NCBI RefSeq assembly: GCF_037975245.1
Contig: NC_092570.1
Coordinates: 4,310,001 to 4,374,000 of the forward strand
Length of the DNA: 64,000 nt
Source of the DNA: Apostichopus japonicus
Taxonomy: Eukaryota; Echinodermata; Holothuroidea; Aspidochirotida; Stichopodidae
Reading direction: 5' to 3'
Shown here: positions 1 to 64,000 of the stretch, in pieces
How positions within the stretch are numbered: position 1 is the stretch's first letter
Layout: every line of letters starts with the position of its first letter
Program-made: the position numbers and the translations under genes
The notes under the pieces: model-generated
What the model was told of the DNA's origin: nothing
The model's database searches: none
Seen by the model: only the letters and a program-made list of their open reading frames with translations

Positions 1-329
1 AGTAACTTATACCTGAAAGATGGTAAAACGGAATATCACAAGCGTAGATTTTGCTTCATAGCTGCCAAAGAATGGAATAGTTTGCCAGCTGAATGCAAGC
101 ATGCCAAATCTTTACCTATTTTTAAACGTTTATTTAATGAATTTTTCAAGTCTTAATCATCTCATTACGCTTTTATGTTCTATACCCATTTTTACAGTTT
201 TGTGATTTACTGTTGTATGTTTAATAGTCTTACTCTCTGTTTGTTTTATAATATTATTTTTCTTATATTGACTGTATTTTAGGGCCTCGGGGAAGATTAG
301 CGTTGGCTAACCGAGTCACCCTTTTAAAG

Positions 330-360
<31 letters not shown>
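1..360 (+). mobile_element. 3' end of a 5'-truncated non-LTR retrotransposon (CR1/L2-like)
   Basis: Frame 1 is open from base 1 to a TAA at 154-156. It encodes 51 residues ending in the pattern typical of the C-terminus of LINE reverse transcriptase ORFs: RRFCFIAAKEWNSLP, then a Phe/Lys-rich end. About 170 bases of 3' UTR follow, then a (TAA)n tail at 331-360, which is how CR1/L2/Rex-type elements end. The rest of the element lies left of the window or was never copied. The clade is inferred from the tail and C-terminal motif only. It may sit in TCTP intron 1 or upstream of the gene. Confidence 0.75.
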
Positions 361-409
361 TTGTGATATTTCAACTATCTTGATGTGTTTAAGTATGAAA
401 TATTGTTAC

Positions 410-1004
410 CAGGCCTCGACAATTTTTTTTTAAAACTACTCACCAACTGTCGACCGAGTCTAAAATTCTACTCGCCAAAATGTTAAATTTACTCGCCATT
501 TTTTCTCGCAAAGTGTTTGTGTGATATACGCCTAGGTAGTATGGCCTAACTTAGGATATCGCGGTTTAGTGTGACTTTTAGTTGTTAACAGCAAAAACGA
601 TCTATTTAAATTGTGCTTCGTCAAAAGTGTTTAAAACATGATATTCATGCGTTACCCTTGTTTGAGTTGTCGTCACGCATTTATTTAAGTTTGTAGTTTT
701 CCAGTTTGGTTCCACCTATCGTGCATCATTTAGTCGATTAGTATCACATTAGTTTCGAGCTGGTGAACAGAGCTGTTCCTTAGGACCTACTTGTAACAGT
801 GCAGTTGATAATTCTACTGTGATGTGTAACATTAGGCAATAGGCCTTTGTTGATTGGCTCACAAGTTTATAGTAAGCCTATCATATAAAGGCAGTGAGCG
901 AATGAGCCACGCGCTAAAAATGTCGAGCGCAATGCATTTTTTGCTCACAAGTTGCAAATTCTAGTCGCCATTGGCGAGTTGGCGACCGTATTTGTCGAGG
1001 CCTG
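410..1004. mobile_element. Complete non-autonomous hAT-type element (595 bp MITE)
   Basis: The ends are inverted repeats: CAGGCCTCGACAA at 410-422 and its reverse complement TTGTCGAGGCCTG at 992-1004. The element is flanked by a perfect 8-bp direct repeat ATTGTTAC (402-409 and 1005-1012). CAG-initial termini with an 8-bp target duplication are the hallmark of the hAT superfamily. The subterminal parts hold repeated TCGCCA/TGGCGA motifs, possible transposase sites. It has no transposase ORF. It lies immediately after the LINE end. Confidence 0.88.
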
Positions 1005-1012
1005 ATTGTTAC

Positions 1013-2066
1013 TATTCTTGCCCGAGCAACTATGTATGTTTTCCTTTATATATGAACACTGTATGTCCTAACCATCTTTCCTGCATTGTGTGCTTCACAC
1101 TTTCAATGCAACAAACCCAGACCTTCATACTCTTGGGCAGGTCATCAGTGGAACATCCCAGTGCTGAATTAAGTGGAACGATGCCCAGAAAAGTTGAACA
1201 GAAAGTTACCACGCTTGAAAGAATTAATCATGTGATTGGTCCATAATTACACAATACAAATCACCATTTAACAAGATTTTCAGGAGTTTATTGATGTAGT
1301 TTCTACAGACTTTTCTGGCTAATCTATAATAGCAGGGAACACCTGGAGCACTAGTGCACAGCAATGAAAGAACATGACAGATAGATAGTACCCTATAAAT
1401 GTTATAACTTTTTAAAAATGCTTTGGTATGCAAAATATACTTGAAATTATACCCAATTGCTTAATTATAGCAATTGTATGCAAATATATCCCACAAAATT
1501 CCTGATTAATTCGTTCAATGGGGCATTGCTCTGTTAGGCTTAAAAGTATGTTGAGTTGTACACTTGTGAGTTACAAAACTTGTTCATAAATCACTAAATA
1601 ACAATAACTGGGGGAAAGCATTTCATTTGATGCTTTTGCAAAAAGCAATGTTAGGATATGAGTGATACATATTACAATATACTGCCTTGCAGAGTTAATC
1701 AATTCATGGTTAAATGAACAGTTGTTTACAGTCTTAGGCTTACTTAATTACATGACCTGCATAGCCTATACATAGTAACATTAGGCTTATGTAGGTCCTT
1801 ATGATAGGTTAAATGAATAATGAACGGGTACCCAGGCAACCGACCGTAATTAGCAGACAGGTACCCAAGTGCAAATCTTTGGACATTGTGTTGTGGAAGA
1901 AAAAATTCAATGGAAATATGAAATAATAGTATTGATTTTTTTTCAGGTATATCTTTTCTCCATATATCATAGGCCCAAAGTAATTCAAACTGATCCCTGC
2001 TGATGGTTGCATTTGTCGTTTGTTCCTGTCAATTCTATCATAGTTCTCATCCTTTTTTCTTGGCAG
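1013..2066 (+). other. Non-coding, probably TCTP intron 1 (part)
   Basis: I see no gene or repeat structure here. It ends in a pyrimidine-rich tract and AG (2065-2066) that form the acceptor of TCTP exon 2. I looked for the expected first exon, a short piece starting ATG and encoding the conserved MII start of TCTP, in 1-2066 and did not find it. Confidence 0.5.
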
Positions 2067-5000
2067 ATGAGGTGCTGTTCGACGACGCCTATCCTATAAA
2101 GCTAGTTGATGACTTGTACTACAGGGTCACTGGAAAGGTAAGTTTGTGCATTACCTCTGTATAATGCAACTAGAAACATTTGTAATCACTAATTGTTCAG
2201 GAATTGTATGAAATAACTGTTAAATCTAGCCAATTAACCTCGTACTAGTTTTTGGTTTCGATGATGATCGAAACCTTTGCATTCATGATGGTGTATGTGG
2301 TATTGTATGTGTTAGCGTGTGTGCGTTTGTGATGCCCAGCTTGTAAACATGATGGGAAGGTCGGAACAATTTCATATTTGGCATGTAGAAGAAACCACAT
2401 TGAGGACAAGAAGCCTATTGTTTTTGGTGGAGGTCAAAGGTAATTTTGGGTCACCAGGGGTCAAATTGATATAAACTTGTAAATAGGCTATCAAGAAGGG
2501 AAGGTCAGACCAATGTCATATTTGGTGTGTAGAAGTACCACAAAGGTGAGCCAAAAATTAAGCAACTTGAACATGACCCTGATACCACACAGTGTTCCAC
2601 ACTATAAAGCCAACCGCACAGTACCTGTGATTAATAGCAAGAGTGTCAGTTTAGTAGAGAGTGGCTGGTGTATTGTCAAGCTGGCTATGTTATCGTGTTA
2701 TGGAAGAATCAGCTTAAAATGAAGTAGCAGATTGAAGCTAGTAAACTTGTTGGAAAGAGGCGGTTGGGTGTGTTGAAGGAGGGGAGGGGGTGGGGGCAGA
2801 GCTGAGCTGTTACATGGTCATAGCAACCTCTTCTCAATTAATGTCAAGTAAGCTACCAATGGTTCATTTAGCTACAATTCAAGCCAACTGTGTTGTGTTT
2901 TAATTTTTTTAATAGCTCACCTCTGAATCGACAGACGTTAACGAGTCTGTCATCGCAGGCAACGCATCTGCCGAAGGAGGCTGGGAGGCCTTTGAAGCTA
3001 ATGTGAGGAAAGGTGTCAACATAGTTCTAGCCTACCATCTGAAAGAAATTGAAGGTCTGGACAGGAAGGAGTATATAACCTTATTCAAACAATATGCTAG
3101 AAGGTAAGTCTTTAAAATGGAACCATCTGCATCTACAATTTAAAAGCGTGTGGTTGTATAAGTTTCATTCTTAAATTTTGTAAATGTCCAACTCACAAAT
3201 TGACCAGCTTTACTACCAAAGTAAAAGCTAGATGATGCAGTACTGGACTCAACAAAAGCCAATGGCACAAGTAGCTTTTGCAAACAAAGAGTATGTATGC
3301 CTGTCCTGATTTCTGCATTTGTTTAGATTGAGGCAAGTACTATTCGAGAAAAAGTGTGGTTGATAAATAGATTAATTGTTTGATTTTTTCCAGGAAACTA
3401 ATGTTCAGGCTTTGAAAACTTTATAGTTTCTTTGACCTTGTTGTGGTATTAGTGTTACAAATTATGCAATTATCTATGCCCATGCTGTGGGTTAGGCCTT
3501 GGTTTGTCTCGTTCGTTAAATAGTGCCGTAGATGTCCAAGCGAAACATTGATGGTTGGTTTGAATATGAACAGGCCTTCTGGTGGTTGTGAATTTGTCGT
3601 TACAAACGAAAAAGATTCTGTGATGGTAAGCTAATACTTGCACAGCAAAAGAAACTCTTATTACGAGAGAAACCTACTTTTGGAAATTCATTCCACCACA
3701 TCCTCAGATGCACCACAAACACTGACATTTTCCTTGAGAGCTTTATGATCTGTGATAAATGCAGCAATAAAGCTAAATGTTTTTTGGCGCCTTTTGCTTC
3801 TCGCTCAGGCTTATAAGGCACTACAAGAAAAACCTTCCCGACAAAGTTGCCGAATTGGAAGATAAGATCCGAATGCTTTTGGAAGAGGTGGAGAAGCTAT
3901 TGAAGGCTGAGGAGTTCCAGTTTTTCCAGGCCGTTTCAGATATAGGGGAAGGAATGGTTGCCCTTCTTGGATATGAGGAGGATGGTATGACGCCTTACAT
4001 GATCTTTTACAAACATGGCTTGCGAGAAGAGAAATTGGTAAATAGTGTGTTCAAATTATTCTGATTCAGTGGCGTACCAAGGGGGGGGGGGGGGCGGTCT
4101 GCCTGTCTGCCTCAGGTACCAGTTAATGGGTGTGCCATGGCCCAAATAAGAGGGGCAGCTTATCAGGGTACCGTTATGGATAAAGGGGTGGGGGGTAGCC
4201 ACTTGGAAAAGGGGCCCCTGATTCTCATTATTTACTAATGCTTTGCCCAAAAAACTACAGGTAAATGTTTCGTTATTTTGGCCAAAATGTAGCTGTATAT
4301 AAGAATAGTCTATTGGTCGTATTTTGAATGAACCATAGGAAAAATTAAGAAACATTCACTGAAGAATGAGAATTCCGAACCATATCATCATTTCAAAGCT
4401 CTGCCAGAGATAGTACCATTTTTAAAACCCCCTTTCATAATCAAACAATTCTCAAAGGAGAGGGGGACACTCCTTCCCTGAGGATGGTATCCCTTGCATG
4501 GGTTGACAAGGGAAGGATTTCCCCCGGTGCCAATTATTCTGATTTTTAAGGATGGACAAGGAAGCAGGATGAAGTTATCTCATGGCTCATACCAAACAGT
4601 CTCTTACCAATAATCTTTTGTATTGGCCTTGTATTCTGCTGTAGTTGGACTGCACTGGTAATTGCCTGATTCACGGTAGCCTCATAACTCAAGAGGACTG
4701 CAAACCATGATGGTCAAGACCCTGGGTTCTGCCATGAGTCAAAACCCACCAGATGACCACCACCCATATTAGTCACAACCCACCATATTACCCCCCCCCC
4801 CCCCACCCATCAGAATCTATGCTCCAAATGCATGACATAAGTTTGGAGTGTGGACTCGATGTTAAAACAAGCAACATAATCGATCTCAATCGGCAAGCTT
4901 TGAATACTGGAGAAGAGGTTTTGCCTGGAAAAATGTTGCGACCCACCCAAAAAATTTCCACCAACCAACTTTTGAGCAGAGTCCAATATTTTGCTGACTG

Positions 5001-5480
5001 TCATCTTAAATGATGTGACATAAAGCTATTAGTAGAGTCTGTCAAAGCTATAAATAAAATGTGGGTGTACCGTGGGACAGTACACTGGTCCATTGATACG
5101 TCTATTTAGAGGCCATATTTCAGGAGACCCAACATGAGGCCCTCCTTATTTCAGGGACAGGTGGTCTGATGGACGACCGAGGATATTCTGTTGAAATTTG
5201 CCCTGATGTGTACCCTCTGGGTGAGGTCAGATTGTTGCTATGCAAACAGCTGTCCCTTAAGAGGAGAAAAAAGTAACCTATTCTTGTAAATTTTGCCATA
5301 ACTTTTAATCATGGCATGATCACAAAGTGTATTATGTCAGCAGACATTTTGAGGTATAATTCATTTTGTAGAATGTTGAATACCTCTTGTCATAACATTT
5401 ACAAGGTAGTTAAAGTAGAAATGGAAACTATTGGTAACTTCCTGGATCTTATGTTTTTTCTTTTTTCTTTTACACAGTGA
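2067..5480 (+). CDS. tpt1: Translationally controlled tumor protein (TCTP), exons 2-5; exon 1 outside window
   Basis: Coding exons are 2067-2137, 2916-3103, 3809-4037 and the stop codon TGA alone at 5478-5480, directly after the acceptor TTTTACACAG. Phases agree throughout (one base is carried in from exon 1), and 488 nt of coding sequence are present. With about 10 residues from the missing first exon the protein would be about 172 residues, the usual TCTP length. The first signature IAGNASAEGG is in exon 3. Exon 4 holds the charged helical hairpin and the C-terminal GMVALLGYEEDGMTPYMIF block. TCTP is a conserved cytosolic, calcium- and tubulin-binding protein linked to growth, apoptosis control and translation factor regulation. 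A transposon-like insert begins 29 bp after the exon 4 donor. Family identity is very secure. Confidence 0.95.
4067..4531. mobile_element. hAT-like MITE, degraded right end, in the last TCTP intron
   Basis: The left end CAGTGGCGTACCAAGG resembles the other CAGTGGCG-type ends in this window. The interval is flanked by a 13-bp direct repeat AATTATTCTGATT (4054-4066 and 4532-4544). The expected right terminus (CCACTG) is not preserved, so either the target duplication is 8 bp plus chance matches, or this is another kind of insertion. It begins 29 bp from the exon 4 donor. Confidence 0.55.
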
Positions 5481-5610
5481 CGACCGTCAGCCATAGAATG
5501 TGTGCTAGCAGGATGAACAGAATTTCAGCAGAATCAACTTTACAGAAAAATAACCCTTGAGGAAATCATCCTCATATGCCAATCAATAAACTTGTGCTCT
5601 TGCATATGGA
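5481..5610 (+). other. TCTP 3' UTR with polyadenylation signal
   Basis: A consensus AATAAA is at 5585-5590, about 105 bp after the TGA stop. The cleavage site would fall near 5605. Later AATAAA copies (for example near 6150) could serve longer transcripts. Confidence 0.6.
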
Positions 5611-8600
5611 GCACAGTGAACTAGACTTTACCGAAATGTTTTGAAAATAACCTAAAGGATCCTATTGAATCTCGTCGCCCCAGACTTAAGTGATGACAAA
5701 GGAAGAGGTCGCTGCATATTTTTCTTTTTTCGTTTCATGCAATTCCTGCAAAAGCCTTTAGGACCAGTTTGATTGGTGATACTATTTCATGTTCAGTGGT
5801 TCTTAGAAAGGAAGTAGGTGATCAATAAGAAAATAGAAACCTGTTTGTGTTTATTCAGATATATGTCTGCCATGCATGTTTCCAGGAGGGCTTGGAATAT
5901 TCATTTAAAATTCAAATAGTCAAGCTTCGTGAGTCAGGTATATATAAGTTTTAATGAGAGATATTTATGGCCAAAAGTTGCCTCTTCTTTGGGCAATTTT
6001 AAATGTGCCACGAAACTTAGTGAGGGTATATTTTTCTTGCGTCGAGAGAGTGGTCACCACGGCCTACGGTCAGTCCTCGTCGGTTACTACAGAAGGTTGT
6101 CAAGTTGATGATTCATTCTAAAAAAGAGTAAAGGAAGCTTCTTGCAAATGAAATAAATAAACAAACAGAAAACTGAGAAATGTGTCATGCTGTCATAACG
6201 TAAATGTGTGTATGATATTTTCTTGCAACTTCTACTGTTGGGACTTGTTATTAAGTTGTCATACTTAATGAGATGCATGACAGTAAATAATTGAGAAAGT
6301 TGTATCTATCCTTGATAACAGCAAGTGAGATATTAAATAAGTCCAGGACATCAGGTTGGGAAGGGAGTTGATAGTCAATTCCATTTGTAAGTAAAAAGCT
6401 CAGTACACATACTGCTTTGGGACCTGCTTCACCATTATCGCAAACAAATCTGCTAGACAGTCAAATAATGGTCACACATATTCAGGATGGAACAAACAAT
6501 TGACTGCCACCCTCTGAGCATTTCTTCTTCTCTCAAATATTTAACTGAACCCTCCTCTTGTTTGCGCTGATGGATGCAAGATGAATTGGGTGGGGGGGGG
6601 GGAAGTCTGCTGTAGCATATGGATTGTCAGGTACCGTCAAACCTACCCTGTGCCCTTTTCGACAATCTGAAATTTATTACTAGAAGCTAATATGAGGTGT
6701 CACTGATTTGCTTTCAGAAGGAGTGTAGGTGCAAAGAAAAGTATTTTTCTAATTGTAGGTGAAATCTCTCATTTATTTCCAATGCATGATAACATGTGTG
6801 ATAATTATTGTAATGATGCTACATTTGGAACTGATATACATAACACTGATTTAGAGCTGAAAATTCCAAAAATGTATGAAATATTGAAAGCCAATAATAT
6901 TTTAACCTGATTTAAAAAAAATAGCATCATCTATTACGATGCTTGGCAGTTACAACAAAATGCTACGACACAAGATACTATGTTCATTTGCTGCTAACCT
7001 TTGCTTAGAAATACAGTAACACCTACATTACCCATAATTTGAATGGTATGTTCCATGAACAAACCACCTTTCCTATGCATACGTCCTTCACAAACAAGAA
7101 CATTTCCTAATTTCCAAGAACTGTTTGGCGAGCAAAGATAATAGATATGAATATTGATAACTAGGTGAAGCAACAAAAACTTATATTTGTATAATTTTTA
7201 AAATCCAGAAAAGCTCTGGTCCCGACATGGTTTGAATAGTCCAGGTTTCACTTTCAAGTTATTCTGGAGTGATTATCAGGACATACAAATACAAAAGAGA
7301 TACCCTGCTTTACAGAAATAAACCCTACATGTTAGCAGACCGCAATTATCTGTCCTGGTTATTGCGACGGCATGTTTTGCAAAAAGAAGTTCAGGGGATT
7401 CTTTGGTATGTAATTAATTGCACAACAAACTTCACTCAAACCTACCAAAGATTACCTCGATGACCATGAAGGTACTTGTGTCATCGGTGCTGGTCAGAAT
7501 ATGCACCAAACTTCCCAATAACAAATGACGGTATCCTCAAAAATAATTTTCAAATGTTGTGGAATGTTGAGAAAAAATCTCCAGATTGTCTTTCTATACC
7601 ACAGAATTTTGTTTCCAGATTTTACCGCTTAACTTCATTGACGCATCAATCTAGCACATAGACCAATAGGACGGATGGCTCGAAGAACAATAGTCACAGA
7701 CAAAACAAGACATTTATAGCCCCACCCCCCAAATTTCCAAAAATTTGTTAAGTGCAAATAACGTTGGATTTCATCCATTCATTGCTAGTATGAATGAGTA
7801 AGAACATTTTCTTGAGTTACTCTGATTTGTGAAAACAATCGTTAGCTTAAAACTACTATTTAGGCCTAGACTAAGAAGCCAACAATCCTTGCCTTAAAGG
7901 CCTGCGCATTCATGACATTCATGAACATCTTGAAAATTAGAGTAGCGATAAAAACATATCTACACTACATTTTGCTTCTCTTTCTGTTGGCCTGTAAACA
8001 TATCAAAACTACAATTCTGCCTTAAAACCATCCATTAAATTTGCTGAAAACTTATTAACAGGAAAACAGTGTTTGTACAACATGCTTGACCTGCCAACAC
8101 CCCACTTCCCCCTCCCCCCCCCCCTAAAAAAAGGTGTAACCTGAATCATTAAAAAAAACCTGGAGCCTGAAAGCTGTTCAAACAAATGTTTCAAGTCAAA
8201 TTATAAAATTCATTTATTATATGAAAGAAATATCCACAACTCCACTGAAATCTGCTTTGCTCTGTTTTATCGGTGGAAGTTTGCAATGTATGTATGATTT
8301 ATCGTTCCCAACATGAAACGGTACATGGGGCCGAGAGTCTCGCGTCAAGATCGTAAGAATTGGCATGAACAACAACACTCATCGTGAATCAGATACTCTT
8401 CAAAAACATTAATTTATTCAGTTAGAACCTGAGATTAATCAATTGTTTCCAATTATCCTAACAAATCATGCCTTTAAATCAGTTCCATGATTAAAAGATT
8501 AAATTACTATAACTTTTGATTCCTGACACACTGGGTGATCAGCTTTTCAAGGGTGTATATGACATCAGTAATCTAAATGAAAAGAATCCAAAACACAATG

Positions 8601-10523
8601 TTGAAACGAACCATTTCATCTTGGTCACACCATCTAGTCCTTTGGCACTGCAAGAAAAAATATTGAAAAAGTTACATAAATCCTCTGGTGCTGCAGGTTT
8701 TTACATCAAAGGTTTTACCATGTGTGACTACTGTGTAAAGTCTTTAGCATTAGGTAACGGTAAAAGTTTCAAAATAACCGTGTGGAGTAATAATGAAATC
8801 AATATCAGATGATCATTTCCATTCCGCTCAAATAGATCACCAACTCCCAGTTTTTCCCAGCGATGTTTGAGGGTTATCATGTGACTCTCGTTAATTCTGT
8901 TTACCAGTGTGTGTTGCAGGTAAAAAAAAAAAAAAAAAAATAGAAATTAAATCTTCAATCATCACTTTGTGATGCATGCACTGAAAAATTTCATCCACCT
9001 CACCAGCCTGGGCAACACACACACAGCTGAAGGGAAATTCCTTGGCTAATTGAACAAGAAATGTCCATATCACATGCATTAAACATTTTGACCTGCTGTG
9101 CCTTAGACAATATGCAGCTTTCCAAACTATTAGAAGAGGGCAACAACCTTTGATGAAGACCTTTGTTTAGATGCTGATCAGAGATAAGGCTTGGTAGCAA
9201 ACACCCAAGAAACCAAATTGAATATTTGTTTCCTAATTTTGTCATGTGATCAAAATAACATGATAACACTAATCTCTGCAGACTCACCTGCTGACAGATA
9301 GAGAATACACTGCTTCTCCCACATGAGTAACGACAGCAAAGTACCAACTATAAAATGAATTTGTAAAAAAAGAAAAGAAATGGATATAAATACATATATA
9401 TGTATATATATATAGATATATATTATATTAATATATATATATTACATTTAACACTTCTTTTAAATCTCAGGCTTTCCTAAACACTTTCAAAGGGATATTT
9501 TGGAGGCCAAAGTTGATTGTTTAACCAAAATGCTGGAAATTTCCTGCATCTTTAGGTCAAATCCACATCCCCATCGCATTTTCAATGGCGTAGATCGAAT
9601 TGTACAAATTTTGTGCTATTTTTTCGTCGAGGGATACTGTGGTGGTAAATAATATGAAAATTATAATGAAGAGAAAAATATTTCAAACTGTTGGTTGAAA
9701 AGTGTAAAAAAAAGAAGGAAGGTGGGGTTTTCAACTAACACTATGGAATATCTTTCTCTCTAAGATTAGTGTTATATTTTTGGCCACTGGAGTATTCCTT
9801 TAGTATCTTCCATGTCAATTCACAAGCGCACACACAATACTTACATCCATTTGATGATAACTGGTTGATCAACAGCAAAGTACCTTGCCAGCGTTCCTAG
9901 AGGTCCCATGTATGTGTATGGCACAGAATCTGGACAGTAATAACACAGCTGGATGTACAAATGGGAAAAATATAGATCAGGTCCTGAAAACATAAATCTC
10001 TGCAATGATAATAGCGACTGTATACAGTACTTGGGCGAAAATTGAGAACTTGGATAAGTTATTATGTAACCCAGACTGCCCAGCAGGTTTTTAGTATAAG
10101 TATAACAGCTGCATGAGTACAGGTAGAATTCCCTTTGGGATGAGTATGGGTACAAGGCTCTAGGCAAGAGTCTTAGTACTAAATCTTGCATTAGTATCCC
10201 TGGTGCATTTTCTGAATAAGAGTAAAAACCCAAAAGAGCAAAACTTGCAAGTAGAGGTGAAACAAGTATGAGTCGATCTTACTGTTCCAACTCGTTTGGT
10301 TTCCGCTTTTCCTGCTTTTTCATCACAATACATAACTTTTCCTGCTTTTCATTTGTTTTATTAGATGTGATTTTAAAATGAAGCTAATTTGCTCAGAATC
10401 TTTGTTATGAAAGTGCTTTAACACAGATCATACACCACACAAGAAATCTGAGATGTCTGGAATTTGTTAACAAAGTTCTAACATTTGCATGCAAATCCCC
10501 TTGCAAATATTGCAGCCTATAGC
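5611..10523. other. Intergenic, no recognisable gene
   Basis: About 4.9 kb without a supported gene. It contains poly-G/C runs (6592-6602, 8106-8122), a poly-A run at 8922-8940 and an imperfect (AT)n stretch near 9390-9443. A 98-codon open frame at 8516-8812 begins with TTG right after a stop and matches nothing I know. Confidence 0.5.
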
Positions 10524-10531
10524 CACTATAG

Positions 10532-11190
10532 GGGACAAACTAAAACGAATGACAGCGAATGACCGAATGACAATTGACTTTGTACAGGGTCAATTATCAT
10601 TTGCGAATGACAGCGAATGACAGCGAATGACAACGAATGACAACAACTTGGACAACGAATGACAACGAAGGACAGTGTTGAAAAGTGCTAGAATGATAAA
10701 CGGAGTGGAGTAAATGCGGTTATTGGTTTTCTGCGCAACAATGATTTTAGGAAAATCGCATCACATGTTTGCAGGGTTTTGGTGTAATTTACGGATAGAA
10801 ACCACAGGGAAAGTTTTTGTGTGAGATTGCGCTTGAGTGCTATGCTTTTTACCTCTGTAGATTTATACAGAAAGATAACTGAAGCCATTTCAAGATTATG
10901 GTATGGTTAGTTTCTAACAATTAATATCGGAAAAGTGACGTTAAATTTACTTTAAAATCAGACAATTTAAAATCAGACTTACAATTTAGCTTACTATAAG
11001 GTGCGTTTTTATCTTGTCCGTACTTTACTAGATGTAGATACCCACGAAGTATGAACTGTGATATCCGGTTGAAGCAAATGTCTGTGCTGTCATTACTGTC
11101 ATTCGTTTTAGTCAACGCAATTTTTTAGTGTGTACAACATATTGTCATTCGTTATGTGTAACGCAATTGTCATTCGTTTTAGTAACACCC
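10532..11190. mobile_element. Complete non-autonomous DNA transposon, superfamily unclear (659 bp)
   Basis: It is flanked by a perfect 8-bp direct repeat CACTATAG (10524-10531 and 11191-11198). The termini are inverted repeats starting GGG and sharing ACTAAAACGAATGACA. Both subterminal regions carry many copies of the octamer GAATGACA, on the + strand at the left and in reverse complement (TGTCATTC) at the right. The left block is a short tandem run of GAATGACAGC/GAATGACAAC. No transposase ORF is present. GGG ends with an 8-bp duplication do not fit the usual hAT CAG ends. Merlin or a hAT variant are possible, but I cannot assign it. Confidence 0.85.
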
Positions 11191-11198
11191 CACTATAG

Positions 11199-13861
11199 GC
11201 TTCTCTGTACTCAATAATATGAACTAAATATGTGCCCATATCAATTAAATTAGCCAACTTTGAGTTTACTTATATGCTACAGCCTATGGGTAGGGCCAAG
11301 CCTAAAGTTAGTTGTATAAAGTATTTCTACTACGAAGTTGGTAATATTCTCGAGTAATTAAAGAATACCTGCATTTCTCTAACTTTTTCTTTTTTATGGA
11401 GTTGCAGTGATGAAAAGTTACATAATTTACAAACCTAGCTCTCTTTTGGAATCCAGGTTAATGATTAATACTAGTTGGAGTGACTGTGGTATAAACTAGC
11501 CTATTTCTTATTTCACATTTCGACTCTACCAGAACACAGGGATTTCTGAAAGGCGGGCTATTCTATAATTGCACAAATATTCAACTGACATGGTAGCATA
11601 CTAAGGCCTTACCTCACAAAGGTAAACCTCACATTGGCAACTTTACTTTGGCCTAAGTTACAGTGAGGCCTAACGTAACACAGACTGACACAGGTTTTCA
11701 AAACTTACTGCAGTGAGACCCAGGCCCACTGTTACAACTAACACGACTACAGGATGTGGAAGTTGAAAATAACTTGACTTGGAGTCATTTGGACGGTGAG
11801 AGTCTTTACCCATCTTCAGTATGTCCTGCTCCTCACAACTTACTTGGGTAATTTTGTTCCCTGATAAATAGTACTTTAGGCTAGCCTGTTATCTGTCACG
11901 GGAACTTTGATGAGGATACTGTTATCAAGGTAGCATACTATAAAATAACTAACCCTATCGATGTGTAATGCTCCAGTTGATTACGTGCCAACGTCATTGT
12001 CCAAATATTCAGTTTTGTGTAATTCCTTGAACTTATTTTCGGAAAAATGTTTTGAAAGCGAGAGGAAAAACATTGTTAAATTCTCTCAATAACATACATG
12101 TGATATACCCAGACAAGTGTCGTAGTCACCCCATGACTAAAAAAACTTTATGCCATGTCGGATAGTTTGGGGGAGGGAGGTTAATGGTCCTCCATCAGGG
12201 AAAAAATATTTCTGACCCCAAAAAATGGGTCTATCTGAGGCATATTTTTAGACTATGAATCAGGCTACAATTAAGCAGGTCTATATGGAAAGTTGTGCTA
12301 AACTTAATGTTGATACATTGTAGAATTTTCTGTTGTCATCTACTTTGAATAAATCACAACTACACATATAATACCCTTAGAATGTCATCATGTACAGCTA
12401 ACAGGCAAACTTAAATGGAGTTTTTGCAGTTCATCTGCCCAGCCCCCACCCTACACAACTTCCAATCATGTACATACACAGCCCCTTTGGTAGTGTTGCT
12501 GGTATTAACAAGATTCCCAAATTTATTAAAGATAAGTCCTTTCCAACTTTTGAAATCTTCTTTATCACTTAAACAAAAAAATTGCTGTCGTAAGAGGGGA
12601 ATAACAGACAGGATCAAAGAACAAACAAACGTTTTTTTCTTTGTAAATTTACATTTATTCCAAACTTTCTGACAAAGCTGTTTCTAGTCTAAGAAACTCA
12701 TTGTTTTACCAGATTATGCTGAAAATAAAGTAACAAGGACAGCTTGAAATAAAGAGCACTTTCTTAAATTGTCTACATAATAAGCACACTATAAAATTGA
12801 TGAATATGTTTATGGTTCATTTCTAAAGTTATAGTACCATTAGGTGTGCCTAGAGCATTTCTTAGGATGCTCACTGGGTGTATCCAGCTAACATGTGTAT
12901 TGTTATGTTAATAAAATGTTAATCAGTTCAACTCGATCATTAAGGTGCAAGCCGCAGGTAAGAATGTCATATCAAATTTTGCCTTGCATCACTAGGGTCA
13001 GATCCACAGGGATAGTGTGGGGTGTTACCATCCCCCACCCCCCCCCCCTCCGTCGTCAATCTCCCACACACACACAAATGAAAATGGTAAAGTGGTTATT
13101 AGGACAACCATGCACAGAGACCTAAATATATATTTAATCTACAGCATAAACATGCCCCAGAATGCACCATTTCACATCTAAAACATGTGTTTGGCTGGGT
13201 GACACCCCCCACTCCTTTCCATAAATGGGAGTTAGCTTGAAACGTCACACAGCCACACTGACCCTTTTAGAATCCTGGATACACTCCTGATCATAAATAG
13301 AAATTAGGCACACCTCAATTTCCATATATTTTCTAAAAGACCTTGTATCAGACTACAAACTGCATATTTCTTTCTCAGTGATCCAGGAAAACTGACTTTC
13401 CTGGGGAATTAAAATATTGTTTGTGACAATAAATACAACATACTACCCAGAATACAATGTTGCAAAGATATACTTAGCATTGAAAGCAACACCCCCTCCC
13501 CCCCCCATACCTCTCCACTCGATATTAACCCCACCAGAACATAAACTACACACCAGTCTCAGACAGATGCTTAAAACTTCCATAAAGTATTGCAATCCAA
13601 TCAAGTGATTGTTTCACATCAATTGTGTCACTAAGCCCCCCCCCCCCTCCACTTCCCTGCTCAATAACAGATCACTTTTAAAATCTTGCTTAACTCCTGC
13701 AAAGAAATGCACAATTTAGAGATTAACCAATACCATGGCATGTCTTTGTTGACTGTAAACTGATTTGCATACAAATGACAATAATATGTACATTAAGTCT
13801 TGAAAAGAAAGCAAGTGGAATAGCAGAGCAAAAAAGAATAAAGGTTAAAAGTGACCAAACC
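11199..13861. other. Intergenic, no recognisable gene
   Basis: AT-rich sequence with C-rich tracts near 13037, 13495 and 13638. A possible old hAT-like pair of ends at about 12990 and 13289 lacks a clear target duplication. I see nothing else. Confidence 0.45.
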
Positions 13862-13869
13862 GTTTACAT

Positions 13870-14228
13870 CAGTGGCGTGGGAAGGTCCTTTTGAGTGGTG
13901 GGGCTGAAGACTGATGGCTGGCCTGGGGGAGGGGTCTAAGGGGAGGGGGTGTCCCCCTCCCCTTTGGAATTTTTTGCATTTCCAGGTGGCCTCAGATGCA
14001 ATTTGGTGCAATATAGCACACTTCAACACCCACTCCATTTTGTAAACTTAATTTTGTATTTTCACCTGACCTTAGATGCAATTTGGTGCTCCAAATAAGA
14101 TTTTTTTCTCATTTCGAAATGAAAAAGGGGTTTTCAGACTTGCGAAGCGGAATGATACTTCCGCCCCTCCAAATTTTTCACTGGGGGGGCTGGCGCCCCC
14201 CAGCCCCCCCCCAGTACCTACGCCTTTG
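13870..14228. mobile_element. Complete hAT-type MITE (359 bp)
   Basis: The left end CAGTGGCGTGGGAAGG is matched by an inverted, diverged right end CCTACGCCTTTG. It is flanked by a perfect 8-bp direct repeat GTTTACAT (13862-13869 and 14229-14236). Two copies of AGATGCAATTTGGTGC occur inside. Non-autonomous. Confidence 0.85.
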
Positions 14229-14236
14229 GTTTACAT

Positions 14237-16063
14237 CAATTGGTAACTTTGCAAACAACAACTATAATGATTTGCAAACAACCTCTCCTCCCTCTCCCCA
14301 TGCCAATTAACACTCCCCCAAGATTTCCATTAACAATTTGCCTTGCAATGTGACAAATGTCACAGTCCCAAATAACCGACACCACCCTCCCCACCAAATA
14401 AAAGTGATACAAATTTCAATCATTTAATTCTGAGCAAACTGCTGCCTCAATGAAATAAGAACAGATTTCCCAGCATTGTCTCATTTACAACTATTTCAGA
14501 GTTCTTTATATAGCCTAAACATGATCAATAAAAGTGTTAAATAAAAAAACAAAAGAAATGATAATAAAGAGTGCCAAGTTCTTTGCGGGGACAAGAACCG
14601 ATGAATACAATGCAAAATAAATTAAAAATGAAATCATAGGATTACATAAGTGGGATAAACACAATTCCTGTAATGTTATTAGTCGCTTCCAAGTATTCAA
14701 AGTATTATTATTTTCTTATATATTGCTAGTGGTTTTTATCATACAGGGGGTGGTAGTTACTTTTTAATACCTAGTGCTATATATCTTTACAGTTAGTGTA
14801 CACTTTTTTTTTTCTGACTTTACATAAATAAATTTAAAAAGAAAATGATTTTGATTACAAATGAAAGTGGACTACTTGAAATATTTCATATTTTGAAATT
14901 TGCTTTTCCTATTTAATGCTGCAGTGGAAAAGGGTGTATCCTATGACACTGAAATACAGACTGCTTGGAGTAAAACATATATGTTACTTTGCCATTATGG
15001 AGTAGATTGATAAAGGAATATACCAGTGGCTGACAATACGACCTTCATAGGGGAGACAACTACATTTCACCCGACTAGTTGGAAATTGAAATCTCCAGAT
15101 TAAACCACTTGGTTGATTCTCATTACATTTCGCAACAGAATCATACAAATGACTAGTGCAATTTCAGTAATGTTCTGGATGGACTATGTTCTGTATGTAT
15201 GTATGTTATGTATGTGTGTGTGTGTGTCTGTATGCGTGTGTGTATGCATGTTCAGACTATGGAGGCTATGGGTATCTCCTTGTGTCCTTTACTTACAGCA
15301 ATGCCAATGAAAAAGTTTGTAATTTTTTCTATATCTAAATCATGGTTGGCCTAGGTTGTATCTTTTTATGATACTATTTTTCAAGTCTATACTTAAAAGA
15401 TGATATTTACATTTATAATTGACAAGACTTTCTTGTGTATCAATACATGGTGTGTAAGCAACCGTTAATCAGTGTTCTGGTGATCGGAGGTGTACATTAC
15501 AAACACAAAAAGCTGTTCTTAACATATTCTTTCTAACTCTATGAACAAGGGCAGGGCTTATCACATCTTGAGAAGTTATACTTGGTTCGCAAAACAACAC
15601 CACAAAGAGTCAACATAGACATAACATACTTTCATACCCAGATCATCCAGATGTATCTATTTTGCATATAAGAAACAGGGCTAAAGGTTTTCTTTGTAGG
15701 AATTACTGAAGCTTATTAGTCTCCTACTGATGAGAATATAAAAAAAAGTTAAAATGTTTGTTTACTTCTTTATGTGTACCAGATCAAAAGTCACCTATGG
15801 GGACCTAATATCTTGTAAGCGAGTATATTTTTTTTCAGTCTAAAGCACTAATCGCAGCGTTAGGCAACATATTGAATACAAGAGATCATTGTTTGACAAT
15901 GTCTTTTAACATAACTAAACATAAGGAAAGCTTTCCTGTGCAAACGACAAATTTTTTGGCTAGTAACAGAAAGAGATAAGGTGGCGAATTTTGTTTGTCC
16001 ATCTACGGCACTGAGCAAGAAGAAACAGTTTCTATTTTCTACGGTGTATCCCAGAGACCATCT
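14237..16063. other. ECT2 3' UTR and/or downstream flank
   Basis: No second gene is seen. Transcribed leftward from the ECT2 stop at 16064, part of this must be its 3' UTR, but I could not fix a convincing - strand polyadenylation signal. A (TG)n tract lies near 15214-15244. Confidence 0.4.
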
Positions 16064-19000
16064 TCAGAGTTTCTTAGTTGTTGAGGGTCCGAGGGTAAGA
16101 CTCCTCAGCTGTTTGGGGGCGAGAGGTTGCCTTCTCATCGGTGACAGTGCCTGTGGGAAGAGAAAAAACAAAAGTTTATGCTGCAGTAACCAGCCAACGA
16201 CAAAATTCTGAAAATGGATTGTAGAGAGGCACTGGATAAAAAGTAAAAACATTGACTGAAATAAAATATTAATTTAATTAATTTGATAGATAAAAATGCC
16301 AAAATATAAATAATTCATAACAACTCGCGATAGCAGTTTTGGTATAAATTTCTCTATGCACCATGTCCCTACAAGGAAGAAAAACTAATTTCTACTGTAG
16401 ATAAACTGTTGTAACACATACAAGATGAGTTTTGCAATAATGGACGTAGCTTTTCGTAGGCAACGGGTTGAAATTAATGACTCGAGTCAATGACACTTGC
16501 TCCCAATCATCGGTGAATTGGTGATGTTTACTGTGGACGCTTGTGCCTAATTTATGTTTTACCACTGATACGTGCGACATTCAGTGCAGAAACTCGGCAA
16601 ACTACAAGAGAATCCAATGCGAGGAATAATGTTCAAAAGATTTCTGTAGCATTTTCTATGGCTCGGAATTTCCACTCTTATCAAATTCTGCGATCGTTTT
16701 GTAGAAAACAATAATAATCCATCTTTGTTGCACTTTAACAGTTAGTTTTGCAAAGCTTTTTGCTGATCAGAATATTTACTGAAGTGGCTTGGACCATAAC
16801 AAAGTTCTCTGCTAGTATTTTTACCTTCAGTGTCATGGTACTTCCCAATCTCTTGTTTATCCTCCCCAGTTGCTGTGGTGTTATTTTGTCTCCTGTCACT
16901 ATGGGGCTGAAGACAGTGGACACGCTGGACACGGCTCGGTTGACAGACCTCCGAGGGGTCTTGTTGAAAGAGAATGTCCTTCCGACCTTCTTGGTGGCTT
17001 TTTTAGCAGCTCTGTCAATAAGATAAATGAAGTCCACGAATGAAATGCCTACAATTTTCATTTCCGATCTGCCATTAGAAATTGGCTACGATCACGATCT
17101 TGACGTTTGGGTTTTTATTGGGGGGGGGGCTTAAACAAGTTTTACTGAATGCATTGATTCCATCTTTTATATTTTTGACACTAATATAGAATTTACAAAT
17201 GCAGGAGATAAACAACAGTAATGAAGCAGCACATGAGAGTTTATTTAAATAAAAAATAAAAGTAAAAATAAATTAAAAATGATGTAATTTAATCAAAAAC
17301 TCATAAGGAAAAAGGTGGATTACGCAATATATCAACTAAAAATGAAACAAGAAAAAACAAGTTTAATAGAACTGACTGTGGTGTCAGGAAAGGCTTAATG
17401 AAGCCCTAAATTTCAACTTGATATATTGCAATGTTTACAATAAATTTTGATACTTTAAGTTTTGAACTGAGACTGTACTGTGTGTTGCAAATCAGACATT
17501 TCTTGGAGGGACTGGGAACAAATGAAAACCGTGCAAGACATTTACTCTCAAATATTCGCATACCCCAAATGGATAACAATGACTGTATTGTTGTCACACT
17601 CACCTGACCGCTTTGTTTATTGTTCCCTGTTCGTAATTTGTCTTTGTTATTTCCAACTCTTCAGGGTCGATGGTACAAAGAAAATTATCCTAAAATGAAA
17701 CATAAGACATAAGACAGTAGAAATATTGGAAATTAGAATGATAAAAAAAAACTATGCATATCTCATGAATATTTATTCCATTCTGCTATAAGGCTACCAC
17801 TGTGATTGGTCAAATTCAAATCACAACTTGGTAAAAAAGCAAGACATACTTGAAAATGGATTAAAGACTGATTGACTGAGAGCTAAAAATACAAATATGC
17901 AGAAGAAAAAACCGCAAACGTTTGACACTGACCACGTCGGTTTTACAAGTCGCCGTGGCGATGTGATGACAGAGGGTTTTTAACCAGTCCGCCTTGGCTT
18001 CATTTCCGATCGTGAGAGCGAACATGTAGAGGCGATCGAGACGAGAAGAACTCTCCATTAGCGGTTTGCAGAGGAGTGCGAATGCACTGTGGCACGCTGT
18101 AGAGAGGGGGGAAAGGATATAAAATTACATCAAAATGCAGAGGAGTGCGAATGCACTGTGACACGCTGTAGAGAGGGGGAAAGGATACAAAATTACATCA
18201 AAATGCAGAGGAGTGCGAATGCACTGTGGCACGCTGTAGAGAGGGGGAAAGGATATAGAATGAAATCAAAATGCAGAGGAGTGCGAATGCACTGTGACAC
18301 GCTGTAGAGAGGGGGAAAGGATACAAAATTACATCAAAATGCAGAGGAGTGCGAATGCACTGTGACACGCTGTAGAGAGGGGGAAAGGATACAAAATTAC
18401 ATCAAAATGCAGAGGAGTGCGAATGCACTGTGACACGCTGTAGAGAGGGGGAAAGGATACAAAATTACATCAAAATGCAGAGGAGTGCGAATGCACTGTG
18501 ACACGCTGTAGAGAGGGGGAAAGGATACAAAATTACATCAAAATGCAGAGGAGTGCGAATGCACTGTGACACGCTGTAGAGAGGGGGAAAGGATACAAAA
18601 TTACATCAAAATGCAGAGGAGTGCGAATGCACTGTGACACGCTGTAGAGAGGGGGAAAGGATACAAAATTACATCAAAATGCAGAGGAGTGCGAATGCAC
18701 TGTGACACGCTGTAGAGAGGGGGAAAGGATATAAAATGAAATCAATATGAAAACTGGTTAGGCTGAATATTTTGAGCAGTGTATGATTCTTAGTGTTACT
18801 TACAAGATATGGAAGGTAAGGGTTGTTATTTATCCATTTCATTTTTCCATCGACTTTGCATTAATATTCAATGTTTGATTTTAGTGACTCACACATGGGA
18901 ATCGGGTAGCAGACGATACCCGAGTTTTGAAACTTGAGACGTACAGAAAAATTGTGTGGACGTCTGTTACCAATGGTGTGTGCGACATCAAACTTTTGTA

Positions 19001-22000
19001 TTGGTTTTACTGGTTGATAAAATGTATATCTGTCGAGAAACTGTTCATTTGATTGAAAAGACATTTCAGGAGCAAAGTGGCTTTTGTTGGGCTAAGATAA
19101 AGGACAATTTTCAATTTGAAAGTGTGAAACTTTCTTTGTGCTTACTGTTGAGGGCATACTTTGTTTTAAGAATCAGTTCAATTTTTGACATCAAAATCCA
19201 AAGGAAATGAAACATTGTGCAAAGAAAATTCATGAAAATCACCACATCATTTTTTTTTTTTTATTGACGACAACGAAACAGCCCTTTCTTTGCACTTACT
19301 CTCAGTTTCGTTGACATCCAAGACCCTTCTGATATGTGAAAGCGGTAACAGCTCGATGTGTTTGTGAGTCTTCTGACTCGGTTTTGTGGTCGTGTGTGGA
19401 CTTTTATGGGAAGATGCATACTTACTCCTCTTCTTGCATATCTGAGAAAGATAAAAGACCAAATGAAAAAATTAAATCCCTCAAATTCCCCCTAAAAAAT
19501 TAAAATACTGGGAGCTTTAATTCAAAGTTTTTCATGATTATATCCTTCCCCAAATTTAAATGCATAACAAAGTCTTGCCTCCAGTGTGTCTGAAAACAGT
19601 ATCATAGAGACGCTACTGCCCTTCTCGGTGAAGTTATCTCCTTTCCCTGTATGGCTGTCGGCCAGCTCTATAGCTTCGATGCGCTGAATGAAAGTTCTGT
19701 GGGCGGAGAGTAAGTCCGCTGGGACGCCCTCTATATCGTTGATGATGTCAAACAATTGGGTACGGCACTCTGCCTTCCTCCTGTCCTCGTTGATGTGTCT
19801 ATTTAAAGAAGAAGGAAAAATAAAGGTTATTATTTGGCAAGGTTACAAATGAAGAAGACTTAAAAAAAAATATGACAATTAATTTTTTTGCACGAAATGT
19901 GAAAATTTTCAATCATACCAAGGTGTAGTAGGATGGAGCTCCGTAAGGAAAGGTAATTCATGTGAAGTATGTTATGTAACATAACATCTATACATACTAT
20001 CTAAACATCATAACATACTATCACCAGTGTGGACTCATGAAACTAACCAGGAATGGGGGGGAGGAGGAGGGAGAGGGGGGCAGCATCAGAGCCCGGACTG
20101 TACTATTGAACATCTCTTCACTTTTCGTCTAGTTTATACTTTAGTAGTTTCTATTTAAACCAAGGAATACTGGCCTGGTTTAAACTGTACTCATTTCTGC
20201 CACATAAAAGTTGAGGTTAAGATTTCTCAAATTTGTACTCCAAAAAATTGTACTAAAAATTGTCTGTACTTACTCTGCGACACCCTTCAAGGACTCTAAA
20301 GCCTTCTCCAAATGTTTGTGATCTGGATGACTGGTGTCTGTTCTCTTGAATAAATCTGACCGAGAAAATGACAAGAAATGAAAATATATTAAAACAGAAA
20401 AAAAATTCATACTTTATATAGATCACCCAAACTTAATATTCATCTGTTCTCCTTTAGAAATCAATTGACCACTTTCATTGATCAACAACTCTTCCTTTTT
20501 GCTAAACACTAGGTAATTCTGGATTCATACACAATCAGAAAATAAGGTGAGTATTTTACTGTAGTTGTATGATAATCCTGTCGGCCATGTTTGCAAAATG
20601 TTTAGACATTGCCTCTATTAGTTGATACTAAACTTGAATCATTCAGCTAAGAACTTCAACCCTCTGAGATTTTATTTTATTAAGAAAGTTTATCAACCCA
20701 AACCACTCACACAAAAAAAATGGCTTTGGGATTCTTTTTCCATTCTAATACGTTTTTTAACCCAAAACACTCACAAAAACCTGCTTTAGGATTCTTGTTT
20801 TTAATCAGTTTTTTAACCAAGAACCCTCACAAAAACATACTTTAGGATTCTTGTTTTTAATCAGTTTTTTAACCCAAAACCCTCACAAAACCTGCTTTCG
20901 TATAAGATCGGTGACTTTGTCAGCATCGTACAACGTTACCAAAGACTAACCTGAAAGGAGAAGGATCATGCTTGGCAGTCTCTGGACTGGACGAATCAAG
21001 AGTTCTGTAAGACCCTGCCTCCCGCACTCTGGTTTCGACTGACAAATCTGTGTGGTTGAACAAAAAAGCCATGAAAAGAGAGAAGAAATTTGTTATGAAA
21101 TACCGGCATGTAAAGCGCAAGAAAAGATAAGTGATTGTTGCTCAATGTGATATAGAGACAATATCAGTTGAAGACATGTTGCTTCTGTTTTCGATTTGTG
21201 GAAGGGGAAAAGGGGAAGAATGTTGTACACAAAAATTTATGAGAAACAGAAATTCAGAATAAATATAATATTGTGATGTAAAATGCACTTAGCATTTTTC
21301 TAATACACTTTGACTATGTGAGTGCAGGTATTCTATGTTTGGAATAAGACCACTGCCTGACCCTCAAGACTGACCCTCAATGCCTGACCCTGAAGGCATA
21401 TGTCCTAACATATTCCCCCCCCCCCCGACAGGTCATTTTCGATATGGTAACAGTCTACATGTTCTGATTCAAAGCAGTGGTTGGCAAACTGTCAGGCCCA
21501 CCGCCCAGGATCTTCCGTGAGAACTGCTTCATGACCTAAAAGAAACCCCATTTCTGTCAGAATCGAACTCCATCGACAAGCTCTGAAAAATGTACATAAA
21601 ATTTATCGGCATCTTGGAAAAATCCAGAGATTCACAGAGAAATTTTTGTGAACTGCTTTTAGGTCAGGCCCCATATTTTGCAGATAGTCGGACAACTGTA
21701 TAATCCCTACCACACCCACATACACAATCGGGCATGGGTATAACTCGGTGATTAAAATAAGCCATCTTACCTTCAAGAAAGCGTGAAACCTTGGTAATTC
21801 CTTGTCACATTTCTGTATCGTGGACTTTGTCATTTCAAAGTAATTTACAAATGGAGGGTAGGCTTCTCTCATATCGTTAGCCTGAAAGGTTGACAAAATT
21901 TAAAAAAGATCAGAAAAGACGTTTCATCCAAACCGGTTGTACGTATCCTAGATCTACCGTGACATTTCAAGGATTCATAATGTTGTTGGTAAGCTTGATT

Positions 22001-25000
22001 AACTCTTCAATGAGACAAAATTTCACAGTTTGTTTCAACTTTTTCTCCCTGCTCCAGTCGTCGAATAACGTTTAGCGATGTTCAAAATTCCATGGACGAG
22101 TCTCGCTGAAGAACATGACCTTGCTTCCTGAATGTAGGTAACGTACACATGGAAGGTATTACGTAGTGCAAAATGAGAATCACGTTAATGTCACGTAACA
22201 AATGTTCTGTCGCCGATCAATAAATGTACACCCTCGTCAATATTTTACAATTTATCAATCACTTTCTACCCTCTAGTTACTTACGTGTTTGACGATTATC
22301 GCGCCGATGCTCTTCTCCTCCGAGAAGTTACGTAAGAGCTCCTCGAGGTCGACCTTTAACCTCTGATGCACGGCGCAGATGTCTGGTATTTTACTGAAGA
22401 TGGTTTTGATGTCTCCTTTGGCTAAGATAGGTCCTCCTGTCTGCTCTTGTTCCAGTGGTTCTTTGAAAACCTGTCCAGAAAGAACAGGGGTCGTTGCACA
22501 ATTTAACGTTGTCGTTATGTTGCAACAGCGTTACTTCCGCTATTGCTCATCTGTGTCTGAATTTTGCCAATTTACAAAGTCAATCTTTGCAAAAATCTTG
22601 ATTTAATCATCTACAGCTCTGACAATATCGCTCAGTTTTCTGTTGCTAGATATATCCATAAATGTTATTACAAATAAATAAAGTCATATCACTTCTATAA
22701 ATATTAAGGAAACACACTATCATCTTAAAAAAGAATTTACCTACCGATGAAAATAGGTGACAGCAAGCTTTCAATTTGATCTTCAAACAATTCAGTGGTG
22801 CCAGCAGATCATCTCTTCAAAACATCCCATCATTTCTTTGCCACCGCACTCATCCCCCCTTCCCTTCCTGTTACATTGCCTCTGCTCCACCTCCCTCAAT
22901 TCCCCTCTCACCCCCCTCCCCCTTCCTCAATTCCCCTCTTTCCTCTCCTCCCACTGTAGGCCTTGTGAGAAGCTTTAGTGTAACATGCATTTTCTATCAT
23001 CTTCTATTTCGAAAACACAACTGACACTGATATTTTATCATTTCCTCATCGTACTGACAATCAATCCAACTCATAACACCATTCTTCTTCTTCTTCATCC
23101 AAAGCACAAACTATTGTAGCTAAAAATATCATGAAAACTACAGGTGTCTATAAATAGCTCACTGTTAAAATGGTTTCCAGAATCTTCACATAGTTTGTCT
23201 CTGTCTGCAGCAATTCCATAGCAGTCATGTGACGCTTGGAGGTCGGCATGATCGACGTCTGCATGAGCGAAACATCCTGGGCCGTTCTACTCGGGGTGGA
23301 CAACTCTGGGGTTTCTAAGAAGGCGAGAAGACAGAGGTTAGATTGAAAAGGCCGAACTGTGCAATGAAAAACTTTGACTAGACAGTCAAACAAACTAGTA
23401 TTGTTCGTTTTTGTTTCAATGATCACCTTGGATTGCTGGTTTTGCACCAGCTTTACTTAACATGTTGAATATCCATCAACATAAAGATATAAGGATTGAG
23501 AGCAGGCAAGGCTATGTTTTTCAATTACTAATTTTTGGTGATGCTTGTAGCAGTTCTGCTCCCGTCACATCAAATGATGAAATTCAATGTTTCGATGGTT
23601 TATTTCACCCAAAAATTATCAGAAGTATTTCAACTGAAATTTTGATTTATAATTGTTGTTGATAATTTTACCAAAATGTAACAAAGGTTTTTCTCAAAAG
23701 ATGATTGCAAGATAACCTCCCAGAGATTTTCAGCAAACGACTGTGTCGTCAGCGAGCTGAGTCATCAGTCCGTTCAATCCTAAAAGAAATTATTTTCTCG
23801 ACACATACAAGAAGCAGGGCAAGAAATGTCATTTTCATTCACAATTTTAGTGTAGATTTGAAATTAAACAGGACTACCCAACCTAATAACTGGCATTTTT
23901 GTAAGAATTTAATGGATCTAAATTTTTACAAAAACAAAAAGAAGATTTGCTTAGCTTTTTTTGTTTAATTTTACTAACCTGCAAAGAAGGTATTGTCTGG
24001 TGTTTGGGTCGCATCCAGGATAGAAGAACAGGACACAGACATGGCATCCCTGGCACTTGACCGTCTCTTCCGAGGGGGAAGAGGAGTGTCCTGTTGGTCA
24101 GCGGTCTGGGATAAAGCCGCAATGCTGTCCTTCAGTCGCCTTTTTCTACCGCTATGGATGCTTGTAGGTGTCATCTTGAAGGCTCTGGGAGTCTTTGCCT
24201 AGATGGATTCAAAAAATGCTGTTATGATGGGAAAAAATGTGTTCTTGTCTTGTAGCGTATCAGCTAATTATGCAAAAAGACACCAAATATCGTGTGAGTG
24301 ACTGTGGCGGGCATTCCCCAAAACAGAAGCAAAAAAAGCCACAAAAAAAAAAAGACAGACATTAATACAATACTGGTGACAGAAAAAAATGATGGGAAAG
24401 AAATTACTCACCATCTCAAATTTGTAGATGTGTTCATCAGCACATGCATCAATCTGAATACTTGCCCAGAACCACTGAAAATTAAAGATGAAAAACAGGT
24501 TTGTTTTTATTTATTTATGTTTTTTATTCAAATAAAACTACTGGGTACTTGCTTCAAAGACTCACTTCAAAGCATGAAATTGTGTCCCAACAATTTTTAG
24601 GAGTTTATAAAAAGATGACTTTTACAGGTAATAAGGCAAACTATTTCTAATTTTGTTACAACTATTTTCTCACCACCTTAATGTGTATGCTATATTTTAG
24701 AGCTATTTAAATTATTCACGGTAGAATGATAAAAATGTCTCCTCACCTCCTGTTTGACAATACGAGGACAGCAAATATCCGTTGTTAATTCCTTGATCAC
24801 GTTTTCGTCTATGACGAGGTGGGTGCAGGTCGGGTCACCGACCGGTGAAAACGAACCACCTGCGAGAAGAATCGCAGAATGAGACTTTATAAAGTTGTCA
24901 GGTAAAGAAAATATTGACATTAGTTCAATTCAGGATTTGGATGCATTAATTACCGAGGGAGTTGATTGTTTTATTTCATTGAATATAATTGCACTGACAT

Positions 25001-28000
25001 TGTTTTAGAATAACGACCTTGTTTACTTTCACCCAGAGAACATGAAATCCAAATGAGAACTCTAAAAGGGTTTCCACCGATGTGACTTTTTACGTATAAG
25101 TTTTACAATGTACCAACGATGTTATCTAACTTGGTATGATGAGTGCACTTGTTACACGGTTGCAAGATATATTCATAAAATTGTGTTCAACTTCAAGTCT
25201 ACAATACTAATACCTGGATAAAGTATGCCAATGCTGCGTTTGGGTTTTGTAGAGAGATACAGAAAATTATATTGAAAACTATTAAGACATACAATTTCCC
25301 ACCAAGAGTATAAACTTTTTTTTTGTTACATGAGCAAAGTATTAAAATTGAGATTAAAGACAACTTTCTTGTCATTTTTTAAATTTTTGTTTTAAATTTT
25401 CTCCTTTTTGATATTAAAGTTCCAACCTTGTGATGTGGTCTGGTCTTCCATATGTTTCTTTTCATCTTCTGTGAAACCGTGGAAGCTGAGAACCAAGTTG
25501 AAGAAGGGCGCAACTTTATACCGCGTGATCTGTTAATGAATCAAACAAAGATTGTTCCAGATTGTTACTGTGAGGACATCTGTTCATGTAAACCAATTCT
25601 ACGTCAAGCATGCTAGGGAATAATTCATATTTGTAAACAAGTAACAGAAAACCGACTGGGAAATTTTAGACAATGGGAAAGAGCAGAGAAATTAATGGTT
25701 AGAACGGGATTGGAATGAGTGACCTCTACCAACTGAGCTATCCAGACCTTAGTTGGTGGTGCTCCCTATAAAGATGCCATTTCTTCCTGGGGGCGCTATT
25801 CAGAAGCCACAGAACCTTGTATACCATCTAACCAGGGATCACACCCCAGTTTGATTTGATACAACTTAGAAAACGGCAGGGACATGATTTCATGAGAAAT
25901 TTGGCGTTGTTATATATGTATGTATATATATATATATATATATATAAAATCATATATGAGGTCATATGAGGTCACTGTTTCGATATCCTGTTCCAGCCAT
26001 AGACTTCTTTGTTCTTATCCAGGGAATAACAATCATGATTATTCCCTGTCATAAATTAATCCAATATGAAAGCAAAATAGCTGTTTAAATACAGTAGCAT
26101 CTATTTGACGACAGGGTTGAATGAAAGCACAGTGGAATACAGTCAGCTCCATTATTGCATGTTTGCCAAGCTTTCCGTTCCTTCCTTTTTTTTTTTTTTC
26201 ATTTTCCATGTTTTTCACATAACTGTAACATGAAAGCTCAGATGTTGGCAAAATACTTCTCAAAAAGTTTGATTTTTAGAGAAAACCTTCTTAAGCAGAG
26301 AAAGGTAATGAGCTCCTTTTTTTGTATCAATTTATCCATCGTCTTGAGCCTTAACCATTCAGTTGTTGACCATTCTTGTTCTAATAAAATGGTATCTTGC
26401 AGTTGTATGTGTATATATATATATATACTGTGTATATAAATTGGTATCTATATTTATAGATACCAAGATCTTTCCATTGCTCTTTGTCTAATCATTTCCT
26501 TACCAGTTCCTCATCTGACCCAAGGTGGCCAAGATCTGCCCTTCTTTCCCAGATATGTTCAACCCAATCTCGTTTTACGATGGGTTTGCCTAGACTGACC
26601 GCATACTATAGAAAAGGGAAACATGAATGACAATAATTAAGGTAAACAAATGATTTGTTCTGCAAAATGATATGAAAGTAGGAAACATTTACAAATAACC
26701 TACATAGATTGAAAATCAATTGTTTCAATCTAATTTCTATATAATTTCTACCAAAAAAAAAATTGTTGCTATTTTCTCAAAATTTATCTGGTAAATTTCT
26801 TTATATAACTTGCAGACATAAATTTAATCCATACATGTAAATTGTTTTTTTCTTTAATTCATTCTTTGGCTTTAAAAATGTTAATGTCAGGAGCATGAAG
26901 TACCAATTTTTCTTTAATGGGATCATAAAATATTGAATTTCTCTTCCCCTTTCTCGCTAGATTTTTGAGTCTGGACATCACCCTCTCCGCATACGCCCTC
27001 AAATGTGTAAGTTCTGCTCTTTTTGGGCAGTAACATACGTACACAGGAGGTAGGCAAGTATTCAAGTCAATAATGACAGCTTTCATACAGAAGTACATCA
27101 TGCCAACAGTTGTGAGTACATCAATAAAATTTTGTCTTTAAAACATTTTGCAAGGACAATATAAAACTTAAAACAGCTCTGTGTGTTCAATGCAAATACA
27201 ATGCGTTTGTTTGCTGTTTCTGTTTTGAAACTATTTGCATTTGTGACATATGGGACATTTCAGAGGCTTTAACCATTACATAGATCTCGTAACTGAAATA
27301 GGTAACACAGACAAAAATACGGACAAAAACACAGACAAAAACACAGATTAAAACTTTTGTCACTTTTATATGAATGAGGTTGTATCTTAACTGATATACA
27401 CTGTGACGTATGGGACCAGAGATAGTTGCTTGATTTTTAATATAAAATTGTGCTCAAAACTCACTGACTGTTAAAGCATTGAAGCAAAACTTCCACTAAA
27501 TCACTAGAATGTACCTTACATAACATAGCCATCATGTGGCACAGTATCAACAAAACATATTTTATCTAATTTTTATGTAATTTACATGAAATATGAAAGA
27601 AACAAAGTGTGACGTATGGGACATGTGGCGTATCCATGGGACATTTTTTCCATGAGGAAATGTGGCTTGAAAAGTCATGTTTTTGTCTAAATTTTTGTGT
27701 CAAATAATAATGTTTGGTGCAAAGAAAGACAACTTTAGCACTGAAACTGATTTTGTAAAAAAAATTGTCTGCATGGTTTTAGTGCAAAATAGAAGGGAAA
27801 AAAAAATATATCATTCAAGAACAAATTTGTCAACTAATCACACATTTCTAGCTCAAAAACAACAACATTAAGTTATCTATTTCATTTTTTTTTTTTACGA
27901 AAATATTTTAAGGTTGAGCTGTATCTCGAAACACTACCATTCAATTTTTAACCTAGATCCAAGATACCTATACTACCAGTGCTGAAAAAAAAAATCAAAA

Positions 28001-31000
28001 TATACATCTTGGCCAACTCCCTACAAGTAACATCATTTCTGTATCATTGGCTTTGTTTTCATGTGATATCATCAAAGCAATTTCTTCTACTTAGCTATCT
28101 GGATGGTTGCAATTGGAAGAGTCAACCATCTTCTGAATGCTTCGAGTGATTATGAACTGATGGTTGTGGGCATGGTAAAATCTGGTGCACTATTAACTTT
28201 GTGGGCAGAGAGAGTTGATGGTTGCTGCAATATTTGTCAAAGTATTCACGTTTCATAAAAGTGTGTATCTTTAAGAGACAAAAAACAAGAAGCGGGTCTG
28301 GTCAGGTTTTCATGGGTCGCAATATTCTTTAAACTTTTTTTTGTCTTGGCAAAGACAGTATTAAAACCAACAACTTTCTGTGTGTTCATTGCAAACACTT
28401 GCATTTTCTCACACTATTTATTTTTCTTTCAAGTTACAGTTGCGCAAACAGCGATAAAGTTTCTGTTTACTATAGAAAATCAATTGTTTTACAGGATTCT
28501 ATTAAGGCATTGTTTTGATAAAAACTTCCTGCACATTCAAGTTCAATTATTAACAGGTGAATTTGAAATTGAACTACTTTTTTAGAAAGCGAGTCTGTTG
28601 TTTCATGGGTTGTGCCTCTTTCTCATCAAGTTATGCCCGGGTAACGAAAGGTTCCTAGACAGGTCTGAGACTTACAAACCAGAGAAAACACAGAGTTTCA
28701 TGAAAGGAAGTTTATACAAATCGCAGCTTTACATACTGCCCCACGGTTGATATACAAAACAAAATGGCCGTTATATCCACTTTCACGACAACCAGCATTG
28801 TGATATAATGTATGAAATAAATCAGTTACTGCTTTTTTTTTCAATTTAATTCAAAGTGATTATATAACAGTAGAAAAATATTTAACTGTATAAGGGGATG
28901 TTTATTTTTTGTTGGTAAGATATTTTGAACAAGTGACTTCATCATCGAAATTCAATTTTTGATAGTAATTGCTGATGCGTCCTATAAAATTGATCAGTGA
29001 AAAAAAAAAAAAAAAAAATTATGTGTCGGTCAAGTGTACTATTTTATCGAGATAAAAAAAGGAGAATTTTCTTATCTCACCAGATGTTCAAACCAGCCAT
29101 CAATATTTGAGTTTCAGAAGTATTTCTGTTTACTTACTCTACATTCACACACCCCAATTTCATATTGAGATGAAAAATGATCAATTGCTGCATTGGATTT
29201 ATTTGATTGGTGTTATTAATTAAGACTGACATTAATATAATACAAGATCTCCTTGTCCTTAATGCCAATAAAAAGTGAATTGTTTTAACCAGATTCACCT
29301 GTCGAACAACTTCGACCGTTTTTTTCTCTTTCCATAATTTTTCTTTTTGTATCTTACCCTGTACTTTTGACCACTGGTAGAGTTAGCTACCAGATGAGTT
29401 ACGCTTGATGTCATGTCCTTGCGGATGCTGCCCCCCATGTGATGTACCAACTCTCCCAATCTCTTCAACTGTTCCTTCCGGGTGAATCCCGTAAAGCAGA
29501 CCACAATCGTGGTCATCTGCTGGCAAAATAGCGGCCTGTTGCAACATGGTAGAGCCTGGCATATGAAAGGGAAGGGGGAAAAAAATGTTTAAAAAAATTG
29601 ATGTGATGTTGACATGAACATCCATCTTTGAGCATTGTGCAAAAGTCACAACGATTTACATCTTTGTGTAGAATTTATTGTTACCGATAGAGACTGCTGG
29701 GTCCGCTATATCCTGAGAGGGCGCTATCTTCTTTGCGGTTGGTAAAGTATTTTTCATTTGCTTAATTTCGAAACAAATAGCCAACATACTAAAAGTCAAA
29801 ACACACACACGGTGAAATAAGTCATAATATTCACCAGATTTATTTATCTGAGTATAATTTTTTTTTACCCTGAATTACGTAGTTTTCTCATCCAAAATTT
29901 TTACATTTCGATGACCTGAAGTATTAATTCTGGGGTATTTCTGAAAATGAATTTTCTCAGAGGACCATAGAAAAAAAACACTGGTTTGAGAAATGAGCCT
30001 GAGAGAAGCAAAATATCACTATATATCTATACACCTAAATTGAGGAATGTGCTGGGTAGGCTGATAAGGTGCTAAACTCTAAAGCACTAAGGGTCCGTAT
30101 ACCAGACTAGTGTAAGATTGTTTGTCTTTAATAAATTTTCCCAGGCAAGATCGCAACCTTCGCCAGTCAAAGTCGGCCCGCAGAGGGATGCTGGACACAT
30201 TTGAAAATGTGCTTTGCATTAAACATTCTCTTCACTTGAAATTTTTGTCAGTATCTGTGAATAAATGATTTGTAGCTCTTACAAAGAGAAACAAGAAAAA
30301 GACTGCTTCAGCTCCTTGGCCATAATGACTCGACGTCACTAAATCTTCCGTTGCCAGATGCAAAATTCACAAAATATCGTAAAATTCACATCTTCGTCAT
30401 CTACAAAATGCTACAATAAGGATGTGGATATGACCTGAGGTTGTCAAAACTTTACAGCAATTTTTTTTTAAGCAATCATTCTCAACCACCAGGAGATTAT
30501 TTTTCTATAAAAAGTTCACATATTTGCAAGAAAGAAGACAGTAGGACTGATCTCTTTTACCTAAAAAGTGGCCAGAGTTGATGCAGTCTGTAAAATGACA
30601 CTTACCTCATCTTCTTCGGCTTTCTTTAGAATGATGGGAGGGCCCAGAATGCGAGCACCGTTCACGTGAAGATCCGTAAACTCGTAGCTCTCAAAGTCGT
30701 CGACGACGTGAACAGTCTCGCAGGATCGGTCCTTGAGAAATTCTTTCCCCGTCTCAGAGGACACGTAGGGCATTTTCATTTTCTGAGATTGGAAAAATAG
30801 TAGTTGTGCTTTATAAATGTATGGCAAATGCAAAGTGTAGTAATTTTAGTCCCTATCACAAAGCGTAGTGCAAATTAAGGATTGAGAGGGCCCAATTTTT
30901 TTATTAGAGCGAAGTTAGAAATTGCCTTGAATTTTCATTGTTATGTCAGGGTAGCACGGGTGATTTCTTTGGGGCACGGGTGATTTCTATTGGGCACGGG

Positions 31001-33380
31001 TGACTTCTATGGGGCACATGTTGATTTCTATGTCAGTACAGCAAGTGGTTGGGGCCAAAGATGTTAGATTGGGCCCTCCCACTAACCAGTACTCTATCCA
31101 ATTGACCAGAATTAAGGAGGATATTTCCCCGGAATGTTGAAATGCAAAAATGACCACTGATATGAAATTGGATACTAAATTTTTTTGGTTGCAATTATAA
31201 TATCTTGCCAAAACAAAAAAAACTGTTGTGTCATAAGTACAGTGGAAACCATCTCAACTAGCTCTATACTACAAAATCTGCAGGAAAAAAAATTAAATTG
31301 ATAAAAAACATTTATTTTTTATTGATTAACTGAATCAAACATCTCAGATATTTTGGTACGTAATTACCTTGAGAGCCTTAAGAACGTCATCCCGTCTGGC
31401 GATTTCCCCGACCAAGCAGACTTGAGCATCAAGAGCCATTTCCTCTGAAAAGAACACAGAGAGTGGACGTACACTGTTTAACTGAAATTGAAACGTGATA
31501 CTATGTATGTATGTACGTATGTATGTAGGTCTGTATTTTAGATCCTCCTGCAAGCAGGAACTGGCGATGATCTAAAAAGAACTGTCAACGATACTTTCAA
31601 TTTCGATACTCTGAAAACAGTCGACCTTGCTGCTTGTTTCAAAACTGTGGCAATGCTCCTATGCCACATGGAGAAAAGCGCAGGGCTATGGCATATACAT
31701 GTGTATATGCCATAGAGCATACAGATATGTCTACATATATGTATTTATACAGTTGCACGGAGGAGAATTGAACTTGACACTTATGTCTGCCATTCAGCTA
31801 ATATTTGCTTCCATTTGTCATGTTTCTTGCAATTATATTCCCAAAACATCACAGAGCTGCTGTACTTGTAACAAACTGGTATTATATTTTTGTCAAGAAA
31901 GTTACGCCAGCCTCCCCCCCCCCCCCCCGAAGCCCAACTTACAGTACACACATCATGACCAACAAATATAAATGAGTTGTTGAAAAAAGAAAACTTGTAA
32001 AAAGGATAAAATGTTCACAAAAAACTGTGTCTCTACAGCTGTAGATATACCTTGAGGTCTCAACTAATCTTACCAAGAATTTGACCATTTTGCCAAACTT
32101 TCTCTTTCCTATATTAAAGCCTTACATTCAAATTGAAATGATTTTGTAACCGCAAGTCTGAATATGTTCATATAAATTATGTATGTAATATAAAATAATA
32201 CTGTAGTGTGTTCATTTACAGAAATAAGTTCATTGAAAGAGAATAAATAAGACAAAATTTTAACTAAAGAAAGAGTTATTTAGTAAATTTAAACAAAACA
32301 GTTTAATCTATACAAGATATATAGAGAACGTGTGAATGAAAAGAAAAGTTATGAAAATTGTTAGAGATTTTACGTGCTGGGAGTCTAGAAAGATGTGATA
32401 CAATTAACATTGATTCATGCCAAATGTAAACAACTGCTTGTCTTTGTTTTGTTGAGTAGATGTAAATGAAATATTGAATTTGTGCTAACAACGGCCAGCA
32501 TAAGTAGGAAATCATTTAAACTGTCAAAAGTGTTCAACAAAACCTTTAAAGCGGGAAAATGAATTAGTAAATTTGGCGATAAAATGAATCAATGGATTAG
32601 AAAATATCATGAGTATGAATTATGAAGAAAATATAAACAAAGGAAGATTGGATGGATTCAGCAGCTTATGAATTTGAATATGTTCCTTCGTAGAGCAAAA
32701 AGTATCAATCCAAGTGATAGGCTTTACAATCATTGTGGAAGGCTGTGGCTTGAGGATTAACCTGGCACTTTTTCTCATCTCTTAATGTTAATAATATGAC
32801 TACTGTAGTTATAAGCAACTGTGGAATGAACTGGAAGACTCAAGTTACCATGTAAACGTTCCAAATTAAATCTGTTTTGGAGGTTTTTTTTATTGAAACT
32901 CTATATACTGTAGTCATGCTTTAAAACCATGGGGAATAGCACTGTACATCTGGTTTTTCCATGCCAGCACCTAAAATAGTGCATCGATTCATTTAAAAAA
33001 AAATTCAAACCAAGAAATTTTGAGGTCTATTAAACACTTACACACTATCATTCTTTCAAAGAAAGAGGTTATAATTAATTCAGCAAAGGTTGTTAAAATT
33101 TGGTTAAAATTACAGTGTTCTGATTCTTGTGCTTAATACAGCATTTACTGTTTAGTCTTCGAAAAGTTGTGTTTTTAAATAGACACCGTCTGCTTCCCGT
33201 GTTAGCATTTAAAACCGAGTAGCTACTGTATGTACGGTACATTAACTGACACACCTGGGGACCATAAAAATGACACATTCCTATATCCAGCTGCTTACCT
33301 TCCATGCAGGTTTCCTGAGAGGACGACAACCATGCTACCGAAGTTGAAGAACAACTTGTATCAGCTAAGGAGCAAGACAT
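16064..33380 (-). CDS. ECT2: ECT2, RhoGEF of cytokinesis (complete, 20 coding exons, 882 aa)
   Basis: Exons in transcript order: 33299-33380, 31368-31444, 30606-30782, 29358-29555, 26504-26605, 25427-25529, 24747-24859, 24412-24474, 23979-24198, 23163-23314, 22285-22470, 21771-21881, 20951-21047, 20274-20355, 19579-19798, 19300-19441, 17933-18096, 17604-17689, 16825-17011, 16064-16150. All phases join; the total is 2649 nt including TGA. An in-frame TAG lies two codons before the ATG. Domains: BRCT0 about 28-112; BRCT1 about 125-212 with the phosphopeptide-pocket Thr (CFTGF) and Lys (GQKYR); BRCT2 about 213-305; S region 306-378 with basic NLS clusters (RKRRLK, PPRKRR); DH about 395-590 including LLIRPVQRLPS; PH about 600-760; tail with the Cdk1-type site FNKTPRR. 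ECT2 activates RhoA, Rac and Cdc42; recruited by centralspindlin, it starts furrowing, with the BRCTs autoinhibitory. Every known functional block is intact. Oddities: a GC-AG intron and a repeated splice acceptor, listed separately. The length is close to vertebrate ECT2 (about 880-915). Confidence 0.97.
18067..18747 (-). repeat. 68-bp minisatellite, 10 units, each with the ECT2 exon 17 acceptor and its first 30 coding nt
   Basis: Unit starts on the + strand are 18067, 18136, 18204, 18272, 18340, 18408, 18476, 18544, 18612 and 18680. The first unit is 69 bp, the rest 68 bp, with very few differences among them. Read on the - strand, each unit holds a pyrimidine tract CTTTCCCCCTCTCTACAG, then the exon start CGTGYCACAGTGCATTCGC to CTCTGCA (30 nt). 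Only unit 1 (18067-18135, last in transcription order) continues into the real exon body. The other nine lie in the upstream intron as duplicate acceptors. Reading from a duplicate acceptor in the correct phase gives a stop: eight of nine meet TAA at the 14th codon. Confidence 0.96.
19442..19578 (-). other. GC-AG intron of ECT2 (137 bp)
   Basis: The exon ending ...TCAGACACACTGGAG is followed by GCAAGA, not GT. The acceptor is TTTCTCAG, before ATATGCAAGAAG. Using this GC donor keeps phase 0 and gives a PH-domain sequence that aligns with ECT2 orthologues (...DTLE then ICKKRSKY...). GAG/GCAAGA matches the usual context of functional GC donors. The next GT downstream would break the frame. Confidence 0.85.
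20692..20905. repeat. 56-bp minisatellite, about 3.5 units, in an ECT2 intron
   Basis: Units share AACCCAAAACCCTCACAAAA, then a TTTAGGATTCTTG and TTTTTAATCAG block. The CTCAC motif recurs near 20706, 20770, 20826 and 20882, giving one diverged 64-bp unit followed by 56-bp units. The array stops about 45 bp before the low-coordinate end (donor side) of the 20951-21047 exon. Confidence 0.75.
25660..25870 (-). mobile_element. tRNA-derived SINE fragment in an ECT2 intron
   Basis: On the - strand, GGTCTGGATAGCTCAGTTGG followed by TAGAG reproduces a tRNA D-arm/A-box. A degraded B-box side, AATCCCGTTCTAACC, follows after an internal deletion. The upstream part in that orientation includes GATAGCGCCCCCAGGAAG-like unique SINE body sequence. 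Ends were not resolved. Confidence 0.5.
25917..25947. repeat. (AT)n microsatellite
   Basis: Alternating AT run, just left of a short direct repeat ATCATATATGAGGTCATATGAGGTCA, within an ECT2 intron. Confidence 0.7.
27242..27640. repeat. Three dispersed copies of a TGACGTATGGGAC motif in an ECT2 intron
   Basis: Copies occur at 27242-27259 (GTGACATATGGGACATTT), 27403-27416 (GTGACGTATGGGAC) and 27608-27622 (GTGACGTATGGGACA), the last followed by a partial fourth, GTGGCGTATCCATGGGAC. The spacing is not regular. Function unknown. Confidence 0.5.
31686..31715. repeat. Perfect 13-bp inverted repeat with a 4-bp loop
   Basis: CTATGGCATATAC and GTATATGCCATAG are separated by ATGT, forming a hairpin able to extrude. 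It is in ECT2 intron 1. Confidence 0.85.
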
Positions 33381-34999
33381 TTTCTATCTGCTTGTAACAG
33401 CTGCGATGGTATGATATAAACAGCAAACAAAATAGAAAATAAAGAGAAAGCAAAAATAATGAAAGATGGAACAAAAACAAAGACAGATGAACAGGAAGCA
33501 CAGCAAAATCACAGCAACACAGAAAGGGTAAGCTCTCCCCTCCCCCACCCCCTCCCCCACCACCCACACATCTATCCTCTTCCAAGCTCTTATAGCATCA
33601 TAGTAGGATAAGGCTCACAAACCAACATGATTCTTATCTTTTGGTGATATGTAATTAAATTGCCATTTATGTAAGCCTAAGGTATGAAGGATGGCTGCGT
33701 TCATATTCCCTTCAAAGCTGCAATGGAATGTCAAGATAAATGATGTGACAGATTGATGATGACTGTTCAATTGGTGGCATTGCAAGCAGATTACGAAAAG
33801 TTGAAGCTTCTTTAGAAATGAATGTAATTGAAGTAGCAAGTACTGTATCAAGTCAGAAATACACAGTATATATGTCAGTAAGAAAGTATTTAATGCCTCT
33901 CCATCTGTATTTGGGCTAGCTAGGAAAGTCTGTTAAAAGCACATGATGATACGCTTTACAAATTTGACCATATTAGGAAGTGAGTGTTGCCAACACCCTC
34001 AATTGGACTAATCTTTCTTCTTCTTCTTCTCGTCTTCTTGTTTTTTTTTTTGGGGGGGGGGGGGAGTTGTAAGAAGTCATTTACTTTAAGGCAGAGTCGA
34101 GTCATTGCCAGAGATAGCTCTTGAGTTGAGTCATCATCGACTCGTTATGACTTGTTATGACACTCACTTGTATTTTTTGTTGCCTTTGCAGATGACTCTT
34201 AATATTCCAGCGATTAGATTAAATTGATAAAAAATGACTTCTTCCACTTTTCACACATTCATTTATCTCTTTACTGTAGTGTCATATTTCTCAGACATTG
34301 ATTGTGTACTTACAGTGTGTTTAGTCAACAACTGCTAATGTACACCTGCACGTCAACACTGACGATCAATGTAAAAATTTATATCACTTACTAGATTCGA
34401 TCACTCAGTACATGTACCGTATTACTATAGATTCGATCACTTGTTACTTACATTACACTGCAACATATTACGATGTAGCAAACTATTTGTTTTAGAACTC
34501 GACACGAATTGCATGTTGACTAGACAACATATTTAAATTAATGTACACACAAAACTGAGCCATTTATTGATACAGTGTAGGGTATGCCCATCCTCATCAT
34601 CCTTATGATGTTGAAATGAGTAGTACAGTGTGGCAGGTGTATTTTAATGATTAATGTTTAAAAATGTTTAAAAACTGAAAGGTTTCCCTTTCATAGACAA
34701 AACACAGTATTACTTACAAATACCATACACTTGCAGTACACATTTAAGTCACATGTATATACACACAACCTTTAGGATCACTGTAAGGGACTATTGTAGA
34801 TGAATTACTGTCCATATAATCTGATTTTTTGATCATAACAAAAGTTCAACATCATCTAAATATTTGGATAAGAGCTACTGTACAGTACGTACATGTACAT
34901 TCATGAGCATTACAGTAGGTATCCACTTTGTACAAGCCTTGTAAGAGGGCTACGGTACCCATGGGAATAATTTAGCATGTATCTTTTTTTGTGTCTCAA
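33381..34999. other. ECT2 upstream / 5' UTR region, nothing definite
   Basis: An acceptor-like site (ATCATACCATCGCAG on the - strand, near 33403) suggests that a 5' UTR exon is spliced onto the ATG exon. I could not locate that exon. There is a C-rich tract at 33537-33565 and a (TTC)n/poly-G tract at 34014-34064. Confidence 0.35.
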
Positions 35000-35007
35000 T
35001 TTACAAA

Positions 35008-35343
35008 CAATGGCAGAGCGTCCATACAGTCAGAGGGGGCCACTTTTTACTTATTCGCGATAATTGACTTTTTTATTGCGCTCTCAAATACCTATTGACA
35101 TTTGTCACATTTGGTTGGTGTAATTTTCTGACAAAATGTCGATGACACCTACTTATTCTTCGTTTATCTGCAAATTAGCAAGGCCCGGAAAAGGTCAATT
35201 CCGGCGATTTAGGGAGTATCTTTACTCAAAAATTTCTGTACACTCCGCGCCAACCTGTGGTGGCGCTCCGCTTAGATAGTGTCGAAAGCGCCCCTACAGA
35301 CCATTCTCGCCACCCCTGACCAATACCCCTAGCTCCACCACTG
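35008..35343. mobile_element. Complete hAT-type MITE with the CGCTCCGC core (336 bp)
   Basis: It is flanked by a perfect 8-bp direct repeat TTTACAAA (35000-35007 and 35344-35351). Its ends, CAATGGCAGAGC and GCTCCACCACTG, are imperfect inverted repeats. The internal core CACTCCGCGCCAACC, then GGTGGCGCTCCGCTTAG, is shared with four other places in the window. No ORF. Confidence 0.88.
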
Positions 35344-35351
35344 TTTACAAA

Positions 35352-38300
35352 TTTCGGTACTGGTAAAAGACTGTAACTAGTACTGTTCAATTTGTCACTA
35401 GAAAACTGTTATGCACACGTAGTATGCATTTGTGTAGCAATTTGCCTATTTTTGTATATACAGTTAAGCACTATGTGATACCAGATAAAGTATATGTCGT
35501 CACCCTGTAATAACAGGATTGAAGTGACAGGTAACAATAATACAAAGTTGCAGACAATAATTTAAATGAAGCAACATTTAATCTAACTCCCAGTCATCTG
35601 TCAAGCAACCTTTTTCTGTTGAATATTCATAACTAATCTCCTTGACAATGATGACATAAGCCCATAACCCCACAGCATCATCTCATCTGGCCAGTTGCAA
35701 AATTTTATTCCAACTAACACTTTCGAAACTTGTCTAGTTGTATTTAGGATTAATACATATGAAAATTTAAGAAAAGTATCTTGATGACTACATTTATAGT
35801 CCGAATCAAATGGGATAATATGTAAATTTACTAATGAATAGTACTGTGCTGTAAGAAATATTTATGTGAAAAGTGAGAAAGTGCCCTAGCTTCACCAATT
35901 ACAACCATGCATGCTTGGATTCATAGTGAATTTGGTGAAGTATCTTCAGTAATGGACCTAATTATTACGACAAAGTAGCAACCAAAACCAAGACGATGAG
36001 ATCTACAGTATCTAAAGGACTGTACACGTTGAGTGAAAATATGAAGACTGATGTAAATCTGGTATAATACAGCAAAATACTGTACACATTACACACCCAA
36101 AAGGCTACACAAGGACAGAGATGTGTAGCAGATTTTGCGTATGTACAGGTAGATTATAATACTAATTAATTATATATATACTGTAGTATCTCTAATGTAC
36201 TTTAGTTAGGAACAAAGTTCATAAACGTTATAAACTGCTGCATAAGATGTAAACAGTACTTAGCTCAGATTCTCTAATCAAGTTTTTAACATTTCAACCC
36301 TTAATATGCTGCAATAATTGTTCAGCAACACAATGTTGAAATGAAATCATTTGAAGAAGTTCAAAATATCTATCGGGTACAGTAGGATTAGCCTTGAAAA
36401 ACACTATCATAATCAGCATATTTACACTTACCAAGGAAATCAATATTGACAATTTCTGTGTTTTTATAGCAATGAAGCACATCATTTCACCTCACTGCAT
36501 TAAAAAGATAACTCTAACATAATGACTGTTACTTCAAAATTATGTTTTGTAGTACACTGTGAGATAACTGAAGATGACACAGTTTAAAAAATAAATCATT
36601 GAAAATTCAGAAATGCTCTGAAGCGCATTCTTTGTTGAACATAAAGTATTGATCTACTGGGAATTTGAAATTCTCAATGGCAAATGACTTACTGTTCAAA
36701 TTTTGTTTCACCTCTTCATGTATGGTGGATTTGAATTGGGAAACCCTGCGACTCAATTTAAGTTTGACAAATGTTGCCACCCTCTGTACTTACACTACAG
36801 ATACAACTGTAGTTTGAAGGCTGAAGCCTCCATGGTTTCATACAAGTAATGGCTATGACTCTGAAGCCTGACCTATAGCACACAGAGCATTTAACCTAAG
36901 TTAGGCCTAACAGAGACCAAGCCTGGTTAAAGGCCTAACAGTAATATTAATAACTAACACTCAGTACAAACAGATGCCATATACAGTACAGCCTCTAGCC
37001 TAGACTAACTCGTTGCATGCAAAATATTGATTCAGGACTAACCTAGACATAGAGTTAATTGTTAGCGTAGCCTAGGCCAATAATATGATTAAGTAAATGA
37101 CTGATGCTACTGTGCAATGTACAAAAAGTGTAAATACAATCCCGTTCATTTAGCTCCAATACCACAGTTCTGCTGTATATAACTTAAGGGCGTAATACCT
37201 ACACTTTGTTAGGCTAGTACAAACCTAATAAATACAAGCCTAGCCTAGGCCCAATCAACGGTAACGACAACCTAGCCTAACGTTAGCCCTAACTCATGCA
37301 ACGTTCTTTACAAACATGTACACTTCTAACGGTACAACTTTCATAACCCGAAATTCATTATTAGCAGGTACCAATGCGCATACTTTTTTAAACTGTCGAA
37401 ATTTTTTCACAAAGAATCCATCAATTCGAACAAAACGTGGACTGATGTCGATGAATAACCTGGGTTTTCAAATTTCGTGTTCACCTGGTGACGTCATACA
37501 TAAACAAAAATTTGAATGAAAATGCATATTCATTACTATACGGATGCTCATAATTATCTCTGTTTCAAATAAATTTATAGCACTATACACAGAGACTGGA
37601 AACCATAACACAAAAACAGTAGAGAGCGTTGATTGACCTTTTCCACTTGTAGAAAGCATGATGAATGTATGACTAGGGTACTTTGAAGAACTATATCTGC
37701 TTCCAATTCTTATATTATTATTATGATTATTATTATGATTAATATTATGATTATGATTATTATTATTATTATTTGCTACATACTTTGCATTTTGAAAAAT
37801 GATTGAAGAAACCATTTGGTATGTATTCCCTTTTCCCCCTTAAATTCTATTGCAGAATATGTTACTAACTAACCTTTGCAGAATTGTTTGTGTGTGTGTG
37901 TGCGTATACTTGTCATGTGTGTGGGGGGGGGGGGGGTGGATTGGCATTCAAAATTATGTGATTTTATCGAACACCAGGTTCTTAATCTTAAACATTTTTA
38001 GATTTTAAACAAATGTTTGATTTTTCGTTCATTGGTTAAAAAATTTAAATTATTTGAAATTCATTACCAAATAAACTAAATTTTACAAAAGCAGATTTAA
38101 GGGGGGCATAGCCCATATTTAAAATTACGATTGTAGTCAAGCTTTGAGGCTGCAATGTTCCACACAGAATATACTGACGTTCACTATATATAAGTAAAAG
38201 GGAGTGCAAACTGCCAAGCTTGACTGTATAAATATCACACTGCAGAACAATGCCATTATAGAACAGAGCAAATATTAAAATAATACAGAAGCGTATAAGT

Positions 38301-39181
38301 GCCATGAAAGTAAAGATTAATAATTAAGTAAATAATAAGTAAAGAATAATCAGTCTGTCAGACTGTCATAGAAGACGTCTATACTAATGCACGTGTCTTC
38401 CCCTGTTTCTTACTTACAAAGAAATGTTGTTCATTCAAAATCGTAGATATCATAGGAAAAAAAAAAACCTTTATCTTTATTTCAAAATTTGCTGGTCTAG
38501 TTTCCCTTTCATTTTGCCTTTCTTCCCTTTCTTTTTTTTAATATATTTTTTATATATAATTAGGCCTAGTTATAATCATGAAAACTCTGTAAAGTATTCA
38601 ATTTTCATCGTACAAACTTAGGCATTCTCGTGTAAATAGTTAATATATTATTGCCGTATTAGAAATGTTAAATAAATAATGGTTATTGGTAATAAATTAA
38701 TCACTGCTATATATGGCACCAATGGGCTTTAGTAGTATAGTTGTATATGCCGTCACGTAAATGAAGTCTATCGATGATTCAGTAGCTCAGTAACACACGT
38801 GTACAAGAGTATTTTTTATGATGTTGCGTCGTTTTTCATAAAAATAAAAAAAATTGTTTAATAATAAACGGTTCGGCATTGGCAGGCTAAAAGTCTGCTG
38901 CTTGGTATACACAGCCATACAAGAGACTTTAGAGAGAAAAAAAAATAGTGAAAAAAAAAAATAATAATACAAATTTTTAAAAAAGAGGGAAATTTGAAGT
39001 CTTACAATAGTTTTGGAGATCGATACGTTGCTATCAAGTTCTACGTGAACCATTTTGTTCTTTGTCGCGATCATACCTGAACGATTTTTTTTTTTTTACA
39101 AATTCATTTCTATTACTTCTACGCTTTGTGACTTTCAAGCTGTGTAAATGATCCAGAGTCATTCTGTGAACAACTTTAAAA
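35352..39181. other. Region between divergent ECT2 and FAM20B-like copy 1, no gene seen
   Basis: AT-rich with many short TACAGTA-type stretches. A CRE-type palindrome TGACGTCA is at 37489-37496 and an (ATT/ATG)n tract at 37711-37772. There is a G-run at 37923-37936. Promoters for one or both flanking genes should be here but cannot be placed from sequence alone. Confidence 0.4.
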
Positions 39182-46031
<6,850 letters not shown>

Positions 46032-46039
46032 CATAACCA

Positions 46040-46045
46040 AATAAA
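46040..46045 (+). terminator. Polyadenylation signal of FAM20B-like copy 1
   Basis: AATAAA begins 9 bp after the TAA stop, implying a very short 3' UTR. Confidence 0.6.
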
Positions 46046-46151
46046 GTTCCATATACAGTCAATCCATGTAAAGAGATAAATGGACAGGTTTCTGAATGCA
46101 TACACTCTGCGCAGTAAATTCAATGCCTATATAATGATGGACTACTGCTAT

Positions 46152-46440
46152 GAGAGCGTGGTGGCCAATTGGTTAAGGCGTCGGACTCGTGATCCAATGA
46201 TTGCTGGTTCGATTCCTGCCTAGTTCTTTACGTTGTGTCCTTGGGCAAGATGCTTTATCTCACAAGGGTTAAATGGGTACATGTGAGGTAACTTGTCATT
46301 GGGCGCAGTATATATGACTGCTGCCGACTGAAGGGATTATCTCTGGGACGTTATCTTTGACCAGGGGTAATATAACGTATGTAAAGCGCTTTGAGGCTTA
46401 TCGCTGGTATAGAGCGCTATATAAGAGTAAATATTATTAT
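46152..46440 (+). mobile_element. tRNA-derived SINE
   Basis: The tRNA-like head has an A-box (GTGGCCAATTGGTTAAGGCG) and a perfect B-box GGTTCGATTCC at 46206-46216. A body with GTGTCCTTGGGCAAGATGCTT follows, a block common to V-type and related SINEs. The 3' end has GCTTTGAGG and AGAGCGCTATATAAG and finishes in an ATT-rich tail, resembling CR1/L2-type LINE ends that would supply its mobility. It lies just downstream of FAM20B-like copy 1. Confidence 0.88.
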
Positions 46441-48560
46441 GCATATAATTGGGCCAAAGGGCCCAAGTTCGAATTTCGATATGGGGAAGGCAAGAGATAA
46501 TTTATTTGTAATACATGCAAATGCAGTATCAATACAACTAATGAAAAGCAAAGAATTTTGTTTTTACCTGGCTCAATATAGCTTGCCTAAAATGCAAATT
46601 ACATATAAAGACTGGCATTTGTAAATGTACGCATGCGCCAAGTTTCTGCATGGTAACCCATACAAATCGTTTCGCGGCCAGAGGTATAGTTTGCATGAAG
46701 TTTACATCTTGACAAATATAGTCATCTGGATTGAAATATGATCAAAGAGATTTTTTTGGTCAAAGACCGATAGATTTGCACAGCCTGTTTGGCATTTGCA
46801 GTATCAATTTAGTGATATTACTCTTGAAAGTGACTTTTAACTGATCATTATGTAAATAGAACGAGTTGCCAGGTGCATTAACCCACTGATTAATCATCAT
46901 CTGTCAATACATAAGAACATATTCAGGTGTGAAGAGTCTACTGATACTATTATGATCAATCATGTTTTTAGCCAAAACCGACCATCAAGTACCAGAGTAC
47001 TGACGTCAAGCTGACGTCACGATTTAGCTAGAGAAAATGTTTGCCTTTCAAGGTTACTGTATTCCTCGGTTAAAATATGGCAATTGAGTTTAATATCTTT
47101 CGTTGTTGTTATAATATTTCAGGTATATCATAGCACAATTACAGTAATATTCATTCGCTGGAGCACAAAAAAAAGGCCTAAATTACATAACAGGCTAACA
47201 CATGCAAGCTACTTGTTTTGGTATATTTCCCGTCTGTATCATTATATTTATGCTTTGATGTTAAACAGCATAAATCAAAGTATACAGATGGCGTAACAAA
47301 AGGAGGATTGAATATGATTTGCAGTATTGTAGAAATTCTTGAGTTAAATGTTGATTTTACTCCGAGCAAGCAGTCGGAAGGGTTGGGGCTCAGTATGCGT
47401 AACTTGCTCTTCTTTTTGCACAAAATCTAATCGATCATGGCATGGAGATTTGCAGGTATACCATTATAGACCAAGCCATCGGCATTCATGCTGTGCGTAG
47501 AACATGTCAGTGAAACCTTCTATCTACGCTTTATTTAGGGAGGCTTGGAAAGTGACGAAAGTTGTATGGTTTGAATGTCTTTCAACTCTACTTAAATTTT
47601 TTCCCGTCATTTCTCCATAAAAAGGCATGAACATCTTAAGAAAAGGGAATTTTGTAACTACAAAATGGAGAACGGGTGGTACTTTTCGTTAGCAAAAAAG
47701 GGCAACCGTTGATATGTATAAAAAGGTGCAGTTTCGATGTTTTTCGCAACATTGGGAAAGAAGGGTTTGGGAATTGTATTCCCCGAGACTACGGCTCCGC
47801 CACCCCTGACATACAATCTGAATATGAAATAATAATCTCGAATTAGACAACTTTTTTTATTGTATTACTTTATTATTGTCTTAAATTATTGCTGTTTAAG
47901 TAAACTTAATTTCTTTTCATCCTATTTCGAGTCAATGTTTTCTTGATGTGATTTGTAAAATTTTGAAGCTCACATGCAGAAGCTCAGCAACTGCCGCTGG
48001 GGAGGAGGAAGGGGGGGGGGCAAGGTGTATTTGGCCTACCTGAAACAATAAGTCACAGTCATATATAATGTTCTATATTAAATATATTTTACGTATAACC
48101 GAAACAAAATCGAAAGTATATAAAAAATGTAACAAAAATCGGGAAAATTAACTGAATAAACACAATAAGAAATGATAAGAATGTTAGCACTTTTTTCCAT
48201 TTCTAAGCATCGACTTCTTAGCCCTCATTGAAAAATAATTTACTGACCCCTCCCACCCCCCCCCCCCAATCCATTTGGTTTATCTATTCTTTTTTTTCCG
48301 GTCGTCCGCAACTCCCACCGTTGTACATCTCGTCATGCTACCAAACAAAACATGTTATTTTTTATACTTTTTTATGAATACACCGTCTTCTCCTATTTGA
48401 TTTCCTCCTCCCCATGCCCCTCCCCTTTCCCCTCCCCTTACCCCTCCCCTTCCCAGTCTCAACGTCTCAAGTCTCAACGTTGTTAGACCGTGCATCTAGC
48501 TCAAGATGTAGGGAAAATAGTCTTAGTCGAAGGGCAATGGCAGGGGTAGATATTAGGGAT
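46441..48560. other. Intergenic between the FAM20B-like copies, no gene seen
   Basis: AT-rich. A lone hAT-like right end (GGCTCCGCCACCCCTG near 47800) has no visible left partner. C-rich tracts lie near 48249-48268 and 48416-48454. Confidence 0.4.
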
Positions 48561-48570
48561 ACTGTTTATA

Positions 48571-48948
48571 AAAAAAAATCACCCAGGAAAGAACCTGGGC
48601 ACGAAAACCAAACTACCGAACGACTAAACCGCTCTCAACCCCAGTGCCCTTGCATCGAGACTGTGACTGAGTGATCATCGTCAGGTGTGTATCACGATTC
48701 CCATCGAAAGGAAACAGATACTACACATGATTTTAGCCAAAAGGCCGAGTAGATATCCCTTTTATTATGAAAAGTCACCCAGGAAAGAACCTGGGCACGA
48801 AAACCAAACTACCGAACGACTGATCCGCTCTCAATCCCAGTCCCCTTGTATCGAGACTGTGACTGTGTGATCATCGTCGGGTGTGTATCACCATTCCACT
48901 CGAAAGGGAACAGATACTACACATGATCTAAGCCAAAAGGCCGAGTAG
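48571..48948 (-). mobile_element. Tandem dimer of a U2 snRNA-headed SINE
   Basis: Two copies, 196 bp apart. On the - strand each begins CTACTCGGCCTTTTGGCT and continues to GTGTAGTATCTG, matching the 5' end of U2 snRNA with only a few differences and with the branch-site-pairing GTAGTA intact. Similarity to U2 ends after about 45 nt. A roughly 140-nt body follows, ending in a hairpin CCCAGG-TTCTTT-CCTGGG and TGACTTTTC. Related 3' pieces (reverse of GTCACCCAGGA) occur at 50612-50650 and 56916-56945, so it is a dispersed family. An hAT MITE is inserted at its 5' end. Confidence 0.75.
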
Positions 48949-49239
48949 CAGGCGCGTAGCCAAGGGGGGCGAAGGGGGCAGCCACCCCCCCCCCCACCCT
49001 TGAGCATTTAAAAAAAATTAAATGTTTTTATGATATCGCTAGTATTTTCAAAAAAGAAAATGCTAAGATGCAACTTACAAGGCCTGGGAAGTGCCATTTC
49101 CAGCGATCTGGGAGGCATTAATAGCCAAAATTTTCTTGTACGCTTCGCGCCAACTCATGGTGGCGCTACGCTTATATAGTTTGCAATACCGAATCTACAG
49201 TTTCGCCCCTCCCTTGGCAAATTCCTGGCTACGCGCCTG
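48949..49239. mobile_element. hAT-type MITE with the CGCTCCGC core (291 bp)
   Basis: Perfect 14-bp terminal inverted repeats, CAGGCGCGTAGCCA and TGGCTACGCGCCTG. Flanks are CCGAGTAG and CCGAGTAC (7 of 8). The core GCGCCAACTCATGGTGGCGC is shared with the family. It is inserted into the U2-like head of the preceding SINE. Confidence 0.9.
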
Positions 49240-49247
49240 CCGAGTAC

Positions 49248-49849
49248 ATATTATGGATCTGTTATATCCCTGTCTAACATATATGTACTAAAAGGATTGA
49301 ACTTAAGAGAGAATTGGTGATATAGCATAGTAGAACAAAACCTTGTATAAGATACAAAAATGCCTGATAAATTTGGAGGTCTTTTGAACAGTCGACAACA
49401 TATCAAAACTAAATTTGTGTGAAAAGACATCTCTTGACCAAGGTATTAAAGACCCGCTGCCCATATGCTGTTTCAATGGACCATAATCTCATTATTTCAC
49501 TGTATCGCCGTATAATTATTCAAATGATCAGACGTGGCATAAAATCTATAGCGCCATCTATTTCGTTCGCACGGTTGTCAAACCTATAAATATAAAACAA
49601 ATGCTCAAAAAATGTGCATAAACATAAGGACATATATTGCATATGTGGCAATAACAGTGTCTAGTTCTGGAATCACCAAAGAAACTTCGATTCGAGGCTT
49701 CAATTATCTTTGTTTCCAAACGCAAACCTGTAGTTTTTCACAAGCTTTACCTTGTCTAAGTACCTAAATGTGAGATATACCGTACATGATACACAACCAG
49801 GTCACAAGACATCATCAGGGAGCTATGTAGAGGTATTATAGCTGATAAA
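49248..49849. other. Intergenic, nothing recognised
   Basis: No ORF, RNA gene or repeat structure that I can support. Confidence 0.4.
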
Positions 49850-49857
49850 ATGAAGAT

Positions 49858-50254
49858 CAGTGGCGGATAGTCCGTACAGTCAGGGGCGGATGCCCCCCCC
49901 CCCCCCCTGAAGGACTCAAATGGACTGGTGGCGCCCTTTTGAGCTTTTTACCACTTTTTACTTATTCGCAATTATTGACTGTTTTATTGTGCTCTCATCT
50001 ACCTATTGACATTTGTCACAATTTGTTGGTGTAATTTTGTGACAAAATGCGCTAACGGCTATTTATTCCATGTTTATCTGCAAATTAGCAAGGCCCGGAA
50101 AGGGTCATTTCCAGAGATCTAGGGAGTATCTTTACTCAAAAAAAATCTGTACGCTCCGCGCCAACCTGTGGTGGCGCTCCGCTTAGATAGTGTCGGAAGC
50201 GCCCCTACAGACCATTCTCGCCCCCTCTGACCGATTCCCCTAGCTCCGCCACTA
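49858..50254. mobile_element. Complete hAT-type MITE with the CGCTCCGC core (397 bp)
   Basis: Perfect 8-bp flanking repeat ATGAAGAT (49850-49857 and 50255-50262). The ends CAGTGGCGGATAG and CTAGCTCCGCCACTA are inverted repeats. The interior, including ACGCTCCGCGCCAACC and a GTGCTCTCATCTACCTATTG stretch, is a close relative of the element at 35008-35343. Confidence 0.92.
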
Positions 50255-50611
50255 ATGAAGATGTTTTGCCATTATACAAATAGCTGTTTACTGACAGAGA
50301 AACGCTTGTCTAGACACAAATTTGTAACACAATAAATTTTCCGGGAACTACACTACTGGCGTGCTTTATTCAATCGATCTTCTACGTTTTCACACTACAA
50401 TTGTACACTTTGAGTTACGCTCTTTAAATTTGCACAGGCGCAGAAAAACTTGCTATGGAAAACTTGATAATTTTAGGCTCTTTTATCAGACATTATTCAA
50501 CCATATTTGTGTGTAGACACAAACTCTCTATTGTGACGGCAACCATTACTGAAATGAGTGAATTTGGCATAAGCTAATTTACCGTTAAGTATGATGCCTA
50601 ATATGTAAAGA

Positions 50612-50650
50612 AAGTCACCCATGATAGAGCCACAGCACGAAAACTCCAAT
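50612..50650 (-). mobile_element. 3' fragment of the U2-headed SINE family
   Basis: AAAGTCACCCATGATAGAGC followed by CACGAAAAC parallels the 3' part of the 48.6-48.9 kb dimer. Confidence 0.5.
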
Positions 50651-50692
50651 AATTTCATTCAATCCAATATTATTGTTCGATACAGGTAACAA

Positions 50693-50758
50693 TATATATA
50701 TATATAGCCTATATATATATATATATAGCCTATATATAGCCTATATATATATATATAT
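50693..50758. repeat. (AT)n with interspersed AGCCT units
   Basis: AT runs broken three times by TAGCCTATATAT. Confidence 0.8.
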
Positions 50759-51047
50759 GCCTGAACACGAAACATAAAATAATTTGATCCACTTCCAATC
50801 ATATATGCCCCCCCCCCCTAAAATCGAAGCTGTATTGTATTTGTAACACCTGTGTGAAGAATTGATTCTCTTCCGTTGGCCGGTATAGTCATTTTATTTA
50901 CATATGTATATTCGTTGTGAAATCGTTGAAGATCAATGTCACCATGCATGTTAGGTTTTTTTTGGGTTTTAAATCGAATTGAAACAAACAAGTTCCACGT
51001 ACTTTGGTCTGCAGATTGATTCCAATTTTGAAGTTACTTGCAGCAAA

Positions 51048-60679
<9,632 letters not shown>

Positions 60680-60999
60680 CAAACATTGTGAAGGCTGAAA
60701 ACGAGAACAATATTTCATTGTCAAGGCAAATTTGACAACTTAAGTACGTGAAGTGCATTAACAATATTCCAGCTGTCTCAACGATCATGCTGTTACATCT
60801 CACTGGATCAATCTTGATGTATCATACAATGTATACTAATTATACCGGTCAGAAAAGTTGAAAAGTATAGCACCGGCCATCTGGCATCCAAAGCACCACC
60901 TCCATGTTTTTACGAAAAAATTCTCAAATGGAAGGGCCCACCACAATATACCATCTTATCCGCCACTCCCACCCCCTTCCCCCCCACACAGTAAAACTA

Positions 61000-61142
<143 letters not shown>

Positions 61143-61743
61143 TGCACTTATACCGCAGGGAAGGGTACTTGAATTGTACTCATTGCTTCCTCGTAGTCTG
61201 CCTAACACGATGTGGAAAGCTCTTGTATACGTCTAAATAAATAGCTGCAGTCTGTTATGTGTGTTGCTTCAAAGGCAATTCTCTTCAATCGGCGGCCTGC
61301 ATGTTCCAGCTGCCCACCTAATTCTATATAACTTAACCCCCGTGCACATTTTCACACTACCACACACACACAATCATTTTGTTTATTAAAATGAAAAGTG
61401 AAGTTCATATATACCTCTAGTTCGCTATGAAACTACCACTGATTTGTATAGCCCTAGTAGTGTTGTGACAAGGTATAATTAATAAATAAAGGTACTTCTT
61501 TGTAATGGAATAAATAACATGGCACAAAATGTGGCAACAGTAACACTGTATTAAGTTGTTATTGATTTTTCTTTTACAGTTTCGCAGGTTCCCAAGAATC
61601 AATAAAATAATTTATTAGTGTTTATTACTAGTCCACTATTCTAAAACGTAAAATATTTTAATACAAACCCGATAGAAAAAAAACCTGTTTCAGGTAGATA
61701 CGAGTTTGTTATGATAGACAGTGCAAAATAAACTACATTCAAT

Positions 61744-62470
61744 ATCGAAGTTGAAGACAATTTTAGGAGACTCAAGCTTTTTAGTTCCTGGAGTCGTGGT
61801 CGTTTTTACGTTTGTATATGTAGGTGGTTTATTAATTTTGTGGCATACATCCGCGACGAAAAATGAATATTTGTCAACAATTTTAGCAGGCAATGATAAA
61901 CTGAGTGAGTGAAATATTGTACATCGATCAGTAGAGAAAAGTGATGGCAGTGGGTTACTAAAGAGTGAATTCATTAAAAGATGACATCACATTTCTGGCT
62001 CCAATTTATCAATGTTGTCGGTAGGAATAAATTGATCAACTAACAATTTTTTTTTATCTCCCTCGGACGTGCCTTTTGAATGTACTTATGAAAAGATTGA
62101 AGAACGAAATGCTCTAGTTAACATACATTTGGTGAAAACCTAAAAGGTTGTCTTAGTTTGGAGTACTTATACCTATTTTCGAGAAACAATTGTAACAGCT
62201 GGTGAAATCTCTGGAACCTATGCAGTGATAAATCGTTGTCATGGTTTTGACAAATTTAGAGGGTGCTATTAAACTATGAGACTAAGGCTCAATATCTGTA
62301 TCGCTCAATTTCATGTCATTTCTAATTTATTTTTCAAACAATTTTCTGTTTCAATAGATTTCGGAATTTGACCTATCAGCATATTCTTGGTCTTACCAAG
62401 AAAAATAATAATACTCTGAGTGATTTGATTAAACGTTCTTTATTTCAGGATCCATTGGTTCCCATCAGCA
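61744..62470 (+). pseudogene. Third FAM20B-like copy, internally deleted and truncated
   Basis: 61744-61912 encodes a hydrophobic segment (FVYVGGLLILWHTS, then LSTILAG) resembling the anchor exon of copies 1 and 2, but has no ATG and ends in TGA. Only about 60 bp later, 61971-62023 matches the 3' part of exon 8 (KDDITFLAPIYQCCR) with a GT donor. After a 334-bp intron, 62358-62467 matches exon 9 up to QDPLVPI, where transposon sequence begins. Exons 2 to 7, with the ATP-binding Lys, and the catalytic part of exon 8 are missing, so it cannot encode a kinase. The exon 8 and 9 matches are firm; the anchor match is tentative. Confidence 0.8.
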
Positions 62471-63039
62471 GGGGCGGATCCAGGGGGGGCCCGGGCCCCC
62501 CTTTTTGAAAATCCTGATTTTTTTTTTTTTTTTTACCGCGTTCGAGGGAAAGGGCCCCATGCGTGATCAGTGGCGTAGCTACGGGGGGCCTGAAATTGCA
62601 GACATGAGATCCATATTTTCAGGCTAGGTACATGCTGCTAAGAATACTCGGGAAGTGCCGTTTCCGGCCATCTGGGGGTTTGTAAAGCCAAAAATTTTCT
62701 TGTACGCTCCGCGCCAACCGATGATGGGGCTCCGCTTAGATAGTCTTACGTTCAGGCGCGGCTGGACCAGTCAGACCCCCCCCCCCCCCCGTCACAAATC
62801 CTGCATCCGCCCCTGATATGTCATTGAATATTCCACAAAACAAATTTTTATGTCCACAAAACTGTCAAAACATGATTTTCACTACTGGTAGAGATATAAA
62901 ATATTGGGAATTCTGAATTTCCTGCAAACATGCGGCTGTGCCTGTTCAATACTCACTACTGTATCGCCTTAAAAAATGATGAGTGGAAATAGTTTCTCCA
63001 GGACCGTATCGTATCGTGGGTATCGAGTGCGTCTGATAT

Positions 63040-63073
63040 ACGAACGTACGTAGTACGTACGTACGTACGTCTA
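63040..63073. repeat. (ACGT)n palindromic microsatellite
   Basis: ACGTACGTAGTACGTACGTACG-type run; each unit is self-complementary. Confidence 0.85.
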
Positions 63074-63110
63074 TGATGATATGCACTGTACTGTACTGAT
63101 AAAAACATAG

Positions 63111-63310
63111 GTGAATTTCACTCCATGGGAGTGATCACTGAGCACATTCCGGTATAAGAGTGAATTTCCACTCCATTGGAGTAAATCTTAACTCCTAATA
63201 GAGTTATATTCACTCATATTAGGAGTGAGGGTTAACTCCAATAGAGTTAAATTTTACTCTTAATTTGAAGTGCGCCGAGTGATCACTCCAATGGAATGAA
63301 ATCCACTCAT
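63111..63310. repeat. Foldback element built from ACTCCAATGGAGT-like palindromes
   Basis: The left arm GTGAATTTCACTCCATGGGA plus GTGATCACT is repeated, inverted, in the right arm (AGTGATCACTCC, then AATGGAATGAAATCCACTC). The space between contains further TTAACTCCAATAGAGTTAA and ACTCC/GGAGT pairs, so the whole 200 bp can fold on itself. It lies inside the 62.6-63.9 kb mosaic. Confidence 0.75.
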
Positions 63311-64000
63311 TTCTTTTTAGAGTGTTGCTAGATATATGAAGAAGAAATTTACATACCAATACATGTTATCGGTCATCGATTGGCACAAAAAGCCAGATTC
63401 TGATGACAGCTGCCTCAAGAAACCCAATAAATGGCCTAATAAGCACCGAGCCACCAATGTGGACCATTACCAAAACATCGATGCGTGTTAGTCTTCCACC
63501 CCCTTCCTCTAATGCTATTTAAGTCCACATGTGGGCATATCCTGCAAATCTACCGGTAGCCCACAGGGGTTTGAGTTGGGAGAAAGGCCTTGACAGCTTG
63601 AAACGACAAATGATGCCATCTTCCCTCAAGTTAAAAGTCTGGCTGAGTTGGCAAGGCCAGTCAGCATGAAAGAGAAAAAAACTTTTTTTGCATTTCTGTC
63701 ACCAAAGTTGCACATCTTTTTGGTTGCTATTTTGCCTCACAGGTGCCATCTCCTGCGATCTGGGGGGTGCTGAAATCTCAAATTTTCTCTGTACGCTCCG
63801 CGCCAACCAAGGTGGCGCTCCGCTTAGATAGTAAACTCCGCCCCCCACAAGAAAGAACAGCCCCCCATGGCCCCCCACTCAAAAAATCCTAGCTACGCCA
63901 CTGTGCGTGTAATTTTTTGTAAAATAAATTTTCAAAAAGAGTACACCATCATTCTGATAAAGTGAAGGTGAGAGGGGCACTCTGACTGCATCAATAGTCT

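What the first reader, a model, noticed from the sequence alone, without database searches (positions are those of the whole stretch)
18067..18747. Minisatellite that has multiplied a splice acceptor and the start of its exon ten-fold inside ECT2
Seen: ten near-identical 68-bp units, each with the full pyrimidine tract, AG and first 30 coding nt of the ECT2 PH-domain exon. Only the most downstream unit joins the rest of the exon. The nine duplicates come first in the transcript, and splicing to any of them gives a premature stop (eight at TAA in the 14th codon). The spliceosome must therefore skip nine equal sites, or the array diverts some transcripts to decay. Array length could then tune the dose of a key cytokinesis regulator and vary between individuals. 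The high unit identity points to recent expansion or homogenisation.
Basis: partly seen in the sequence, partly recalled or inferred. Interest (0 to 1): 0.85.

Follow-up and report, generated by a model that had tools for sequence, protein, structure and literature searches.

The report
Tenfold-repeated splice acceptor in ECT2
In what appears to be the sea cucumber Apostichopus japonicus, a short DNA repeat has copied the start of one exon of the cell-division gene ECT2 ten times over; it looks like a case of the splice-site repeats known from lancelets as 'mirages', which are thought not to disturb splicing.

Summary
Window 18067-18747, minus strand, holds ten 68-bp units (the last is 69), each with 38 nt of intron end (pyrimidine tract, AG) and the first 30 nt of an ECT2 PH-domain exon. 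Only the last unit runs into the rest of the exon. Splicing to any of the nine others gives a premature stop: eight at TAA in codon 14, one at codon 35. ECT2 identity is secure. The genome fits the HiFi-read assembly of Apostichopus japonicus, so a 681-bp assembly error is unlikely. The kind is known: amphioxus 'mirage' minisatellites duplicate intron-exon boundaries, and Adh3 and globin data suggest that they do not disturb splicing. In human ABCA7 a VNTR carrying a splice donor goes with length-dependent exon skipping, though use of its decoy donor did not depend on length. My reading: a recent, internally homogenised mirage, tolerated because exon definition favours the acceptor nearest the downstream donor. 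Dose tuning by array length is possible but unsupported. I found no earlier array called a mirage outside cephalochordates in ten paper searches.

The parts
18067..18747 (-). Minisatellite array: ten units (nine of 68 bp, last of 69), each carrying the last 38-39 nt of the intron and the first 30 nt of ECT2 exon 15 (exon numbers are mine, for the exons found)
18680..18747 (-). Unit 1 (first in the transcript): differs from the main type at -37, -31, -29 and -23; the only unit with a CTAAC branch-point candidate (49 nt upstream of its exon start, just outside the unit)
18136..18679 (-). Units 2-9: seven identical units (2-7, 9) and one divergent unit (8, 18204-18271) like unit 1 at three positions of the intronic part and like unit 10 in the exonic part
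18067..18135 (-). Unit 10 (69 bp), the only one that continues into the exon; first exonic base 18096
17933..18096 (-). ECT2 PH-domain exon (164 nt), donor GTG|gtcagt
   Evidence: protein match to PDB 6l30 and Pfam ECT2_PH
19300..19441 (-). Upstream ECT2 exon (142 nt), donor GAGA|gtaagt; joins exon 15 in phase 1
17604..17689 (-). Downstream ECT2 exon (86 nt), after an intron of 243 nt
16825..31445 (-). ECT2 gene as far as modelled (17 exons placed; the exon or exons expected between 29358 and 25529 not located)

Best explanation
A 'mirage'-type minisatellite. A stretch of about 68 bp across the acceptor of ECT2 exon 15 was duplicated, then multiplied by unequal exchange or slippage, with recent homogenisation of most inner units (copy number and sequence shown; mechanism inferred). 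In the pre-mRNA nine decoy acceptors precede the real one. Exon definition should make the last acceptor win: it alone lies 164 nt from the downstream donor, in the size range of this gene's exons, and it alone is followed directly by the exon body; decoy use would give exons of 233-777 nt. Rare decoy transcripts would stop early and be removed by nonsense-mediated decay. The array is then nearly neutral, as suggested for amphioxus mirages (splicing outcome inferred, not shown here).
For: Array anatomy and unit pattern: the edge units differ while seven units are identical, much as described for BflGb6 in amphioxus. The 16 internal exons modelled are 63-220 nt; each of nine decoy exons would be longer than any of them. 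Flanking introns are 1203 nt upstream and 243 nt downstream; in a human survey, near-equal acceptors in the hybrid class LS (147 events) behave as in exon definition, where the sites closest across the exon are favoured (PMC9225289, passages and section 9; that LS means long upstream and short downstream is my reading of the text). GAA/GAG/GGA motifs: 0 in the 30 duplicated exonic nt, 7 in the remaining 134 nt (crude count). Decoy stops lie 192-736 nt upstream of the next exon junction in nine of nine cases, which the recalled 50-nt rule would mark for decay. ECT2 is the RhoA activator needed in cytokinesis (start of the PMC4552957 abstract in the listing), so enough correct splicing must occur if this is the only copy: the array and a 220-bp exon probe each matched one place in the genome.
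Against: The real acceptor is the weakest of the ten on the gene's own matrix (3.12 against 4.04-4.48); the matrix is small, since two non-array AGs in the same intron score higher still (5.52, 5.44) and three true acceptors of the gene score lower than 3.12 when left out. The downstream donor on which exon definition would rest is weak: 5.68, third lowest of 17 left-out donor scores. The pyrimidine tract of the real acceptor is predicted less open (unpaired 0.58-0.63) than those of the decoys (0.91-0.96, except unit 1 at 0.72 with 150-nt flanks). CTAAC precedes unit 1 only. In the human survey both groups of 3' sites taken as a whole prefer the upstream site, and long introns on both sides only reduce that preference. 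No transcript was seen.
Confidence: 0.68

Rival explanations
1. Leaky decoy array: a share of transcripts uses upstream acceptors, stops early and decays, so unit number sets ECT2 output and may vary between individuals.
For: Nine of nine decoys give early stops; decoy acceptors score no lower than the real one and are predicted more open; unit 1 has the best-looking branch-point candidate; the downstream donor is weak; upstream 3' sites are preferred overall in a human survey. Precedent: in human ABCA7 a 25-bp VNTR whose first bases are the exon 18 donor goes with lower expression and more exon 19 skipping as it lengthens (PMC5954066, passages).
Against: Adh3 and globin data suggest that amphioxus mirages splice normally. 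In ABCA7 itself retention of one unit, that is use of a decoy donor, stood at about 2% and did not change with length. Decoy exons are longer than any modelled internal ECT2 exon. No data on length variation or transcripts here.
Confidence: 0.17
2. Assembly error: copy number in the record is wrong.
For: Seven units are identical, and an aberrant draft assembly of such an array is on record in amphioxus (PMC3087553 passage).
Against: The genome matches a HiFi assembly with mean read length 14.7 kb at 64x (species by inference); such reads span 681 bp, and unit 8 in the interior is distinct. Copy number in other individuals is open.
Confidence: 0.05
3. Intron birth in progress: decoy acceptors plus the GAT|GTAATT donor-like site make 37-nt microexons that are spliced in.
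For: Eight of the nine decoy acceptors are followed by the donor-like site (score 3.71); the amphioxus globin paper proposes such a route to new introns.
Against: One to eight microexons lead to a stop in eight of eight models; the donor-like site scores below the real donor (7.75) in the same scan.
Confidence: 0.03

Closest known systems
Amphioxus 'mirage' minisatellites (Adh3, globins BflGb6 and BflGb9; troponin C and PGBD5 likened to them)
   Same: Tandem units spanning an intron-exon boundary; BflGb6 likewise repeats the intron 3' end with the 5' part of the next exon; edge units escape homogenisation; the Adh3 unit range of 10-72 bp covers 68.
   Different: Here an echinoderm by mitogenome and assembly statistics; ten units at 97% mean identity against 6 and 3 units at 81-100% in the two BflGb6 haplotypes; a cytokinesis gene; transcripts and length variation not examined.
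ABCA7 intron 18 VNTR (human)
   Same: The repeat begins with a splice site of the adjoining exon, and one isoform retains a single unit by use of a donor inside the array.
   Different: Donor, not acceptor; 25-bp unit, about 12 to 427 copies; exon skipping and expression linked to length; the unit starts at the donor, so it holds no exonic sequence.
Internal tandem repeats at exon-intron boundaries in primate-specific duplicated genes
   Same: Minisatellite expansion altering gene structure, sometimes at the exon-intron boundary (PMC2812944, passages).
   Different: Young paralogues, units of 30 bp on average, half in coding sequence; at boundaries said to form novel introns.

Membership tests
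Mirage minisatellite | Tandem repeat whose unit spans an intron-exon boundary | tested here: met
   38-39 intronic + 30 exonic nt in ten of ten units
Mirage minisatellite | Only the outermost unit is continuous with the real exon | tested here: met
   Unit 10 alone continues into the 164-nt exon
Mirage minisatellite | Inner units homogenised, edges excluded (reported for BflGb6) | tested here: met
   Units 2-7 and 9 identical; units 1 and 10 differ; unit 8 is an inner exception
Mirage minisatellite | Length instability between haplotypes or tissues | not testable with these tools
   One assembly; the array matched one place in it
Mirage minisatellite | Normal mRNA splicing despite the repeats | not testable with these tools
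   No transcript data at hand
Mirage minisatellite | Found in a cephalochordate (where the class was named; not a structural criterion) | tested here: not met
   Mitogenome with AAA read as Asn at conserved places, ND6 on the opposite strand, ND4L-like frame between COX1 and COX2, large rRNA on the same strand as ND1 and ND2; assembly figures fit Apostichopus japonicus
ABCA7-like splice-site VNTR with length-dependent splicing | Unit number correlates with splicing or expression | not testable with these tools
   Needs genotypes and cDNA

The most novel reading that the evidence does not exclude
The array is a natural, variable series of nearly identical competing 3' splice sites in an essential gene: unit number sets the leak into early-stop transcripts and thereby ECT2 level, with heritable and perhaps somatic variation among sea cucumbers.
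Probability: 0.11. Interest if true: 0.75.

Novelty: new member of a known kind. Interest (0 to 1): 0.42.

Why it matters
Ten nearly identical acceptors in a row before one downstream donor are a natural form of the classic splice-site competition experiment (which site wins: nearest the upstream donor, or nearest across the exon?). Because ECT2 should be under strong selection, the answer in this animal bears on how firmly exon definition fixes the site. It also suggests that mirages are not peculiar to lancelets and that minisatellite-rich genomes may hold more of them: the sample here had 17 minisatellites in 220 kb.

Tried and rejected
RNA structure as the discriminator: the array folds better than 20 of 20 shuffles (z -3.24), but accessibility disfavours the real acceptor, so this was dropped as an explanation. 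Microexon use: ends in a stop in eight of eight models. Other mirages in the window: by eye, none of the other arrays overlaps a modelled ECT2 exon boundary; FAM20 exon edges were not modelled. Alitta virens as source (671.2 Mb, 24 scaffolds) came up in a search on genome size and was rejected (listing and passages). The unit core was absent from viral contigs (0 stretches), as expected for an animal gene. Rfam at gathering threshold and ARAGORN found one tRNA in the window and nothing else. Ten paper searches were answered; in two of them only part of the matching papers was listed (20 of 44, 15 of 1,407). No listing or passage that I saw used 'mirage' for a repeat outside cephalochordates, but human repeats at exon-intron boundaries are in print. 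The founding Adh3 paper is not held and was not seen; it is cited through PMC3087553. The troponin C, retinol dehydrogenase and presenilin papers were not looked up.

Full report
What is there. On the minus strand, between the ECT2 exon ending at 19300 and the rest of the exon ending at 17933, ten tandem units fill 18067-18747. Tandem Repeats Finder scores the array 1280 at period 68, ten copies, 97% matches, the highest of 38 rows. Read from the transcript side, each unit is 38 nt of intron (TTTTGATGTAATTTTGTATCCTTTCCCCCTCTCTACAG in the main type) and 30 nt of exon (CGTGTCACAGTGCATTCGCACTCCTCTGCA); the last unit has one more C. Only unit 10 goes on into the exon, 18096-17933.

The gene. The translated exons match human ECT2: PH region and tail at E 2.8e-58 to PDB 6l30 and E 4.5e-44 to Pfam ECT2_PH; the upstream pieces at E 5.1e-133 to 6l30 and 6.9e-54 to 4n40. 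Seventeen exons were placed by anchor peptides; the exon or exons expected between 29358 and 25529 were not found. The phase-1 junction GAGA|CGTGCC gives ...NETETCHSAFALL..., against ...RETEDCHNAFALL... in the human chain, so the acceptor at 18096 is well supported by homology, though no transcript was seen.

Consequences of decoy use. Splicing from 19300 to each of units 1-9 was translated: nine of nine stop early, eight at TAA in the 14th codon, unit 7 at codon 35, because it reads into unit 8, which lacks the TAA. The stop lies 192-736 nt before the next junction. Skipping exon 15 altogether (164 nt) would also shift the frame (arithmetic). Inclusion of one to eight 37-nt microexons ends in a stop in eight of eight models.

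Unit history. Six positions vary (-37, -31, -29, -25, -23, +5), apart from the extra C. Units 2-7 and 9 are identical. Unit 1 has four differences from them, unit 8 five, unit 10 two plus the extra C. Unit 1 should hold the original intron side and unit 10 the original exon side. Unit 8 shares the letters of unit 1 at -31, -29 and -23 and of unit 10 at +5, so it looks like an older type, and the main type a later one that spread (inference). Both edges end in CA (TTTTCA before unit 1, CTCTGCA at the end of unit 10), which would allow a first duplication at 2-bp microhomology; two letters are weak evidence.

Which animal. The genome search placed the window at G000:C10:4310001-4374000 of 671,581,487 bases in 35 contigs. 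Contig 35 has 16,099 bases and reads as a mitogenome: COX1, ND4L, COX2, ATP6, COX3, ND3, ND4, ND5, ND6 on the opposite strand, CYTB, tRNA-Phe, then ND1, ND2 and the large rRNA. The protein names are by eye except ND4, which Pfam confirms; the rRNA is an Rfam match; the small rRNA was not reported by that search, which covered L003 only. AAA reads as Asn at conserved places (compare), as in the echinoderm code; the gene order is the one I recall for sea urchins and sea cucumbers. The published A. japonicus assembly has 671.60 Mb, 34 scaffolds, 23 chromosomes of 18.21 to 46.02 Mb and a scaffold N50 of 29.65 Mb (abstract and passages); here C4 is 29,643,483 and C16 46,036,110. I take the species as A. 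japonicus by inference. Not a perfect fit: the printed scaffold total is 671,643,915, some 62 kb more than here, and the shortest of the 20 large contigs that I saw is 18,957,574. That assembly used HiFi reads of mean length 14.7 kb at 64x, which makes a false 681-bp array unlikely. The array and the 220-bp exon probe each matched one place.

Why correct splicing is likely. The intron before exon 15 is 1203 nt (590 to the first decoy), the one after it 243 nt. A human survey puts the change from intron to exon definition near 250 nt and finds that near-equal acceptors of its class LS mimic exon definition, where sites closest across the exon are favoured (PMC9225289, passages and section 9; the figure was not seen, and the meaning of LS is my reading). 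The 16 internal exons modelled have 63-220 nt, the real exon 164, the decoy exons 233-777. The duplicated 30 nt hold none of the GAA/GAG/GGA motifs counted, the rest of the exon seven in 134 nt. [quoted passage not shown] a second paper says the same of Adh and troponin C and supposes it for PGBD5.

What speaks against. The real acceptor scores lowest of the ten (3.12; decoys 4.04-4.48). The matrix is built from 15 sites and is a blunt tool: two AGs in the unique part of the same intron score 5.52 and 5.44, and three other true acceptors score below 3.12 when left out (0.90, -0.79, -2.60). The downstream donor, GTG|gtcagt, is third lowest of 17 left-out donors (5.68), which weakens the exon-definition argument. 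Local folding leaves the pyrimidine tract of the real acceptor less open than those of the decoys. CTAAC stands only before unit 1, 49 nt from its exon start; units 2-10 have TTGAT at 33-34 nt, and units 8 and 10 one more yUnAy match each. In the human survey both groups of 3' sites as a whole prefer the upstream site, and long introns on both sides only reduce that. So a leak is not excluded.

Background rate. In 22 stretches of 10 kb from the same genome (20 at one position on 20 contigs, 2 beside the window), 17 minisatellites of period 20 or more, at least 2.8 copies and 85% matches covered 8,452 of 220,000 bases. With so many arrays, some overlap with splice sites is expected, limited by selection; whether any of the 17 touches an exon was not tested.

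Known kinds. The structure is that of a mirage: a minisatellite across an intron-exon boundary, named in amphioxus Adh3 and reported in globins, with troponin C and PGBD5 likened to it. In human ABCA7 a VNTR starting with a splice donor goes with lower expression and more exon 19 skipping as it lengthens, while retention of one unit (use of a decoy donor, about 2%) and the exon 18 cryptic acceptor did not change with length. Nothing here is mechanistically new; the setting (an echinoderm, ten units, a cytokinesis gene) did not appear in what I saw of the ten paper searches.

Verdict. Observation confirmed; reading partly supported; new member of a known kind.

Noticed in passing
window 19579 (-): The ECT2 exon ending here is followed by GC instead of GT (CTGGAG|gcaaga), a GC-AG intron of 137 nt in this model.
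   Followed up: partly
window about 39170-46031 and 50973-60679 (+): Two tandem FAM20-like kinase genes, by eye. Of five exon pieces given to Pfam, those at 45783-46031 and 59972-60193 match Fam20C (PF06702) above its cut-off, that at 54547-54819 below it, and two had no match.
   Followed up: partly
window 44821-45268: Adjoining trinucleotide arrays, (TTA) about 73 copies and (ATG) about 77 copies.
   Followed up: no
window 46153-46228 (+): A tRNA-Thr (cgt) gene or pseudogene just after a FAM20-like exon.
   Followed up: no
window 48574-48948: A 196-bp unit repeated 1.9 times.
   Followed up: no
L024 279-2918 and L009 3319-4968: Long minisatellites (29 bp x 91; 83 bp x 20) in sampled stretches of the same genome.
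   Followed up: no
window 18067-18747 (-), within each unit: A short hairpin AGUGC-AUUC-GCACU lies in the exonic part of each unit (read from the folding); its meaning is unknown.
   Followed up: no
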